Shown here: piece after piece, positions 1 through 64,000 of the stretch
Layout of the letters: each line of letters opens with the position of its first letter
How positions within the stretch are numbered: position 1 is the first letter of the stretch
Source: Micromonospora pattaloongensis
GTDB lineage: Bacteria > Actinomycetota > Actinomycetes > Mycobacteriales > Micromonosporaceae
Assembly: GCF_900107255.1 (NCBI RefSeq)
Contig: NZ_FNPH01000006.1
Location: forward strand, 62,001-126,000
DNA: 64,000 nt
Direction of reading: 5' to 3'
Notes under the pieces: generated by a model
Databases searched by the model: none
What the model was told of the DNA's origin: nothing
What the model saw: the letters and a program-made list of their open reading frames with translations, nothing else
Program-made: the position numbers and the translations under genes

Positions 1-56
1 GTTCATGTCCATCACATACCCGTCGCGCGGCACACCATACGGGAGCAGCGGTGGCG

Positions 57-923
57 CTATTCGAGGCTCGCCAGCTCGTCCGCGGACAGGCGAAGCGCCC
101 CGGCGGCCACGTTCTCGACCAGGTGGTCCGGGTTGCCCGTACCCGGGATGGCCAACACGTGCGGCCCGCGACTCAGCGTCCAGGCGATCCGGACCTGCGC
201 CGGCGTGGCGCCGTGTTGACGTGCGATGGCGAGCACGGCGTCGTTGTCGGCGACACCGCCGGCCTCACGTCCGTCACCCGCGATCGAGTAGAACGGCACG
301 AACGCGATGCCCTGCTCGCCACACGTGCGGAGGGTCTTGTCGCTGATGCGATTAGCGATGCCGTACGCGTTCTGCACGCACACGACGGGGGCGATCGCCT
401 GGGCCTGTGCGAGATGTTGCGGGCGGACATTGGAGATGCCCAGGTGCCGGATCAGGCCGGCGTCGCGCAGTTCGGCAAGCGCACCGAAGTGTTCGGCGAT
501 CGAGTCGAGGCCGTGTTGGCGCAGGTTCACCACGTCCAGGTGGTCGCGGCCGAGCTGGCGCAGGTTCTCCTCGACCTGCCCACGTAGTTGATCCGGCCGG
601 GCCAATGGCAGCCAATCCCCGGCCGGATCCCGGCCGGGGCCGACCTTCGTGGCGATGACCAGATCGTCGGGATACGGCGCCAGCGCCCGGTTGATCAGTT
701 CATTGGCCGAGCGCAGCGGGGAGAAGTAGAACGCCGCCGTGTCGATGTGGTTCACACCCAGCTCGACCGCACGGCGCAGCAGGCCGATGACCCGATCGCG
801 GTCGCTCGGCGCGCCGAGGGCGCTGCCCGTCAGTCGCATCGCGCCGAATCCGATCCGGTTGACGGTCACGTCGCCGAGCGTCCACGTACCCGCCGAAGCC
901 GCAGTGGTCCTGTGAGTAGACAT
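57..923 (-). CDS. aldo/keto reductase
   Basis: A 288-residue TIM-barrel NADPH-dependent oxidoreductase of the aldo/keto reductase superfamily. Visible family landmarks are the HIDTA motif with Asp61 and the catalytic-type Tyr66, the lysine in IATKVG (Lys93), and the C-terminal phosphate-binding region AIPGTGNPDHLVEN. The LDVVNLR segment resembles the E. coli YdbC/PdxI branch (pyridoxal reductase), where the usual catalytic His is replaced, so a pyridoxal- or small-aldehyde-reducing role is possible but unproven. The frame stays open far upstream; ATG at 923 (MSTHRTT) is chosen because family homology starts just after it and the upstream translation is low-complexity. The gene stands alone, reading away from the small ORF at 1097-1270 on the same strand. 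Confidence 0.88.
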   Translation of the reverse strand: MSTHRTTAASAGTWTLGDVTVNRIGFGAMRLTGSALGAPSDRDRVIGLLRRAVELGVNHIDTAAFYFSPLRSANELINRALAPYPDDLVIATKVGPGRDPAGDWLPLARPDQLRGQVEENLRQLGRDHLDVVNLRQHGLDSIAEHFGALAELRDAGLIRHLGISNVRPQHLAQAQAIAPVVCVQNAYGIANRISDKTLRTCGEQGIAFVPFYSIAGDGREAGGVADNDAVLAIARQHGATPAQVRIAWTLSRGPHVLAIPGTGNPDHLVENVAAGALRLSADELASLE

Positions 924-1049
924 TGGACGAACATAGCCATGGCCGCCGATCTGCCCGGTCGGTCGTGTGACGGATGGTGCCACGCCAACATCAGGGTTAC
1001 GTTGCTTGTGGTCAGAGATCACTGCCGAGCGCGGCACGGTTGGCGGCGT

Positions 1050-1085
1050 GGGACGCCGGCCGCCGGTGGCGGCGACCGGCGTCCC
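1050..1085 (-). terminator. hairpin downstream of the 57-aa gene
   Basis: Perfect 10-bp inverted repeat GGGACGCCGG / CCGGCGTCCC with a 16-base loop, 12 bases after the stop of the small minus-strand gene. No T-tract, as is usual in high-GC actinomycetes. Confidence 0.5.
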
Positions 1086-1096
1086 GCGGCCGCGCG

Positions 1097-1270
1097 TCAG
1101 CCGTCGGTACGGTCCTCGGCGATCACCTGCGCCCGCAGTTTCACCAGGGCGCGGAGGGCCAGGCTGTACATCTCGATGCTCTTCTCGCTGTGCGTGTCGA
1201 TCGCGGTCTTGAGTTCTTTGAAGGTTTTGGCCACGACCTCGTCCAGGGTGTTCTTGTCGATGCCGTTCAT
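1097..1270 (-). CDS. small conserved-looking hypothetical protein (57 aa)
   Basis: I do not recognise this protein. It is 57 residues, mostly predicted helical (NTLDEVVAKTFKELKTAIDT, then LALRALVKLRAQ), charged and soluble, without Cys. ATG 1270 is preferred over upstream starts because GAAGGGA lies 7 bases upstream. Its amino-acid composition (many K, E, T, I) differs from the Arg/Pro/Ala junk produced by spurious frames here, which supports it being real. It is followed by a hairpin terminator at 1050-1085. It could be a small regulatory or structural protein; no partner gene is evident. Confidence 0.6.
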   Translation of the reverse strand: MNGIDKNTLDEVVAKTFKELKTAIDTHSEKSIEMYSLALRALVKLRAQVIAEDRTDG

Positions 1271-1515
1271 CGCTGTCCCTTCGTCTCGGTTCGATCGGAC
1301 CGGCGTTCGCACCGGCCAATGCGTGATGCTCTGCCACGGGGCGCAGATCCGCATGCTCTGCGTCCCCCGAACGCACCGCCAAAGACGCGGTCATGGCGCT
1401 GCGGGAACTAACGAGGTCCGGCTGACGACTATGTGACCGAGACAACCGCTGCGCGCCCTCCGCGGTGGCGGGTGGCAGCCGACGGCGCTGTTGCGCCCCG
1501 ACCGAGGAGTTCGCC

Positions 1516-2955
1516 GTGACTCTGGAAATCGACACGACGAGCGGTGAGACGCGCGCCGCTGCGGCGCCCCCGCGACCGAGGGGCGCGTGGGCGCTGTTGC
1601 GGCCGTTGATCCTTCGTCTGCACTTCTACGCGGGCGTACTGGTCGCGCCTTTCCTGCTGGTGGCGGCGGTCAGCGGCGGGCTCTACGCGCTGAGCCCGCA
1701 GCTGGAGCGGGTGGTCTATGCCGAGCTGCTCGAAGCGCCGGCCGCGTCCGGTCCCGCGCAGCTGCCGCTGGCTGACCAGGTGGCGGCCGCGGAGCGGGTG
1801 AGCACGGTGACCGGTCTGGTCGCGGTCCGGCCCGCCCCGGCGGGTGGCACGACGCGGGTGCTGTTCGACAACGGCACGTTCGCGGAGTCCTACCGGCACG
1901 CGGTCTTCGTCGATCCCGCGACGGGGAACGTCCTGGGTCAGGAGACGGTGTACGGCACCAGCGGGTCGCTGCCGGTGCGGTCCTGGATCGACGAGCTGCA
2001 CCGGTCGCTGCACCTGGGGGAGACGGGCCGGCTCTACAGCGAGCTCGCCGCGTCCTGGTTGTGGGTGCTGGCGTTGGGTGGGCTGGCGTTGTGGGTGGCT
2101 CGAACGCGGGCGCGCCGGTCGGCGCGCGCCCTGCTGGTGCCCGAGGCGGGCGCGCGGGGTCGGGCCAGGACGCGTTCCCGGCACGGCGTGCTCGGTGTGT
2201 GGCTGCTGCTCGGGCTGTTGGCGCTGTCGGCCACCGGGTTGACCTGGTCGCGTTTCGCTGGCGAGAACGTGACCGACCTGCGTGCTCGCCTGGGTTGGTC
2301 CACGCCGGGGCTGACCACCGCGACCGCGTCGAATCCGGGCACGGCCCACGGCGGCGATCACGGGGATCACGGCGGATCCGTCGCCGGCAACGGGGCGGTG
2401 AACGTCGCGGACATCGACGCCGTGCTCGCCGCTGCCCGCGCGGTCGACGTCAGCTCCGACCAGGTCGAGATCGGGCTGCCGAAGCCCGGGAAAACCTGGA
2501 CCGTCACCGAGGTCCACCGCGAATTTCCCACCGCCGTGGACGCCGCGGCCGTCGACCCGACCACGCTGGCTGTCACCGACACCGTGCGTTTCGCCGACTA
2601 TCCCTTCATGGCCAAGCTGACCCGCTGGGGCATCGACCTCCACATGGGCGTGCTGTTCGGGCTGCCCAACCAGATCGCTTTGGCCGGTCTCGCGGCGGGC
2701 CTGGTCACGATGCTGGTGCTCGGCTACCGGATGTGGTGGCAGCGGCGGCCCACCAGCGCCGCCCGGTGGCGCCCCGGCCCGGCCTACGGCCCCGGCGCAC
2801 TGCGGGCGTTGCCCTGGCCCGTGTTGGCGGCCGTAGCAGTGGTGGCGATCGCGGTCGGGCTCTTCCTGCCCCTGCTGGGGGTCAGCCTGCTCGCGTTCCT
2901 GCTCGTCGACACCGCGCTGGCCGCGTACCGGCGGGTCACGACCCGGACCGCCTGA
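1516..2955 (+). CDS. PepSY-associated transmembrane protein
   Basis: A 479-residue membrane protein of the PepSY_TM family (PiuB/YcnJ-like, frequently linked to iron or other metal/haem handling). It opens with a short cytoplasmic tail, then a TM helix (about residues 35-60, HFYAGVLVAPFLLVAAVSG), an extracellular PepSY region, a TM around residues 180-200, another near 230-245, a His/Asp/Gly-rich patch (GGDHGDHGG near residue 280) that could bind metal, a second PepSY-like region and three C-terminal TM helices. Start: GTG 1516 has GAGGAG 6 bases upstream; the frame is open earlier from 1465 but without a ribosome site. No metal-transport partner is adjacent, so the substrate is unknown. Confidence 0.85.
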   Translation: MTLEIDTTSGETRAAAAPPRPRGAWALLRPLILRLHFYAGVLVAPFLLVAAVSGGLYALSPQLERVVYAELLEAPAASGPAQLPLADQVAAAERVSTVTGLVAVRPAPAGGTTRVLFDNGTFAESYRHAVFVDPATGNVLGQETVYGTSGSLPVRSWIDELHRSLHLGETGRLYSELAASWLWVLALGGLALWVARTRARRSARALLVPEAGARGRARTRSRHGVLGVWLLLGLLALSATGLTWSRFAGENVTDLRARLGWSTPGLTTATASNPGTAHGGDHGDHGGSVAGNGAVNVADIDAVLAAARAVDVSSDQVEIGLPKPGKTWTVTEVHREFPTAVDAAAVDPTTLAVTDTVRFADYPFMAKLTRWGIDLHMGVLFGLPNQIALAGLAAGLVTMLVLGYRMWWQRRPTSAARWRPGPAYGPGALRALPWPVLAAVAVVAIAVGLFLPLLGVSLLAFLLVDTALAAYRRVTTRTA

Positions 2956-3059
2956 TCCACCCGTCGGGGTGACCGGCGAGCACATATCTGTCGACTTCTA
3001 TTGCCGCGCCAATCGAGCGGATGGTAGTCATTTGGGACCCGAGAAGAGGGGACCAACTC

Positions 3060-5303
3060 ATGAGCCAGCCGCAGAACGAAGGGGTGAGCCGGCGTCGCGT
3101 TCTCGGCGGAGCAGCCGGACTCGCCGCCGGCGCCGCGGCCGTCGCGGCGCTGCCATCCGGCGGCGCGTCCGCCGCTGCCGCGACGAACGCCCCCGACCTC
3201 GCCCGCTGGCGTCGGCAAGCCGCCCACGTGACGATCACCCGGGATGACTGGGGCATCCCGCACGTGGTGGGCAGGACCGATGCCGATGCGGTGTTCGGGA
3301 TGATGTACGCGCAGGCCGAGGACGACTTCAACCGGATCGAGCGCAACTATCTGGTGAGCCTCGGGCGGCTGGCCGAGGCCGAGGGCGAGGGTGCGATCTG
3401 GCAGGACCTGCGCCAGCGGCTGTTCGTCGACCCCGCGGTGCTGAAAAGGGATTACGCGAAGGTCCCGGCCTGGCTGCGCAAGCTGATGCAGGCCTGGGCG
3501 GACGGGCTGAACTACTACCTCGCGACCCACCCGGAGGTGCGACCACGCGTAATCGATCGGTTCGAGCCGTGGATGCCGCTGAGCTTCTCCGAAGGCAGCA
3601 TCGGCGGCGACATCGAGCGGGTGCCGCTCACCCAGCTCGAAGCCTTCTACGGCAAGCGTGCGGTGCCGATGACGGACGAGGAGCGTGGGCTCCTGTTCCG
3701 CGAGCCCAGTGGCTCCAACGGCATCGCGATCGCGCCGAGCCACACCCGGGACGGCCACGCACTCCTGCTGATCAACCCGCACACCAGCTTCTTCTTCCGC
3801 TCCGAGCAGCATGTGACCAGCGGCGAAGGGCTCAACGCCTACGGCGCCGCCACCTGGGGGCAGTTCTTCATCTACCAGGGCTTCAACGCGAACACCGGCT
3901 GGATGCACACGTCGAGCGGCGTCGACAACGTCGACGAGTTCGCCGAGACGATCGTGACCGGGGCGGATGGTCGCCGCTTCTACCGCTACGGCACGGCGCT
4001 GCGGCCGGTGACGACGAAAACGATCACGTTGTCCTATCGCACCGCGGATGGCGGACGGGCGCAGCGCAGCTTCACCACCTTCGCCACGCACCACGGCCCG
4101 ATCGTGCGCGAGGTCGACGGCAGGTGGATCGCGTTCGCGCTGATGAACCGGCCCCTCGAGGCGCTGCAACAGAGCTTCCTGCGCACCAAGACGCGGGATT
4201 ACGCGGACTTCATCCAGGTGGCGGACCTCAAGGCCAACAGCTCGAACAACACGCTCTTTGCCGACTCGAACGGTGAGATCGCCTTCCTGGTGCCGCAGTT
4301 CATGCCGCTGCGGGACGATCGCTTCGACTATCGCCGGCCCGTCGACGGCAGCGACCCGACGACCGACTGGCGCGGGCTGCACAGCCTCAGGAGCCTGCCG
4401 CAGGCGGTGAACCCGAGGAATGGCTGGGCGTTCAACGCGAACAACTGGCCCTGGACCGCGGCCGGCGCGGACAGCCCGCGGGCCGCCGACTATCCACGCT
4501 ACTTCGACCAGGCCGGCGAAAACCCCCGCGGGCCGCAGGTGGTGCGGGTGCTGACCGCGCGGCGCGACTTCACCCCGCAAACGCTGATCGCCGCCGCCTT
4601 CGATCCGTACCTGACCGCTTTCGCCCGGCTCGTGCCGGGGCTCGTCGCGGCGTGGGACAAGCTGCCCGGGGGCGACCAGCAGAAGGCGGAGCTCGCCGGC
4701 CCGGTCGGCGTGCTCCGCGACTGGGACTACCGCTGGGGCGCGCAATCAACCGCGACGTCGCTGGCCGTGTTCTGGGGTGAGGCGCTCTGGGCACCCCTGG
4801 CCCAGGCGGCGAGAGACGCCGGCATGTCGATGTGGGATTACCTGGCCGAGCGGGCCACCGACGCCCAGCGGCTCGCGGCGCTGGAGGCGGCGACGGAGCG
4901 GCTGACGCAGGATTTCGGCAGCTGGCAGGTGCCCTGGGGCCAGATCAACCGCTTCCAGCGCAACGACGGCGCGATCGTGCAGACGTTCGACGACGCCAGG
5001 CCGAGCATCCCGGTGCCGTTCACCTCCGCGCAGTGGGGCTCGCTCGCCTCGTTCGGGGCGCGGCGCTACCCGGGCACGAAGCGCTACTACGGCACCAGCG
5101 GCAACAGCTTCGTCGCCGTCGTGGAGTTCGGGCCGAGGCTGCGCGCCTGGGCGGTAACGGCGGGCGGCGCGAGCGGACATCCCGACTCGCCACACTTCAA
5201 CGACCAGGCCGAACGGTACGCGAGCGGCAACCTCCGGCGCGTCTACTTCTATCCGGAGGAGCTCAAGGGCCATGTCGAGCGGAGCTACAAGCCGGGGCAC
5301 TGA
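3060..5303 (+). CDS. Tat-exported penicillin-acylase-family N-terminal nucleophile hydrolase
   Basis: A 747-residue precursor of the penicillin amidase / aculeacin-A-acylase / AHL-acylase family (S45). A twin-arginine signal (SRRRVLGGAAG, residues about 9-19, followed by an Ala-rich hydrophobic stretch) points to folded export. The alpha segment is followed by the autoproteolysis site Gly218-Ser219 (SGSNGIAIAP); Ser219 would be the beta-chain N-terminal nucleophile. The beta chain carries the expected NPHTSF and HHGPIV motifs. ATG 3060 has GAAGAGGGGAC upstream; an earlier in-frame ATG at 3021 would bury the Tat motif. Family members cleave amides of penicillins, N-acyl-homoserine lactones or lipopeptide acyl chains; the sequence alone does not tell which. 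Confidence 0.92.
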   Translation: MSQPQNEGVSRRRVLGGAAGLAAGAAAVAALPSGGASAAAATNAPDLARWRRQAAHVTITRDDWGIPHVVGRTDADAVFGMMYAQAEDDFNRIERNYLVSLGRLAEAEGEGAIWQDLRQRLFVDPAVLKRDYAKVPAWLRKLMQAWADGLNYYLATHPEVRPRVIDRFEPWMPLSFSEGSIGGDIERVPLTQLEAFYGKRAVPMTDEERGLLFREPSGSNGIAIAPSHTRDGHALLLINPHTSFFFRSEQHVTSGEGLNAYGAATWGQFFIYQGFNANTGWMHTSSGVDNVDEFAETIVTGADGRRFYRYGTALRPVTTKTITLSYRTADGGRAQRSFTTFATHHGPIVREVDGRWIAFALMNRPLEALQQSFLRTKTRDYADFIQVADLKANSSNNTLFADSNGEIAFLVPQFMPLRDDRFDYRRPVDGSDPTTDWRGLHSLRSLPQAVNPRNGWAFNANNWPWTAAGADSPRAADYPRYFDQAGENPRGPQVVRVLTARRDFTPQTLIAAAFDPYLTAFARLVPGLVAAWDKLPGGDQQKAELAGPVGVLRDWDYRWGAQSTATSLAVFWGEALWAPLAQAARDAGMSMWDYLAERATDAQRLAALEAATERLTQDFGSWQVPWGQINRFQRNDGAIVQTFDDARPSIPVPFTSAQWGSLASFGARRYPGTKRYYGTSGNSFVAVVEFGPRLRAWAVTAGGASGHPDSPHFNDQAERYASGNLRRVYFYPEELKGHVERSYKPGH

Positions 5304-5351
5304 TCCCGGATGACCGCCACCGAAGGGGTGTGACACAGTCCCGAGCAGCCC

Positions 5352-7406
5352 TCACTGAGCGGGGGCGACCTCCAGTTCGGTGGCGCTCTCCGACGGGATC
5401 TGCGCCCCCTCCGCCTCGGCGCGCACCGCGGCGTCGTGGGCGGCCATGGCCTCCTGACGATCGTGCTCCTCGCGCAGGATCGCCGTGGCCTTCCACTCCT
5501 CGGGGATGGCGAACGCGTCGACCAGCGTGATCATGTGCGGTCGCAGCTCGTGGAGCAGTTGGTTCACCGTGGCGGTGAGCACCTTGGCGCGGGCGGGTGT
5601 CAGCCTGCCGTGTTCGAGGAACCACGCCTTGTCCCGCTCGATGGTCGACAGCGCGTAGAGGTCGCAGACCTTGTCGAGCAGCGCCTTCGCGCCCGCGTCC
5701 GCCGTCCGCTCGATGCCGGCGACGAACGCCTCGAGCACCACCCGGTCGATGTGCGCCTGCGCGGTGCGCAGCACGTGGTCCTGGACGCCGTTGAACACGT
5801 CGAACGGCTTCATGCCGTCGGTCGCCGCGTTCCTGCGCAGCCGCCGGATCGCGCCCTCGAGCACGTGCTTCTCGCGGTCCTCGAAGGTCTTCAGCTGCCA
5901 GCCGCGGTCGCGCATCGGCACGTCGTCCTCCCGGCCGGGGACGGCGTCGACGAGCCGCTGGATCAGCCCGCGGGCCGCCGTCCGCTCCAGCACCGTCTCG
6001 CGGACCAGATCCGCGATGAAGCCGATCCTGCCCCAGCCGTCGAGCGAGCCGAACGTGTCGCGGTAGCCGGTGAGCAGACCCTTCGCGACCAGCTGCAACA
6101 GCACCGTGTTGTCGCCCTCGAAGGTGGTGAACACGTCGGTGTCCGCCTTCAGGTGCGGCAGCCGGTTCTCCTGCAGGTAGCCGGCGCCGCCGCAGGCCTC
6201 GCGGCAGAGCTGGATCGTGCGGGTGGCGTGCCAGGTCTGGGCGGCCTTGAGGCCGGCGGCGCGGGACTCGATCTCGCGCTGGGCGGCCTCGTCGATCTCC
6301 TCGCCGTGTTCGTGCACCGCCGTCTGGATGTCGTGCATCTGGCTCACCAGCTCGCCCTGCGCGAAGTGCAGCGCGTAGGTGGTGGCCAGCGCCGGCAGTA
6401 GCTTGCGCTGGTGCGCCAGGTAGTCGTTGATGACGATCTCGCGCTCCTCGCCGGGAGCGGTGAACTGGCGGCGGATGTCGCCGTAGCGGACGGCGATGTC
6501 GAGCGCGAGCTTCGTCGCCGAGCCGGCCGAGCCGCCCACGCTGACCCGCCCGCGCACCAGTGTGCCGAGCTGGGTGAAGAAGCGCCGCGTCTCGTTGCCG
6601 ATGCGCGACGTGTACGTGCCGTCCTCGGCCACCTGCCCGTACCGGTCGAGCAGCATGTCGCGGGGGACCGTGACGTGGTCGAAGGTCAGCCGGCCGTTGT
6701 CGACGCCGTTGAGGCCGGCCTTGGGGCCGGCGTCGCCGATGGTCACGCCGGGCATGGGGTTGCCCTGCGCGTCGCGGATCGGCACCAGCCAGGCGTGCAC
6801 CCCGTGGTTGGTCCCCCGCGTGATCAGCTGCGCGAACACGACGGCCATCCGCCCGTCCTTGGCGGCGTTGCCGATGTAGTCCTTACGGGCGGCCGCGTGC
6901 GGGGTGTGCAGGTCGAACGTCTGCGTCTCGGGGTCGTAGGTGCAGGTCGTGCGCAGCTGCTGGACGTCGGAGCCGTGCCCGGTCTCGGTCATCGCGAAGC
7001 AGCCGGGCAGGTCGAAGCTGATGATGTCCCGCAGGTACGCGTCGTGGTGCCGCTTCGTGCCGAGCAGTTGGACGGCGCCGCCGAACAGGCCCCACTGGAC
7101 TCCGGCCTTGACCATCAGCGACAGGTCGCCGAAGGCGAGCATCTCGATCGAGGTGACCGATCCGCCCGAGTCGGCCTGGCCGCCGTACTCCTTGGGAAAG
7201 CCCAGGCTGGCCCGGCCGGACTCGGCCAGCTTCCGGGCCATCCGGGTGACCCGCTCGCGGGCTTCCTGCACGCTCTCGCCGTAGACCGGCAGGAACTCCT
7301 CGTCGTGCAGGTTCTCCCGGGCGTCGCGGCGCACGTGAGCCCAGCGGCCGTCGAGGACGTCGCGGATCGCGGCCGGATCCACGCTCGTGGGCAGGGTGCT
7401 GGTCAC
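5352..7406 (-). CDS. acyl-CoA oxidase/dehydrogenase-family flavoprotein
   Basis: A 684-residue FAD enzyme for alpha,beta-oxidation of acyl-CoA. The length is that of acyl-CoA oxidases rather than the ~390-residue dehydrogenases. Visible motifs: FAMTETGHGSDVQQLRTT (acyl-CoA dehydrogenase middle-domain signature, residues about 146-163), the FAD/substrate loop GPKAGLNGVDNGRLTFDHVTVPRD, and the C-terminal domain REACGGAGYLQENRLP with TFEGDNTVLLQLVAKGLL. GTG 7406 has a strong AGGAGGAG ribosome site 6 bases upstream. It is convergent with the acylase gene and not in an obvious operon. Whether it uses O2 (oxidase) or an electron-transfer flavoprotein cannot be told from sequence by eye. Confidence 0.88.
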   Translation of the reverse strand: MTSTLPTSVDPAAIRDVLDGRWAHVRRDARENLHDEEFLPVYGESVQEARERVTRMARKLAESGRASLGFPKEYGGQADSGGSVTSIEMLAFGDLSLMVKAGVQWGLFGGAVQLLGTKRHHDAYLRDIISFDLPGCFAMTETGHGSDVQQLRTTCTYDPETQTFDLHTPHAAARKDYIGNAAKDGRMAVVFAQLITRGTNHGVHAWLVPIRDAQGNPMPGVTIGDAGPKAGLNGVDNGRLTFDHVTVPRDMLLDRYGQVAEDGTYTSRIGNETRRFFTQLGTLVRGRVSVGGSAGSATKLALDIAVRYGDIRRQFTAPGEEREIVINDYLAHQRKLLPALATTYALHFAQGELVSQMHDIQTAVHEHGEEIDEAAQREIESRAAGLKAAQTWHATRTIQLCREACGGAGYLQENRLPHLKADTDVFTTFEGDNTVLLQLVAKGLLTGYRDTFGSLDGWGRIGFIADLVRETVLERTAARGLIQRLVDAVPGREDDVPMRDRGWQLKTFEDREKHVLEGAIRRLRRNAATDGMKPFDVFNGVQDHVLRTAQAHIDRVVLEAFVAGIERTADAGAKALLDKVCDLYALSTIERDKAWFLEHGRLTPARAKVLTATVNQLLHELRPHMITLVDAFAIPEEWKATAILREEHDRQEAMAAHDAAVRAEAEGAQIPSESATELEVAPAQ

Positions 7407-7498
7407 TTCTCCTCCTGACTTGCCGCGGCGGCCTGGTCGCCGACGAGGTCGGACAGGCTCGATGTCTAAGCCATCACCAGGACATCACGCCGATCATC

Positions 7499-7909
7499 CT
7501 AGGTGGCGGAGGAGTCGAGGTCGCGGCGGAGCCGCCGGGGCGGGGTGAACGCGTACAGGTCGAGGATGCCCGGAGGATCGGCGATGCCGGGGCCGCCGGC
7601 GCGGACCCAGGCGACGATATCGTCGGCGGCGTCGGGGTCGTTGACGAGGCCGAGCCACACGGGGTGGCCGCCGGCGGCGCGCCCGGCCGCCGACGGTTGC
7701 ACGACGATGACGTTGGCGTGATCGCAGGCGTCCAGGCACCCGGTGGCGCGGACCCGGGCCTGCCCGGCGAGCGCCCCGCGCAGCTGGGCGAGCTGCGCGG
7801 GGTGATCCAGTCCGGGGATCTTTCCCGTACCGCAGCAGCAGCCCCGGCACACCGTGACCGTGCAGGACCCCGCCTCCCGCGACGCCGGGCGGCGGGGGCG
7901 ACGGCTCAC
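7499..7909 (-). CDS. (2Fe-2S) ferredoxin domain protein
   Basis: A 136-residue thioredoxin-fold (2Fe-2S) ferredoxin-like protein. The N-terminal half has TVCRGCCCGTGK and, 35 residues later, CLDACDHANVIVV, matching the Cys-x(n)-Cys ... Cys-x3-Cys spacing of small actinobacterial ferredoxins. The C-terminal tail is Arg/Pro-rich. The GTG at 7909 has no convincing ribosome site, so the real start could be another GTG close to the first Cys cluster. It lies 132 bases downstream of the Pls-like synthetase on the same strand; read-through is possible but I see no functional link. Confidence 0.72.
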   Translation of the reverse strand: MSRRPRRPASREAGSCTVTVCRGCCCGTGKIPGLDHPAQLAQLRGALAGQARVRATGCLDACDHANVIVVQPSAAGRAAGGHPVWLGLVNDPDAADDIVAWVRAGGPGIADPPGILDLYAFTPPRRLRRDLDSSAT

Positions 7910-8041
7910 CGGGCGTCCCCGGGCCGGCGCCGGGCACTCGCGTGCAGCAGGCGGCGACGGATGATCACACGAACACGCTATCCAGGCCGTGGTGCCTGAG
8001 CCGGACGGGGGCGGCGCTGCGGCTGCTCCGCTTCCGCCCGG

Positions 8042-11000
8042 TCAGGCGCGGCGGGGCACCTGTCGTGCCGGATTGCCGCCCCAGGTGGTGCCGGCCGGGG
8101 CGCTGCTGCCCTTCATGAGGAAGGAGCCGGGCGTGACGACGACTTCGTCGGCCAGCTCGACGCCGTAGTGCACGAGCGCGCCGGTGGCCACGGAGCAGCC
8201 GTTGCCGAGGCGGATCCGGTCCGACTTGAACGTGCCGTCCTCCAGCGAGTGGGAGTGCAGGCTCGATCCCTCGCTCAGGGTGCAGTAGTCGCCGATCTCG
8301 ACGAGGCTCCTCTCCGGCATCCCGCAGCCGTCCTCGTAAACGCGACGGCCGATCCGCAACCCGAGCAGACGCAGGAAGAACGGCTTGAACGGGGTGCCGT
8401 TGAAGATTCCGAGGACTCCGGCCTCGTTGAGCTTCCAGTAGCGTTCGTGCCGCCAGTACCGCCGGTCGTAGATCGAGCAGTACAGGGGACGGAGTCGGCG
8501 GAAGCCGAGGGTGATCCAGTTCAGCAGGACGACGTAACCGATGCTCAGCAGCAGCGCCAGCGCGACACCGGCGGTGATCGTGAAGACGTGCACCCCGGCG
8601 GGGTCGTGGAGCCGTTCGACGCTCACCACGGTCAGGACCGGAAGGTAGAAGAGCAGCCAGCGGGAGGCCAGGAAGCAGCCGATGGTGGCGAGGTTGGAGC
8701 GGTTCTTCCGCGCCAGTCGGCGACGGAACTCCGCCCCGTTCTTGAACTCGTCGAACTGCGCGTCCCGGCGTACGGACCGCGGGATCTCGAACGGCGGCGA
8801 CCCCAGTAGCCCCACACCATTCCTGACCGGTCCGTCGATCGGAACCATCACCTTCGTGGCGAGCAGGCAGTTCTCCCCGACCCTCGCTCCGGCCGGGTAG
8901 ACGATGTTGTTGCCGAGAAAGCTGTCCGAGCCGATCGTCACCCGGGACAGCGCGAACGACGTACTGGAGAACTGGGCGTTGCCCATGGACAGCCCGTCCG
9001 AGACGAGCACGCCGCCGCGGACGTCACACAGGAACGGGCTGTCGTGCTTCTGCCCGACCCCGAAGTTTGAACCGGTCTGTCGTACCTGGTTGAACCGCCA
9101 GCCGATCGCGCGGAGGTAGCCGATGATGTAGGAACTGTCGCCGAAGACGATGTTGAAGAAGCGCACGTTGCTGAACCGGGAGACGATCTGGAAGCACATC
9201 CAGTGCCACCCGTACAGCGGGTAGGCCCGGGCGGTGACGAGGAACAGGTGCGCCAGCCGGGGCACGGCGACGGCCAGCAGCAGGCCGAGCGGGATCGCGC
9301 CGAAGAACATCAGCAGCGACCCCTCGACCGTGCTGATGTCGACGAAGAACGCCAGCGCGGCCCACACGATGACCAGCTGGCTGTCGACCACCACCCGACC
9401 GAGCAGTTGACTGGTCGCGTAGGAGAACCGACGCGCCCGCGAGCAGGACTTCGGCGGGGGCAGGGGATTGCCGGTCCGGCACGGTACGGCCGGTGACCCG
9501 TGGAAGGTGGCCCCGGCCGGTATGACCGTGCCGGCCCCCATGGTGGACGCGTGGCCGAGGTGCGCTCGGTCGCCCAGCACCGTGTCGATGTCGAGGACGC
9601 TGCCCTCGCCGACGTGGACGCCCCGGCCGAGGCTGATCGGGCCCGTGGTGATCCATCCGGCCTCGGCCCGGTAGCCGAGGAAGCTCACGTCCTTGCCGAT
9701 CACCGTACCGGGGCCGAGCGTGATCAGGTCGGTGCAGACCGGAACCGATCGCGACAGCACCACGACACCCGGACCGATCTTCGCCCCGAGCGCCCGCAGG
9801 TAGAGGGAGTACAGCGGCGACCCGACGAAGAGCACCATGGGGCTGGCCCGGATGACCCGCTTGACGATCCAGAACCGGACGTAGGTGAGCCCCCAGATGG
9901 GGAACGTTCGTGCCCGCCACCTACCGATCAGCAGCCACTTCACCGCGACCGGTAGCGCGGCCGTAGCGAGAAACGCGAGGACGCCGAAGCTCAGCGAGCG
10001 CAGCGCGCGGTCGAACAGCCCGGCACCGGCGGTGATCCAGCCGTATCCGGCGACGACGACGGCGGACACGACAAGCATGGACGCCAGACCGAAGAGGGCC
10101 TGCAGCGCCGCGCAGCCGTAGTACTCCAGGCCGGTGGGCACCCGCACGGGCGGCGGCGGTGGTTCGACCGGCGCGGCCGGCGCGTCCGCGTCGAGCACCC
10201 CGGCGACCACTACGGCGAAGGCGCGGACGGACGGGTTCAGATACACGTCCTTGATCGAAACGTCCGTGCCGAACCGTTCCCGTACCCGCGTGCAGTAGCG
10301 CGCCATCGTCAGCGAATCGGCGCCGAGATCGGCGAAGAAGTTGTCCTCGACCGACACCCGTTCCACCCGCAGCAGCTCGGCGAGCAGATCCGCCAGCACC
10401 GACTCCGTCGCCCCGGCCGGGGCGACGACGGTCGACGTCGTCGGCCGGCACCGCGGCCCGGACGGGGCCGGCAGCCTCTTCCGGTCCACCTTGTCGCTGG
10501 GCAGCCTGGGCAGGTCCGGAAGCTCCTCGAGGTACGCCGGAACCATGTAGCCGGGCAGCCGGGTCCGCAGCGCGGCGAGCGTCCGTCCGTGGTCGAGCGG
10601 CGCCGCCCCGGCACGCCGGGTGTAGAACGCCGCGAGCTCCACGACGCCGGGCTCCGGCTCGTACGAGGTGACCGCCGCCTGGGCGATCTCCGGCAGCCGC
10701 AGCAGCACCGACTCGATCTCGGTCAGCTCGATCCGGTACCCGCGGATCTTCACCTGCGTGTCGATCCGGCCGAGATACTCGATCTGGCCGTCGGCGTTGA
10801 CCCGGCCGAGGTCACCGGTCCGGTAGATCCGCCCGGACGGGTTGTTCGGGATGCCCAGCTGGTCGGGGATGAAGGCGCGTGCGGTGAGATCGTCCCGGTT
10901 GACGTACCCGGGGGAGAGGCAGATGCCGGCGACGCCGATCTCACCGGTGCCGCCCCGCGGTAGCGCCCGTTGCTGCGCGTCGAGGATCACCACCGAGTAC

Positions 11001-12118
11001 GTCGGCAGGGGGACCCCGATGGTCACCGGCTGCTCGGGGCGCAGCCGTGCCCAGGTGGCGGTGACCGACGTCTCCGTCGGCCCGTACACGTTGAGCAGCG
11101 TCCGGCCCGGTCGGTGCCACCGCCTCACCAGGTGCGGCGGACAGGCCTCGCCGGAGACGAGGACGAACCGGAGGCCGGGCAACTCCTCCTCGATCGTGGC
11201 CAACAGCGTCGGTACGCAGCAGAGCGCCGTGACCCGATGGTGGACGAGAAAGGCGGCGAGATCGCGGCCGACCAGCGCTCCGGTCGCGGTGCTGGGGACC
11301 AGGGTCGAACCGGAGATCAGCGGCACCCAGATCTCCTCGACGGAGAAGTCGAACGCGATCGTCATCCCCTGGTAGACGCGATCGTCCGCGCGCAGCCCGT
11401 ACGTCTCGGTGGCGACGTGGACGAAGTTGCAGATGTTCGCCTGGTTGATGGCGACGCCCTTGGGCTGGCCGGTGGTGCCGGAGGTGTAGATGATGTACGC
11501 CAGGTCGTCGGTCGCCGGCCCCAACTCGTCCCGGCCGATGCGGCGCGCCTCGGGGGAAGCGGCATCGACCCGCTCGTCCACCCGGACCGCCGTGTCCACC
11601 CGGATCACGGCGGCGTCCACCCGCTCCAGGCGGTCGGCCAGCGCCGAGACCGTGAGAATCGTCCGGACGCCGGCGTCGGCGACGATGTAGGAGATCCGAT
11701 CCGCCGGGAAGGCGGCGTCCATCGGCACGTACGCCGCGTGGATCTTGCAGACGGCGAGCATGGCGAGGTACGCGAAGGCGGATTTGTCGACGAACAGGCC
11801 GACCCGGTCCCCGGGGGACACGCCCTGGGACAACAGGTGACGCGCGAGCTGGTTGGCCCGGGCATCGAGTTCGGCGTACGTCATCCGCAGTTCGCCGTCG
11901 TCGACGGCCAGGTGATCGGGATCGCCCTCGGCCACGAAGCGGTCGCAGCGCCGCTCGAACAGGTGGTGCAGCCGCTCGCCCGGCCGCCACCGGACGCGGT
12001 TGTCGACGCCCTCGGCGGTCAGCACCAGCGTGTCGGCGGGCGGGGCAGCCTGCCTCGGCGTACGGGTCGCGGGCGTCGTGCCAGTGCGTCCCGGGGCCAT
12101 CCCGGGCTGCCCGGTCAC
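8042..12118 (-). CDS. Pls-like membrane NRPS, probable cationic amino-acid homopolymer synthetase
   Basis: A 1358-residue single-module NRPS with the layout of epsilon-poly-L-lysine synthetase. Adenylation domain about 45-550: YIIYTSGTTG near 206, FDFSVEEIW at 256-264, NVYGPTET, YRTGDLGR, VKIRGYRIE, catalytic Lys in PSDKVDRK. Carrier domain about 570-640: DLGADSL with phosphopantetheine Ser602. No condensation or thioesterase domain. Instead residues 660-1358 match the NRPS terminal region TIGR02353: three pairs of TM helices (about 670-735, 910-958, 1140-1203), each followed by a left-handed beta-helix, acetyltransferase-like domain (about 780-880, 1010-1100, 1260-1353). In Pls these catalyse iterative side-chain amide formation. 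GTG 12118 overlaps the transaminase stop (GTGA), so translation is coupled. The Dab transaminase next door suggests poly-Dab (inference). Confidence 0.93.
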   Translation of the reverse strand: MTGQPGMAPGRTGTTPATRTPRQAAPPADTLVLTAEGVDNRVRWRPGERLHHLFERRCDRFVAEGDPDHLAVDDGELRMTYAELDARANQLARHLLSQGVSPGDRVGLFVDKSAFAYLAMLAVCKIHAAYVPMDAAFPADRISYIVADAGVRTILTVSALADRLERVDAAVIRVDTAVRVDERVDAASPEARRIGRDELGPATDDLAYIIYTSGTTGQPKGVAINQANICNFVHVATETYGLRADDRVYQGMTIAFDFSVEEIWVPLISGSTLVPSTATGALVGRDLAAFLVHHRVTALCCVPTLLATIEEELPGLRFVLVSGEACPPHLVRRWHRPGRTLLNVYGPTETSVTATWARLRPEQPVTIGVPLPTYSVVILDAQQRALPRGGTGEIGVAGICLSPGYVNRDDLTARAFIPDQLGIPNNPSGRIYRTGDLGRVNADGQIEYLGRIDTQVKIRGYRIELTEIESVLLRLPEIAQAAVTSYEPEPGVVELAAFYTRRAGAAPLDHGRTLAALRTRLPGYMVPAYLEELPDLPRLPSDKVDRKRLPAPSGPRCRPTTSTVVAPAGATESVLADLLAELLRVERVSVEDNFFADLGADSLTMARYCTRVRERFGTDVSIKDVYLNPSVRAFAVVVAGVLDADAPAAPVEPPPPPVRVPTGLEYYGCAALQALFGLASMLVVSAVVVAGYGWITAGAGLFDRALRSLSFGVLAFLATAALPVAVKWLLIGRWRARTFPIWGLTYVRFWIVKRVIRASPMVLFVGSPLYSLYLRALGAKIGPGVVVLSRSVPVCTDLITLGPGTVIGKDVSFLGYRAEAGWITTGPISLGRGVHVGEGSVLDIDTVLGDRAHLGHASTMGAGTVIPAGATFHGSPAVPCRTGNPLPPPKSCSRARRFSYATSQLLGRVVVDSQLVIVWAALAFFVDISTVEGSLLMFFGAIPLGLLLAVAVPRLAHLFLVTARAYPLYGWHWMCFQIVSRFSNVRFFNIVFGDSSYIIGYLRAIGWRFNQVRQTGSNFGVGQKHDSPFLCDVRGGVLVSDGLSMGNAQFSSTSFALSRVTIGSDSFLGNNIVYPAGARVGENCLLATKVMVPIDGPVRNGVGLLGSPPFEIPRSVRRDAQFDEFKNGAEFRRRLARKNRSNLATIGCFLASRWLLFYLPVLTVVSVERLHDPAGVHVFTITAGVALALLLSIGYVVLLNWITLGFRRLRPLYCSIYDRRYWRHERYWKLNEAGVLGIFNGTPFKPFFLRLLGLRIGRRVYEDGCGMPERSLVEIGDYCTLSEGSSLHSHSLEDGTFKSDRIRLGNGCSVATGALVHYGVELADEVVVTPGSFLMKGSSAPAGTTWGGNPARQVPRRA

Positions 12119-13431
12119 GCGGTCACCAGACCGGAAGAACTGCGGGTCTCGCGCGCCGATGCGACGGCCCCGGTGGCCGCCAGCAGGATGTCCAGACCGT
12201 CGTCCAGGAGCTTGTGGGGTGTCGTCAGCGGCGGGAGCACCTTGACGACCTGGTCGTACGAACCCGCGGTCTCCAGCATCAGCCCGTCCGCGAAGCAGCG
12301 GCGGACGACGGCCGCCGCGTAGGCGCCGGAACCGACGTCGATGCCGCACATCATTCCGCGCCCCTTGACGGTCGCGCCGGGGACCAGAGCGGCCGCCTCA
12401 GCCAGTCGACGGGCGAGCAGGTTGCTCCGGCGTGCCACGTCGGCGGCGAAATCGCGGGTCGACCAGAACTTCTCCAGGGCGACCCGGGCCGTGACGAACG
12501 CGTGGACGTTGCCCCGGAACGTTCCGTTGTGCTCGCCCGGGAGCCAGACGTCGTACTCGGGCCGGATCAGCAGCAGCGCCATCGGGAGGCCGTAGCCGGA
12601 GATCGATTTGGACAGTACGACGAGGTCGGGAACGATGCCGAAGGGCTCGAAGCTGAAAAACGTGCCGGTCCGACCGCAGCCCGCCTGGATGTCGTCAACC
12701 ACGAGCAGGGCTCCACTGGTCGACGCCAGCTCCGCGATCCGGCGTACCCACGCCGGCGACGCGACGTTGAGCCCACCCTCGCCCTGCACCGTCTCCAGCA
12801 GGATCGCCGCAGGCGCGTCGAGCCCGCTGGAGGGGTCGTGCAGCATGCGGTCCAGGAGCTCAGCCGTGTCGATGCCGTCGCCGAGGTACCCGTCGTACGG
12901 CATCCGCGTCACCCCGTACAGCGGGATCTCCGGACCGCCCCGATGGTGCCGGTTCCCGGTCGCGGCCAGTGCGCCCTGCGACACCCCGTGGAAGCCGTTG
13001 GTGAATGCGATGACATTGGTCCGGCCGGTGACCTTGCGAGCGAGTTTGAGCGCCGCCTCGACCGCGTTGGCCCCGGTCGGACCGGTGAACTGCACCCGGT
13101 GGTCCATCCCGCGCGGCAGCAGCACCAGCGACTCGAAGGCCGTGAGGAACGCGCGCTTGGCGGAGCTGAACATGTCGAGGCTGTGCGATATTCCCCGGCG
13201 CTCGAGGTGGGCGATCAGAGCGGCCCGCATGTCCGGGTCGTTGTGCCCGTAGTTCAGCGAACCCGCACCGGCGACGAAGTCGAGGTATTCGCGGCCGGTG
13301 ACGTCCCGGACGACGCTTCCCTCCGCCGTGTCGAGGATGAGATCGAGTCGGCGGCAGTAGCTGCGCACCACCGACTCGCGGCGTTCGAAGATCGAAGGTT
13401 CGTATGGACGCGGGATGGCACGTCTGGTCAC
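12115..13431 (-). CDS. diaminobutyrate-2-oxoglutarate transaminase (EctB/Dat type)
   Basis: A 438-residue PLP fold-type I class III aminotransferase that converts aspartate-beta-semialdehyde to L-2,4-diaminobutyrate with glutamate as donor. The match to EctB is close: FAGAG-type motif AGAGSLNYGHN, ALKLARKVTGR, ETVQGEGGLNVAS, VVDDIQAGCGRTG, and the PLP lysine in LSKSISGYGLPMAL (Lys275), then PGEHNGTFRGN. No ectA or ectC lies near, so Dab is not going to ectoine here; the GTGA overlap with the Pls-like synthetase suggests it supplies that enzyme. GTG 13431 (TRRAIPRPYEPS) is chosen; the strong AAGGAGG lies further upstream and serves a nine-codon leader ORF whose TGA overlaps this GTG. Confidence 0.93.
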   Translation of the reverse strand: MTRRAIPRPYEPSIFERRESVVRSYCRRLDLILDTAEGSVVRDVTGREYLDFVAGAGSLNYGHNDPDMRAALIAHLERRGISHSLDMFSSAKRAFLTAFESLVLLPRGMDHRVQFTGPTGANAVEAALKLARKVTGRTNVIAFTNGFHGVSQGALAATGNRHHRGGPEIPLYGVTRMPYDGYLGDGIDTAELLDRMLHDPSSGLDAPAAILLETVQGEGGLNVASPAWVRRIAELASTSGALLVVDDIQAGCGRTGTFFSFEPFGIVPDLVVLSKSISGYGLPMALLLIRPEYDVWLPGEHNGTFRGNVHAFVTARVALEKFWSTRDFAADVARRSNLLARRLAEAAALVPGATVKGRGMMCGIDVGSGAYAAAVVRRCFADGLMLETAGSYDQVVKVLPPLTTPHKLLDDGLDILLAATGAVASARETRSSSGLVTA

Positions 13432-13457
13432 CGCACCCCCCGTGGTCTGTGGATCAT
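13428..13457 (-). CDS. nine-residue leader ORF (MIHRPRGVR) coupled to the transaminase
   Basis: ATG 13457 sits 6 bases after a near-perfect Shine-Dalgarno (AAGGAGG), encodes MIHRPRGVR and ends with a TGA that overlaps the GTG of the transaminase in a GTGA tetranucleotide. The transaminase GTG itself lacks a good ribosome site at proper distance. This is seen directly; that the peptide is translated and regulates the operon by coupling or Arg-dependent attenuation is inference. Alternative: the transaminase has an unrecognised start. Confidence 0.5.
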   Translation of the reverse strand: MIHRPRGVR

Positions 13458-13462
13458 CACAG

Positions 13463-13469
13463 ACCTCCT
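13463..13469 (-). promoter_or_regulatory. strong ribosome binding site for the leader ORF
   Basis: AAGGAGG on the minus strand, five to eight bases before the leader ATG and its preceding GTG, and over 30 bases from the transaminase GTG. It is the only strong ribosome site of the operon's 5' region. Confidence 0.6.
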
Positions 13470-13505
13470 TCCTGATCACCGCAGAGGTTTTTTTCCTTGT
13501 GCTAC

Positions 13506-13530
13506 AACGAGGGCTGGCCGGTCCAGTTCC
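13506..13530 (-). promoter_or_regulatory. ECF-sigma-like promoter of the transaminase-synthetase operon
   Basis: On the minus strand GGAAC (13530-13526) and CGTT (13509-13506) are separated by 16 bases, the pattern of actinobacterial ECF sigma promoters (SigE/SigH/SigR type: GGAA[C/T], 16-19 bases, [C]GTT). Transcription would begin near 13498, giving about 40 bases of leader that includes an A7 run (13494-13488) before the leader ORF. Confidence 0.45.
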
Positions 13531-13623
13531 ATGTCGACTCGCCGTCGCCGGTGCCGTGGAATCCGGCGTCGAACGCACGAGGATCGATCGCCTCAGCGGG
13601 TAGTCTGCGGGGGCGGTGTCATC

Positions 13624-13656
13624 GCAGTCTCACAGCAGCCTCACCGCAGCCTCACA
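13624..13656 (+). repeat. three tandem 11-bp direct repeats
   Basis: GCAGTCTCACA, GCAGCCTCACC and GCAGCCTCACA follow one another without gap, so identical faces are presented once per helical turn. This geometry is that of SARP-type activator sites, which are heptamer repeats at 11-bp period. They lie 37 bases before the phosphopantetheinyl transferase ATG and in the shared intergenic region with the synthetase operon. Confidence 0.65.
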
Positions 13657-13692
13657 GACACGGAGGTTGCCCGGTGAACGCGAGAGAGGGCC

Positions 13693-14370
13693 ATGTTAGA
13701 GCGCCTTCTGCCGGCCGGCGTTATCTGTCGTGAGGCCTTCGACGACCGGGTCCCGGCTCCGTTGCCCGCAGAGGAAGCATGCGCCGTCGCACACGCCGTG
13801 GAAACACGCCGACGCGAATTCGCGACGGCGCGACGATGCGCCCGAGAGGCGTTGACGGCGCTGGGCGTTCCCGTTCGGGCCCTGCCGGCCGGACCGTCGA
13901 GGGAACCGCGCTGGCCAGACGGTGTCGTGGGGAGTATCACCCACTGTGACGGCTATCGTGCTGCCGTTGTCGCGTCCCGCGTCAGGATGGCCACTCTGGG
14001 CGTCGACGCGGAGCCACACGACCGACTGCCCCGGGGCGTGTTGGACCGCATCGCGCTTCCGGCCGAGGTGGACTGGGTGATGCGGAGTACCGCGATCGAC
14101 GGTTCAGTTCACTGGGACCGGCTGTTGTTCTGCGCCAAGGAGGCCGTCTACAAGGCGTGGTTTCCGTTGGCGCGGTGCTGGCTGGGGTTCGAGGACGTAG
14201 CCGTCTCCCTCGAACGTCCTCGTGGGACGTTCACCGCGCGCCTTCGCGCGCCGAAGTCACTGCTACCCGGCGGTGTGCCGGTGACCGGGTTCGCTGGTCG
14301 ATGGCGGGTCGACCGCGGACTGATACTGACAGCAATCGCGGTGCCGGCTCCGCGTCGTTCGGGAGGATGA
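13693..14370 (+). CDS. Sfp/EntD-type 4'-phosphopantetheinyl transferase
   Basis: A 225-residue enzyme that transfers phosphopantetheine from CoA to the carrier-domain serine of NRPS proteins. Family motifs are in place: WPDGVVGSITHC (residues 74-85), the Mg2+-binding LGVDAE (102-107) and FCAKEAVYKAW (146-156). ATG 13693 follows GAGAGAGGG. It is transcribed divergently from the transaminase-synthetase operon, which makes it the likely activator of Ser602 of the Pls-like enzyme, though such enzymes can serve several carriers. A short upstream frame (GTG 13674 to TGA 13733, 19 codons) with GGAGG before it overlaps its start and may couple translation. Confidence 0.92.
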   Translation: MLERLLPAGVICREAFDDRVPAPLPAEEACAVAHAVETRRREFATARRCAREALTALGVPVRALPAGPSREPRWPDGVVGSITHCDGYRAAVVASRVRMATLGVDAEPHDRLPRGVLDRIALPAEVDWVMRSTAIDGSVHWDRLLFCAKEAVYKAWFPLARCWLGFEDVAVSLERPRGTFTARLRAPKSLLPGGVPVTGFAGRWRVDRGLILTAIAVPAPRRSGG

Positions 14371-14379
14371 CCGGACCGC

Positions 14380-14417
14380 GGTGTCCGGGTCGGCCCGCGC
14401 GGGCCGACCCGGACACC
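14380..14417. terminator. 38-bp perfect palindrome, bidirectional terminator
   Basis: A perfect palindrome (arms of 19 bases beginning GGTGTCCGGGTCGGCCCGC) lies between the converging phosphopantetheinyl transferase and katG genes, 10 bases from one stop and 5 from the other. Confidence 0.75.
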
Positions 14418-14421
14418 GGGA

Positions 14422-17132
<2,711 letters not shown>

Positions 17133-17139
17133 GGCCGGA

Positions 17140-17168
17140 AGTGTGGCCCGTTTTCTGGAATTAGTCAA
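17140..17168 (-). promoter_or_regulatory. furA-katG promoter, leaderless
   Basis: Minus-strand TTGACT (17168-17163), 17-base spacer, CACACT (17145-17140). The predicted start point coincides with the GTG codon at 17132. The AT-rich stretch TTGACTAATTCCAGAAAA over the -35 region is in the place where FurA binds its own promoter in mycobacteria and streptomycetes. Confidence 0.6.
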
Positions 17169-17207
17169 GTTTGCGGCCGGGGTGTCGTCCCGGCTCCGCG
17201 CGGACGG

Positions 17208-18059
17208 TCAGAACAGCGTCGACGGGCCGACCGGCGTGGGCTCGGGCAGCGGCTCGAGCTCGGGCAGCCGGGCCCGGACCTCGTCGTGGAACCTGCGGGC
17301 GAGCTCGGGCGCGTCCGCGTTGTCCGGTGTGTGCACGAACACCGTCGGCGACCGCCCCTCGCGTAGCCAGCCGGCCACCACGTCGAGCCATGGCTGCCAG
17401 CCCTCGATCGTCCGCGCGGGGTCGTCCCGGCCCAGGTACCGGACGATCGGCCGGTCGGTCAGCGCCCGCGTGCGCAGCGCCGTACGCGGCTTCCTGGTCC
17501 ACGCCTCCCGTTCCGGATCGCTGGTCGGCGGCGTGCGGAAGAAGGCGGTGGTGTCGAAGGGGATCCACTCCGCGCCGACCGTGTCGAGCGTCTCCTCCAA
17601 CGTCCGCGCCGCCCGCGGGTCGGCGAAGAACGCGGGGTGACGGACCTCTACGGCGTACCGGTGGGCGGTGGGCAGCCCGCGCAGGAAGCGGGTGAGCGAG
17701 GGTACGTCGGCGGGGCCGAATGAGCCCGGCAACTGGATCCAGAGGGCGTGGGCCCGCGGGCCAAGGGGTTCGATCGCGTCCAGGAAGACGCGCAGCTCCT
17801 CGTCGGCGCCGGTGAGCCGGCGCTCGTGGGTGACGGCCTTCGGCAGCTTGAGCACGAACCGGAAGTCCGGGTCGGTCTGCCGCGCCCACGAGGCCACCGT
17901 CTCCCGCGCCGGGGTGGCGTAGAAGGTGGTGTTCCCCTCAACCGCCGTGCACCAACCGGCGTAGGCCCGCAGCCGCTCGTGGACCGGTAGCGGGTGCGCC
18001 AGGAACCGTCCCTGCCAGGACCTGTGCGTCCACATCGCGCACCCCACGTGCAGGCGCAT
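17208..18059 (-). CDS. DUF72 family TIM-barrel protein
   Basis: A 283-residue DUF72 (YecE-like) protein of unknown biochemical role. The typical N-terminal MRLHVGCAMW with the conserved G-C/T-x-x-W pattern, EGNTTFYATP, RFVLKLPKAVTHERRL, and YAVEVRHPAFF are visible. ATG 18059 has GGAAGGGG 5 bases upstream. The gene diverges from the P450 gene across 190 bases. DUF72 proteins have been speculated to act in Fe-S or nuclease-type processes, without firm proof. Confidence 0.88.
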   Translation of the reverse strand: MRLHVGCAMWTHRSWQGRFLAHPLPVHERLRAYAGWCTAVEGNTTFYATPARETVASWARQTDPDFRFVLKLPKAVTHERRLTGADEELRVFLDAIEPLGPRAHALWIQLPGSFGPADVPSLTRFLRGLPTAHRYAVEVRHPAFFADPRAARTLEETLDTVGAEWIPFDTTAFFRTPPTSDPEREAWTRKPRTALRTRALTDRPIVRYLGRDDPARTIEGWQPWLDVVAGWLREGRSPTVFVHTPDNADAPELARRFHDEVRARLPELEPLPEPTPVGPSTLF

Positions 18060-18249
18060 CCGACCCCTTCCGCCGATGACGAAGCACCCGCCGACCGTTG
18101 CGCACGACCGCGACGTGGTGCGCCGGGTCGCGCGCGAGCTCGGTAACACGCTCGGGGCGTACGCGAGGTCGGGGTGCCCGGCTTCATTCTCGCGTACACC
18201 CTTCACCCGGGGGCCGCGCCGCGGGTCGGTTCGGGCATGCTTTCTGATC

Positions 18250-19422
18250 ATGGACATCGCCGCCCGCCACGAGTTCCGCGTCCTGGCCGCCGCGAAGCCG
18301 GCGCTGCCGGTGCTGCTCACGCTGGGGCGGCTGGCCCGCCCGATCCGTCGGGTGCCCCGGCTCGGCTGGCTGGTCGCCGACCCGGTCACCGCACGTGCGG
18401 TGCTCAACGACCCCGCGCACTTCACCCTGTTGGGGGAGGGCGGGGTGGGGCACCTGTGGGCGCAGGTGCTCGGCGACTGGGTGTACGAGCTGTTCGACGG
18501 GCCCGGCCACCACCAGCTGCGCTCACGTACCCGCGGCCTGTTCACCGAGGACAGCGCCCGGCGGCTGGTCGGTCGCGTGGTGGGCCCCCGGCTGGAGCGT
18601 TTCCGCGCCGAGCTGGCCGAGGGACGTACCGTCGACGTCGCGGACCTGGCGCGCGTCATCGTCGGCCGGATCGTCGCGGACCTGCTCGGGATGCGCCCGC
18701 CCACCGACGACGACGACCATTTCCGGGAAATCTTCGCCACCGGTGAAGAGCTGGCGAGCCTGGCGCTTGGCACGACCGCGTCGACCCATCTCGACCCGGC
18801 GACGGTCGACGCGGCGCGGGCGATCGTCGCCCGTCTGACCGCGCCGGTGGCCGAGTTGTGGCGCAGCGCCTCCAGCGAGACCTTGATCGGCCACTGTCGG
18901 GAACTCGGCCTCAGCCAGCAGGAGACCGAGGGGCTGACGACGCTGCTGATGGTCGCCGGCACCGAGACCGCGGCCAGCGCGATGGCCCGCACCGTCGCCC
19001 TGCTGCACGACACCGGGGAACAGTCCGTACTGCGCGAGGACCCCGCGTTGCTGCCGGTGGCGGTGCGCGAAGGACTGCGGGTCACGACACCCGCGACGGT
19101 GATCGGCCGCGCGGTCAGCGCGGACACCACGGTGGCGGGTCGGCAGTTGCGCGCGGGCGAACGGGTGCTGGTCCTGACCTACACCGCGAACATCGCGGCG
19201 GGTGGCTACCGGCTCGACCGCGACTACCTGCCCGAGAACCGGCAGCTGTGGTTCGGCGCCGGACGGCACCTCTGCCTCGGCGCGCCGGTGGCCCGTGCCG
19301 AGATCACCGGACTGCTCACGGCGCTGCTCGACACCGGTCGGCCGTGGCGGGTCGTGTCGCGGCGCTACCGTCGCCGCGTGAAGATCCCGACGTACGAGTC
19401 GCTCCGGGTGGCACTGGCCTAG
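18250..19422 (+). CDS. cytochrome P450
   Basis: A 390-residue bacterial class I P450 monooxygenase. I-helix oxygen-binding motif AGTETAAS, K-helix E-x-x-R (VREGLR), and the haem-ligand loop FGAGRHLCLGAP with Cys342 are all present. The meander is short: YRLDRDYLPENRQLWFGAG replaces the usual D-P-x-R-F region, so this is a slightly compact member. ATG 18250 begins right where P450 homology begins; no strong ribosome site is visible. No ferredoxin or ferredoxin reductase is adjacent, so it must use partners from elsewhere. Substrate unknown. Confidence 0.9.
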   Translation: MDIAARHEFRVLAAAKPALPVLLTLGRLARPIRRVPRLGWLVADPVTARAVLNDPAHFTLLGEGGVGHLWAQVLGDWVYELFDGPGHHQLRSRTRGLFTEDSARRLVGRVVGPRLERFRAELAEGRTVDVADLARVIVGRIVADLLGMRPPTDDDDHFREIFATGEELASLALGTTASTHLDPATVDAARAIVARLTAPVAELWRSASSETLIGHCRELGLSQQETEGLTTLLMVAGTETAASAMARTVALLHDTGEQSVLREDPALLPVAVREGLRVTTPATVIGRAVSADTTVAGRQLRAGERVLVLTYTANIAAGGYRLDRDYLPENRQLWFGAGRHLCLGAPVARAEITGLLTALLDTGRPWRVVSRRYRRRVKIPTYESLRVALA

Positions 19423-19525
19423 CTTCGCCAGGAGACCTCCGCCCCGTTCCAGCAAAGATTTGTTTCAATCGATGGGCGAGGCATTGACAGTCATGCGTCG
19501 CCACCATGACAGTGGTGTTACGTGA

Positions 19526-19537
19526 GAGAGCGCTCTC
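19526..19537. promoter_or_regulatory. LacI-family operator upstream of GH16 gene
   Basis: GAGAGCGCTCTC, a perfect 12-bp palindrome with the central CG of LacI-family sites and close to the streptomycete CebR box (TGGGAGCGCTCCCA). It is 60 bases before the GH16 start, suggesting sugar-responsive repression. Confidence 0.6.
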
Positions 19538-19596
19538 ACGCTCGGAGCCCTCGGTGGCCGACCCGTCCGTCCGCCGTGCATCGCGAAGGAGCGCCG

Positions 19597-21342
19597 ATGC
19601 CTCGGACCCTGTCCCCGTTCCACCCCGATCCGCCCGCGACACACTCCGCCCGCCGGCGCCTGGCCATCCTCGGCGGCGTGCTGCTCACGCTGCTCGGCGC
19701 CGGCCTGGGGCTCGTGGTCCCGCCCGCCGACGCCGCAGACACACTGCTGTCGCGCAACCGACCCGTGACCGCGTCGTCGACCGAATCCGTGGCGTTCCCC
19801 GCCGCGGCCGCCGTCGACGGCGACACCGCCACCCGCTGGTCCAGCGGGTTCAGCGATCCGCAGTGGTTGCAGGTCGACCTGGGAGTCACCGCCACCGTCA
19901 GCCGCGTCGTGCTGCGCTGGGAGGCCGCGTACGCCCGTGCGTTCACCATCGAGACCTCGCCGACCGGCTCCGGCGCCTGGACGACGATCCACACGACCGC
20001 GGCCGGCGCCGGGGGAGTGCAGGATCTTCCGGTCACCGGTACCGGCCGGTTCGTCCGGATCGCCACGACGCAGCGCGCCACCCAGTGGGGCGTGTCACTG
20101 TGGGAGTTCGAGGTCTACGGCGGCGGCAACACCCCACCGCCGACGCCGCCGCCCGGCGGGGCCACGCTGCTGTCGTACGCGAAGCCGGCCGTCGCCTCGA
20201 CCAGCCAGAACGACGGCGCCTGCTACGGCTGCACGCCGGACAGGGCGTTCGACAACGACCCGGCGAGCCGCTGGGCGACCAGCCCCACCACCGGCTGGGT
20301 CGACCCGGGCTGGATCTATGTGGACCTCGGCGCGATCGCGGAGATCACGCAGGTCGTGCTGCAGTGGGATCCCGCGTTCGCCCGGTCCTACCAGATCCAA
20401 GTCTCCCCGGACGCGTCCACCTGGACCACCGTCTACTCGACCACGAACGGACAGGGCTTCAGGGAGACCATCACCGTCACCGCCACCGGCCGGTACGTGC
20501 GGATGTACGGCACCGCCCGCAGCGGCCCGTACGGGTACTCGCTGTGGGAGTTCAAGGTGTTCGGCACGGGTGGCAACCCCACCCCGCCGCCGGCGACGCC
20601 CCCCGACCCGACCTTCCCGGCCACCCGCCTCGTGTTCAGCGACGAGTTCACCGGCGCCGCCGGCGGTAAACCCGACCCCGCCCGGTGGACGATCGACCCG
20701 GGCACCGGCCAGAACAACGAACTCCAGTACTACACGAACAACAACAACGCGTACCTCGACGGTGCGGGTTCGCTCGTCATCGAGGCGCGGCGGGAGAGCG
20801 CGAACGGCCGCGCGTACACCTCGCACCGGATGAACACCGGCAACAAGTTCCACGTGCAGTACGGCCGCATCGAGGCGCGCGTCCGGGTGCCGAAGGGCAA
20901 CGGGCTCTGGCCGGCGTTCTGGATGATGGGCGCCGACTTCCTCACCGGACGGCCGTGGCCGTACAACGGCGAGATCGACATCATGGAGGTCCTCGGGCGC
21001 AACACCGCAGAGGCCTACTCGACCCTGCACGCGCCGGCCTACAACGGTGGCAACGGGTACGGCCAGCGGTACCCGTCACCGGGCGGGGTCGACCTGTCCG
21101 CCGACTTCCACGTCTGGGCCGCCGAGTGGGACAGCCGCGGCATCACGTTCACGATCGATGGCCGGACGGTCTTCGTCGCCAGCAAGGCGACCGTGGAGAC
21201 AACGCGCGGGCCCTGGGTCTTCGACCACCCGTTCTACCTCATCCTCAACCTCGCCGTGGGCGGGGACTTCCCGGGCCCGGTCGACGGCAGCACGCCCTTC
21301 CCGTCGCGGATGCTCGTCGACTACGTCCGCGTCTACCAGTAG
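19597..21342 (+). CDS. secreted GH16 endo-beta-glucanase with two discoidin (F5/8C) modules
   Basis: A 581-residue secreted glycosidase. Signal peptide about 1-47 (RRRLAILGGVLLTLLGAGLGLVV... ADA). Two discoidin/CBM32-like modules follow (about 50-185 and 195-325), each starting ARKP/NRPVTASS-like and ending WEFEVYG / WEFKVFG, separated by Pro/Thr-rich linkers. The GH16 catalytic domain (about 340-581) has the signature EIDIMEVLG with catalytic Glu459, Asp461 and Glu464 and ends YVRVYQ. This supports hydrolysis of beta-1,3 or mixed-link glucans. ATG 19597 has GAAGGA 7 bases upstream. It reads into the DUF1996 gene after only 24 bases, so both may be one operon under the LacI-type operator. Confidence 0.93.
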   Translation: MPRTLSPFHPDPPATHSARRRLAILGGVLLTLLGAGLGLVVPPADAADTLLSRNRPVTASSTESVAFPAAAAVDGDTATRWSSGFSDPQWLQVDLGVTATVSRVVLRWEAAYARAFTIETSPTGSGAWTTIHTTAAGAGGVQDLPVTGTGRFVRIATTQRATQWGVSLWEFEVYGGGNTPPPTPPPGGATLLSYAKPAVASTSQNDGACYGCTPDRAFDNDPASRWATSPTTGWVDPGWIYVDLGAIAEITQVVLQWDPAFARSYQIQVSPDASTWTTVYSTTNGQGFRETITVTATGRYVRMYGTARSGPYGYSLWEFKVFGTGGNPTPPPATPPDPTFPATRLVFSDEFTGAAGGKPDPARWTIDPGTGQNNELQYYTNNNNAYLDGAGSLVIEARRESANGRAYTSHRMNTGNKFHVQYGRIEARVRVPKGNGLWPAFWMMGADFLTGRPWPYNGEIDIMEVLGRNTAEAYSTLHAPAYNGGNGYGQRYPSPGGVDLSADFHVWAAEWDSRGITFTIDGRTVFVASKATVETTRGPWVFDHPFYLILNLAVGGDFPGPVDGSTPFPSRMLVDYVRVYQ

Positions 21343-21366
21343 CGCCACCCCGCGAAAGGAGCCCCG

Positions 21367-22275
21367 ATGTTCACGGCAGCACCCCCGACCCCGAGACGTC
21401 GCCGGCCGCGCCGCGCGGCCCTCGCCTCCGCGCTCACCGCACTGCTCGGCGCCACCCTGGTCGCCGGCGCCGTGCGCGCCGGCGCGGCCGATCCCGTGGC
21501 GGCGGCGCCCGCGCCGATCGTGCGCGTCGCCGAGTTCGTCGCCGACTGCCCGTTCAGCCACCGGCTGCCCGACGACCCGATCGTCTTTCCCGGCCTGCCC
21601 GGCGCCTCGCACATGCACAGCTTCTTCGGCAGCCGCGTGACCAACGCGCACACCGACGTCGACGACCTGATCAACGCCAACAGCAACTGCAACCCGTCGG
21701 TGGACAAGTCGTCCTACTGGATCCCGACGTTCTACGTCAACAACCAGCCGGTGGAGCCGTCGATCGCCACCTTCTACTACCTCGGCGAGGGCGTCCGCTC
21801 CGACGTGACCGCACGGATCCAGCCGCTGCCGCTGGGCCTGCGCATCGTCGCCGGCAACGCCAGGGCCACCGATCCGGCACAGAGCATCGCCCGCTGGTCC
21901 TGCCTGCACCACGGCGAGGTGGCCCCGTCGAAGAACTTCGTCACTTGCCCGGCCGGCAGCATGATCGAGTCCTACCTGGACTTCCCGCAGTGCTGGGACG
22001 GCGTGAACCTCGACTCCGCGAACCACCAGAGCCACATGGCGTACCCGGTCAACAACGCCTGCCCGGCCAGCCACCCGGTACCCGTACCGAAGCTGCGTCA
22101 GGTCATCCGGTACCCGGCCAACGGTGACCCGTCCCGCTTCCGGCTCGCCTCGGGCGCCGGGTACACGATGCACGGCGACTTCTTCAACGCCTGGCCCGTG
22201 GCGGAGATGGAGCGCCGGGTCCGGGACTGCATCCGCCCGGTCATCAAGTGCGGCGCCAACGGCACCCCGTTGTGA
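21367..22275 (+). CDS. secreted DUF1996 protein
   Basis: A 302-residue secreted protein of the DUF1996 family, found in fungi and actinomycetes, with no established activity. After a signal peptide (about 1-42) it carries the family's conserved CPFSHRLPDDPIVFPG, ASHMHSFFG, SYWIPTFYVNN, CPAGSMIESYLDFPQCWDG and NHQSHMAYP motifs, rich in His and Cys. GAAAGGA precedes ATG 21367. It follows the GH16 glucanase closely, as DUF1996 proteins often accompany or are fused to carbohydrate-active enzymes, so a polysaccharide-binding or cleaving role is plausible. Its stop overlaps the next gene's GTG. Confidence 0.9.
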   Translation: MFTAAPPTPRRRRPRRAALASALTALLGATLVAGAVRAGAADPVAAAPAPIVRVAEFVADCPFSHRLPDDPIVFPGLPGASHMHSFFGSRVTNAHTDVDDLINANSNCNPSVDKSSYWIPTFYVNNQPVEPSIATFYYLGEGVRSDVTARIQPLPLGLRIVAGNARATDPAQSIARWSCLHHGEVAPSKNFVTCPAGSMIESYLDFPQCWDGVNLDSANHQSHMAYPVNNACPASHPVPVPKLRQVIRYPANGDPSRFRLASGAGYTMHGDFFNAWPVAEMERRVRDCIRPVIKCGANGTPL

Positions 22276-22883
22276 CGGTCAACGTCCCCCGCCGGTCCGG
22301 GACCGGACCGGCGGGGGTTGCCGCGCTCCTCGCCGGGTTGCTGTTCGTCGCCGTGCCCGCGGCCGGGGCGTGCGCCTCGGCGCCGTCCGCCCCGCCCGCC
22401 CCGACCCCCGCCGGGGCCGGGTTCGGTCGCACCGACGCAGCGTGGATCCAGCTCATGATCCCGATGAACGAACAGGTGCTCGAGGCGCTGGCGCTCGTAC
22501 CCCGGCAGAGTTCCGACGCGCGGCTGCGTGCCCTGGCCGGACGGATCGCGGAGAACCGGCGCGCGGAGCTCGAGGAGCTGAGACGGCTGCGCGGCAGGGC
22601 CGGCCTGCCGACGGCCAACGAGCACGAGGGGCACGACCTTCCCGGCATGGTGGTCGCGGCCGATCTCGTCGCGTTGCGCTCGCTGCGCGCGGCGCGCTTC
22701 GATCGCGCCATCGCGGAGACCCTGCGCGAGCACGTGGAGCAGGGCGCGCGGCTCGCCGACGCGGAGCGGACCGGCGGGACCGATCCGGAAACGCGGCGGA
22801 TCGCCGCGCGCGTGCAGCAGGCCCGGGCCACCGAGATCGCCTGGCTCACCTCGCCCGCGGGGACGCCCCCGTCGCGCGGGTGA
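22272..22883 (+). CDS. degenerate DUF305 exported protein
   Basis: A 203-residue exported helical protein related to DUF305. N-terminal hydrophobic segment GVAALLAGLLFVAVPAAGAC could be a lipoprotein signal with the Cys as anchor, though the box is weak. DUF305 proteins are ferritin-like helical bundles with paired HHQ metal motifs; here the first is MIPMNEQVLEAL and the second EHVEQGARLA, so most metal-binding His are gone while the helical repeat layout stays. GTG 22272 overlaps the DUF1996 stop (GTGA), which indicates coupled translation and a joint role. Confidence 0.7.
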   Translation: MTVNVPRRSGTGPAGVAALLAGLLFVAVPAAGACASAPSAPPAPTPAGAGFGRTDAAWIQLMIPMNEQVLEALALVPRQSSDARLRALAGRIAENRRAELEELRRLRGRAGLPTANEHEGHDLPGMVVAADLVALRSLRAARFDRAIAETLREHVEQGARLADAERTGGTDPETRRIAARVQQARATEIAWLTSPAGTPPSRG

Positions 22884-22914
22884 GAGCCGAGCGCGGTACG
22901 GCCGGTTCGCGCGC

Positions 22915-23334
22915 TCAGCCGACCTGGCTGTTGTCCTTCATCGCGCCCCAGCCGTGCCAGCGATCGATCTCGATCCAGGCGCTGACCCGGGCGCGATTCC
23001 GCCGCGCGTACGGCCGCCCCAGGTAGTGCTGGGACAGGCGGTCGATGTCCGTCAGACCGTCGTCCGCGCGCAGCTCGGCGATGCGCCCGATGATCGTGAT
23101 GTGGGTGTACCAGTCGCTCTCGTCCAGCACCGTCAGCGAGACGCGGGGGTCATTGCGGATGTGGGTCAGCCGACGGCGGCCCTCGTCCATGTTCACCAGG
23201 ATCCGGCCGTCGTCCCATAGATACCAGGTGGCGGTGGAGACCGGCTGGCCGTCGGACTTGAGGGTGGTGATGACGGCGGCGTTCGGCTTGCGCAGCATGG
23301 CGACCGCGGGCTCCGGAAGCGGCGGCTTCGACAT
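22915..23334 (-). CDS. PPOX-class F420/FMN-dependent split-barrel oxidoreductase
   Basis: A 139-residue split beta-barrel protein of the pyridoxamine-5'-phosphate-oxidase-like superfamily, actinobacterial F420-dependent TIGR-type subgroup. Typical features are the opening AAVITTLKSDGQPVSTATWYLWDDGRI, RRLTHIRNDPRVSL and the end region RVSAWIEIDRWHGWG. ATG 23334 has GAGGAG 6 bases upstream. It stands alone. F420 versus FMN use cannot be settled by eye. Confidence 0.85.
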   Translation of the reverse strand: MSKPPLPEPAVAMLRKPNAAVITTLKSDGQPVSTATWYLWDDGRILVNMDEGRRRLTHIRNDPRVSLTVLDESDWYTHITIIGRIAELRADDGLTDIDRLSQHYLGRPYARRNRARVSAWIEIDRWHGWGAMKDNSQVG

Positions 23335-23432
23335 GAAATCTCCTCTTCGCGTCGGACGTTACCTCCGCACGTTACGCACCTCTCGGTCCTGATCAAGTTT
23401 GTACGGGCATTTCGGCGTGGCCGGAACGGCCC

Positions 23433-23900
23433 TCAGCTGGCCGCGCAGGCGGCCTCGAGCCCCTTGACCGCGGCGTCCAGGGCCGCCTTGCTCGGCTTCC
23501 CCTTGGGGGGCGTCGCGTACGTGTCCGCGAGGTCCGACATGGCGTCCGCGACCTGCTTCGTGGCGTCGTTGACCGAGGCGCTCGAGGTGAACGTGTTCGC
23601 GTAGAGGACCGCGGCGCCAGCGGAGTACTGGGCGCTGACCGCGGAGTGTCCGGCCGGCGGTCCGATCTTCTCCGCGTCGGCGACCTTCGCCATGGTCGTC
23701 TTGATGTCACCGCTGATGGTGGTGCAGGTGGCCTTGGTCGCGGCGTCCACGGCCGGCGCGCCGCTCGCGCTGGCGCTCGGCGCGGAGGTGGCCGCCGTGT
23801 CGCCCCCGCCGGACGCCGCATCGTCACGCGGGGTGCATCCCGCCATGACGACCGTCGCCATGATGACCGAGCCGAGCAGCCCGAGTCGAGCCGAGCCCAT
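23433..23900 (-). CDS. small lipoprotein of unknown function
   Basis: I do not recognise a named family. The 155-residue precursor has a lipoprotein signal (LGLLGSVIMATVVMAGC, lipobox VMAGC near residue 21), a Ser/Ala/Gly-rich linker, then a helical domain of about 100 residues with two Cys (ATCTTISGD and LEAACAAS at the very end) that may form a disulfide. ATG 23900 has GGGAGG 6 bases upstream. Located on the outer face of the membrane by prediction. Confidence 0.75.
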   Translation of the reverse strand: MGSARLGLLGSVIMATVVMAGCTPRDDAASGGGDTAATSAPSASASGAPAVDAATKATCTTISGDIKTTMAKVADAEKIGPPAGHSAVSAQYSAGAAVLYANTFTSSASVNDATKQVADAMSDLADTYATPPKGKPSKAALDAAVKGLEAACAAS

Positions 23901-24010
23901 CGTTTCCTCCCGCTGTTGGCGTCGCGTTGGCCGCCGCACCGTACCAGATGATCAGGGTGCACTGTGGACCCTTTCTCGGCCGGCGGCAGCGGGAACTCGC
24001 CGCCTGTCGA

Positions 24011-25660
24011 TCACCGTGGCCGGCGCATGATGTACCACCGGATCGGACGCCGGCCTTCCTCCTCCTCGTCGTATGCGCGGGCGACGTTGATCGCGTGGCG
24101 CAGGCCGCGCGGATGGGTGCGACGCGTGCGGGGCGCGGCCATGGGGTCGGCCGACATCTCGCGCAGGAGTGACACCGTCAGCGTGAGCATGACAGCGACG
24201 AACGGCAGGGCCACCAGGATGGTCGCCTGTTGCAGCGCGGCGAGCCCGCCGGCCAGCAGCAGCACCGCCGCGACGGCCCCGATGAGCGTCCCCCACACCA
24301 CGACGACCCAGCGCTGCGGATGCAGGGCGCCGCGTGAGGTGAGCGAGCCCAGGACCAGGGAGGCCGAATCGGCGCTGGTGATGAAGTAGATGGCGATGAG
24401 CGCCATCGTGATGACGCTGGTGACCGCGGCCAGGGGGAGGCTGTCGAGGAATCCGAAGAGCGCGGCCTCGGCGCCGGCCTGGGTGTCGGCGACGAGGTCG
24501 TGGCTGCCGGTGGCCTGTGCGCGGAGCGCGCTTCCGCCCATGATCGCGAACCAGACGGCGCTGGCGCCGCTGGGGATCAGCAGCACACCGATGAGGAACT
24601 CGCGGACGGTGCGCCCCCGCGAGATGCGGGCGATGAAGGTCCCCACGAAGGGCGCCCACGAGATCCACCACGCCCAGTAGAAGATCGTCCAGGCGCCGAG
24701 CCAGTCCGGGTCGGAGAAGGCGCCGGTTCGGGTCGACATGAACAGCAGGTTGTTCAGGTAGTCGCCGATCGAAGCCGGAAGCACCTCAAGGGCGTAGACG
24801 GTGGGCCCGGCGACGAAGACGAAGAGCATCAGCAGCACGGCGAGCAGCACGGTGGTGGTGGAGAGCCATTTGATACCGCGGTGCAGGCCGGAGAAGGCGG
24901 AGATGACGAAGGCGCCGGTGAGCGCGGCGATGATGATCAGCTCGATGGTCCGGGTCCCGGCCGTACCGGTGACGATGTCGAGGCCGGCGGCGACCTGCAG
25001 CGCCCCGAGGCCGAGGCTGGTCGCGGAGCCGAAGACGGTCGCGAAGACCGCGAGCAGGTCGATGACCCGCCCGGCGGCGCCGTCGGCCCGGTCGCCCAAC
25101 AGCGGCCGGAACGGCGCCGAGATCCGATTACCGCGCCCCTTGCGGAACGTCGAGTACGCCAACGCGAGCCCCGCCACCGCGTAGATCGCCCAGGGGTGCA
25201 GGGTCCAGTGGAAGAGGGTGTACTGCATGGCGACGGCCGCGGCGGGGCCGGTCTGCGGCGTCACGCCGGTGGCCGGCGGGGGAGCGGCGTAGTGCTGGAT
25301 CGGTTCGGCGACCGCGTAGAACACGAGTCCGATTCCCATGCCGGCGCTGAACATCATCGCGATCCAGGCCAGGGTGCTGAACTCCGGCTCGTCGTCGTCG
25401 GCCCCGAGGCGAATCCGTCCGAACCGGGTCAGCGCGATGACGACGGCCAGCACCAGGAAGACGTCGGCGGCGACGACGAACAGCCAGCCGAACGTCCCGA
25501 TGACCCAGTCCAGCCCGGCGGCCCCGAACCGGGCCAGCGACCCGCGGCCGAACACCCCCCACACCACCACGGCCAGCACGCCGGCGATCCCCACGCCGAG
25601 GACCACCGGATCGACGGTCGGGCGCGGTCGGCGCGCTGAGTCCCGGTCTTGTTCGCTCAT
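24011..25660 (-). CDS. BCCT-family betaine/choline/carnitine transporter
   Basis: A 549-residue secondary transporter with twelve predicted TM helices of the BCCT family, importing glycine betaine, choline or carnitine for osmoprotection or catabolism. Hallmarks: FSAGMGIGLVFYAVAEP (TM3 glycine stretch), and the substrate-site segment FYWAWWISWAPFVGTFIARISRGRTVREF (TM8 signature). The GMGIG variant at the first glycine stretch is the betaine/choline type. Acidic C-terminal tail (YDEEEEGRR) may sense osmolarity. ATG 25660 has GAGAGGA upstream. It is monocistronic by spacing. Confidence 0.93.
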   Translation of the reverse strand: MSEQDRDSARRPRPTVDPVVLGVGIAGVLAVVVWGVFGRGSLARFGAAGLDWVIGTFGWLFVVAADVFLVLAVVIALTRFGRIRLGADDDEPEFSTLAWIAMMFSAGMGIGLVFYAVAEPIQHYAAPPPATGVTPQTGPAAAVAMQYTLFHWTLHPWAIYAVAGLALAYSTFRKGRGNRISAPFRPLLGDRADGAAGRVIDLLAVFATVFGSATSLGLGALQVAAGLDIVTGTAGTRTIELIIIAALTGAFVISAFSGLHRGIKWLSTTTVLLAVLLMLFVFVAGPTVYALEVLPASIGDYLNNLLFMSTRTGAFSDPDWLGAWTIFYWAWWISWAPFVGTFIARISRGRTVREFLIGVLLIPSGASAVWFAIMGGSALRAQATGSHDLVADTQAGAEAALFGFLDSLPLAAVTSVITMALIAIYFITSADSASLVLGSLTSRGALHPQRWVVVVWGTLIGAVAAVLLLAGGLAALQQATILVALPFVAVMLTLTVSLLREMSADPMAAPRTRRTHPRGLRHAINVARAYDEEEEGRRPIRWYIMRRPR

Positions 25661-25811
25661 GATGTCCTCTCGTCGGGGCAACGGGCCCATTGTCGTGACG
25701 TCTCGGCCGGGCCGGTGCGGTAACCCGGCGGGTGGGGACCACCGGCGGCGAAGCGTCTCCCCACGGCCGACGGTGAGGTCGGTGTACGGCACCGGGCTGC
25801 TGATGGTGGGG

Positions 25812-26144
25812 CTAGGGTTGCGGCTGCCCCGGCGGAGCGGCCGACGCTCCGAACGGCAGCCCGGTCGCCCAGAGTCGCCGGCGCATGACCGGCGACACGT
25901 TCTCCAGCCGCAGGACCGTACCGGCGACGGCGGCGGACCGGTGGCAAGCCACCAGCGTGCTGATGCCGGCCGAGTCGATGAACGAGACCCGGGCGAAGTC
26001 GAGCGCTATCTGTTTCGGCGCCGACGAGGCAAGCGCCGCGGCGACGGCATCGCGGAGACGGTCGGCGGTCGCCAGGCCGATCCCGCCGGCCAGCGTGAGC
26101 CGGAGAGTCGGTCCGACCTCGCTGGCGTTGATCACCAAATGCAC
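25812..26144 (-). CDS. STAS-domain anti-sigma-factor antagonist
   Basis: A 110-residue SpoIIAA-like STAS protein. The phosphorylation loop FIDSAGISTL retains the serine (Ser58), so it can be controlled by an anti-sigma kinase. Such proteins bind and titrate RsbW/SpoIIAB-type kinases, freeing a stress sigma factor. No kinase or sigma gene is adjacent. It is the only one of three STAS proteins in this region with an intact phospho-acceptor. Confidence 0.85.
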   Translation of the reverse strand: MHLVINASEVGPTLRLTLAGGIGLATADRLRDAVAAALASSAPKQIALDFARVSFIDSAGISTLVACHRSAAVAGTVLRLENVSPVMRRRLWATGLPFGASAAPPGQPQP

Positions 26145-26217
26145 GCCGCCGCTCCGATCGTGGCCTCCGCGCTGGCCTCCTGCCGACCGCGGGCCGTTCC
26201 CGTCCCGGGGCTGCCGT

Positions 26218-26517
26218 TCATCGGTCGCCGCGCCGCTGGCCCGGCACCCGCAGCGTGTTGCAGACGTCGAATACCCCCGGTACGTCCCAGGCCAGCTCGC
26301 CGGCGACCTGCCGCGCCTCCCGGTCGTTGACCAGCCCCGCGAGGATCACGACTCGGTTCTGCACCGCGACCACGATCTGCTGTCGCCGGGTCGTCCAGTC
26401 GCTGCTCAACCGCTGCGCGACCAGCGCCTCCAGGCGAAGGTCGTCGCTGTCCGGGGCAGGCCCGTTCGCGGTCGCGGCGAACCAGCTCTCGTCCGGTAAC
26501 GGCCAGGGCATGTACAC
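26218..26517 (-). CDS. BON-domain protein
   Basis: A 99-residue protein whose main part is a BON domain (LEALVAQRLSSDWTTRRQQIVVAVQNRVVILAGLVNDREARQVAG...): the pattern of a short helix-strand, then VxLxGxV and a second helix. BON domains bind membranes or ligands, as in OsmY or CBS-BON regulators. GTG 26517 has GAGGAAGG 7 bases upstream; ATG two codons later is an alternative. Its place between STAS genes on the same strand suggests a stress-related regulon. Confidence 0.72.
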   Translation of the reverse strand: MYMPWPLPDESWFAATANGPAPDSDDLRLEALVAQRLSSDWTTRRQQIVVAVQNRVVILAGLVNDREARQVAGELAWDVPGVFDVCNTLRVPGQRRGDR

Positions 26518-26758
26518 GAAATGGCCTTCCTCAACGTCGGCGTGTCGGTCGTTGTCGCACGGGTGTCGGGTCTCCTGGCTCCTGACGACGCGCGGTTCCC
26601 TCCGGTCCCGGCTGCTGGCCGCCCGCGCGTGATGGCACCCGCGGACCGGTGCTTCAGTGTCGGCCGGTCGGTTGGCGGGGACCGCGCGGACGGATGACAG
26701 TTGCATGACAGATCGAGTCGAACGTGTGAGGCAGCTCCCGCTGGCGAACAGAGATCCG

Positions 26759-27388
26759 TCAGTCGCCGGCGCGCGGCGCGATCAGCGGCTCGGCGTGCAC
26801 CCGGTCGGCGTCGGCGCCGAGCGCGGCGAGGGCGTCCGCGCGGGTGTCGAAGACGGGGAACGCGGGAAGCAGTCGCATCGTGTGCAGCACGGTGAGCACG
26901 AAGCGTGACGGCGCGGCGAGGCAGAGCGGCACCTCGTTCTGCCGGGCCGCCTGCCGCGAACGGACCAGCACGCCCAGGGCGATCGCGTCGATGACGGTGA
27001 CCCGTTCCAAATCGAGCACGACCGGGCGGCCGGCGGCGATGGCCGATGTCAGCGCCGCGCGCAGGTCGGCCACCAGCCGCGCGTCGACGTCGCCGTGCGC
27101 GGCGATGACGGTTGCGCTCGCCCCGGCGTGCACCGTCACCCGGGCGCTCGTGCCGCGACGGTCCGCGGCGGCGTACGCGGCCGGACGCTGTCCGGGATCC
27201 GCCACGGCGCAGCGCGGGCACCGGTGCTGTCCGGACGCGAAGGGCGAGCCCACCCAGCCGATCTCGACGAGGACCGTCCAGACCAGGTCGTCGTCGTTCA
27301 CGACGGAGTTGCCGGTGGTCGCGACGGCGCCGCAGCCGTCGCAGATCACGTCGATGGATGTATCCCTGGCGCCCGGCACCGCGGTCAT
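26759..27388 (-). CDS. STAS protein with N-terminal Cys4 zinc-ribbon-like module
   Basis: A 209-residue two-part protein. The N-terminal ~90 residues hold CDGCG and, 40 residues later, CPRC, a likely zinc ribbon. The C-terminal half is a STAS domain (ARVTVHAGASATVIAAHGDVDARL... VVLDLERVTVIDAIALGVL). The phospho-acceptor loop reads IDAIALG instead of DSxG, so regulation by serine phosphorylation is not expected. ATG 27388 overlaps the preceding STAS gene by 4 bases (ATGA), so the pair is co-translated. Confidence 0.8.
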   Translation of the reverse strand: MTAVPGARDTSIDVICDGCGAVATTGNSVVNDDDLVWTVLVEIGWVGSPFASGQHRCPRCAVADPGQRPAAYAAADRRGTSARVTVHAGASATVIAAHGDVDARLVADLRAALTSAIAAGRPVVLDLERVTVIDAIALGVLVRSRQAARQNEVPLCLAAPSRFVLTVLHTMRLLPAFPVFDTRADALAALGADADRVHAEPLIAPRAGD

Positions 27389-27726
27389 GGCGTCTCTCCG
27401 TCGTCGGCGGCGATGTGCAGCACGTGACCCACGCGGGCGAGGTCGAGGATGCGCCGCAGTCGCGGGGTCGGCGAACGCAGCGTCAGCAACGCGCCGTCGC
27501 GCCAGAGTCGGCGGTGGACGTCCAGCAGCATGCCGACCCCGGCCGCGTCCAGTCCGCGGCACTCGGCCAGGTCCACGACGACCCGGTGTGGCCGCAGCGA
27601 CAGGATCTCGGTGAAGGTGGCCGTCAGGGCGGGGACGGCGGCGGTGTCGATGTCGTCGGTGATCGCCACCTCGACCAGCGGTACGGTCGACTTCGTCGTC
27701 GCGCCCACCCGTACTCCTTCCGCCAC
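27385..27726 (-). CDS. STAS-domain protein lacking the phospho-acceptor serine
   Basis: A 113-residue STAS domain (VEVAITDDIDTAAVPALTATF... HRVVVDLAECRGLDAAGVGMLLDVHRRL). The loop that should be DSxG is DAAG: Ala replaces the serine normally phosphorylated by RsbW/SpoIIAB-type kinases, so the protein may act constitutively or in a non-kinase role. It is translationally coupled to the following zinc-ribbon STAS gene. It diverges from the response-regulator operon. Confidence 0.82.
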   Translation of the reverse strand: MAEGVRVGATTKSTVPLVEVAITDDIDTAAVPALTATFTEILSLRPHRVVVDLAECRGLDAAGVGMLLDVHRRLWRDGALLTLRSPTPRLRRILDLARVGHVLHIAADDGETP

Positions 27727-27842
27727 GCCGCGATCCTGCGCCCGTCAGCGTCCACCGGCGGTATGGCGGGGGGCCGACGGCGGTATCTCAGTTCTGTGAC
27801 AAAGGCCGCGCGGCGTGACCGCCGAATGGGGGAGGCGGCCGG

Positions 27843-28547
27843 GTGGCGGGGATGATGCGACCCGTGACGGCCGTACTGGTGATCGAGGACGACAACCGAA
27901 TCCGCCTGTCGTTGATGCTCGCGCTGGAGGACGAGGGCTACACGGTGTACGGGGCCGCCACCGCCGAGGAGGGTCTGCTGCTGCACCGCCGGAGCCCCGT
28001 CGACGCGGTCGTGGTGGACCTGATGTTGCCCGGCATCGACGGGTTCGAGTGCATCGCGCAGCTGCGCGTGCAGGACGACGTGCCGATCGTGGTGGTCAGC
28101 GCCCGCGACGACAAGCGAGACATCGTCGCGGCGCTCGAGGCGGGTGCCGACGACTACGTCGTCAAGCCGGTGGCGATCGAGGAGCTCGCGGCGCGGCTGC
28201 GGGCGTTGCGGCGCCGGCTGCGCGCCGTAGTCCCCCGGGCCGACGACGTGCCCACGTTGGTCTTCGGCGACCTGGAGATCCGGCCGGAGGCCGGGGAGGT
28301 GCGGTTGTGTGGAGAGCCCGTCGCGGTGACCCGCACCGAGTTCCGGCTGCTGTGCGAGCTGGCCGAGCACCCGGGACGGGTGCTGTCGCGCCAGCAGCTG
28401 CTGCAGCGCGTCTGGGAGTACAGCATCGGCGACGAACGCCTCGTCGACGTGCACGTCGGGCGGCTGCGGCAGAAGATCGAGCAGGACTCCGGCACGCCGC
28501 GGCACCTGGTCACGGTCCGCGGCCTCGGCTACAAGCTGCAGCGGTGA
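27843..28547 (+). CDS. OmpR/PhoB-family response regulator
   Basis: A 234-residue two-component regulator. Receiver: VIEDDNRIR acidic pair, phospho-acceptor Asp59 in VVDLMLPGIDG, VSARDDKRD, and the switch lysine in DDYVVKPVAIEEL. DNA-binding winged helix from about residue 140: TRTEFRLLCELAEHPGRVLSRQQLLQRVW and DVHVGRLRQKIE ending VRGLGYKLQR. GTG 27843 follows GGGGGAGG; ATG 27852 or GTG of VTAVLVIEDD are alternatives. Its stop overlaps the kinase GTG, so the pair is stoichiometrically translated. Confidence 0.92.
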   Translation: MAGMMRPVTAVLVIEDDNRIRLSLMLALEDEGYTVYGAATAEEGLLLHRRSPVDAVVVDLMLPGIDGFECIAQLRVQDDVPIVVVSARDDKRDIVAALEAGADDYVVKPVAIEELAARLRALRRRLRAVVPRADDVPTLVFGDLEIRPEAGEVRLCGEPVAVTRTEFRLLCELAEHPGRVLSRQQLLQRVWEYSIGDERLVDVHVGRLRQKIEQDSGTPRHLVTVRGLGYKLQR

Positions 28548-29902
28548 ACCGACCCCGCGGGCTGCGGGCCCGCATCGCCGCCGGGTTCGCCGCCGGCGCC
28601 CTGGTCCTGTCGGCCGGCATGGCGCTGGTGTCGTACGGGCTGACCCGCACCTCGCTGCTTGAGGAGCGGGAGCGCACCGCAATCCGGGCCGCCTACTTCA
28701 ACGCGACGATCGTCAACGCGGGGATCAGCGGCGACCAGCCAGACGTGCTGGAGGTGTTGCGTTCGCTGGACACCGGCACCAACCGGCGTCCGGTGCTGCG
28801 CCGCGACGCGCGCTGGTACGCCCGCAGCGCCGACAGCGGGATCACGGACGCCATCCCGCAGGCGCTGCGGCAACTGGTCGAGCAGGGCCGCCCGGCGGTG
28901 CAGCGGATCCGCGCCGGCGACGGCCCGGCGATCGTGGTCGGCGTGCCCCTGGCCGGCGGCACCGCCTTCTACCAGGTTGACTCACTGACGGAGCTGGACC
29001 GCACGGTGCAGACGCTGGCTCTGGTGCTGATCGCGGTCGCGGCGATGACCACCGGGGCCGGCGCGGCGCTCGGCTGGTACACGACGCGCCGCGTGCTGCG
29101 GCCGCTGGCGCTGGTCGCCGACGCCGCCCACGACATCGCGCGCGGCGACCTGACCGCCCGCCTGGACCCCGCCGCCGACCCCGACCTGACCCGGCTGACC
29201 GGCTCCTTCAACCACATGGTCGACGAGCTCGCGCGCCGGCTGGAGCGGGACCGGCGGTTCGCCGCCGACGTGGCGCACGAGCTGCGGTCGCCGTTGCAGA
29301 CGCTGGCGGCCGCCGGTAGCGTGCTCACCCGGCGCCGCGCCGCCCTCGACGACCGGACCGCCACCGCGGCAGACCTGGTGGCCGTCGAGATCCAACGCTT
29401 CCAGACACTCGTTAACGACCTGCTGGAACTGGCCCGCAGCGATCAGCCGGCCCGTCGGGAGCCGGTCGACATCGCGGCGCTGGCCCGGCAGGTCTGCCGC
29501 TCGCGCGGCCTGCCCGACGACATCGTCGAGGTCGCCGAGGGCGCCGCCGTCACCTGGCACGTCGACCGGCGTCGCGTACGGCAGCTGCTGGGCAATCTGG
29601 TCGACAACGCCGTGGACCACGGCGGTGGGCCGGTCGCCGTGCGCATCGGCGGCGCGGGCGTCACGGGTCAGCTCGACGTCGACGACGAGGGGCCCGGCGT
29701 CAGCCCGGAGGACAAGGACGTGATCTTCGACCGCTTCGTGCGCGGCCGGGCGGCCGCGGCGCGCGGCAGCAGCGACGGTACCGGGCTCGGGCTCGCGCTC
29801 GTGGCGCAGCACGTCGCTGCGCACCAGGGACGGGTGGCCGTGCTCGATCGGCCGGGCGGGGGCGCGCGCTTCCGGGTGGAGCTGCCGGGGTGTCTCCGAT
29901 GA
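28544..29902 (+). CDS. membrane sensor histidine kinase
   Basis: A 452-residue HPK1-type kinase. N-terminal TM (about 10-32), a ~100-residue extracytoplasmic sensor, a second TM (about 150-175), HAMP linker (TRRVLRPLALVADAAHDIARGDL), H-box FAADVAHELRSPLQTL with His245, N-box GNLVDNAVDHG, G-boxes DEGPGVSPEDKD and GSSDGTGLGLALV. GTG 28544 overlaps the regulator's stop (GTGA), and its own stop overlaps the following lipoprotein ATG (ATGA), so the three genes form one tightly coupled unit. Confidence 0.93.
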   Translation: MNRPRGLRARIAAGFAAGALVLSAGMALVSYGLTRTSLLEERERTAIRAAYFNATIVNAGISGDQPDVLEVLRSLDTGTNRRPVLRRDARWYARSADSGITDAIPQALRQLVEQGRPAVQRIRAGDGPAIVVGVPLAGGTAFYQVDSLTELDRTVQTLALVLIAVAAMTTGAGAALGWYTTRRVLRPLALVADAAHDIARGDLTARLDPAADPDLTRLTGSFNHMVDELARRLERDRRFAADVAHELRSPLQTLAAAGSVLTRRRAALDDRTATAADLVAVEIQRFQTLVNDLLELARSDQPARREPVDIAALARQVCRSRGLPDDIVEVAEGAAVTWHVDRRRVRQLLGNLVDNAVDHGGGPVAVRIGGAGVTGQLDVDDEGPGVSPEDKDVIFDRFVRGRAAAARGSSDGTGLGLALVAQHVAAHQGRVAVLDRPGGGARFRVELPGCLR

Positions 29903-30477
29903 CCCGTCGCCTTCGGCCCGCGCTGCTCACCGCGCTGCTCGCCCTGCTCGCCGCGGTGTTGCCGGGCTGCGGCCTGCCGGCGGAGCAGCGGCCCCGGCAG
30001 ATCAAACCGCCGCCGGGACCGTTCCCCACCTTCGCCGCCGCTCCCGCGAGCACCGCCCCGGCCGAGCTGGTCGAGCGGCTCTGCTTCGTGCGCGACAACC
30101 GGCTGGTAGCGGTGTCACGCCCGGTGCCGAGCCCGCCGACGATCGCCGAGCAGCTGCGGCACCTGCTGTCCGGACCGACCGCGGTCGAGCGCGACGCGGC
30201 CATCACCAGCGCGTTGACCGGCGCGCCGGCGGTGGGCGCCGTCGCGCCGACGCTCGGGGCGGTGACGGTGGACGTGGGCGGCACCGGCGCCGACACCGGG
30301 CGCAGCGACGAGGCGCTGGCGTACGGCCAGCTTGTCTGCACCTTGACCGGGCGCCCCGACGTCACCGGGGTGATCTTCGTGCGGGATGGCCAGCGGCTGC
30401 GTGTGCCGCGGGCCGACGGCTCGCTGTCGGAGGGGCCGCTGACCGCCGCCGACTACGCGGAGATCACGACGAGTTAG
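29899..30477 (+). CDS. GerMN-domain lipoprotein
   Basis: A 192-residue lipoprotein (signal TALLALLAAVLPGCG, lipobox LPGC at about residue 26) with a GerMN domain (LVERLCFVRDNRLVAVSRPVPSPPTIAEQLRHLLSGPTAVE... GAVTVDVG). GerMN domains occur in LpqB, the accessory of the MtrAB two-component system, and in spore germination proteins. The ATGA overlap with the kinase gene argues that it modulates the sensor at the outer membrane face, as LpqB does for MtrB, or CseA in the CseABC system. Confidence 0.85.
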   Translation: MTRRLRPALLTALLALLAAVLPGCGLPAEQRPRQIKPPPGPFPTFAAAPASTAPAELVERLCFVRDNRLVAVSRPVPSPPTIAEQLRHLLSGPTAVERDAAITSALTGAPAVGAVAPTLGAVTVDVGGTGADTGRSDEALAYGQLVCTLTGRPDVTGVIFVRDGQRLRVPRADGSLSEGPLTAADYAEITTS

Positions 30478-30500
30478 CCGCCCGCCGCGCGGTGCGGCCC

Positions 30501-30530
30501 GATGCCCTCCGCGCATGCGCGGAGGGCATC
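30501..30530. terminator. 30-bp perfect palindrome, bidirectional terminator
   Basis: GATGCCCTCCGCGCA and its exact complement form a perfect palindrome between the GerMN lipoprotein gene and the converging DUF4360 gene. Confidence 0.75.
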
Positions 30531-30555
30531 GGCGGATGGCCAGCTGATCGTCAGG

Positions 30556-31194
30556 TCACTCGTCGCACTGCTTCCAGGCCAGGTGGTAGACGGTCCCGAC
30601 GCTGCCGTCGGTCGAGTCCATGGCCATGAAGCTGGTGGTCTTCGTCGGGTCCGAGGAGCCGGCGGAGACCCGCAGCTCGGTGTTGACGTTCAGGTTGCGG
30701 TCCTCGCCGCACGGCGCCCAGACGATTTCCGCGACCTCGGTCTTGTCCGTCGTCTGCCAGTTGTCGCTGTACGGCCCCGCGAACGAGTGGCTCCTGGGCA
30801 CCGTCGGCGAGGTGCCCTGGAAGTAGTAGTTCGCCCGCTGCAGCCCGGTCGCCCCACGCGCCAGGTGGGCGAAGCCGCGGTAGTCGGCCTGAGCGATGGC
30901 GTACGTGAAGCCCTGTGGCACGTGGATGCGCAGGTTGAGTTGGCAGTTCTTGCGGAAGTCGGTCGGCTTGGCGCCGACGCCCACCTGCGCGAGGTAGTCG
31001 CTGTAGGTGACGGTGAAGGCGGTGTTGTCGGCGGCGGGGGCGACCGCGGCGGTCCCGGCGGGACAACCCGAGCCGTTCACGGTCACGACGTCGATGGTGA
31101 TTCTCTCGGTCGGGGGCGGGGATGACTGTTCAGTGAGCACCGGTGCGACGGCCAGGGCGAGGGCCAGGCCAGCGGTGGCCAGGGATTCGAGCAT
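30556..31194 (-). CDS. DUF4360 secreted protein, copy 1
   Basis: A 212-residue precursor with signal peptide (LATAGLALALAVAPVLT) and a DUF4360 domain, a family of secreted proteins in fungi and actinobacteria without known activity. Conserved features shared by all three copies here: VNGSGCPAGTAAV, DNTAFTVTYSDYLAQ, RKNCQLNLRIHVPQGFTYAIAQADYRG, RANYYFQG, SHSFAGP, DNWQTTD, NTELRV and a terminal WKQC: four conserved Cys that probably form two disulfides. ATG 31194 has GGAAGGA upstream. It follows copy 2 by 62 bases and is likely co-transcribed with it. Confidence 0.85.
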   Translation of the reverse strand: MLESLATAGLALALAVAPVLTEQSSPPPTERITIDVVTVNGSGCPAGTAAVAPAADNTAFTVTYSDYLAQVGVGAKPTDFRKNCQLNLRIHVPQGFTYAIAQADYRGFAHLARGATGLQRANYYFQGTSPTVPRSHSFAGPYSDNWQTTDKTEVAEIVWAPCGEDRNLNVNTELRVSAGSSDPTKTTSFMAMDSTDGSVGTVYHLAWKQCDE

Positions 31195-31256
31195 GGGGTC
31201 CTTCCGATCACCGTGTTTCGGGTATGTGGGGTGGGTGTGTTCCTCGGTCGCGGTGG

Positions 31257-31892
31257 TCAGGCGTTGCACCGCTTCCACGCGAAGTGGTACGTCGTGTTGA
31301 TGCTGCCGTCGGTGGAATCCATCGACACGAAGCTGGTCGTCTTGGTGATGTCCGACGTGCCGGCGGCGACCCGCAGCTCCGTGTTGATGTTCAGGTAGCG
31401 CAGCTCGCCGCAGGGGGCGTACACCAACGACGCCACCTCGCTGGTGTCCGTCGTTTGCCAGTTGTCGTCCAGCGGCCCGCTGAACGGGTGGCTCTTGTAG
31501 ACGGTCGGCGAGTTGCCCTGGAAGTAGTAGTTCGCGCGTTGGGTGGCGGTGGCGCCCGACGCCAGGAACGCGTATCCGCGGTAGTCGGCCTGCAGGATCG
31601 CGTACGTGAAGCCGCTCGGCACCTGCACCTGCAACGCGAGCTGACAGTTCTTCCGGGCATCGGTGGGCTTGGCGCCGACCCCGACCTGGGCGAGGTACTC
31701 GCTGTACGTGACGGTGAAGGCGGTGTTGTCCGGGGCGACCGCGACGGCGGCGGTGCCGGCGGGGCATCCCGAACCGTTCACGGTGATGACGTCGATTTCG
31801 ATCCGCTGCGGGGGCACCGGATCCGTGGGGATGATTATGGGCCCACCGAGCATTGACAGGGCCATGGTGCCGGCGGCTAACAGATTCAGCAT
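31257..31892 (-). CDS. DUF4360 secreted protein, copy 2
   Basis: A 211-residue secreted DUF4360 paralogue, closest to copy 1 (shared VNGSGCPAGTAAV, YLAQVGVGAKPTD, RANYYFQG, SFVSMDSTDGS). Signal peptide is short (LLAAGTMALSMLGGP). It keeps the four Cys and the terminal AWKRCNA. ATG 31892 has GGGAGGA 6 bases upstream. Its promoter (31937-31965) matches the geometry of copy 3's promoter. Confidence 0.87.
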   Translation of the reverse strand: MLNLLAAGTMALSMLGGPIIIPTDPVPPQRIEIDVITVNGSGCPAGTAAVAVAPDNTAFTVTYSEYLAQVGVGAKPTDARKNCQLALQVQVPSGFTYAILQADYRGYAFLASGATATQRANYYFQGNSPTVYKSHPFSGPLDDNWQTTDTSEVASLVYAPCGELRYLNINTELRVAAGTSDITKTTSFVSMDSTDGSINTTYHFAWKRCNA

Positions 31893-31936
31893 TCTGTCCT
31901 CCCGAAGATGCCGACAGGGGTGGCGCGCGCACCGTA

Positions 31937-31965
31937 ACAGTCCCAGATCAATTGACGAACGTCAA
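31937..31965 (-). promoter_or_regulatory. promoter of DUF4360 copies 2-1
   Basis: Minus-strand TTGACG, 17-base spacer, GACTGT, ending 44 bases before the ATG. The -35 hexamer lies within a perfect inverted repeat ATTGACG-AA-CGTCAAT (31951-31966), a possible operator. Confidence 0.5.
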
Positions 31966-32127
31966 TATAACGTGCGGCATGTGTTCAATCGGCAATTGCC
32001 GCAGGGCCGGTTTCCTCGATGCCACGACACTCTGGTGCGAAAAATGACGAAAACGCCTGCACCAGTGGTCGCGGATATGCGACGGCGGCCGCCACCGTAC
32101 CGGTCGCGGCCGCCGTCGGCTTCCGGG

Positions 32128-32751
32128 TCAGTCGCAGCGCTTCCACGTCAGCTGGAACACGGTCCGCACCCCCGCGCGCGTGGCGTCCATGGTCATAAGG
32201 CTGGTGGCGCCGGACGGGCCGGCGTCGACGCGCAGCTCGGTGTTGATGTTGAACAGGGCGTCGGCGCCGCAGCGCGCGTAGACCGCGACCTCCGTGCGGT
32301 CGGTCGTGTGCCATGCCGCGTCCATCGGGCCCGCGAAGGAGTGGCTCGACTCGGCGGTGGCCGCACTTCCCGTGAAGTAGTAGTGCGCCAACTGTGCCCC
32401 GGTGGCGCCGGCCGCGAGCCCGGCATACCCCCGGTAGTCGGCCTGGGCGATCGCGAAGGTGAAGCCCTGGGGGAGATGCACCCGGAGGTTGATCTGGCAG
32501 TTCTTCCGCGAGTCGGTCGCGCGGGTGCTGCCGCCCGCCTGCGCCACGAAGTCGTCGTACGCGACGCTGAAGCTCGTGTTGTCGGGGGCGGTCGTCGCGG
32601 TCGCCGTCCCGGCGCGGCACCCGGAGCCGTTGACCGTCTGCACGTCGACAACGATCTTTTCGGCGGGGGCCGTCGCCGTCGACTGATCAATGGAGGCTGT
32701 CGGGGCGAGCATTGACAATGCCAGCGCGCCCGCAGCCGTCATGTTGAACAT
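32128..32751 (-). CDS. DUF4360 secreted protein, copy 3
   Basis: A 207-residue secreted DUF4360 paralogue, more diverged than copies 1 and 2 (VNGSGCRAGTATA, YDDFVAQAGGSTRATDSRKNCQINLRVHLPQGFTFAIAQADYRGYAG, AHYYFTG, TWKRCD). Signal peptide MFNMTAAGALALSMLA. ATG 32751 is used instead of an ATG 20 codons upstream that falls in the promoter region. It is separated from copy 2 by 235 bases and has its own promoter. Confidence 0.86.
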   Translation of the reverse strand: MFNMTAAGALALSMLAPTASIDQSTATAPAEKIVVDVQTVNGSGCRAGTATATTAPDNTSFSVAYDDFVAQAGGSTRATDSRKNCQINLRVHLPQGFTFAIAQADYRGYAGLAAGATGAQLAHYYFTGSAATAESSHSFAGPMDAAWHTTDRTEVAVYARCGADALFNINTELRVDAGPSGATSLMTMDATRAGVRTVFQLTWKRCD

Positions 32752-33206
32752 GGGGGGATCCTCCAGATTGGCGCGATGTGTGCGCGAACGCAGCCACAGT
32801 AGCAACGCCATAGATCAGAATCAATGAATGAGCCCGCGGCGCGGTGGAATCTCATGGAGATCGCCGCCCCCGTCCAATCCGACGTCACTTAATGAATCGT
32901 CCGATCGATGGCGATGAAACTATTCGCGCTTATTGAACCATCTATGTAACAGGCGCGTAATGTCTGGTCTTTGCCGTGCGCCGGTTCTCCGCTCGACCGG
33001 CCGGCGTGGGCGAGCGCCGTGCCCTCGAGGGTGGTGCCGACGGTCGGGTGCGGCGGTCGCCGATCGCGGTGGCACGCCGCGGAAAGTGCGACGTTTGCTG
33101 TGCCGAGGCATCGGGGACATTTCGCCGGCGTTCGCGGCCCGGGCGGGGACCGGGACGGCGGGACGGTCCGGGCCGCGGGTCGGCACGGCCGGGAAGGGGG
33201 CGAGTG
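32752..33206. other. 455-bp divergent intergenic region
   Basis: No gene is seen. The left part is AT-richer than its surroundings and holds the copy 3 DUF4360 promoter. A plus-strand promoter-like pair TTGAAC (32933-32938), 17 bases, CGTAAT (32956-32961) would start a transcript near 32968, leaving about 240 bases of untranslated leader before the permease ATG. Confidence 0.45.
32796..32824 (-). promoter_or_regulatory. promoter of DUF4360 copy 3
   Basis: Minus-strand TTGATT, 17-base spacer, TACTGT, ending 44 bases before the ATG, exactly the same distance as the promoter of copy 2. Confidence 0.5.
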
Positions 33207-34694
33207 ATGGTGTCCATGCTGCGGACAAAGCCGATCAAGGACGTGATCGCGCAGGCCGAGGACGACGGCGGTCAGGACGCGCCGCGCCGGCTGCGGCGGC
33301 GGCTCGGGCCGGTCGACCTGATGGGATTCGGGGTCGGCATCGTCATCGGCACCGGGATCTTCACCCTGACCGGCATCGAGGCGCGCGAGCATGCCGGGCC
33401 CGCGGTGATCGTCTCGTTCGCGATCGCCGGCGTGGTCGCTCTGCTCGCCGCGCTCTGCTACGCCGAACTCGCCTCCAGCGTGCCGACCGCGGGCAGCGCC
33501 TACACCTACGCGTACGCGACCATGGGCGAGATCGTCGCGTGGATCATCGGCTGGGACCTGCTGCTGGAGTTCGCCCTCGGTGCCGCGGTCGTCGCGCGCG
33601 GCTGGTCCGGTTACCTCGCCGAGCTGTTCGGACTGCCCACCGCCTGGTTCGGGGAGGAGGGCAGCGTCGTCAACCTGGGCGCCATCGCGATCACGCTGTT
33701 TCTCGGTCTGATCGCCACGATCGGCATTCGGCAGTCCGCGCGGGTGACGAACGTCCTCGTCGTGGTGAAGGTCGCGATCTGCCTGTTCGTGGTCATCGCC
33801 GGGCTGTTCTTCGTCAAGGCGGCGAACCTCATGCCGTTCCTGCCCCCGTCCCGACCGGCCGAGGACGGTGAGTCGGGACTGGCGCAGCCGTTGTCCCAGG
33901 CGCTGTTCGGTCTGCAGCCGTCGGTGTTCGGCGTCGCCGGGGTGCTGACCGCGGCCGCGGTGGTGTTCTTCGCGTACACCGGTTTCGAGGCGGTGGCGAA
34001 CCTCGGCGAGGAGACCCGCCGACCGGGCCGCGACCTGCCGCTGGGCCTGCTCGCCACCCTCGCCGTCTCCGGGGTGTTGTACGTCGCGGTGTCGTTCGTC
34101 CTGGTCGGGATGGTCGACTACCGCGAGATCGACCTGGGCGCGCCGATCGCGTCGGCGTTCTCCGCCGTCGGCGCGCACTGGGCCGCGGTGCTGGTGTCGA
34201 TCGCCGCGATCGCCGGGCTGACCAGCGTGATTCTCGTGGAGATGGTGGCGATGGGGCGGATCGGCTATGCGATGGCCCGCGACGGGTTGCTGCCGCCCGG
34301 CGTCGGGGCGATCCACCCGAGGTGGGGCACCCCGCACCGGATCACCGCCGTGGTCACCGTCGGGGTGGCGCTGCTCGCCGGCTTCCTCCCGCTGGCCTCG
34401 CTGGCCGACCTGGTCAGCATCGGGGCGCTCTGCGCGTTCGTGATCGTCTCCATCGCCGTGCCCATCCTGCGGCGTACCCGTCCCGAGCTGAAGCGGCCGT
34501 TCCGGGTGCCGTTCTCGCCGGTGCTCCCGGTGCTCTCCGCGCTGGCCTGCGTCTACCTGATGACGAACCTGTCGGTGGAGACGTGGCTGCGCTTCCTCGC
34601 CTGGCTGCTCCTCGGGGCGCTGATCTATGTCGGCTACGGCCGGCGCCGTAACCGGCTGGCGCAGCGCGAACAGGGCGCGGAGCAGGGGCGGTGA
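33207..34694 (+). CDS. APC-family amino-acid permease
   Basis: A 495-residue amino-acid/polyamine/organocation transporter, cationic-amino-acid (CAT, YfnA-like) branch, with about twelve TM helices. Features: MGFGVGIVIGTGIFTLTGIEA (unwound TM1 substrate motif), CYAELASSVPTAGSAYTYAYATMGEIVAWIIGW, FFAYTGFEAVANLGEETRRPGRDLP (TM6 region), and MVAMGRIGYAMARDGLLP. ATG 33207 has GGAAGGGGG upstream. It is separated by a convergent hairpin from the next gene. Cationic amino acids are the likely substrates by family, not by experiment. Confidence 0.92.
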   Translation: MVSMLRTKPIKDVIAQAEDDGGQDAPRRLRRRLGPVDLMGFGVGIVIGTGIFTLTGIEAREHAGPAVIVSFAIAGVVALLAALCYAELASSVPTAGSAYTYAYATMGEIVAWIIGWDLLLEFALGAAVVARGWSGYLAELFGLPTAWFGEEGSVVNLGAIAITLFLGLIATIGIRQSARVTNVLVVVKVAICLFVVIAGLFFVKAANLMPFLPPSRPAEDGESGLAQPLSQALFGLQPSVFGVAGVLTAAAVVFFAYTGFEAVANLGEETRRPGRDLPLGLLATLAVSGVLYVAVSFVLVGMVDYREIDLGAPIASAFSAVGAHWAAVLVSIAAIAGLTSVILVEMVAMGRIGYAMARDGLLPPGVGAIHPRWGTPHRITAVVTVGVALLAGFLPLASLADLVSIGALCAFVIVSIAVPILRRTRPELKRPFRVPFSPVLPVLSALACVYLMTNLSVETWLRFLAWLLLGALIYVGYGRRRNRLAQREQGAEQGR

Positions 34695-34701
34695 GTTTTG
34701 T

Positions 34702-34729
34702 GGCGCGCGTCAGACGATCGTCGCGCGCC
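34702..34729. terminator. convergent hairpin between permease and DivIVA-like genes
   Basis: GGCGCGCG / CGCGCGCC with a 12-base loop, 8 bases after the permease stop and 12 before the end of the opposite gene. Confidence 0.55.
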
Positions 34730-34740
34730 GCGGCGGACAG

Positions 34741-35607
34741 CTACCCGGTCGCCGCCGTCACCGGCCCGGAGTCGGTCGCCGGTTCCGCGCGCCGGCGCTG
34801 CCCCGGCACGGCCGCGGCCGCCGCGGCCACCGGCTCGGAATCGGCCGGCTCCGGGCGACGGCGCTGCCCCGGCGTCGCCGCCGTCGCTGACACGCCCGCG
34901 GTTGCCCGGACAGGCGCGGTCGCCGCGACGGACTTCGGCTGCTCCGTCGACCCGGACCTGTCCGGCGACTCCGGGCCGGGTTGGTCGAGTTCCCCCGTCA
35001 CCTGCGGCTGGTCGACCCAGAGCGCCCGCAGCTGACCCTGCATGAACGCGGTCAGCCGGCCCCGGTACTCGCGGTCGAACCGCTCCAACGCCTCGATCTG
35101 CTGCTGCAACGCCTCGCGCTTGGCGCCCAGGCTGCCCACGACGTCGTCGTACCGCCGCTGGGCCTGCAGCTCCAGCTCCGCGGCGTTCTGCTCCGCCTTG
35201 GCCGCGGTCGCCTCCGCCTCCGCGCGCGCCTCCGACAGAATCTTCTCGGCGTCGCGCTGGGCCTTCTGCACCTGCGCCTGCGCCTCCCGCGCCGCCTGCT
35301 CCGCCGCCGCGCGGGCCTCGGCGAGCACCTTGTCCGCCTCGCGGCGGACGCTCTGCGCGTGCGCCTCGGCGTCGCGGGCGATCTGCTCGGCCGCCGCCGC
35401 CGCGTCCGCGCGAATCTTGTCCGCCTGACGGTGCGCGGTGCTGACATGCTCCTCGGCCGTACGCTGCGCCATCGTCAGCACCTGCAGCGCCTGGTTCTGC
35501 CCGGCGCCGTTCGGCGTGACCAGGGGGTGCTCCCGGGGCGACGCGTCCGGAGTCGTCGTCCCGTTGAGCATCACCGCGACGCGGTCGGTCATCCGGTTGT
35601 CAGTCAC
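34741..35607 (-). CDS. DivIVA-like coiled-coil protein
   Basis: A 288-residue cytoplasmic protein dominated by a long Ala/Glu/Arg/Gln coiled coil (about residues 45-190: AEEHVSTAHRQADKIRADAAAAAEQIARDAEAHA-type heptads) with a disordered Pro/Ala-rich tail containing two GQRRRxEPA repeats. The composition and heptad pattern match DivIVA/Wag31 or Scy/FilP-like polar growth proteins of actinomycetes, though the classical N-terminal DivIVA motif is not evident. GTG 35607 has GGAGG 6 bases upstream. Confidence 0.7.
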   Translation of the reverse strand: MTDNRMTDRVAVMLNGTTTPDASPREHPLVTPNGAGQNQALQVLTMAQRTAEEHVSTAHRQADKIRADAAAAAEQIARDAEAHAQSVRREADKVLAEARAAAEQAAREAQAQVQKAQRDAEKILSEARAEAEATAAKAEQNAAELELQAQRRYDDVVGSLGAKREALQQQIEALERFDREYRGRLTAFMQGQLRALWVDQPQVTGELDQPGPESPDRSGSTEQPKSVAATAPVRATAGVSATAATPGQRRRPEPADSEPVAAAAAAVPGQRRRAEPATDSGPVTAATG

Positions 35608-35831
35608 GAGAGACCTCCGTACGTGCGGGTTCAGGCGGGTGGCTCGGTGCCGACGGGACCTCGGTCGGCGGGTGGGCGGACGTTGCGCGCTGCGATTGTC
35701 GACCGGCGCGTCCACCTAGGACATGGGGCGTGATCGGCGGCATGTTACCAAGCCGAGCAGGGTAAACGCGAGGTCGAGTTTCGGCCGTGCCGGTGCTGGA
35801 CGGGGCGCGGCAACGGCGGCGTCCTGCCCGC

Positions 35832-37034
35832 TCAGATCCACGGCAGGGGGTCGACGGGGCGCCCGCCGAGTCGTACCTCGAAATGCAGGTGCGGCCCGGT
35901 GGATGCGCCCGTCGAACCGACCAGGCCGATCACCGTGCCGGCGCGAACCTGCTGGCCCGGCGCGACCAGGAGCTTGGACTGGTGGCCGTAGCAGGTGGAC
36001 AGTCGTTGGCCGTCGAACCGCCCGTGGTCGATGCAGGTGTACCTGCCGTAGCCGCCGAACCATCCCGTGCGGCTGACGCGGCCAGCCGCGGCCGCCACGA
36101 TCGGGGTGCCGATGCCATCGGCGAAGTCCACGCCGGCGTGCAACTGCCAGACGTGGTAGTACGGGTCGAACCGGACGCCGAAGCTGCTGCTGACCGGGCC
36201 CGGCACCGGCCGCCGCAGCCGGCCGCCGGGGTGGCCGCGCTCCACGGTGACCGGCCCGGCGGGGGCTGACAGCGCGGCCTGCGCGCGGCGGGCCAGCTGC
36301 CGTTCGAGCGCCGCGCCTTCCTCCCGGCGGCGCGTCAACTCGGTCTCGGCGGAGGCGATCGCGGCCGACAGCGCGACCGCGTGGCCGGCCGGGGTGTCGG
36401 CCGCGGCGGCGGTGGCCCACCGGGCGGGGGCCGGTGTCGCTTCGGCACCGGTCAACGCCGTGAGCAGCCGGGGCACCGGGTCGGGTCGGCGCTCCAGCGC
36501 CGCCAGGTCGTCGCGGGTGCGGGTCAGGATGTTGTGCAGGTACTGGATCCGCCGCTGGAGATCCCGCAGCGCGGCGACCCGACGCGCCTGCGGCGTGGTG
36601 GCCGCGTCCACCGGCTGCTCGGGATACAGGTCGGCGCCCGGATCACCGGCAATGACCTCCCCGGCGTTCTCCGGGTCCACGGGCGGGTGTGGCCCGGTGC
36701 CGGGCACCCCTTCGTCGTCCAACACTGGTGCGGGACGGCCACCGGGCGCCGGCGCGGGCGGCTTCGGCGTGCCCGGCCGCCCGACCGGCGGGGCCGGCGT
36801 CGGCTCGGCCGGCCGCGGCGGGACCAGCGGCGCGACACTGATCCGTGGCAGGGGGAGCGGTAGCGTCGGCCCGGGCGGTGCCGGGGCCGGGACGGGCGGG
36901 CGAGCCGGGCCACTGCCGATGGGCAGCGGCAGCGGCGGCGTGCCGGCGTCCGCCACCGGGGCGACCGCCGCCACGACGGCGACGGCCACCCCACTGACCA
37001 GCGCCACCCGCGTGCGCCATGTCGGACAGGTCAC
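35832..37034 (-). CDS. secreted M23-family metallopeptidase
   Basis: A 400-residue exported protein. Signal peptide 1-30 (SGVAVAVVAAVAPVADA), a long Pro/Ala-rich stretch (about 31-130), a coiled-coil segment (about 150-250, ALRDLQRRIQYLHNILTRTRDDLAALERR) as in EnvC/NlpD-type activators, then the LytM/M23 domain with HAGVDF (HxxxD) and GPHLHFEV (HxH) zinc ligands and SSSFGVRFDP. Both zinc motifs are intact, so it should cleave peptidoglycan cross-bridges. GTG 37034 is preceded by GGTGGGAG. The next gene lies 60 bases upstream on the same strand and may be co-transcribed. Confidence 0.9.
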   Translation of the reverse strand: MTCPTWRTRVALVSGVAVAVVAAVAPVADAGTPPLPLPIGSGPARPPVPAPAPPGPTLPLPLPRISVAPLVPPRPAEPTPAPPVGRPGTPKPPAPAPGGRPAPVLDDEGVPGTGPHPPVDPENAGEVIAGDPGADLYPEQPVDAATTPQARRVAALRDLQRRIQYLHNILTRTRDDLAALERRPDPVPRLLTALTGAEATPAPARWATAAAADTPAGHAVALSAAIASAETELTRRREEGAALERQLARRAQAALSAPAGPVTVERGHPGGRLRRPVPGPVSSSFGVRFDPYYHVWQLHAGVDFADGIGTPIVAAAAGRVSRTGWFGGYGRYTCIDHGRFDGQRLSTCYGHQSKLLVAPGQQVRAGTVIGLVGSTGASTGPHLHFEVRLGGRPVDPLPWI

Positions 37035-37094
37035 GGCGAACTCCCACCTCGGTCCCGGTCTTCTGTCCGAATATCGCGTTCCCCGCCCGCGGCG

Positions 37095-37733
37095 TTACAG
37101 CGTCCGGCGTCGCCGCCGGCGGAGCAGGAGCAGGGCGGCCGCGGCGAGCGCCGCGCACGCCAGTACGGCCGTCGCGGCCGGGCCGGCGACGGACCGGGGC
37201 CGCCACCCGGTCGCGGGGGCGGGAGCCGGGCTCGGCGGGGCGGTCGGCGTCGCGCCGGCTCCCGGGACGAGGTAGGCGTTGGTGGCGACCGCGTCGGCGG
37301 GCCCGGTGCCGGGCGACGCGGTGTCGACGCTGACCCGGTTCTGTACGAGCGCGCCGGGCGCGGCCGCGCGGTCGACCGTACCGGTGATCGTGATCGTCGG
37401 CGGCTGCGCGGCGGGAAAACGCAGGTCACCGAGGTCGCACACCACTGTGCGGCTGGTGACGGCACAGCGTCCCGGGCTCGTCGTCGCGGCGGCGCCGGCG
37501 AGGTCGACGGTGGTCGTGAACGTCACCCGCACCGCTGACATCGTGCCCCGGCCGGTCGCCGACAGCGTGATCGTGTGTGTGACATGCCGACCGGGACCGG
37601 CGCCGAACGGCGTCGACGTCAACACCGGCGCCGCGGCCACCGGCGACGGTGACGGTGCCGGGGCCGGGGCGGCAACGGCCAGCACGGCTACCACTCCTGC
37701 GGTCGGCGCTCTTCCCGGCAACATCACGTCCAC
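37095..37733 (-). CDS. exported DUF11-like protein with C-terminal membrane anchor
   Basis: A 212-residue surface protein of unknown role. N-terminal signal (VVAVLAVAAPAPA), a beta-rich Ig-like domain (HVTHTITLSATGRGTMSAVRVTFTTTVDLAG... NRVSVDTASPG) similar to DUF11/adhesin repeats with one Cys pair, a Pro/Thr/Ala spacer, then a C-terminal TM (AATAVLACAALAAAALLLL) and a RRRRRRTL tail. There is no LPxTG motif, so it is anchored by the TM and Arg tail alone. Start GTG 37733 or the ATG three codons later. Confidence 0.7.
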   Translation of the reverse strand: MDVMLPGRAPTAGVVAVLAVAAPAPAPSPSPVAAAPVLTSTPFGAGPGRHVTHTITLSATGRGTMSAVRVTFTTTVDLAGAAATTSPGRCAVTSRTVVCDLGDLRFPAAQPPTITITGTVDRAAAPGALVQNRVSVDTASPGTGPADAVATNAYLVPGAGATPTAPPSPAPAPATGWRPRSVAGPAATAVLACAALAAAALLLLRRRRRRTL

Positions 37734-37769
37734 ACTCTAGGTCCGCGACGGCGTCGCGGACGCCGCCGA

Positions 37770-40505
37770 TCACCCCATCAGGCGTGCCAGCTCGGTGCGC
37801 GACCGTACGCCCAGCCGGCTGAAGATGTTGCGCAGGTGGTGATCGATGGTGCGCGGGCTGAGGTACAGCCGGGTGGCGACCTCCCGGTTGGTCGCGCCGT
37901 CGGCCACCAGCCGCGCGATCTGCTCCTGCTGCGGTGTCAACGCGGCCGTCGTCGCCGGCCGCGTCGGCGGGGCCACCTGCTCGCCGGCGGCCCGCAACTC
38001 GGCGGCGGCCCGGGCCGCCCACCGCGCGGCGTCGAGCCGCTGGAACGTCTCCAGCGCGCCACGCAGGTGCTCCCGCGCGGCGCGGGGCCGGCGTCGCCGG
38101 CGCAGGTCCTGGCCGAACAGCAGCGCGGTGTGGGCCCGGGCGAACTCCGAGTCGCCGGCTTCGTGCAGGCGTAGCGCCTCGCGGAAATGCTCGTCGCTGT
38201 CGCGGTGCGACCGCAGCGCGCGGCAGCGGGCCGACAGCGCCAGCCAGGTGGGGTTGCCGGTGCTGGCCGCCCAGCCGTCGAACGCGGCGAACGCTTCCGT
38301 CGGGACGCCGGTGGCCTGGACCTGTGCCGCTGCCTCGGCCAGGTGCACCAGCGCCGGGATCTGGATCACCCGGTTGCCGTGCCCACCCCCGGTGTCGAGG
38401 ATGCGGGTCAGCCGGGCCAACGCGGGACCGGGGCGCCCCTCGACCAGATCGAGCAAGGCCAGGGCCCACTCCGCGAAGGCCCGGGCCTGACCCAGGTTGG
38501 CGCCGGCGGGCTGAATGCGTAGCTGCCGGACCCGGGCGATACAGGTCGGCCGGTCGCCGACGATCGCGGCCAGGACCGCGAGCAGCCCGAGGTGGTTGTC
38601 GGCCAGGGTGGACTGTCCGGTCATCCGCGCCAGTCGCACCCCCTCCAGTGCGGCGTCGCGCCCCTCGTCGTGCCGTCCGGTGGCGAGGCAGGCGACCGCG
38701 GCGATCTCCAGAGCCTGCGGTACGACGATCGTGTCGCCGCCGGCGCGGGCGATCGCGACCGCGTCGAGCGCCAGCTGATGGGCCCGGGCGGCGGCGCCGA
38801 CCAGGATACCGGCGCTGCCGGCGCGGACCAGCGCGACCGCGTCGCCCAGCCCGGGAGCGGCGTCGAGGACCCGACGCAGCGGCGCGAGCGCGGCGGGGAA
38901 GTCGCCGCGGAACAGCGCCGCCACTCCGGTGAAGTGGTCGAACATCAGCGCGACCGGGAGGGGCGGATGGTCGCGGCGCAGCGCGAGCGCCTGCCGGGCG
39001 AGCTCGGCGTAGCCCAGGTGGTCGCCGGTGAGGCACGCGGCCTCGCCGGCGAGGATGAACGCCCCGACCGAGAGGTGCCGCTCGGGGCCGGCCAGCGCGG
39101 TGGCGGCGGCCAGCAGGGTGTGCCGGGACCGCGTCACCGCGCCGCCGCGCAACTCGATCTCGCCGGTCAACAGCTGGGCGCGGGCCCGTACCGCCGGGGG
39201 CGCCGGCCGGTGCGCGGCCCGGCGCAGCAGGGTCCGGGCGCGCGACGGCTGGCCGCCGAGCCACGCGTGCCGGGCGGCCGCGACGAGGTGGCCGGCGGCG
39301 TCGGCGGGCTCGGCGGTCAGCTCGGCGGCGCGCTCGAGCGCGGTCGCCGCCGCCGCGTGCGCCGCCCCTTCCGCCGCCCGGCGCAGCGCGTCGGCCAGCG
39401 CGGGATCGGGGCCGGAGGTGGCGGCGGCCCGGTGCAGCAGGTCACGGAGCGTCCCGGTCCCGACGATCCGGGCGAGCAGCAGGTGGGCGGCGCGACGGCG
39501 CGCGAGGCTGGCCTCGTGGTACGTCACCGACCTCAGCAGCGGCTGGGGGAACGTCAGGTGGCGGTCGCCGACGCGTATCAGGTTCGCCGCCTCGGCCGGT
39601 TCGAGCGCCGCGACGTCGGTGCCCGAGGCGTCGGCGGCGGCGGCGAGTTCCCGCACGTCGAGGTCGGGGTCGGCGGCGGCGAGCAGCAGCAGCCAGCGGG
39701 CGTCGGGATCCAGCCGGGCCAACCGGGCCCGGTACGCGCGGCGGAGCGCGCCGTCCGGCGGCAGCGTGGCCGGGGGCGGTACGTCGCCGCGACACTGCTC
39801 GGGGCTGAGGGCGGCGGCCAACTCGACGAGGGCCTGCGGGTTTCCGGCGGCCGTGGCCGCCAGCGCCGGGGCGACGTCGGCGCTCAGCTCGGGCCGCCGG
39901 TCGGTGAGCAGTCGCGCGCTGTCGTGCTGATCCAGCGGCTCCAGCCGGAGCAGGGGCACGCCGGGGACGCCTTCGGTGTCGGGTGCGTCGTCCACGGCGG
40001 CCAGCAGGGCGATCGGCTGGCCGTCGAGGCGGCGGGCGGCGAACTCCAGGACCGCCCAGGAGGCGGGGTCGAGCAGGTGCGCGTCGTCGACGAGCAACAG
40101 CAGGGCACGTTCGCGGGCGACCTCACGCAGCAGCGCCGGCACCGCCAGACAGAGCGGGAGCCGGCCGGCCGGGCAGTCGCCGTCGCGGACCGCGCGCAGC
40201 AGCATGCGTGCCTGATGCTCCGGCAGCGCCGGCGCGGCGCCGAGCACCGGCTGCAGCAGCCGTTGCAGACCGGCGAACGGCAGCCCCGCCTCGGCTGCGG
40301 CGCCGGCGGTGGCGAGCACCGTGAGGCCCGCTGCCTCGCCGGCCGCGAACCGGAGCAGCGCGCTCCTGCCCGAGCCCCGCTCGCCGGCGAGCAGGAGCCC
40401 GCCCCCGTTCCCGGCGGCGGCCCCGGCGACCAGTGCGACGATCGCGGCGCGCTCGCGCACCCGGCCGCGCAGCAGAACTTGCTGCACCGTGGATGCACTT
40501 ACCAC
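37770..40505 (-). CDS. LAL-type LuxR-family transcriptional regulator
   Basis: A 911-residue large ATP-binding LuxR regulator. N-terminal ATPase: Walker A-like LLLAGERGSGRSALLR (about 40-52) with Arg in place of the canonical Lys, Walker B LLLLVDDAHLLDPAS. The centre is a long TPR-like helical repeat region. The C-terminal HTH_LuxR is complete: LTPQQEQIARLVADGATNREVATRLYLSPRTIDHHLRNIFSRLGVRSRTELARL. GTG 40505 or 40523 are the possible starts; neither has a clear ribosome site. It is divergent from the lipase gene, which is a reasonable target. Confidence 0.9.
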   Translation of the reverse strand: MVSASTVQQVLLRGRVRERAAIVALVAGAAAGNGGGLLLAGERGSGRSALLRFAAGEAAGLTVLATAGAAAEAGLPFAGLQRLLQPVLGAAPALPEHQARMLLRAVRDGDCPAGRLPLCLAVPALLREVARERALLLLVDDAHLLDPASWAVLEFAARRLDGQPIALLAAVDDAPDTEGVPGVPLLRLEPLDQHDSARLLTDRRPELSADVAPALAATAAGNPQALVELAAALSPEQCRGDVPPPATLPPDGALRRAYRARLARLDPDARWLLLLAAADPDLDVRELAAAADASGTDVAALEPAEAANLIRVGDRHLTFPQPLLRSVTYHEASLARRRAAHLLLARIVGTGTLRDLLHRAAATSGPDPALADALRRAAEGAAHAAAATALERAAELTAEPADAAGHLVAAARHAWLGGQPSRARTLLRRAAHRPAPPAVRARAQLLTGEIELRGGAVTRSRHTLLAAATALAGPERHLSVGAFILAGEAACLTGDHLGYAELARQALALRRDHPPLPVALMFDHFTGVAALFRGDFPAALAPLRRVLDAAPGLGDAVALVRAGSAGILVGAAARAHQLALDAVAIARAGGDTIVVPQALEIAAVACLATGRHDEGRDAALEGVRLARMTGQSTLADNHLGLLAVLAAIVGDRPTCIARVRQLRIQPAGANLGQARAFAEWALALLDLVEGRPGPALARLTRILDTGGGHGNRVIQIPALVHLAEAAAQVQATGVPTEAFAAFDGWAASTGNPTWLALSARCRALRSHRDSDEHFREALRLHEAGDSEFARAHTALLFGQDLRRRRRPRAAREHLRGALETFQRLDAARWAARAAAELRAAGEQVAPPTRPATTAALTPQQEQIARLVADGATNREVATRLYLSPRTIDHHLRNIFSRLGVRSRTELARLMG

Positions 40506-40670
40506 GGCGACAGTGTTACGCACGAGTAACGGAGTTGGGAAGTCCTGGCGGCGAACGATCGACCCCCTGGCTGGTCCGCCCCACCTCACGGCACTGGTGA
40601 TTTCGCCGATGTGTACGGGCGATGAATGCACAAACACTGCAGGAACCCGTCCTTGTATCGAGGAGGTTCC

Positions 40671-41336
40671 ATGCGTCGCATTCTCGCCATCCTGCTGGCG
40701 ACGGTCACTGCCGTCGTGGTCGTGCCGGCCGTGCGCGCGGAGGCCGCCGCGCGGACGCCCGTGATCTTCGTTCACGGCTACACCGGCAGCGCGTCCAACT
40801 GGACCACCGCCCGCTCGGTCTTCCGGGCCGGCGGCTACAGCGACAGCGAGCTGTTCGCCTACGAGTACAACTCGTACGGCGACAACGTCACCAACGCCCG
40901 CGGCCTGGCCAGCTTCGTCGCCCAGGTGCGCAGCCGCACCGGCGCGGCCAAGGTGGACATCGTCAACCACTCCATGGGCGGCATGGTCAGCCTGTGGTAC
41001 GTCAAGCAGCTCGGCGGCGCGGCCAACGTCGCGCACCTCGCCTCGCTGGCGGGCGCCAATCACGGCACCTACGCCGCCAGCGCCTGCCTGGTCTTCGTCA
41101 CCTGCCAGCAGATGCTGCCCGGTTCGGCGTTCCTGCTCACGCTCTCGGCCGGCGACGAGACGCCGGGCGCGACCCGGTACGCCACCTGGTACTCGGCCTG
41201 CGACGGCGTCATCAATCCGTACACCAGCACCGTCCTGAGTGGCGCGACCAACAACAACGTCGCTTGCGAGACCCACATCGGGTTCCTCGGCAACACCTCC
41301 GTGCTGGCGGCGGTGCGCGCCTTCATGGCCACCTGA
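40671..41336 (+). CDS. secreted triacylglycerol lipase
   Basis: A 221-residue secreted alpha/beta-hydrolase of the Bacillus LipA/Streptomyces lipase type. Signal peptide about 1-26 (RRILAILLATVTAVVVVPAVRAEAA), oxyanion motif VIFVHGYTGSASNW, nucleophile motif VNHSMGGMVS (the first glycine of GxSxG is Asn, comparable to the Ala in Bacillus LipA AHSMGG), and the candidate catalytic Asp (SACDGVINP) and His (ETHIGFL). Two Cys pairs. ATG 40671 has GAGGAGG 5 bases upstream. It is transcribed away from the LAL regulator. Confidence 0.92.
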   Translation: MRRILAILLATVTAVVVVPAVRAEAAARTPVIFVHGYTGSASNWTTARSVFRAGGYSDSELFAYEYNSYGDNVTNARGLASFVAQVRSRTGAAKVDIVNHSMGGMVSLWYVKQLGGAANVAHLASLAGANHGTYAASACLVFVTCQQMLPGSAFLLTLSAGDETPGATRYATWYSACDGVINPYTSTVLSGATNNNVACETHIGFLGNTSVLAAVRAFMAT

Positions 41337-41347
41337 GGCGACGTCGG

Positions 41348-41386
41348 CGTCGCGGCCCGGATGGGGCTCCCGCCCGGGCCGCGACG
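41348..41386 (+). terminator. lipase terminator
   Basis: Perfect 13-bp arms CGTCGCGGCCCGG / CCGGGCCGCGACG with a 13-base loop, 12 bases past the lipase stop. Confidence 0.75.
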
Positions 41387-41472
41387 TGCTGTCCATCTCC
41401 GGCGGTGCGGCTGCGTGAAGGTCCCGCTGAGCGTGGTGCTCTGCCCGGACATCACGGGCTCATAACGAGACG

Positions 41473-41500
41473 TTGACGAATGGATGCCGGAAACTACACT
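41473..41500 (+). promoter_or_regulatory. promoter of the ABC importer operon
   Basis: TTGACG (41473-41478), 16-base spacer, TACACT (41495-41500), about 70 bases before the first ABC ATG. Confidence 0.5.
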
Positions 41501-41575
41501 CCCGATGTAATAACCTGCTCCGCCGCAACCTCTCAGCAGCGCAGCCTCCGCCGCGCCGTCCGTCCAGAGGTGACG

Positions 41576-42490
41576 ATGAGCCCACCCGAAGACGCCCCCA
41601 CCGACGGAACGGCCCTGTCGCTCGACCATGTCGGCGTGCGGTTCGGCGGCCTCGTCGCGCTCGACGACGTGTCGCTGCGGGTCCCACCGGGACGCATCGT
41701 CGGGGTGATCGGCCCCAACGGCGCGGGCAAGACCACGTTGTTCAATGTGGTGTGCGGATTCGTCCCGCCGACCAGCGGCACGCTCACCCTCGACGGGCGG
41801 CCGTTCCGGCCCCGGCCGCACCGGCTGACCCGGCTCGGCATCGCCCGCACCCTGCAGGGCGTCGGCCTGTTCCCCGGCCTGTCGGTGCTGGAGAACGTGA
41901 TGGCCGGCGCCACCCACACCGCCCGGGCCGGGTTCGCCGCCGCCCTGTTCGGACTGCCGCGCAGTGACCGCGACGAGCGACGACTGCGCGAGCGGGCGCG
42001 CGAAGTGCTGGCCGAGCTCGGCGTCGACCGGCACGCGCACGCCTCCCCGGCGACGCTGCCGTACGCGGTCCGCAAACGCGTCGCGCTCGCCCGCGCGCTC
42101 ATCGCCCGGCCGCGGCTGCTGCTGCTCGACGAGCCCGCCGGCGGTCTGAGCGCCGAGGACATCGACGAGCTGGCCCGGCTGATCACCACGCTGCCCACCC
42201 GGACCGGCGCCGCCTGCTCCGTGATGCTCGTCGAGCACCACATGGACCTGGTGATGTCCGTCTGCGACCACATCGTCGTGCTCGACTTCGGCAAGGTCAT
42301 CGCCGCCGGCACCCCGGCCCAGGTGCGCGACGACCCGCGGGTCACCGAGGCCTACCTCGGGGCCGAGGTGATAGCGGGGGAGACGGCCGGCCCCGCACCC
42401 GGCGCTCCGGACGCCGGGCCGGGCGCCGACGACGGCGCGCCGGACGCGTCCGGCGGTGCCCCGGACGCCGACGGGGCGGTGCGGCGATGA
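41576..42490 (+). CDS. LivG-like ABC transporter ATP-binding protein
   Basis: A 304-residue ATPase of a branched-chain-amino-acid-type (HAAT) importer. Walker A GPNGAGKTT, Walker B LLLLDEPAGGL and the switch His (MLVEHHMDLV) are intact. The ABC signature is LPYAVRKR rather than LSGGQ, a departure seen in some LivG-like proteins. A 30-residue low-complexity Gly/Ala/Asp/Pro tail is unusual for the family. ATG 41576 has GAGG upstream. It overlaps the next gene by 4 bases and opens a five-gene operon. Confidence 0.92.
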   Translation: MSPPEDAPTDGTALSLDHVGVRFGGLVALDDVSLRVPPGRIVGVIGPNGAGKTTLFNVVCGFVPPTSGTLTLDGRPFRPRPHRLTRLGIARTLQGVGLFPGLSVLENVMAGATHTARAGFAAALFGLPRSDRDERRLRERAREVLAELGVDRHAHASPATLPYAVRKRVALARALIARPRLLLLDEPAGGLSAEDIDELARLITTLPTRTGAACSVMLVEHHMDLVMSVCDHIVVLDFGKVIAAGTPAQVRDDPRVTEAYLGAEVIAGETAGPAPGAPDAGPGADDGAPDASGGAPDADGAVRR

Positions 42491-43206
42491 CCGAGCCCCT
42501 GCTGCGCGTCGAGGGCCTGCACGCCGGATACGGGGCGGTCCCCGTCCTGCGTGACGTCGGCCTCAGCGTCGCGGCCCGCACGATCACCGCCGTGCTCGGC
42601 GCCAACGGCGCCGGCAAGACCACCCTGCTGCGTACCCTCTCCGGGCTGCTGGCGCCCACCGCCGGCCGGATCGTGTTCGACGGCGCCGACCTGCGCGGCG
42701 TGCGCGTGGAGCGTCTCGTGCATCGCGGCCTGGCGCACGTGCCGGAGGGACGCGGGGTGGTCGCGGAGCTGACCGTCGACGAGAACCTGCGCCTCGGCGG
42801 GCTGTGGCGCCGCGACCGGGCCGACGCCCGACGGGCCCTGGACGAGGTGTACCACCTGTTCGAGCCGCTGGCGCGGCGGCGGCAGCACGCCGGCCACCAG
42901 CTCTCCGGCGGCGAGCGGCAGATGCTCGCCCTCGGCCGCGCCCTGGTCGCCCGGCCCCGGCTGCTGCTGCTCGACGAGCCGTCGCTCGGGCTCGCGCCCC
43001 GGGTCACCGCGCAGATCATGGCGCTGCTGCAGCGGCTGCGCGACGACACCGGCCTGACGGTGCTGCTCGTCGAGCAGAACGTGCGCAGCGCGCTGTCCGT
43101 CGCCGACCAGGGGGTGGTGATGTCCCTCGGCCGGGTCGCCGCGGCCACCACCGCCACCCGGCTGCGCGACGACGAACACCTGCGCCACGCCTATCTCGGG
43201 TTCTGA
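42487..43206 (+). CDS. LivF-like ABC transporter ATP-binding protein
   Basis: A 239-residue second ATPase of the importer. All nucleotide-binding motifs are standard: GANGAGKTT, LSGGERQMLALGRAL, LLLLDEPSLGLAP and VEQNV. GLAHVPEGRGVVAELTVDENL is the LivF-type Q-loop region. ATG overlaps the LivG-like stop (ATGA), so they are co-translated and probably form a heterodimer. Confidence 0.95.
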   Translation: MTEPLLRVEGLHAGYGAVPVLRDVGLSVAARTITAVLGANGAGKTTLLRTLSGLLAPTAGRIVFDGADLRGVRVERLVHRGLAHVPEGRGVVAELTVDENLRLGGLWRRDRADARRALDEVYHLFEPLARRRQHAGHQLSGGERQMLALGRALVARPRLLLLDEPSLGLAPRVTAQIMALLQRLRDDTGLTVLLVEQNVRSALSVADQGVVMSLGRVAAATTATRLRDDEHLRHAYLGF

Positions 43207-43230
43207 CCAACGCGTAGGAAGGATCGGCGG

Positions 43231-44109
43231 TTGGAGCGGTTCCTGTTCCTCACCCTCGACGGACTGTCCACCGGGGCGGTCTACGCGGCGTTCGCGCTCG
43301 CGCTGGTCCTGATCTGGCGGGCGGCCCGCCTGGTCAACTTCGCCCAGGGGGCGATGGCGGTCGCCACCGCGTACGTCGGCTACGCCGTCGTCGCGGCCAC
43401 CGGCTCGTACTGGCTCGGGCTGGCCGCCGCCGTCCTCGCCGGCCTGCTGCTGGGGGCGCTCGTCGAGCGGGTGCTGATGCGTTTCGTCGGGCACGCGAAC
43501 CCGCTGGGCGACGTCATCGTCGCCCTCGGTCTGGTGCTGCTGATCCAGGCCGTGCTCGGGATGGTCTTCGGCAACGAGTACCGGCCGGCGGCCGCGCCGT
43601 TCGACACCGACGGGCTCACCGTCGGCGGGATCACCGCCATCTCGCCGTACGACCTCTGGGTGTTCGCCGCGGTCGCGGTCGTCGTGGTGCTGCTCGCGCT
43701 GCTGTTCACCCGTACGCCGATCGGACTGCGGATGCGCGCCTCGGCGTTCGCGCCGGAGGTCTCCCGGCTGCTGGGCGTCGACGTCAACCGGATGCTCACC
43801 GTCGGCTGGGCGCTGGCCGCCGCCGTCGGCGCGCTGGCCGGCATGCTGGTGATCCCGACCGGGCTCGGCCTGCACCCGCACGCGATGGACCTGGTGTTCG
43901 TGATCGCCTTCACGGCCGCGGTCGTCGGCGGACTGGACAGCCCGGTCGGCGCGGTGATCGGCGGCCTGCTGGTCGGGTTGATCCTGTCGTACGTCACCGG
44001 CTACCTCGGCCCGGACACCACGCCGCTGGCCGTCCTGGCGCTGCTGTTGGCGGTGCTCCTGGTCCGCCCGGGCGGACTCTTCTCCGGCGTTCGAGCGAGG
44101 CAGGTATGA
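43231..44109 (+). CDS. LivH-like ABC permease
   Basis: A 292-residue membrane permease with about eight TM helices, BPD_transp_2 family (GLSTGAVYAAFALALVLIWRAARLVNFAQGAMA; FVIAFTAAVVGGLDSPVGAVIGGLLVGL). TTG 43231 is used, with GGAAGGA 7 bases upstream. Its stop overlaps the LivM-like ATG. Confidence 0.93.
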   Translation: MERFLFLTLDGLSTGAVYAAFALALVLIWRAARLVNFAQGAMAVATAYVGYAVVAATGSYWLGLAAAVLAGLLLGALVERVLMRFVGHANPLGDVIVALGLVLLIQAVLGMVFGNEYRPAAAPFDTDGLTVGGITAISPYDLWVFAAVAVVVVLLALLFTRTPIGLRMRASAFAPEVSRLLGVDVNRMLTVGWALAAAVGALAGMLVIPTGLGLHPHAMDLVFVIAFTAAVVGGLDSPVGAVIGGLLVGLILSYVTGYLGPDTTPLAVLALLLAVLLVRPGGLFSGVRARQV

Positions 44110-45230
44110 CCCAGTCACCGTATGCCACTGTGGACGCGCGTCCCTCGCCGCTGCGCCGGCTGCTTCCCCCGCCGCCGGGCGCGGCCGGCCCACGGGGCTC
44201 CACGCTGCTGCGCCACCTGGTGCTGGCCGTGCTCGCCGGCGCGGCCGTGGTGCTGCTGACCAACCAGTTGGAGCCGTACCGCAACCTGCAGGTCGCCCGG
44301 GTCTGCGCGTTCCTGTGCGTGACCGCCGGGTTCACGATCCTGGTCGGTCTGAACGGTCAGCTCTCGCTGGGACACGGCGCGCTGATGGCCACCGGCGCCT
44401 ACACCGTGGCGCTCGTGCAGCGCGGCCTGGACGGCCGCGACCTGCGGGGGCAGTGGAGCGTGCCGCTGTCGCTGCTGCTCGCCGTCGCGGTCACCGCGCT
44501 TCTCGGGCTGGTGATCGGCCTGGCCGCGGCCCGCCTGCGCGGGCCGTACCTCGCCGGCGTCACCCTCGCGGTCGCGACGCTGGTCCCGGCCGTCACCACG
44601 ATCTTCACCGGGGTGTTCAACGGTGAGCAGGGTCTGCCGTTCCCGGTGGCGACCCCGCCGGCGTTCCTCGGCGCGTACTTCCAACCCGAACGCTGGCTGG
44701 CCTGGATCGCGCTGCTCGCGGCGCTGCTGACGATGCTGCTGATGGCGAACCTGGTGCGCAGCCGGTACGGCCGCTCGCTGCGCGCCGTCCGCGACGACGA
44801 GGTCGCGGCCCGCCTCGCGGGCATCCACGTCGCCCGCACCCAGGTGCTCGCGTTCGTGGTCAGCGCCGGCTGCGCGGGACTCGGCGGCGGGGTGTACGCC
44901 GTGCTGACCGCGACCGTCGCGTCCGGGAAGTTCCCGCTGGAGCTGTCGCTGTTCCTGCTGATGGCGATCGTGATCGGCGGGCTGGGCAGCCTCGCCGGCG
45001 CCGTCTGGGGGGCGCTGCTGCTGGTCGCGCTGCAGGACCTGCCGGCGCTGCTCACCGAGGCGTTCACGCTGCCGGGCGGGCTCGCCCAGCGGCTGGAGGG
45101 CAACCTCGCGCTCGCCGTGTTCGGACTCATCCTCATCGTCGTGATGCTCGTGGCCCCGGGCGGCCTGCAGGACGCCGTCCGTAAGGCCACCGCACGGCTC
45201 GGGCGGCGCCGGCCCCGCCCGAGCCGCTGA
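44106..45230 (+). CDS. LivM-like ABC permease
   Basis: A 374-residue second permease of the same importer, with about ten TM helices. The family core LVGLNGQLSLGHGALMATGAYT and the EAA-like loop SRYGRSLRAVRDDEVAARLAGIHVARTQVLAFVVSA are clear. ATGA overlap with the LivH-like gene. Confidence 0.93.
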   Translation: MTQSPYATVDARPSPLRRLLPPPPGAAGPRGSTLLRHLVLAVLAGAAVVLLTNQLEPYRNLQVARVCAFLCVTAGFTILVGLNGQLSLGHGALMATGAYTVALVQRGLDGRDLRGQWSVPLSLLLAVAVTALLGLVIGLAAARLRGPYLAGVTLAVATLVPAVTTIFTGVFNGEQGLPFPVATPPAFLGAYFQPERWLAWIALLAALLTMLLMANLVRSRYGRSLRAVRDDEVAARLAGIHVARTQVLAFVVSAGCAGLGGGVYAVLTATVASGKFPLELSLFLLMAIVIGGLGSLAGAVWGALLLVALQDLPALLTEAFTLPGGLAQRLEGNLALAVFGLILIVVMLVAPGGLQDAVRKATARLGRRRPRPSR

Positions 45231-45274
45231 CCGACCGCCGGCGCCCACCGCACGCCCCGATGAACAGGAGAGCC

Positions 45275-46546
45275 ATGCACCGCATCGCACGTCGCGGCCT
45301 CGCGGCCGCCGCCAGCCTCGCGCTGCTCGTCGGCGCGGCGGCCTGCGCGAACGACGAGAAGAACGCGGCCGGCAACGTTCCCGGTGTCACCGACACCGAG
45401 ATCGTCATCGGCACGCACCAGCCGCTCACCGGCCCGGCCGCGCCCGGCTACGCCCGCATCTCGGCGGCGACCAAGGCGTACTTCGCGCACCTCAACAGCA
45501 AGGGCGGGGTGAACGGCCGGAAGATCACCTACAAGGTGATGGACGACGGCTACAACCCGGCCAACACCGAGAACGTCGTCCGCAAGCTGATCCTCGACGA
45601 CAAGGTTTTCGCGATCCTGGGCGGGCTCGGCACCCCCACCCACACCAACGTGCTGGAGTTCCTGGAGGGCCAGAAGGTGCCCGACCTGTTCGTCGCCTCC
45701 GGCAGCCGCAGCTGGAACCAGCCCGACACCTATCCGACCACCTTCGGCTGGCAGCCCGACTACACCGTCGAGGGCAAGATCCTCGCGACGTACGTCAAGC
45801 AGGCGTTCCCCGGAAAGAAGGTCTGCCACTTCGGGCAGAACGACGACTTCGGCCGCGACTCGCTGCTGGGCGTGGAGAAGGTGCTCGGACCGGTGGCGGC
45901 CAAGCAGACGTACACGCCCACCAACCAGCAGGTGGGGCCGGCGATCGGCGCCCTGAAGGCCGCCGGCTGCGAGGTGATCATCTCGGCGACGATTCCGGGC
46001 TTCACCGCGCTGGCGATGGGGCAGGCGTTCGGGCAGGGACTGCGGGCGCAGTGGGTGGTGTCGAACGTGGGGGCCGACTACACCACGCTCTCGGCGCAGC
46101 TCGGCGACAAGAAGGCGATTCTGGAGGGGATGATCGGCAACTACTACCTGCCGATGGCCGGTGACAGCGCCGACCCGTGGATCCGGGAGTACACGAAGAT
46201 CCACCAGCGGTACAACGGGACCAACCCGCTCGACGGCAACGCGATCTACGGCTACTCCATGGCGTACACCTTCGTGCAGGCGCTGCTCGCGGCCGGGCAG
46301 GACCTCACGCGCGAGAAGCTGGTCGACGCGGTGGAGAAGGGCGGCTTCCAGGGTCCCGGCCTCACCCCGTTCCGCTACAGCGCCGACGACCACTCCGGTT
46401 ACAGCGGGGTGCGGTTGAACCGGGTGCAGGGCGGCGTGCAGTCCTACTTCGGCGCCACCTACACGACCGATGACGGCGACGGCGAGGTCAGGGAGCACAC
46501 CCAGCCGCCGGTGACGCCGCCGGCGGACGCGGTCCCGGCGAGCTGA
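45275..46546 (+). CDS. LivJ-like substrate-binding lipoprotein
   Basis: A 423-residue periplasmic-binding-type lipoprotein (signal LAAAASLALLVGAAAC, Cys about residue 24) of the Peripla_BP_6 family: GVTDTEIVIGTHQPLTGPAAPGY, INGRKI-type VNGRKITYKVMDDGYNP, NDDFGRD. It delivers the ligand to the importer. The ligand pocket cannot be read by eye; the neighbouring acyl-CoA ligase and flavoprotein suggest an organic acid or hydrophobic compound rather than leucine. ATG 45275 has CAGGAG 4 bases upstream; another in-frame ATG at 45260 lacks one. Confidence 0.93.
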   Translation: MHRIARRGLAAAASLALLVGAAACANDEKNAAGNVPGVTDTEIVIGTHQPLTGPAAPGYARISAATKAYFAHLNSKGGVNGRKITYKVMDDGYNPANTENVVRKLILDDKVFAILGGLGTPTHTNVLEFLEGQKVPDLFVASGSRSWNQPDTYPTTFGWQPDYTVEGKILATYVKQAFPGKKVCHFGQNDDFGRDSLLGVEKVLGPVAAKQTYTPTNQQVGPAIGALKAAGCEVIISATIPGFTALAMGQAFGQGLRAQWVVSNVGADYTTLSAQLGDKKAILEGMIGNYYLPMAGDSADPWIREYTKIHQRYNGTNPLDGNAIYGYSMAYTFVQALLAAGQDLTREKLVDAVEKGGFQGPGLTPFRYSADDHSGYSGVRLNRVQGGVQSYFGATYTTDDGDGEVREHTQPPVTPPADAVPAS

Positions 46547-46733
46547 CCCGGGTTGTGGAGCGGGCCGCGGGCCGTCGGCCCGCTCCACGCGCTCGCCCGG
46601 CGGTTGGCCGTCGAGCGCGCCGGGCGGCCCCGCGCTGCCGCGGGTTCGCTGGCAGGGTGCGCGGTGGCCACCGGTCTAGACTTCCGATGCACTTTTTCCC
46701 GGTCAGCCGGGGTGATGGACGGGGGACGAGCAG

Positions 46734-47381
46734 ATGAGCGACGTCGGGGCGCCGCCGCACGTCGACGGGGCGGCCGCGCCGGCCCGGATGGACGGTCGCG
46801 CGGCGCGGGCCGCGCGTACCCGCCGGGCGATCGTCGACGCGCACCTGGCGCTGATCGACGAGGGCGACCTCAAACCGACCGGCGAGCGCATCGCCGAGCG
46901 GGCCGGGGTGTCGCTGCGGACGTTGTGGACGAACTTCAAGGACATGGAGACGCTGTTCGCCGCGACCGGCCAGCGGATCAGCGAACGGCAGGACGCGCTC
47001 GCCCGACCGATCTCCGCGGAGCTGCCGATCACCCGCCGGATCGAGGAGTTCTGCGCCCAGCGCGTCCGGATGCTGGAGATGCTGGCGCCGTCGGCGCGCG
47101 CCTCCGCGCTGCGGGAGCCGTTCTCCGCGCAGCTGCGAGTGAACCGCCGTCGCAACATCGCGCGGGTCCGCGCGGAGATCGAGAGCGTGTTCGCGCCGGA
47201 GCTGGCGCACGCGGGACAGGGGCGGGAGCAGCTGCTGGACGCGCTCACTCTGGCGAGCACCTGGTCGGCGTGGTCGATGCTGCGCGACGCGATGGGCCTG
47301 GACGTGGAGGCGGCGCGGGCGACCATGGCGCGCACGATCGGGGCCCTGCTCGTCGACGCCATCGCGGCCGCCCTCCGGTGA
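46734..47381 (+). CDS. TetR-family regulator
   Basis: A 215-residue regulator: N-terminal TetR HTH (RAARTRRAIVDAHLALIDEGDLKPTGERIAERAGVSLRTLWTNFKDMETLFAA) and a C-terminal ligand-binding helical domain. It stands between the ABC importer and the acyl-CoA ligase, both on the same strand, and probably regulates one of them. ATG 46734 is used; a ribosome site is not clear (GACGAGCAG). Confidence 0.88.
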   Translation: MSDVGAPPHVDGAAAPARMDGRAARAARTRRAIVDAHLALIDEGDLKPTGERIAERAGVSLRTLWTNFKDMETLFAATGQRISERQDALARPISAELPITRRIEEFCAQRVRMLEMLAPSARASALREPFSAQLRVNRRRNIARVRAEIESVFAPELAHAGQGREQLLDALTLASTWSAWSMLRDAMGLDVEAARATMARTIGALLVDAIAAALR

Positions 47382-47393
47382 CGGAATCACTCG

Positions 47394-47464
47394 CGATCTT
47401 GCAGTGTTGGCCGGGGCAAAACTGGACGGACAACTTCAAATCGGCGGGCAGAACTGCAAGATCG
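47394..47464. repeat. long-spaced inverted repeat after the TetR gene
   Basis: CGATCTTGCAGT (47394-47405) and its exact complement ACTGCAAGATCG (47453-47464) flank 47 bases, 12 bases past the TetR stop. It could be a terminator or a small mobile/REP-like element. Confidence 0.6.
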
Positions 47465-47540
47465 ACGGCGCTGGGTGGGGCCGGTGCCCGCATTTCCGAC
47501 GTAACGGCAGCCGAACACGGAACCGGAGGAGCACACCGCC

Positions 47541-49085
47541 ATGAGTAGCCTTTCGTTGGCCAGTGTCCTGGCCGAATCTGCCCGCCGGTATCCGGAGAAG
47601 GTCGCCGTCGTCGACGGGGCCGTCCGGGTCAGCTACGCCGACCTCTGGGCGCAGGCGCGTACGCTCGCCGCCGGCCTGCAGGCGCTGCGGATCGGTCCCG
47701 GGTCCACCGTCGCGCTGGTCGCGCCGAACGTCGTGGACTTCCCCCGCGCGTACTACGGCATCCTCGCGACCGGCGCCGTCGTCGTCCCCGTCCATCTGCT
47801 CCTGACCGCCGACGAGATGGCGTACGTGCTGAAGGACAGCGGCGCGGATCTGGTGGTCTGCCACACCAGCCAGTACGCGGTGGCGGCCGGGGCGGCGGCG
47901 AAGGCGGGTCTTCCGGTGGCGACCGTCGGCCCGGTCCCGGCCGGGGCGGGCCTGGACGGCGTGACGCGGCTGGAGGACGTCGCCGCGGGCGTGCCGCCGC
48001 TGCCGATCCACGCCACCCGCTCGCCCGACGACCCGGCGGTCGTCTTCTACACCAGCGGCACCACGGGGGAGCCGAAGGGAGCGCTGCTCAGCCACCTCAA
48101 CCTGGTCATGAACGCGACCGTGAACGCGTTCGACGCCAACGACGCGCGTACCACCGATGTCGTGCTGGGCTGCCTGCCGCTGTTCCACACCTTCGGACAG
48201 ACGGTCAGCATGAACACGACCTTCCGGGTCGGCGCCACGCTGGTGCTGCTGCCGCGGTTCACGGGTGAGGCGGCGGTGGAGCTGATGCTGACCGAGAACG
48301 TGGACGTGTTCCACGGGGTGCCCACCATGTACCTCGCGCTGCTCGAGGCGGCGGCCGGACGGGAACGGCTGCCGCGGCTGCGGCTGGCGATCTCCGGTGG
48401 CGCCGCGCTGCCGGTCGTCGTGCTGGAGCGGTTCAACCGGGTGTACTCGGCGACCATCTTCGAGGGCTACGGCCTGTCCGAGACCTCGCCGACCGCCTCG
48501 GTGAACCAGCCGCACTTCGGCACCCGCGCCGGCACCGTCGGTCACGCGATCTGGGGCGTTGATGTGGAGATCGCGCACGCCGAGGTCGAGGACCGCATCG
48601 AGCTGGTGCCGACGGGGGAGCTCGGCGAGATCGTGATCCGTGGCCACAACGTGTTCAGCGGCTACCTCGGCCGCCCCGAGGCGACCGAGCAGGCCATCGT
48701 GGACGGCTGGTTCCGCAGCGGTGACCTGGGTTTCAAGGACGCCGAGGGCTTCATCACGATCGTCGATCGCAAGAAGGACCTGATCATCCGAGGCGGCTTC
48801 AACGTCTACCCGCGTGAGGTGGAGGAGGCGCTGGCGCGGCATCCGGCCGTGGCCCAGGTGGCGGTGATCGGCGTGCCGCACGAGGTGCACGGGGAGGAGA
48901 TCTGCGCGGTGGTGGTCGCGGACGCCGGAACGCCGAGACCGAGCGCCGAGGAGCTGATCGACTGGGCGAAGGAGCACCTGGGGCGGCACAAGTACCCGCG
49001 GCAGGTGCGGTTCGTGGAGGCGCTGCCGCTCGGGCCGAGCCACAAGGTGCTCAAGCGGGAGCTGCGCAGGACGATCATCGCGTAG
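47541..49085 (+). CDS. acyl-CoA synthetase (AMP-forming)
   Basis: A 514-residue ANL-superfamily ligase that activates a carboxylic acid to its CoA thioester through an acyl-AMP. VVFYTSGTTGEPKGALLSH (P-loop), FEGYGLSETSP, GWFRSGDLGF, VDRKKDLIIRGGFNVYPREVEE and the catalytic lysine in GPSHKVLKREL are visible; the usual TGKILK reads SHKVLK. Medium- or long-chain fatty acid, or a steroid side chain, are possible substrates. ATG 47541 has GGAGGAG upstream. Confidence 0.93.
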   Translation: MSSLSLASVLAESARRYPEKVAVVDGAVRVSYADLWAQARTLAAGLQALRIGPGSTVALVAPNVVDFPRAYYGILATGAVVVPVHLLLTADEMAYVLKDSGADLVVCHTSQYAVAAGAAAKAGLPVATVGPVPAGAGLDGVTRLEDVAAGVPPLPIHATRSPDDPAVVFYTSGTTGEPKGALLSHLNLVMNATVNAFDANDARTTDVVLGCLPLFHTFGQTVSMNTTFRVGATLVLLPRFTGEAAVELMLTENVDVFHGVPTMYLALLEAAAGRERLPRLRLAISGGAALPVVVLERFNRVYSATIFEGYGLSETSPTASVNQPHFGTRAGTVGHAIWGVDVEIAHAEVEDRIELVPTGELGEIVIRGHNVFSGYLGRPEATEQAIVDGWFRSGDLGFKDAEGFITIVDRKKDLIIRGGFNVYPREVEEALARHPAVAQVAVIGVPHEVHGEEICAVVVADAGTPRPSAEELIDWAKEHLGRHKYPRQVRFVEALPLGPSHKVLKRELRRTIIA

Positions 49086-49138
49086 CCGCGTCCCGTTCCT
49101 CGCGATCCGGGTTGACCGCGGCGGGGCACGACCCGCCG

Positions 49139-49849
49139 TCAGGCGCCGCCCAGGAGCTGGGGGAACCACAGCCGGGCGGCGGCGTCGCGGGCGACGAGGA
49201 ATCCGGCGATGCCCAGCACCCAGCTCAGCACGCCGCTGCCCTTGGCGACCACCCAGGCGTTCATGCGCTGGAGCACCGTGTCGATCCAGCCGCGACCGAC
49301 GAGCCGGAGCGCGAGGAGGGCCAGCGCCGGCAGGACCATCACGACGCAGTACCCGGCGAGCAGCGGCAGCAGCAGCCACCAGCTCAGCTCCGCGGTGGTC
49401 ATCATCCCGATGGCCCCGAGGTACGGCAGCATCGTGGCGACCTCGGCGAGCGCGGCCATCAGCGCCAGCCCGACCAGCCCACCGGACCCTGCCGCCCCGG
49501 CCGGGGCCCGGTCCCGCAAACGCAGGATCGCGGCGGTGGCCCGGTTCCGGCGCGCCTCCACCCAGAAACTTAGCGCGAACAGCGCCAGCCCCACCGCCAA
49601 CTGTGCGAACAGCAGCCAGCGGCTCGCGGTCACGTCGTCCAGCGCGCCGGCCACCCCGACGCCGCCGAGCGTCAGCACCGCCCCCACAACGAAGTAGAAC
49701 GCGGCGATCGTCGCCAGATAGCCGAGGAACCGGCCGACCCCGATCCGGCCCGGCGCCAGCAGCAGCCACACCGGGATGAACAGCGTGCCGATGCTGGTGC
49801 TGTCCACGATCGCGAGCGCGACAAGGGACAGCAGAAGACCGCCGCTCAT
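49139..49849 (-). CDS. GAP/Sap-family six-TM membrane protein
   Basis: A 236-residue integral membrane protein of the GAP (Sap, sulfolipid-1-addressing-protein-like) family: LVALAIVDSTSIGTLFIPVWLLL at the start, then five further TM helices. In mycobacteria relatives help move glycolipids together with MmpL transporters, which fits the MMPL gene just upstream. ATG 49849 follows GAGG; an ATG three codons upstream is an alternative. Confidence 0.85.
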   Translation of the reverse strand: MSGGLLLSLVALAIVDSTSIGTLFIPVWLLLAPGRIGVGRFLGYLATIAAFYFVVGAVLTLGGVGVAGALDDVTASRWLLFAQLAVGLALFALSFWVEARRNRATAAILRLRDRAPAGAAGSGGLVGLALMAALAEVATMLPYLGAIGMMTTAELSWWLLLPLLAGYCVVMVLPALALLALRLVGRGWIDTVLQRMNAWVVAKGSGVLSWVLGIAGFLVARDAAARLWFPQLLGGA

Positions 49850-49919
49850 GGTGCGCATCCTCGCATCGGCACCGTTCGCCGCGCTGCCCCGCGTCGGGCA
49901 GCGCGGGGGCCGTGCGAAG

Positions 49920-49972
49920 CCGATCGCCGGGCCGCCACCGCCGCGGTACGGCGGTGGCGACCCGGCGATCGG
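49920..49972 (-). terminator. terminator of the MMPL gene
   Basis: Two stacked stems CCGATCGCCGGG / CCCGGCGATCGG and GCCACCGCCG / CGGCGGTGGC with a five-base apical loop, 4 bases past the MMPL stop on the minus strand. Confidence 0.75.
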
Positions 49973-49976
49973 GGGA

Positions 49977-52184
49977 TCAGCGCAGCGCGGGCTCCGGCTC
50001 CCGGGTGGTCGCACCCGACTCCGGCGCCGTCTGCTCGAGGTGGTGCAGCAGCTTCTCGCCCTCGACATCGACGTTGGGCATCGCCCGGTCGAGCCAGCGG
50101 GGCAGCCACCAGGCGGCGCGGCCGAGCAGGGTCATCACGGCCGGCACCAGCACCATGCGCACGATGATGGCGTCGAAGAGCACGGCGATGCCCAGGCCGA
50201 AGCCGACCGACTTGATGATCGACTCGGGCGAGAAGACGAAGCCGAAGAAGACACTCATCATGATGAGCGCGGCGGCGGTGACGACGCGGGCGCCGTGGCC
50301 GAAGCCGGTGACGACCGCGTCGCGGGCCGCGGCGCCGTGGACGTAGTCCTCGCGCATCCGGGTGACCAGGAAGACCTGGTAGTCCATGGCGAGGCCGAAC
50401 ACGATCCCGATCAGCAGGATGGGCAGGAAGCTGATGATCGGTCCGGTCTGCTGTACGCCCAGCAGCTCGGCCAGCCAGCCCCACTGGAAGACCGCCACGA
50501 CGGCGCCGAAGGTGGCCGCGACGCTGAGCAGGAAGCCGACGGTCGCCTTGAGCGGCACCAGCAGCGACCGGAACACCAGGGCCAGCAGGACGAACGCCAG
50601 GCCGACCACCAGCGCCAGGTACGGCAGCAGCGCGTCGGCGAGCTTCTCGGAGATGTCGATGTTGATCGCGGTGGTGCCGGTGACGCCGACGCTCGCTCCG
50701 GCGGGGGCGTCGAGGTCGCGGATCGCGTGCACGAGCTCCTCGGTGGCGGCATCGTCCGGCGCGGTGACCGGGATGACGGTGAGGATCGCGGTGTCGCCGG
50801 CCGGGTTGGTCATCGCGGGCGCGACCACCGCGACGTCGGCCAGCGCGCGGATGCGCTGCGCCGTCTGGTCGGCGGCGCTCTGCACCGTCCCGGCGGGCGC
50901 GTCGACCACGACGGTCAGCGGGGCGTTGAAGCCGGGGCCGAAGCCGGCGGCGAGCAGGTCGTACGCCTTGCGCTGGGTGGTGTCCGGGGCGGCGTTGCCG
51001 TCGTCGGGCATACCCAGGCGCAGCTCCATCGCGGGAATGGCGACCACGCCCAGGCCGACCACGGCGGTGAGCAGCGCGGCGACCGGGCGGCGCACGATGG
51101 CCCGGACCCAGCGGGTGCCCAGGGTGGGCGTGGCGCTGTCGCCCTCGGGGTCCCGGTCGCGTAGGCCCGGCACCCGCCCGGCGGTGATGCGGCGGCCGGC
51201 GAAGCCGAGCAGGGCGGGCAGCAGGGTCAGGGCGATCAGCACCGCGACGCCGACGGTGCCGGCGGCGGCCACGCCCATCTGGGTCAGGAACGGAATGCCG
51301 ACGACGGCCAGGCCCGCAAGGGCGATCATGACGGTCAGGCCGGCGAAGACGACGGCGGAGCCGGCGGTGCCGACCGCGCGGCCGGCCGCCTCGACCGGGT
51401 CGCGGCCCACCGCGAGCTCGTGCCGGTAGCGGGAGACGATGAACAGCGCGTAGTCGATCGCCACCGCCAGGCCGAGCATCATCGCCAGCGTCGACGTGGT
51501 CGAGGAGAGGTCGAAGAAGTGGGTGGCGGCGGTGATCGCGGCGATCCCGATACCGACGCCGAGGATGGCGGTGACCAGTGGCAGGCCGGCCGCGACCAGC
51601 GAGCCGAACGTGATGACCAGTACGAACATGGCGATGATCAGGCCGATCACCTCGGCGACGCCGGCGTGCGGGGCGGCCTGCAACGCGTCCCCGCCGACCT
51701 CGACGGTGAGCCCGGCGTCGCGGGCGTTGTCGACGGCGGCGTCGAGTGCGTCGCGGGCGGCGTCGGTCAGCGCGATCGGCGCCACGGTGTAGGTGGCCTG
51801 GGCGTAGCCGACGGTGCCGGCCTGGTTGACCGCCCGGGTGGCGAACGGATCGGTCACCGCGGCGATCTGCGGCGACTGGGACAGCTCGGCGACGGCGCGT
51901 GCGATGGCGGCCTTGCTGTCGGGCTCGGCGAGGGTGTGCCCGTCGGGTGCGGCGAAGACGATCCGGGCGGTGGCGCCGCCGGCCGAGGCCTGCGGGAACC
52001 GCTCGCCGAGCAGGTCGATGGCGCGCTGCGCCGGGGTGCCGGGGATGCTGAACGCGCCGGAGGTCGGCTTGGACAGCGTCGCCGCCCCGATGAGCGTGGC
52101 CACCAGCACGGCCAGCCACGCGCCGGTGACCAGCCAGCGCCGGCGGAACGAGAACCGGCCCAGCCGGTAGAGCAACGAAGCCAT
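49977..52184 (-). CDS. MMPL-family RND transporter
   Basis: A 735-residue MmpL-type proton-driven exporter, with two six-TM bundles and two extracytoplasmic domains. TM4 motif FGSLVAAGLPLVTAILGVGIG and LAVAIDYALFIVSRYRHEL (Asp-Tyr proton relay), repeated in GIVFGLAMDYQVFLVTRMREDY, support function. Family members export lipids, glycolipids or drugs. ATG 52184 has AGGAG upstream; it lies 78 bases after the TetR gene at 52263 on the same strand, and is its likely target. Confidence 0.94.
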   Translation of the reverse strand: MASLLYRLGRFSFRRRWLVTGAWLAVLVATLIGAATLSKPTSGAFSIPGTPAQRAIDLLGERFPQASAGGATARIVFAAPDGHTLAEPDSKAAIARAVAELSQSPQIAAVTDPFATRAVNQAGTVGYAQATYTVAPIALTDAARDALDAAVDNARDAGLTVEVGGDALQAAPHAGVAEVIGLIIAMFVLVITFGSLVAAGLPLVTAILGVGIGIAAITAATHFFDLSSTTSTLAMMLGLAVAIDYALFIVSRYRHELAVGRDPVEAAGRAVGTAGSAVVFAGLTVMIALAGLAVVGIPFLTQMGVAAAGTVGVAVLIALTLLPALLGFAGRRITAGRVPGLRDRDPEGDSATPTLGTRWVRAIVRRPVAALLTAVVGLGVVAIPAMELRLGMPDDGNAAPDTTQRKAYDLLAAGFGPGFNAPLTVVVDAPAGTVQSAADQTAQRIRALADVAVVAPAMTNPAGDTAILTVIPVTAPDDAATEELVHAIRDLDAPAGASVGVTGTTAINIDISEKLADALLPYLALVVGLAFVLLALVFRSLLVPLKATVGFLLSVAATFGAVVAVFQWGWLAELLGVQQTGPIISFLPILLIGIVFGLAMDYQVFLVTRMREDYVHGAAARDAVVTGFGHGARVVTAAALIMMSVFFGFVFSPESIIKSVGFGLGIAVLFDAIIVRMVLVPAVMTLLGRAAWWLPRWLDRAMPNVDVEGEKLLHHLEQTAPESGATTREPEPALR

Positions 52185-52262
52185 CGGAGATCTCCTGTTC
52201 AAAGACGTGCGGAATCGTCTGTCCGCCGCGTGCGGCGGCGGACGGCTGACTAGCGGATGTGG

Positions 52263-52880
52263 TCAGTCGGCCGGCGCGGTGGCCCCGATGGGCAGCCCGG
52301 CGCGCAGCTGCGCCAGACAGTCGCGGATCAGCTCGGACAGCGGGGTGTCGGTGCCGGTGCGGGCCCAGAAGCCGACCGACGTGCCGATCGCGGTTCCGAC
52401 CGCGTCGGCCAGCAGGCGCGGGCGAAGATCCCGCTCGGCATCGGTGCCGGTGCGCGCGGCGATGACCCGGGCCATGACGTCGCTCAGGTGTTGCGTCACG
52501 AGCAGCAGCTGGGCTCGCAGCGCCGGGCTCTCCGTCATGACCCGCATCAGCACGGCGAGCTTGTCGCGGTCGCCCACCACCTCGGGGACCTCCGCGCAGA
52601 GCACCGCCTCGAGGGAGTTCCACACCGTCTCGCCGGCCGGCCGGGCGCCGATCTTGTCGGCGAGCGTCACGTAGCGCTGCGCCAACGCGTCGACGATCGC
52701 CTCTTCGCGGCTGGCGAAGTAGTTGCGGAAGGTTCGCGGCGACACGTCGGCCGCCTCGGCGATCGTCTCCGGCGTCACCGCGTCCAGTCCGTGCTCGAGC
52801 AGCAGCGTCCACGCCGCGTGGCTCAGCGCCGCCCGCGTCGCGGCCTTTTTGCGCTCGCGCAGGCCCGGCTCCGAGGTCAT
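52263..52880 (-). CDS. TetR-family regulator upstream of MMPL
   Basis: A 205-residue TetR regulator (RKKAATRAALSHAAWTLLLEHGLDAVTPETIAEAADVSPRTFRNYFASREEAIVDA HTH). It precedes the MMPL exporter gene in an apparent operon. ATG 52880 is used. A palindrome AACTT-TGC-AAGTT (52907-52919) 27 bases upstream, near its promoter, is a candidate auto-operator. Confidence 0.9.
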   Translation of the reverse strand: MTSEPGLRERKKAATRAALSHAAWTLLLEHGLDAVTPETIAEAADVSPRTFRNYFASREEAIVDALAQRYVTLADKIGARPAGETVWNSLEAVLCAEVPEVVGDRDKLAVLMRVMTESPALRAQLLLVTQHLSDVMARVIAARTGTDAERDLRPRLLADAVGTAIGTSVGFWARTGTDTPLSELIRDCLAQLRAGLPIGATAPAD

Positions 52881-52906
52881 GCCTCTAACACTCGGGTTTT
52901 GTTGCC

Positions 52907-52919
52907 AACTTTGCAAGTT
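52907..52919. promoter_or_regulatory. candidate TetR operator
   Basis: AACTTTGCAAGTT, a 13-bp palindrome with a 3-base centre, in the AT-rich promoter segment ahead of the TetR-MMPL operon. Confidence 0.4.
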
Positions 52920-52976
52920 TTCCGTAGCGGCAAGATTGTGTTCTGGCTCACCGCTCGGCCGCCGGTAGGCGAACGG

Positions 52977-53783
52977 TCACCCGCGCAGGAGATCCTTCAT
53001 CTTGTTCGCGATCAGGCTGGCGGCGCGACGCGGGTCGGCGCGGTAGAGCAGGTCCATCAGCTTCGCGTCCCGGCCGACCAGCACCCGGTACGCGTCGCGC
53101 TCCACGCCGTCCAGGATGTCGCGGGCCGCGCGCGCCGGGCTGGTGATCTTCTGCGTCCGCGCCGCCGCCCGGCCGTCGGCCCCCGGGATCGCCACACCGG
53201 AATTGGCGGTGATGTTGGTGGCGACGGCACCGGGGAAGACCACGGTGACGCGGACGTTGGTGCCGGCGCACTCGGCGTGCAGGCCCTCGGTGAGCAGCTT
53301 GACCGCCGCCTTCGACGCGCCGTAGATCGTCTGGCCGGGTACGGGCAGGAAGCCGCCCATGCTCGCCACGTTGACGATGTGCGCCTCGGGCCGGGCGAGC
53401 AGCGGCGGCAGAAACGTCTTGGTCAGGTACAGGGTCCCGGACCAGTTGACCGCGAAGACCCGTTCGATCGCGGCGTAGTCGAGATCCCGCAGTTTCGCGA
53501 AGGGCTGGATGATCCCGGCGCAGTGCACCAGCCCGTCGACGGCGCCGTGCCGTTCGGTCACCTGCCCGGGCAGCGCCTCCACGGCCGCCCGGTCGGTGAT
53601 GTCCAGCGCATGGGTCCAGACGCGGCCGTCGGCGGCGGCCAGATCGGCGGTCTCGGCGAGCGTCGTGGCGTTGAGGTCGACGGCGGCCACGGTCGCCCCG
53701 CGGCGCACCGCCTCCAGCGTCACGGCCCGACCGATGCCGCTGCCGGCGCCGGTGACCACGAGTATCTTGCCTGCCACCTTCAT
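52977..53783 (-). CDS. short-chain dehydrogenase/reductase
   Basis: A 268-residue SDR: NAD(P)-binding TGAGSGIG (residues 11-18), DLNATTL after strand 2 (Asp suggests NAD preference), CAG in place of NNAG, catalytic Ser in NVASMGG, and YGASK. It lies next to the TetR at 53815 (same strand, 31 bases) and near the KstD-like enzyme, so it may reduce or oxidise a steroid or hydroxyacyl intermediate. Confidence 0.92.
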   Translation of the reverse strand: MKVAGKILVVTGAGSGIGRAVTLEAVRRGATVAAVDLNATTLAETADLAAADGRVWTHALDITDRAAVEALPGQVTERHGAVDGLVHCAGIIQPFAKLRDLDYAAIERVFAVNWSGTLYLTKTFLPPLLARPEAHIVNVASMGGFLPVPGQTIYGASKAAVKLLTEGLHAECAGTNVRVTVVFPGAVATNITANSGVAIPGADGRAAARTQKITSPARAARDILDGVERDAYRVLVGRDAKLMDLLYRADPRRAASLIANKMKDLLRG

Positions 53784-53814
53784 GACAGCCTCCTGAGGGT
53801 TTCTGGTCGTGACG

Positions 53815-54369
53815 TCAGCGGAAGATCGACGGGCGCAGCATCGCCCACGCCCGGTCGGCCAGGTCGCGCCGGCTCGGCGCGGGCGCCTTGGCCACCAGCG
53901 CGGCCACCATCTCGATCGCCAGCAGCAGGTGCCCGGCGGTCACCGAGTCGTGTACGTCGCCGTCGCGTCGCGCGCCGCCCAGCTTCCGGTCCAGCGCGTC
54001 GGTCACCCGGTCGAGGATGGCGCGCAGTCGCGAATCGTCGTCCGACGCGCGCAGCATGTCGATGAACGCGACCGACGCCACCGTCTGCTCGGTGAGCAGC
54101 TCGAGCACGTCGCGCAGGGACGCCTCCGGTCGCGCGGCGAAAGCCTCCAGTTGGGCGACGTTGTCGTCGAACACCGCCACGGCCAGGCTGATCCGGTCCG
54201 GGAAGTGCCGGTAGAGACTGCCCTGGCCGACGCCGGCCTGCCGGGCGATCGCGGTGAGTGAGGCGGCGAACCCGTCGGTGGCGAAGTGCTTGCGGGCGGC
54301 GCCCAGCAACGCCCGGCGGTTCGCCGCCGCGGCGTTGCGGCCACGATTTTCTCGACGCGCACCTGGCAC
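53815..54369 (-). CDS. TetR-family regulator divergent from the KstD-like gene
   Basis: A TetR regulator of 184 residues from GTG 54369, or 189 from GTG 54384. HTH: RRALLGAARKHFATDGFAASLTAIARQAGVGQGSLYRHFPDRISLAVAV. It probably forms an operon with the SDR downstream. A 22-bp palindrome between it and the flavoprotein gene (54387-54408) is the probable operator for both directions. Confidence 0.88.
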   Translation of the reverse strand: MPGARRENRGRNAAAANRRALLGAARKHFATDGFAASLTAIARQAGVGQGSLYRHFPDRISLAVAVFDDNVAQLEAFAARPEASLRDVLELLTEQTVASVAFIDMLRASDDDSRLRAILDRVTDALDRKLGGARRDGDVHDSVTAGHLLLAIEMVAALVAKAPAPSRRDLADRAWAMLRPSIFR

Positions 54370-54386
54370 GGTGCTAGCGTACACCG

Positions 54387-54408
54387 AACCGGACGGGGGT
54401 GTCCGGTT
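54387..54408. promoter_or_regulatory. TetR operator, 22-bp palindrome
   Basis: AACCGGAC (54387-54394), 6-base spacer, GTCCGGTT (54401-54408): perfect 8-bp arms in the short divergent region between the TetR and KstD-like genes. Confidence 0.7.
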
Positions 54409-54422
54409 GAATGGAGCCCACC

Positions 54423-56105
54423 ATGACGGAATCCTGGGACCGCGAGGTCGACGTGCTGGTGGTCGGCACCGGGGCGGCCGGCATGACCGCGGCGATCGCC
54501 GCCGCCGACGGCGGGCAACGCACGCTCATCGTGGAGAGCACCGGCAAGTGGGGCGGCACCACGGCGCTCAGCGGCGGCGGGCTGTGGATGCCGACGCATC
54601 CCGCAATGGCCGAGTTGGGGCTCGAGGACTCCGTCGACAAGGCGCTGACGTACATGGCCGCGGCCATCGGCGACGCCGGTCCGGCCAGCTCACCGGAACG
54701 ACGGCGCGCCTTCGTGGAGACGGTGCCGGAGGTCTACCGGTTTCTCGAGCGCCTCGGCGTGCGGTGGGCGGTCGCCAAGGACTACCCGGACTACTACCCG
54801 GACCGTCCCGGCGGCATGGTCGGCCGCGGCATCGAGGCGGAGCCGTTCGACGCCCGCCGGCTCGATGACCGGTTCGCCACCTTCCGGGGCCGTGACAGCA
54901 TCCCGGCGCCGCTGAAAACCGACGACGTGTGGCTGCTGTCGCGGGCCTGGTCGACCCCGAGCGGGTTCGTCCGCGGCGCGCGGTTCGTGTTCCGCACCCT
55001 CGGCGGCCTGATCCGCGGCAAGCGGCTCTACGGCATCGGCGGCGGGCTGACCGCGAACCTCATGGCCATCCTCATGCGGCAGGGCGTGGAGGTTCTCCTC
55101 GAAACGCCGTTGCGCGAGCTCGTCATCGACGCCGCCGGCGGCGTGACCGGTGCCGTGGTCGCGGGCCCGGACGGGCGTACGATCCGCATCCGCGCGGCGC
55201 GCGGCGTCGTGCTCGCCGCCGGCGGCTTCGCCCGCAACGCCGAGTGGCGCCAGCGGCATCACGGCGTCGCCGGGTACAGCTCGGCCGCCGAGGGCGACCT
55301 CGGCGAGCCCATCCGCATCGCCGAGGCGATCGGTGCGCAACTGTCCCTGATGGACGACGCGTGGTGGGGGCTGTCGGTGCCGATGCCGGACGGCGGCAGC
55401 CAGTTCGTGCTGTCGGAGCGGTCGATGCCGTTCAGCGTCATCGTGGACTCCGCCGGTGACCGGTACATGAACGAGTCGGCCAGCTACATCGACGTCGGGC
55501 ACGCGATGTTGGAGCGGCACACGAGCGTGCCGGCGATCCCGAGCTGGCTGATCGTCGACGCCCGGCACCGCCGCCGATACCTGTTCAACGCCTTCATGCA
55601 GGGCACCAAGAAGCTCAGGGCCGCCGGCACGGTGCGTTCGGCGGACACGATCGAGGAGCTCGCCGCGGTCCTCGGGATGGAGCCGTCGCGGCTGCGCGCC
55701 ACCGTCGATCGGTTCAACGGCTTCGCCCGCGCCGGCGTCGACTCCGACTTCGGCCGCGGCCGCACCGCCTACGACAACTACTACGGCGACCCGCGCGTCA
55801 AGCCGAACCCCAACCTCGGGCCGCTGGAGAAGGGGCCGTTCACCGCCGTGCAGCTGGTCCCCGGCGACCTCGGCACAAAGGGCGGGCTGCTCACCGACGC
55901 CGACGCCCGGGTCCTCGACACCGGGGGCACGCCCATCCCCGGCCTGTACGCCGCCGGCAACACGACCGCGTCGGTGATGGGCCGCACCTACCCCGGCCCC
56001 GGCTCCACCATCGCGCCCGCGGTCGTCTTCGGCTACCGCGCCGCCCGGCACGCCGCCGCCCGGACCGGAACGGCGACGGGCGGGTCCGCCACCGATCAGG
56101 CGTGA
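54423..56105 (+). CDS. KstD-like FAD-dependent dehydrogenase
   Basis: A 560-residue FAD-binding flavoprotein of the 3-ketosteroid-delta1-dehydrogenase / fumarate-reductase family. Dinucleotide motif VLVVGTGAAGMTAAIAAADGG, FAD loop KWGGTTALSGGGLWMP, and the KstD C-terminal signature GLYAAGNTTASVMGRTYPGPGSTIAPA. This suggests 1,2-dehydrogenation of a 3-ketosteroid or related ketone, but family substrates vary. ATG 54423 is preferred over 54411 because GGAG is well placed before it. Regulated presumably by the divergent TetR. Confidence 0.88.
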   Translation: MTESWDREVDVLVVGTGAAGMTAAIAAADGGQRTLIVESTGKWGGTTALSGGGLWMPTHPAMAELGLEDSVDKALTYMAAAIGDAGPASSPERRRAFVETVPEVYRFLERLGVRWAVAKDYPDYYPDRPGGMVGRGIEAEPFDARRLDDRFATFRGRDSIPAPLKTDDVWLLSRAWSTPSGFVRGARFVFRTLGGLIRGKRLYGIGGGLTANLMAILMRQGVEVLLETPLRELVIDAAGGVTGAVVAGPDGRTIRIRAARGVVLAAGGFARNAEWRQRHHGVAGYSSAAEGDLGEPIRIAEAIGAQLSLMDDAWWGLSVPMPDGGSQFVLSERSMPFSVIVDSAGDRYMNESASYIDVGHAMLERHTSVPAIPSWLIVDARHRRRYLFNAFMQGTKKLRAAGTVRSADTIEELAAVLGMEPSRLRATVDRFNGFARAGVDSDFGRGRTAYDNYYGDPRVKPNPNLGPLEKGPFTAVQLVPGDLGTKGGLLTDADARVLDTGGTPIPGLYAAGNTTASVMGRTYPGPGSTIAPAVVFGYRAARHAAARTGTATGGSATDQA

Positions 56106-56110
56106 GCGCC

Positions 56111-56155
56111 ACCGGGCGGTCGCGGCGGACGGCACGCCCCGCCGCGATGCCCGGT
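56111..56155. terminator. convergent terminator hairpin
   Basis: ACCGGGC..TCGCGGCGG pairs with CCGCCGCGA.GCCCGGT around an 11-base loop, between the converging KstD-like and PHA depolymerase genes. Confidence 0.6.
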
Positions 56156-56177
56156 CGGGTCACCGCGGCGCGCGTGG

Positions 56178-57209
56178 TCAGTCGGCGACCTTCCTGACCA
56201 TGTTCATGATGGTCTCGACCTGCGGGCCTCCCTTGATCGGATAGTTCGTCCCGCCGAGGTAGCCCCACCAGTCCCAGCAGCCGTTGGGGTTGACGCCGGA
56301 CGCGATCGCCTGCGGATACAGCACGATCGTGGTGTTGGTGTCGGCGTACTGGTTGAGGTTTGCCCGGTCGACGAAGGCCGTGCCGACCGCGGCGTACCCC
56401 TGCTGGCAGCCGTGCAGCGCGACCAGCAGTCGGCACGACTGGCCCGCGGCGCATGACGCCGGCACGTACGCGAACCCGCTGGCGTCCATGCTCAGCCCGT
56501 TGGCGTAACCGTTCGTGGCGAACGTGTTCTGGTTGAACCGGATGAGCGTGCCGCCGAGCGGCCCGGTGTTCGGGGCGTTGACCGAGCCGAACAGCTTGCG
56601 CAGCATCGCGTTCTGCGGGTCGGTGCCGCAGTTGTTCAGGTACGGCGACGCGGTCGCCGAGCAGGAGTTGGTGCCGTACGGGGTGACCCAGCCGTGGCCG
56701 GCCGAGGAGCCGCTGTCGTACTGCACGCCGGCGCCGAAGTGCTGGTAGTAACGGACCAGATCGTCGGTGACGGACTTCTTGATGGTGGTGTCGCTGTTGC
56801 CGTGGAACACGTGGACCGGTTGGCCGGAGAGGTTTGCGACGGGGTCGATCCAGCCGTAGGACGCCCACGTCCTGGTGTTCGACTGCAGGGTGCTGAGGTA
56901 GGTCGGCCAGATGTTGTCCATGCACCCGTAGAGCGCCTGGCTCGCGTTGTTCTGGGCGCAGTAGTAGGGGCCGGCGGCGACGATCGCCGCGCCGCGGATG
57001 CGCCCGGAGTAGGCGACCTGGAGCTGGGTGGCGAGGTAGCCGCCGGAGGAGACGCCGGCGACGTGGACGCGGGAGACGTTGTAGCGGGTGAGGGAGCCGG
57101 AGACCGGCGTCTTGGTGTACGGGGTGGCGGCCCGGGCAGGGGTCGCGGTGGAGACCGCCACCAGCAGCGTCGCCGCGGCGGCTGCCGCGACGCGGACGAG
57201 GAACCTCAT
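56178..57209 (-). CDS. secreted type-2 PHA (PHB) depolymerase
   Basis: A 343-residue extracellular short-chain polyhydroxyalkanoate depolymerase. Signal peptide 1-28 (ATLLVAVSTATPARA). The lipase box GVSSGG (about residues 56-61) lies before the oxyanion-hole motif LLVALHGCQQGY (about residue 262), the permuted order that defines catalytic-domain type 2. The candidate His is in GHGWVTPYG. No substrate-binding domain follows, so it may act on soluble oligomers or partly amorphous polymer. ATG 57209 has GGAGGG 6 bases upstream. Confidence 0.9.
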   Translation of the reverse strand: MRFLVRVAAAAAATLLVAVSTATPARAATPYTKTPVSGSLTRYNVSRVHVAGVSSGGYLATQLQVAYSGRIRGAAIVAAGPYYCAQNNASQALYGCMDNIWPTYLSTLQSNTRTWASYGWIDPVANLSGQPVHVFHGNSDTTIKKSVTDDLVRYYQHFGAGVQYDSGSSAGHGWVTPYGTNSCSATASPYLNNCGTDPQNAMLRKLFGSVNAPNTGPLGGTLIRFNQNTFATNGYANGLSMDASGFAYVPASCAAGQSCRLLVALHGCQQGYAAVGTAFVDRANLNQYADTNTTIVLYPQAIASGVNPNGCWDWWGYLGGTNYPIKGGPQVETIMNMVRKVAD

Positions 57210-57418
57210 GAGCCCTCCTTCGACGTGCCGGCGCGGCAGGGGTGGCACGGGGCCGGCGTTGCCCGACGGTAGGACCGTCGCCGCCCCGGCCGGCATCCGT
57301 GCCCGCAACACATTTCGATGTCGCGGAGTGGTGCGAACAACTGCCCTCGACGGTCGGCGTGCCGTCGATGTCATCTCATCCAGCTATTGCCATCGACGTC
57401 GCACGCGGCATAGGTTGC

Positions 57419-57430
57419 GAAAGCGCTTTC
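57419..57430. promoter_or_regulatory. LacI-family operator (perfect)
   Basis: GAAAGCGCTTTC, a perfect palindrome with the central CG typical of LacI/GalR-family sites of carbohydrate regulons. Confidence 0.6.
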
Positions 57431-57562
57431 CTAGCGCGTCCGTCGCTATTCGACAGGTCCACACTCGACTCGGCCGCCGAGACCGTGGTCCGGTCGCACC
57501 GTGCCGGATCACGATAGGGCGGCTGGGCCCATCGCACTCCGGGCCGGCCCGCGACCGATGTG

Positions 57563-57576
57563 GGAAAGCGGTTACC
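57563..57576. promoter_or_regulatory. LacI-family operator (imperfect)
   Basis: GGAAAGCGGTTACC, combining the GGAAAGCG half seen at the upstream site with a GGTTACC half. It lies 30 bases before the LamG-protein start. Confidence 0.45.
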
Positions 57577-57605
57577 GGAGGCGCGGACACGAACCGAGGT
57601 ACGCG

Positions 57606-58562
57606 ATGACCAGAACCGGACCCGCCGCCGTCGCGACGGCCGCGCTGGTGGCGCTCGGCGCGCTGACCGGCGCCGGAGCGCCGCCGGCGCAGGCCGCCCC
57701 GACCGGGCCGCGCGACGTCCACCCGCAGCTGCGCCCGCACCTGGTCGCCTACTACGACTTCGACCATCCCGTGCCCGGCGACCCCGCGCTCGAACGCGAC
57801 CGCGGGCGCTCCGGCACCGAGATCGAGCTCACCAACGGCGGTGCCGCCATGCGGGTGCCCGACCGCGCCTACCGAGGGGCCGGCCACGCGCTGCGGACCG
57901 GCCAGGTCAACCCCGCGCAGACCGGCAACGACGACTGGAAGGCGGGCATCTACTCGGCGGGCGGGGTACGCACGCTGCGCCCGTTCAGCGGCGTCGCGGG
58001 CACCACGGTGATGGGCTGGTTCAAGCTGGAGATGGACGCGCCCGCGCTCAACTCCAGCACCGCCGACCCCGCCGACCGGTTCAACGCCATCGGGCTGGCC
58101 GGCGTGCTGACCGGCGACTCCGACGGCCACGGCGTGCGCGCGCTGCTCGAACTCATCGACGTGAACGGGGAGCTGCGCCTGGTCGCGCTCGGCCGGCGGC
58201 TCGACGGTGGCAACTCGCAGACCTTCGCGGCCAGCCGGGACTGGCGGACGTTGCTGCCGAAGGGGGAGTGGGTGCACCTCGCCGCCACCTTCGACTTCGG
58301 CACCGGTGCCATGGCGCTGTACCGCAACGGCCGGCCGGTGGACGGCTTCTACACCCGCACCGACGACCCGTGGCTGGTGTCGGGGCCGGGGCCGCACGTG
58401 ACCACCGCCTCCGACCCGCGCGGCATCAAGATCGGCGGCAGCTTCCCGCAGAACACCCTGGAACGCAACCCGTGCGACTGCCGGATGGACGCCCTGATGT
58501 TCCTCGACACCGCCCTCTCGGCGAGGCAGGTGCAAAACCAGTACCGCTACCAGACCCGCTGA
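57606..58562 (+). CDS. secreted LamG-like (concanavalin-A-fold) protein
   Basis: A 318-residue exported protein with signal peptide about 1-31 (AALVALGALTGAGAPPAQA) and one LamG/pentraxin-like jelly-roll domain (YYDFDHP..., TVMGWFKLEMD, GEWVHLAATFDFGTGAMALYRNGRPVDG, RMDALMFLDTALSARQVQNQY). These domains bind carbohydrate or Ca2+. An odd CDC motif (NPCDCRMD) near the end may be a disulfide. ATG 57606 has CGAGG upstream. It is followed after 33 bases by the sugar-dehydrogenase-like gene, with which it likely forms an operon. Confidence 0.8.
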   Translation: MTRTGPAAVATAALVALGALTGAGAPPAQAAPTGPRDVHPQLRPHLVAYYDFDHPVPGDPALERDRGRSGTEIELTNGGAAMRVPDRAYRGAGHALRTGQVNPAQTGNDDWKAGIYSAGGVRTLRPFSGVAGTTVMGWFKLEMDAPALNSSTADPADRFNAIGLAGVLTGDSDGHGVRALLELIDVNGELRLVALGRRLDGGNSQTFAASRDWRTLLPKGEWVHLAATFDFGTGAMALYRNGRPVDGFYTRTDDPWLVSGPGPHVTTASDPRGIKIGGSFPQNTLERNPCDCRMDALMFLDTALSARQVQNQYRYQTR

Positions 58563-58595
58563 CGACCCTCGGCACCCCACCCTGGAAGGAGAAAC

Positions 58596-60677
58596 GTGCG
58601 CACCATCCGCAGATCGCCCCTGACCGCGGGGCTGGCGGCCGTCGCCGTCGCCCTGTCCACCCTGGTCGCGGCGCCCGCCCGGGCGGGCGAGCCGGTCCAC
58701 GACCCCGTCCCGGAGATGCCGAGCCAGTCCCGGCTCGGGCTGGTCCTCTCCGAGTACGCCAGCTTCCCCCAGTCATCCCCCAACCCGGCGCCGGTCGACC
58801 GGCGGCTGATGCGGACCGCCCGGATCAACACGATCATGGAGCTGCCGGACGGCTCCGGGCGCCGCGCCGTGCCCGACCTCAACGGCAACCTGTACCTCGT
58901 CGAGGGCGGCGTGCCGCACGTCTACCTCGACGTGGCCGCGGCGTTCGCGCCGCGGTTCTTCTCCGGCCGCGGCCTCGGCCAGGGCTTCGGGTACGTCGCC
59001 TTCCACCCGGAGTTCGGCGCCAACGGCCGCTTCTACACCCTGCACACCGAGGCGGCGTCGGCGACCACCAACGTCCCCGACTACGCGCAGGCCAACACGA
59101 TCTACCACGGCGTCCTCACCGAGTGGACCGCGAGCGAACCGGCCGCCGACACCTTCGCCGGCACACAGCGCGAGGTGCTGCGCATCGGCTTCGGCGGCCA
59201 GATCCACGGCGTCCAGGAGATCAACTTCAACCCCACGGCGAAGGCCGGCGACGCCGACTACGGCCTGCTCTACCTCGCCGTCGGCGACGGCGGCCTGGGC
59301 GTGCGCAACACCGACCCGCAGAACCTGGCCATGCCGCACGGCAAGCTGCTGCGGATCGACCCCCGCGGCGCCAACTCCGGCAACGGCCGATACGGCATCC
59401 CGCCGTCGAACCCGTTCGTCGGGCGGTCCGGCGCGCTCGGCGAGATCTACGCGGTGGGCCTCCGCGACCCGCACCGGTTCAGCTGGGACCGCGTCACGGG
59501 CCGGATGTACCTCGGCCACATCGGCGAGCACGCCATCGAGGCGATCTACGAGGTCCGCGCCGGCGACAACTTCGGCTGGAGCGAGCGGGAGGGTTCGTTC
59601 GTCTTCGACCGGGCGGCCACGGACCCGTGCGCGAAGCTGCTGCCGCTGCCCGCCGACGACGCGCGCTTCGGCTACACGTACCCGGTGGCGGCGTACGACC
59701 ACGACCCGGCGCCCGGCTGGAACTGCACCTCCGACGTGGGGGTCGCGGTGGCCGGCGGATTCGTCTACCGGGGCCACGGCCTGCCCGCGCTGCGCGGCAA
59801 GTACGTCTTCGGTGACCTCGTCGACGGCCGGGTCCTGTACACCGAGGCGCACGAGATGCGGCGCGGCCGGGGGCTGGCGCCGATCCACCGGCTCGCGCTC
59901 TTCGACGCCGCCGGCAACCCGGTCCGGATGCAGGACCTCTCCGCGCCCGGCGCCCCCGGCGACCCCGAGCGCGTCGACCTGCGCTTCGGCACCGACGCCG
60001 GCGGCGAGCTCTACCTGCTCGCCAAGGCCAACGGCAAGGTCTGGAAGGTGACCGGCACCCGCGCCTTCGCCGCCGGCGACGTCGGCGACACCCGCTTTCA
60101 CCGGACCACGGGCGCCCGGAACTGGGCGCCGGTCACGCCGTCGAAGTGGCGGTTCGGCAAGGACGAGGTGATCCTCGCCGAGCCGGGCGTCAGCCGGCCG
60201 GGACCCCGGCGGCCGTTCGAGTACGCCGTGCTGAGCGCGGGACCGCGGTGGTCGTCGGTGGAGATCGAGGCGCGGGTCCGGCTCGACACGCCGGTCGAGG
60301 TCAGCAACCGGGACGTCATCATCGTCTTCGGCTGGCGTTCGGACACCGAGTTCTACTACGCGCACCTCTCCACCGACAACACGATCTACCCGCACAACGG
60401 CATCTTCAAGGTGGACAACGCCGATCGGCAGCGCATCGACCACCAGTGGAACGGACGGTCCCGCGGCGCGAACCCCGCGGTCGTCGACGCCGACTGGCAC
60501 AAGGTGCGGGTGGTGCACCTGCCCGCCACCGGCGAGATCGCGGTCTACGTCGACGGCGGCAGGGACCCGTTGATGACCGCCAGGGACACCACGTTCGGCT
60601 CCGGGCGGGTCGGCTTCGGGTCGTTCGACAACGTCGGGCGGCAGCGGAAGCTGACGGTGACCGGCACGCCGGCCTGA
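58596..60677 (+). CDS. secreted glucose/sorbosone-dehydrogenase-like protein with C-terminal LamG-type domain
   Basis: A 693-residue exported protein, signal peptide about 1-30 (LTAGLAAVAVALSTLVAAPARA). Residues about 60-470 are a six-bladed propeller of the GSDH (sugar dehydrogenase) family: LYLAVGDGGLGVRNTDPQN, MPHGKLLRIDPRG, LGEIYAVGLRDPHRFSWD, GDNFGWSEREG. The HNGG-type catalytic motif of soluble quinoprotein glucose dehydrogenase is not visible (GFGGQIHGVQEINFNP instead), so PQQ use is uncertain. Residues about 500-693 form a concanavalin-like domain (WSSVEIEARVRLDTPVEVSNRD..., FYYAHLSTDNTIYPHNGIFKVDN). GTG 58596 has GAAGGAG 4 bases upstream. Confidence 0.85.
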   Translation: MRTIRRSPLTAGLAAVAVALSTLVAAPARAGEPVHDPVPEMPSQSRLGLVLSEYASFPQSSPNPAPVDRRLMRTARINTIMELPDGSGRRAVPDLNGNLYLVEGGVPHVYLDVAAAFAPRFFSGRGLGQGFGYVAFHPEFGANGRFYTLHTEAASATTNVPDYAQANTIYHGVLTEWTASEPAADTFAGTQREVLRIGFGGQIHGVQEINFNPTAKAGDADYGLLYLAVGDGGLGVRNTDPQNLAMPHGKLLRIDPRGANSGNGRYGIPPSNPFVGRSGALGEIYAVGLRDPHRFSWDRVTGRMYLGHIGEHAIEAIYEVRAGDNFGWSEREGSFVFDRAATDPCAKLLPLPADDARFGYTYPVAAYDHDPAPGWNCTSDVGVAVAGGFVYRGHGLPALRGKYVFGDLVDGRVLYTEAHEMRRGRGLAPIHRLALFDAAGNPVRMQDLSAPGAPGDPERVDLRFGTDAGGELYLLAKANGKVWKVTGTRAFAAGDVGDTRFHRTTGARNWAPVTPSKWRFGKDEVILAEPGVSRPGPRRPFEYAVLSAGPRWSSVEIEARVRLDTPVEVSNRDVIIVFGWRSDTEFYYAHLSTDNTIYPHNGIFKVDNADRQRIDHQWNGRSRGANPAVVDADWHKVRVVHLPATGEIAVYVDGGRDPLMTARDTTFGSGRVGFGSFDNVGRQRKLTVTGTPA

Positions 60678-60709
60678 CCGCATCCGGCGCCGGGACGGGA
60701 CGGGCGGGA

Positions 60710-62590
60710 CTACCGCGCGCGGACCCGCTTGCGAACCTCCACCCAGAGCCGGTCGCCGAGCCGGGTCCGCCGGATCCAGCGCAGTCGGCTGATCACCGGG
60801 CGGCGGCGGGGCGGTGGTGGCGACGCGGTGATCCGGGCGTACGTGGCAGCCGTGGAGGGGCGGACGGAGGCGGGGTCCAGCTGGTGCGAGGCGAGCGCCA
60901 GCCAGGTGAACTGCGCCAGCGTCCGCGGGTCCGGTCGGCCACCCCGCGCCGCCGTCCGCAGCGCCTTCTCCACCGCCGGTCGCGCGATGAACCCGGTCAT
61001 CGTGCCCTGCGCGGTGTCCAGCAGATCCGCGATCGTCTCGACGCCGTCGCCCTCCCACACCCGCGCCGCCGTGCTGGGGCCGGTCGCGGCGCTCACGTAC
61101 GGCACCTCGGCCCACTCCGGCGCCAACCGGGCGATCAGCGCGGTGTGCAGCGCCCGGTCGCGCTTCTGCCGCGGTGTCAACGCGAAGGTGGCGGCGACGA
61201 ACCCCGGCGCGAGGAACGGTGTGACCATCCCGGTGACCGCCGCCGAGGTGCACCATCGCCGCATCCGCTCGACCAGGTACAGGTAGTCGACGAGGTGCAG
61301 GTCGGCCAGGCCGATGTCGCGGGCGTGCCCGAGCACGGCGGTGATCCGGTCCCGCTCGGCGGCGACCACGCCCCCGGCGGCCGCCGCGCCCGGCACCGCC
61401 GCCAGCAGCCGCGCCTTGCCGGCCTGTTCCGGCGAGGGCGCCGCGCCCTCGTCCGGGGGATACCAGTAGCCGGTGGCGAGCTCGCCGGCGGCGCCGGTGA
61501 AGGAGGCCGTGCGGGGCTCGTCGCTGAGCATCGGAGCGACGGCGCGCCGGGTGAGGTAGCTGGAGGGGAACTGGAAGTCGTGCAGCCGTTGCAGCCGACG
61601 CGTCCGTTCGCGCAGACCCACCGCCAGCACGTTCGCGGGCGCGCCGGCGCGCCAGAGCCGGTGGTCGACCCGCAGGCCACGGGAGTCCCGCAGGATCCGC
61701 ACGAGCTCCCGCGCCACCTCGCCCTCCGCCGGGGAGTCCTCGTTGGTGGCGAACCGGGGCGGATGGCCGGCGGCGATCAGCGACGCCGCGATGAGCCGGG
61801 AGTCCTTGCCGCCGGAGAGCCCGAGCGTGATCTCGTCCCGGTACAGCCGGGCGACACTGGCGGCGGTCGCGGTGAGCGACGCGGCCGCGCCATCCAGTAG
61901 ATCGTCGACGCGTCGTCCCTGCGCGGTGAAGCCGCTCATCACGACGTCGTCGGTGCTGTACCCGGTCGCGGTGGTGACGTCCCAGCCGCCGCCGTCGCGG
62001 CGGCGGCCGGTCACCCGCTCACCCGGGCGGAGCAGTCGGGTGCCGGCGACCGGCGATCGGTCGCCGCCGAAGTGCCCGCAGAGGGTGTACGAGGCCCACC
62101 CGTCGAGGTCGGGCCGGATGTCGCCGTGCAGAAACGCGGCGAGCGGACTCGGCCGGGTGCAGAAGGCGGTCACGCCGCCCGCCGTGCCGGTGAAGACCCG
62201 GCACATGCCGAGCCAGTCCTGCTGCAGGGCGAAGCGACGGTCGCCGTCGAGCGCCAGCAGCCCGAACGGCGGCACCACCTCGCGGTGCACGTCCTCGCCG
62301 GCCAGCAGCCGCCGGGCGAGCGCCGCCGGGCCGCCGGTCACGTCGAGCCCGACCGGCAGCCCGAGCGAGACGGCGGTGGTCGGACCGGCGGTGGCGACCG
62401 TCGACCAGCGGTACGCCCCCGCGTCGCCGGGGTGCAGCACCGTGACACCCCAGTCGTCGCCCCCGAACTCGTGCCGCCGGAACGTCGCCGGCACCACCTC
62501 GCCCAGCAGCGCCTCGCAGCGCTCGCGCGCGGATCGCCGTACGCTCTCCGGCAGTGTCGTCTGCGCGTACCAGGCCAGCATGACGTGCAT
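60710..62590 (-). CDS. orphan asparagine-synthetase-like amidotransferase
   Basis: A 626-residue two-domain protein. The C-terminal half is an asparagine-synthetase/beta-lactam-synthetase-type ATP pyrophosphatase domain with the PP-loop LGLSGGKDSRL. The N-terminal half keeps the glutaminase fold outline but no Cys at position 2, so it cannot hydrolyse glutamine. This is the layout of lasso-peptide cyclases (C proteins), beta-lactam synthetases and related amide-forming enzymes, which adenylate a carboxylate. No precursor peptide, PqqD-like or transglutaminase-like gene is seen next to it in the window. ATG 62590 has GGGGAG 7 bases upstream. Confidence 0.82.
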   Translation of the reverse strand: MHVMLAWYAQTTLPESVRRSARERCEALLGEVVPATFRRHEFGGDDWGVTVLHPGDAGAYRWSTVATAGPTTAVSLGLPVGLDVTGGPAALARRLLAGEDVHREVVPPFGLLALDGDRRFALQQDWLGMCRVFTGTAGGVTAFCTRPSPLAAFLHGDIRPDLDGWASYTLCGHFGGDRSPVAGTRLLRPGERVTGRRRDGGGWDVTTATGYSTDDVVMSGFTAQGRRVDDLLDGAAASLTATAASVARLYRDEITLGLSGGKDSRLIAASLIAAGHPPRFATNEDSPAEGEVARELVRILRDSRGLRVDHRLWRAGAPANVLAVGLRERTRRLQRLHDFQFPSSYLTRRAVAPMLSDEPRTASFTGAAGELATGYWYPPDEGAAPSPEQAGKARLLAAVPGAAAAGGVVAAERDRITAVLGHARDIGLADLHLVDYLYLVERMRRWCTSAAVTGMVTPFLAPGFVAATFALTPRQKRDRALHTALIARLAPEWAEVPYVSAATGPSTAARVWEGDGVETIADLLDTAQGTMTGFIARPAVEKALRTAARGGRPDPRTLAQFTWLALASHQLDPASVRPSTAATYARITASPPPPRRRPVISRLRWIRRTRLGDRLWVEVRKRVRAR

Positions 62591-62951
62591 GGCATCTCCC
62601 CGGACGCGCGCCGTCGCGGTCGTCGTTCGTGACGCAAGCTAGCAGCGGGGTTGCGCGGCGCGCGGCCCCTGACGACAAATGCGGGAAACCACTCATGTCG
62701 TCCGTCCAATCAGGACTCGCTGGTTACGGTCGGGGACGGTCCGCTGCTGCGGGTGAAGCGCGCCGAGGGGCAGCGGGCGAGGGTGGACGAAGACGGTGCC
62801 GTCGATGACCCACCGCAGGAGCGGCATCGGCGCAGCCCGCAGCGCGCGAACCGCGGCCAGGCGTCAGTCATGGTGGTGAGCAGGCCGTACTACGATTTGT
62901 TCCGGAGTAATCGGGCGATATTCGTCCATCGGACCGACAAGAGAGCCGGAC
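62591..62951. other. 361-bp intergenic region, no convincing gene
   Basis: I see no gene. A spaced inverted repeat GACGACA (62671-62677) / TGTCGTC (62696-62702) lies about 80 bases before the amidotransferase start and could be a regulator site. Confidence 0.5.
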
Positions 62952-63284
62952 ATGATCTTCATTACCGCGAAGTTCCGGGTGCTGCCGGAGCACGCCGACC
63001 AGTGGCCGCAGATCGCCGACGAGTTCACCCGGGCGACCCGCGCCGAGCCCGGCTGCATGTGGTTCGACTGGTCGCGCAGCATCGAGGACCCGACCGAGTA
63101 CGTGCTGGTCGAGGCGTTCCGGGACGGCGAGGCGGGCGCCGCGCACGTACAGTCCGAGCACTTCCGCAAGGCGCAGCAGACGCTGCCGCCGCACCTGGCC
63201 GAGACGCCCCGGATCGTCAACTTCACGATCCCGCAGGACGACTGGTCGCTGCTGGGCGAGATGGCGGTGCCCGAGCGGGGCTGA
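62952..63284 (+). CDS. ABM-superfamily monooxygenase (putative quinol monooxygenase)
   Basis: A 110-residue ferredoxin-fold alpha/beta-barrel protein of the antibiotic-biosynthesis-monooxygenase (ABM, YgiN-like) family: ITAKFRVLPEHADQWPQIADEFTRATRAEPGCMWFDWSRSIEDPTEYVLVEAFRD and AHVQSEHF. Members oxidise quinols or act as cofactor-free monooxygenases, usually as dimers. ATG 62952 has GAGAGCCGG upstream. Confidence 0.85.
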   Translation: MIFITAKFRVLPEHADQWPQIADEFTRATRAEPGCMWFDWSRSIEDPTEYVLVEAFRDGEAGAAHVQSEHFRKAQQTLPPHLAETPRIVNFTIPQDDWSLLGEMAVPERG

Positions 63285-63361
63285 CCGCTCGATCGGGTGA
63301 CCCGACGTCAACTTGATCGATAAGCCGGCGGCGGCGCCGCCGGCCGGATCACGATCATGGC

Positions 63362-64000
63362 GTGGGATCCCCGTCGACGGTGCCGGTCGTCCAGCCGATG
63401 CTGGCGACCGCCGGCGCGCTGCCGTCGGGTGCCGGCTGGGGCTTCGAGTTCAAGTGGGACGGGGTCCGGGCGATCGTCGCCGTGGCTGACGGCACGGTGC
63501 AGGTGATCAGCCGCAACGGCCGCGCTGTCAACGCCAGCTATCCGGAGTTGGTGGCGTGGGCCGGCCGGCTGGCCGGCCCCCTGCTGCTGGACGGCGAGAT
63601 CGTCGCGTTGGACGAGGCGGGCCGCCCGTCGTTCTCGCTGCTGCAGCGCCGGATGCACGTCACCGCGCCGGGCCGTACGCTGCTGCGCGCCGTGCCGGTC
63701 CGGCTGTACCTCTTCGACGTGCTGCAGCTCGGCGCCGAGACGACGATGGCGCAGCCGTACCAGCGGCGGCGGGCGGTGCTGGAGGAGCTGGAGCTGCCGG
63801 CCGGGCCGGTGGACGTGCCGCCGCACTGGACGGGTGAGCAGGCGAGTACGGACCTGCTGGCCGCGGCCGGCGAGCTGGGGCTGGAGGGCGTGGTGGCCAA
63901 GCGGCTCGACTCGCCGTACCAGCCCGGCCGCCGCTCGGCCTCCTGGATCAAGGTGCCGCTCAACACCACCGTGGAGGTGGTGATCGGCGGCTACAAGCCG
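63362..64000 (+). CDS. ATP-dependent DNA ligase, 5' part (runs off the window)
   Basis: Frame is open from GTG 63362 to the last base (213 codons), with no stop, so the gene is truncated by the window edge. It encodes a LigC/LigD-type ATP-dependent ligase domain: adenylation motif I with the nucleophilic lysine in FEFKWDGVRAI (residue 31), LLLDGEIVALDEAGRPSFSLLQ (motif III region), and GLEGVVAKRLDSPYQPGRRSASWIKVP (motifs IV-V). Such enzymes act in NHEJ or repair. GTG 63362 is chosen because homology begins at PMLAT 12 residues later. Confidence 0.9.
   Translation, partial: MGSPSTVPVVQPMLATAGALPSGAGWGFEFKWDGVRAIVAVADGTVQVISRNGRAVNASYPELVAWAGRLAGPLLLDGEIVALDEAGRPSFSLLQRRMHVTAPGRTLLRAVPVRLYLFDVLQLGAETTMAQPYQRRRAVLEELELPAGPVDVPPHWTGEQASTDLLAAAGELGLEGVVAKRLDSPYQPGRRSASWIKVPLNTTVEVVIGGYKP

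Follow-up and report, generated by a model that had tools for sequence, protein, structure and literature searches.

A tandem block of DUF4360 genes in Micromonospora pattaloongensis and a candidate promoter element upstream of two of them

The gene block and its transcription

The window analyzed here is a 64,000-nucleotide stretch of the Micromonospora pattaloongensis assembly GCF_900107255.1 (contig NZ_FNPH01000006.1, positions 62,001 to 126,000). At positions 30556–32751 it carries three complete DUF4360 genes, all on the minus strand and arranged head to tail in the transcription order C, B, A (Table 1). The tandem triplication of DUF4360 paralogues named in the original prediction is borne out, as all three genes score far above the PF14273 cut-off of 27 bits and match positions 2–178 of the 178-position profile. 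A family search of the 5.35 Mb assembly gave three PF14273 matches, all in the block, and no further DUF4360 gene outside it. The protein identity is 70% between A and B, 57% between A and C, and 55% between B and C. No domain other than PF14273 was found in the three copies at E ≤ 0.001, and they have thus no Pfam match to a CBM. Two long stop-to-stop frames in another genome (G029) were considered as DUF4360 fused to other domains and rejected, as they match DUF4360 alone. The common four-cysteine core was also predicted correctly: each copy has exactly four cysteines (A 44/84/162/210, B 43/83/161/209, and C 45/85/161/206), and the four columns are invariant across an alignment of 44 sequences.

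Table 1. Features of the DUF4360 block and its surroundings (window coordinates)
Feature	Position	Strand	Details
Response regulator, upstream of Germane-domain gene	27843–28547		PF00072/PF00486; outside block
Lipoprotein-like, Germane (GerMN) domain	29893–30474	+	PF10646, 33.1 bits; outside block, convergent with it
Strong hairpin directly after A	30490–30552	-	-38.6 kcal/mol, z -3.9; before convergent Germane-domain gene
Copy A, DUF4360 protein	30556–31194	-	212 aa; PF14273, 245.6 bits; starts 62 bases past B
Copy B, DUF4360 protein	31257–31892	-	211 aa; PF14273, 242.2 bits; best conserved of the three; copy modeled
Candidate promoter of B	31937–31965	-	overlaps dyad ATTGACGTTCGTCAAT (element 31951–31965)
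Strong hairpin directly after C	32066–32127	-	-43.9 kcal/mol, z -5.5; terminator-like, no U tract
Copy C, DUF4360 protein	32128–32751	-	207 aa; PF14273, 202.4 bits; transcribed first; evolves fastest
Candidate promoter of C	32796–32824	-	overlaps element TTGATTCTGATCTAT (32810–32824)
Amino acid permease	33207–34694	+	PF13520, 191 bits; outside block

For B as for C, the candidate promoter begins 73 bases ahead of the ATG and ends 44 bases from it, and the reported 17-base spacing and identical distance could be reproduced exactly (TTGACG-17-GACTGT-44-ATG for B and TTGATT-17-TACTGT-44-ATG for C). The broader claim of conserved promoters holds for these two copies, whose element is kept in relatives, but not for copy A, whose upstream region lacks it. 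The -10 box of B is poor (GACTGT). As a generic sigma-70 scan of the block stretch gave 0 sites with 0.3 expected, the promoter call rests on the conservation in relatives. Strong hairpins directly follow C and A, and none was found between B and A; a generic terminator scan found no U-tract terminator in the block stretch. Because of this placement of the hairpins and the lack of an element at A, the block probably forms two transcription units, C alone and B followed by A, with copy A probably read through from B.

Age, relatives, and relocation of the block

The triplication had been considered recent. This is not supported, as Plantactinospora has a block of the same order, C-B-A, the B and C copies group with their positional counterparts, and the synonymous divergence among the window copies (0.72–0.93) resembles that of orthologues of the two genera (0.72–1.00). 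The block is found in Plantactinospora alkalitolerans (L170) and in two further genomes, G031 and G057, which from their flanking genes appear to be congeneric with it, and in all of them the element precedes C and B and is absent from A; the order is kept at loci L170, L032, and L033. P. alkalitolerans also gives the nearest named DUF4360 match to the window copies, at 76%. By match count alone, three more genomes with the same genus handle as Plantactinospora (G143, G152, and G159) each contain exactly three DUF4360 genes, and G032 and G058 likewise have a three-gene DUF4360 block, the relation of which to the window block is not settled by the tree.

It could be that the block arose independently, by a recent triplication in the window lineage, and merely resembles that of Plantactinospora. 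The protein tree (30 proteins) does not resolve the A copies, and the AU test does not reject the grouping of all three window copies (P = 0.10) or of A with B (P = 0.20). The synonymous divergence between A and B, 0.72, is not above the orthologue values. An independent origin is nevertheless highly improbable given what the two genera have in common: the gene order, the presence of the element on C and B and its absence from A, the grouping of the B copies (97/92) and of the C copies (96/93), and, in the C copies, short deletions that fall in the same two loops. Estimated with the Nei–Gojobori method in our own script, dN/dS was 0.10–0.53 in every pair compared, with C evolving fastest. With regard to the proposed diversification, selection is thus purifying on average, and from these sequence comparisons we read the block as old and under purifying selection. 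The copies do not occur singly and unlinked in Plantactinospora, the close-relative pattern named beforehand as speaking against the triplication, but most of the sampled Micromonosporaceae lack DUF4360 altogether. The family was present in 96 of the 250 genomes sampled, among which the window genome is the sole one of its genus; G029, also of Micromonosporaceae, has 60 matches, many of them in runs.

At L032, L033, and L170, the block is bordered on one side by hspR, which follows dnaJ, and on the other, toward clpB, by a gene of the opposite strand. In the window genome, hspR lies on another contig, where dnaJ, hspR, and the same opposite-strand gene are found in succession within 2.5 kb (L338); hspR is 78% and the opposite-strand gene 79% identical, and the stretch from dnaJ through hspR to the flanking gene contains no DUF4360 match. 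As the hspR site of the window genome is empty, the block has changed place as a unit, by relocation or transfer and with or without loss. In a synteny search, none of the window neighbor genes tested, a set without the histidine kinase, was found in the fetched Plantactinospora loci.

The promoter element in DUF4360 genes and elsewhere

The element has the form TTGAY-N4-RTC-N-AT and overlaps the -35 box and the spacer of the B and C promoters. We found it between -95 and -45 in 15 of 64 DUF4360 upstream regions, 14 times at -69 to -74 and once at -54, whereas single-base shuffling gave an expectation of 0.007; the other 49 regions, from in and near Micromonosporaceae, do not have it in that interval. 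The 64 regions comprise the three of the window and 61 from 18 other genomes, with gene starts chosen by script; the set omits G052 and takes in only a minority of the copies of G029. One of the 18 (G072) belongs to another family and the rest, like the window genome, to Micromonosporaceae. In the B promoters of Plantactinospora, position -74 is occupied by TTGACGAACATCAAT. In a named collection of 126 DUF4360 genes from 80 loci, the element occurred within 200 bases in five, all from Micromonosporaceae and one of them at -154, and it was not found in the DUF4360 promoters of that collection outside the family. The element therefore looks like a trait of Micromonosporaceae. Other families gave other words: in the DUF4360 promoters of Pseudonocardiaceae the commonest gapped words were located close to the ribosome site, and a word resembling CCGTTCAG was recognized by eye only, while GTGGCATG was present in 10 of the 47 promoters of Streptomycetaceae.

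The B promoter contains an exact TTGAC-N4-GTCAA, a dyad that may be of the HcpR/FNR type. The element differs from such a dyad in that its other sites deviate (TCGATG, TCTATG) and many of its partner genes are hydrolases. The same string is printed in the available part of a paper on nitrogen-oxide regulation (PMC1274295). The literature searched gave no published description of the element; an AmlR paper reports a 12-base palindrome at one promoter, the sequence of which is absent from the available text (PMC6828939).

A search of nine genomes for the element gave 156 strand hits, and 40 for the variant with an N5 gap. As the test set, we used all 56 non-DUF4360 sites of G000, G031, G057, and G033. 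Of these, 43 had a called gene within 35–400 bases downstream, and at 29 this gene was secretion-like according to a rough script. In total 21 of the 56 sites, mostly from the congeneric G031 and G057 and including some orthologous pairs, were located 40–332 bases upstream of genes with Pfam matches to glycoside hydrolases, polysaccharide lyases, LPMOs, CBMs, F5/8 type C domains, or extracellular peptidases, 14 of them at 60–110 bases. The matches were to GH3 (two), GH5-CBM2, GH6, GH11 (two), GH18, GH43 and/or AbfB (four), GH95, the GH141 insertion domain, LPMO-CBM2, alginate lyase (two), CBM2-fn3, F5/8 type C, and peptidase M7 or M14 (two). Four of the 21 sites (L118, L139, L144, and L290) also lie within a long GC3-rich open frame, perhaps by chance. 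Other sites precede DoxX, a solute-binding protein, or cytoplasmic enzymes or are inside coding sequence. In the window genome, one of the five non-DUF4360 sites precedes a hydrolase, the GH5-CBM2 gene (L127), and the other four have no hydrolase downstream. At L277, L282, and L289 we did not accept secA as a carrier of the element, as the motif appears to overlap its start; SecA was confirmed for L282. Twenty hand-picked sites from other genomes, which enter none of the counts, include genes for GH20 and LPMO-CBM5/12.

As controls, we used the same half-sites at other gaps, 17 sites with N5 and 30 with N3. The Pfam scans covered every called gene at the controls and the test-site genes except those of L114 (minus strand), L277, and L289. 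Three of the 17 N5 sites precede hydrolase or peptidase genes, namely GH16, which belongs to the window genome itself, GH115, and M14, while none of the 30 N3 sites examined, drawn from 140 strand hits and including three near-identical neighbors in one genome, precedes a hydrolase. The difference between 21 of 56 element sites and 3 of 47 controls is significant when the two unlike controls are pooled (Fisher P = 1.6e-4) but not in comparison with the N5 control alone (P = 0.15). The GH16 and GH115 genes of the N5 control may mark genuine sites with five bases between the half-sites; alternatively, the effect may be weak. Raw site counts are no proof of a regulon, as in the four test genomes N3 gave 140 strand hits, N4 75, and N5 18; the N3 hits are mostly GTCGAT, and we think that their excess comes from common codons kept in register.

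A promoter class common to DUF4360 genes and secreted hydrolases is likely, judging from these sites. A plainer account is that the DUF4360 proteins are structural proteins of the envelope or of the spore or aerial surface, expressed from a common strong promoter class, with the hydrolase link arising from TTGAC boxes of exported-protein genes in general. The hydrolase and peptidase genes among the N5 controls agree with this, as do the DoxX and solute-binding-protein genes bearing the element and the position of the block, which has hspR and clpB nearby in Plantactinospora and a Germane-domain gene as neighbor in the window. However, the RTC-N-AT part, at a fixed 4-base gap within the spacer, does not belong to a plain -35/-10 promoter, 14 of the 15 DUF4360 sites fall at -69 to -74, and the 30 N3 sites examined show no hydrolase link. 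We consider a structural role of this kind unlikely.

Predicted fold and possible function

An AlphaFold2 model was made of copy B only and had a pLDDT of 90.8. Its top fold match was Bd1399 of Bdellovibrio bacteriovorus (PDB 8OKH, CASP15 T1194), with a Foldseek E of 2.3e-8 and Z of 13.2 over 160 residues. The two share their beta-sandwich type but differ in sequence, with 13% identity in the alignment and no sequence-level match, and Bd1399 comes from a predatory Gram-negative bacterium. Single and profile sequence searches found no DUF4360 relative in the PDB, 8OKH appearing in the fold search alone; a weak sequence match to 3by5 (E 0.18) was set aside. In the available text, the solvers of Bd1399 report two conserved disulfides and assign the protein to DUF4360 (PMC10792529). 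By analogy, the four conserved cysteines of the window copies would form two disulfides, the pairing being carried over from 8OKH. Weaker fold matches were to CBM61 (E 1.8e-5, Z 6.9), CBM27 (Z 7.6), CBM15, and CBM4. Further ones, at Z 8.3 and below and mostly beta-sandwiches, included TNF-like proteins, lectins, viral capsid proteins, and the cellulose-synthase protein BcsB. All these low-Z matches, those to the CBMs included, may reflect merely a common arrangement. The CBMs have the fold match in their favor, and some CBM-bearing genes share the promoter element, but with Z under 8 and no Pfam match, the DUF4360 copies differ from them in being free-standing and having two disulfides. The model thus predicts a beta-sandwich of the Bd1399 type, of ~180 residues, with two disulfides and no recognized enzyme domain.

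The accessible parts of the literature examined state no molecular function for DUF4360, and the family is known from bacteria and fungi, in predation and plant infection. According to the portions available, a predation transcriptome and a predation mutant screen overlap in a single gene, Bd1399 (PMC10792529, PMC7137782), and VdSCP27 of Verticillium dahliae sets off plant cell death and aids virulence in one double mutant (PMC7170778). VdSCP27 and the other fungal DUF4360 small secreted proteins have the same family annotation and four cysteines and are exported, but VdSCP27 is fungal, plant-associated, and recognized by the plant, its cell-death activity is independent of the cysteines, and the likeness is drawn from the description in the available text (PMC7170778). 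Fungal DUF4360 is mentioned also in the accessible text of PMC10949477, PMC5938622, PMC9860705, PMC11432717, and PMC4704728. These cases, together with the runs of DUF4360 matches in G029, would suit proteins exported against competitor or prey cells, the tandem copies making up an arms-race repertoire. We regard this as rather improbable for the window block: the dN/dS of the block and its orthologues stays at 0.10–0.53, many element partners in Micromonosporaceae are polymer-degrading enzymes, and the three window neighbors scanned encode a response regulator, a Germane-domain protein, and an amino acid permease.

The element that B and C share with genes for secreted polymer-degrading enzymes hints at action on polysaccharides or cell walls. 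Our tentative reading, to which we give somewhat less than an even chance, is that the three genes encode exported accessory proteins binding polymers or walls, expressed with the secreted degradation machinery from an old, relocated block; its main rivals are the antagonistic or predatory role and the plain surface-protein role described above. The B and C promoters would be of sigma-70 type with an operator-like element over the -35 box and spacer. On a polymer substrate or another wall or biomass signal, a putative regulator at the element would induce hydrolases and DUF4360 proteins jointly. After leaving the cell and folding with their disulfides in place, the DUF4360 proteins would attach to the surface of a polysaccharide or of the wall in an accessory or adhesive role, and the three copies might give more protein or a wider binding range. 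The gene family and the structure of Bd1399 are already known, and the interest here lies in the promoter element and the leader. The tie to a secreted-hydrolase promoter class in one bacterial family would make the function testable in soil actinomycetes, and the element, if confirmed, would provide a regulatory handle on the biomass-degrading enzymes of Micromonosporaceae.

Copies A, B, and C all start with a hydrophobic leader that lacks the usual Lys or Arg within the first 20 residues. The proteins are probably exported, by a putative Sec signal or another route. Among relatives, 72 of 124 have neither residue up to position 12, and extending this to position 20 leaves the counts unchanged; leader starts were chosen by script from the Shine–Dalgarno fit and the expected position, and single cases may be wrong. 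Such leaders were found in 47 of 56 proteins of Pseudonocardiaceae, 7 of 13 of Micromonosporaceae, 16 of 47 of Streptomycetaceae, and both of an unplaced MAG, but in none of the four of Nocardiaceae or the two of Streptosporangiaceae. A bolder generalization would be that the actinomycete DUF4360 proteins are free-standing polymer binders, co-induced with LPMOs and glycoside hydrolases via one Micromonosporaceae element, undescribed in the literature searched, and often exported with charge-free leaders that follow the pattern ML(N/T/S)xLAAAx(L/M)AxS, unlike the standard Sec signal. In this full form we find the proposal unlikely. The charge-free leader itself asks what Sec, or another route, takes as a signal. 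Of the secreted hydrolases and peptidases at element sites, a set of 17 that excludes one spurious frame (L144 plus strand), none was without Lys or Arg up to residue 12.

DUF4360 leaders and promoters

Leaders without Lys or Arg among the first 20 residues were frequent in the DUF4360 family, being found in 72 of 124 relatives (loci L170-L249), and those of Pseudonocardiaceae often followed the pattern ML(N/T/S)xLAAAx(L/M)AxS. The leaders of copies A, B and C in the window are likewise free of both residues over this length. By eye, a different word, around CCGTTCAGCGG, was apparently common to the DUF4360 promoters of the Pseudonocardiaceae loci within this collection, and TACCGT-like boxes came after it.

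DUF4360 leader stretches in the window and divergent gene pairs
Feature	Location	Strand	Source
Leader, copy A	31135-31194	minus	window
Leader, copy B	31830-31892	minus	window
Leader, copy C	32690-32751	minus	window
Divergent DUF4360 gene pair, the two members differing in type	L040, L043-L046, L051, L055, L056		other Micromonosporaceae

Copy number and arrangement in other genomes

The 4.5-Mb Micromonosporaceae genome G029 (loci L050, L065 and L066) contained 60 DUF4360 matches, 56 of them above the cut-off and 16 lying within C3:99047-110092. At L064, from genome G052, one DUF4360 gene appears to be broken up between two overlapping frames, and this copy is possibly frameshifted. In the divergent pairs, the element TTGAY-N4-RTC-N-AT was found at promoter distance in only one of the two genes.

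A dyad upstream of DoxX genes

In two genomes apparently congeneric with Plantactinospora alkalitolerans, G057 and G031, a near-perfect dyad (TTGACATCCATCAAT / TTGACAGCTATCAAT) stood 82-83 bases upstream of the ATG of DoxX genes (L116, L133).
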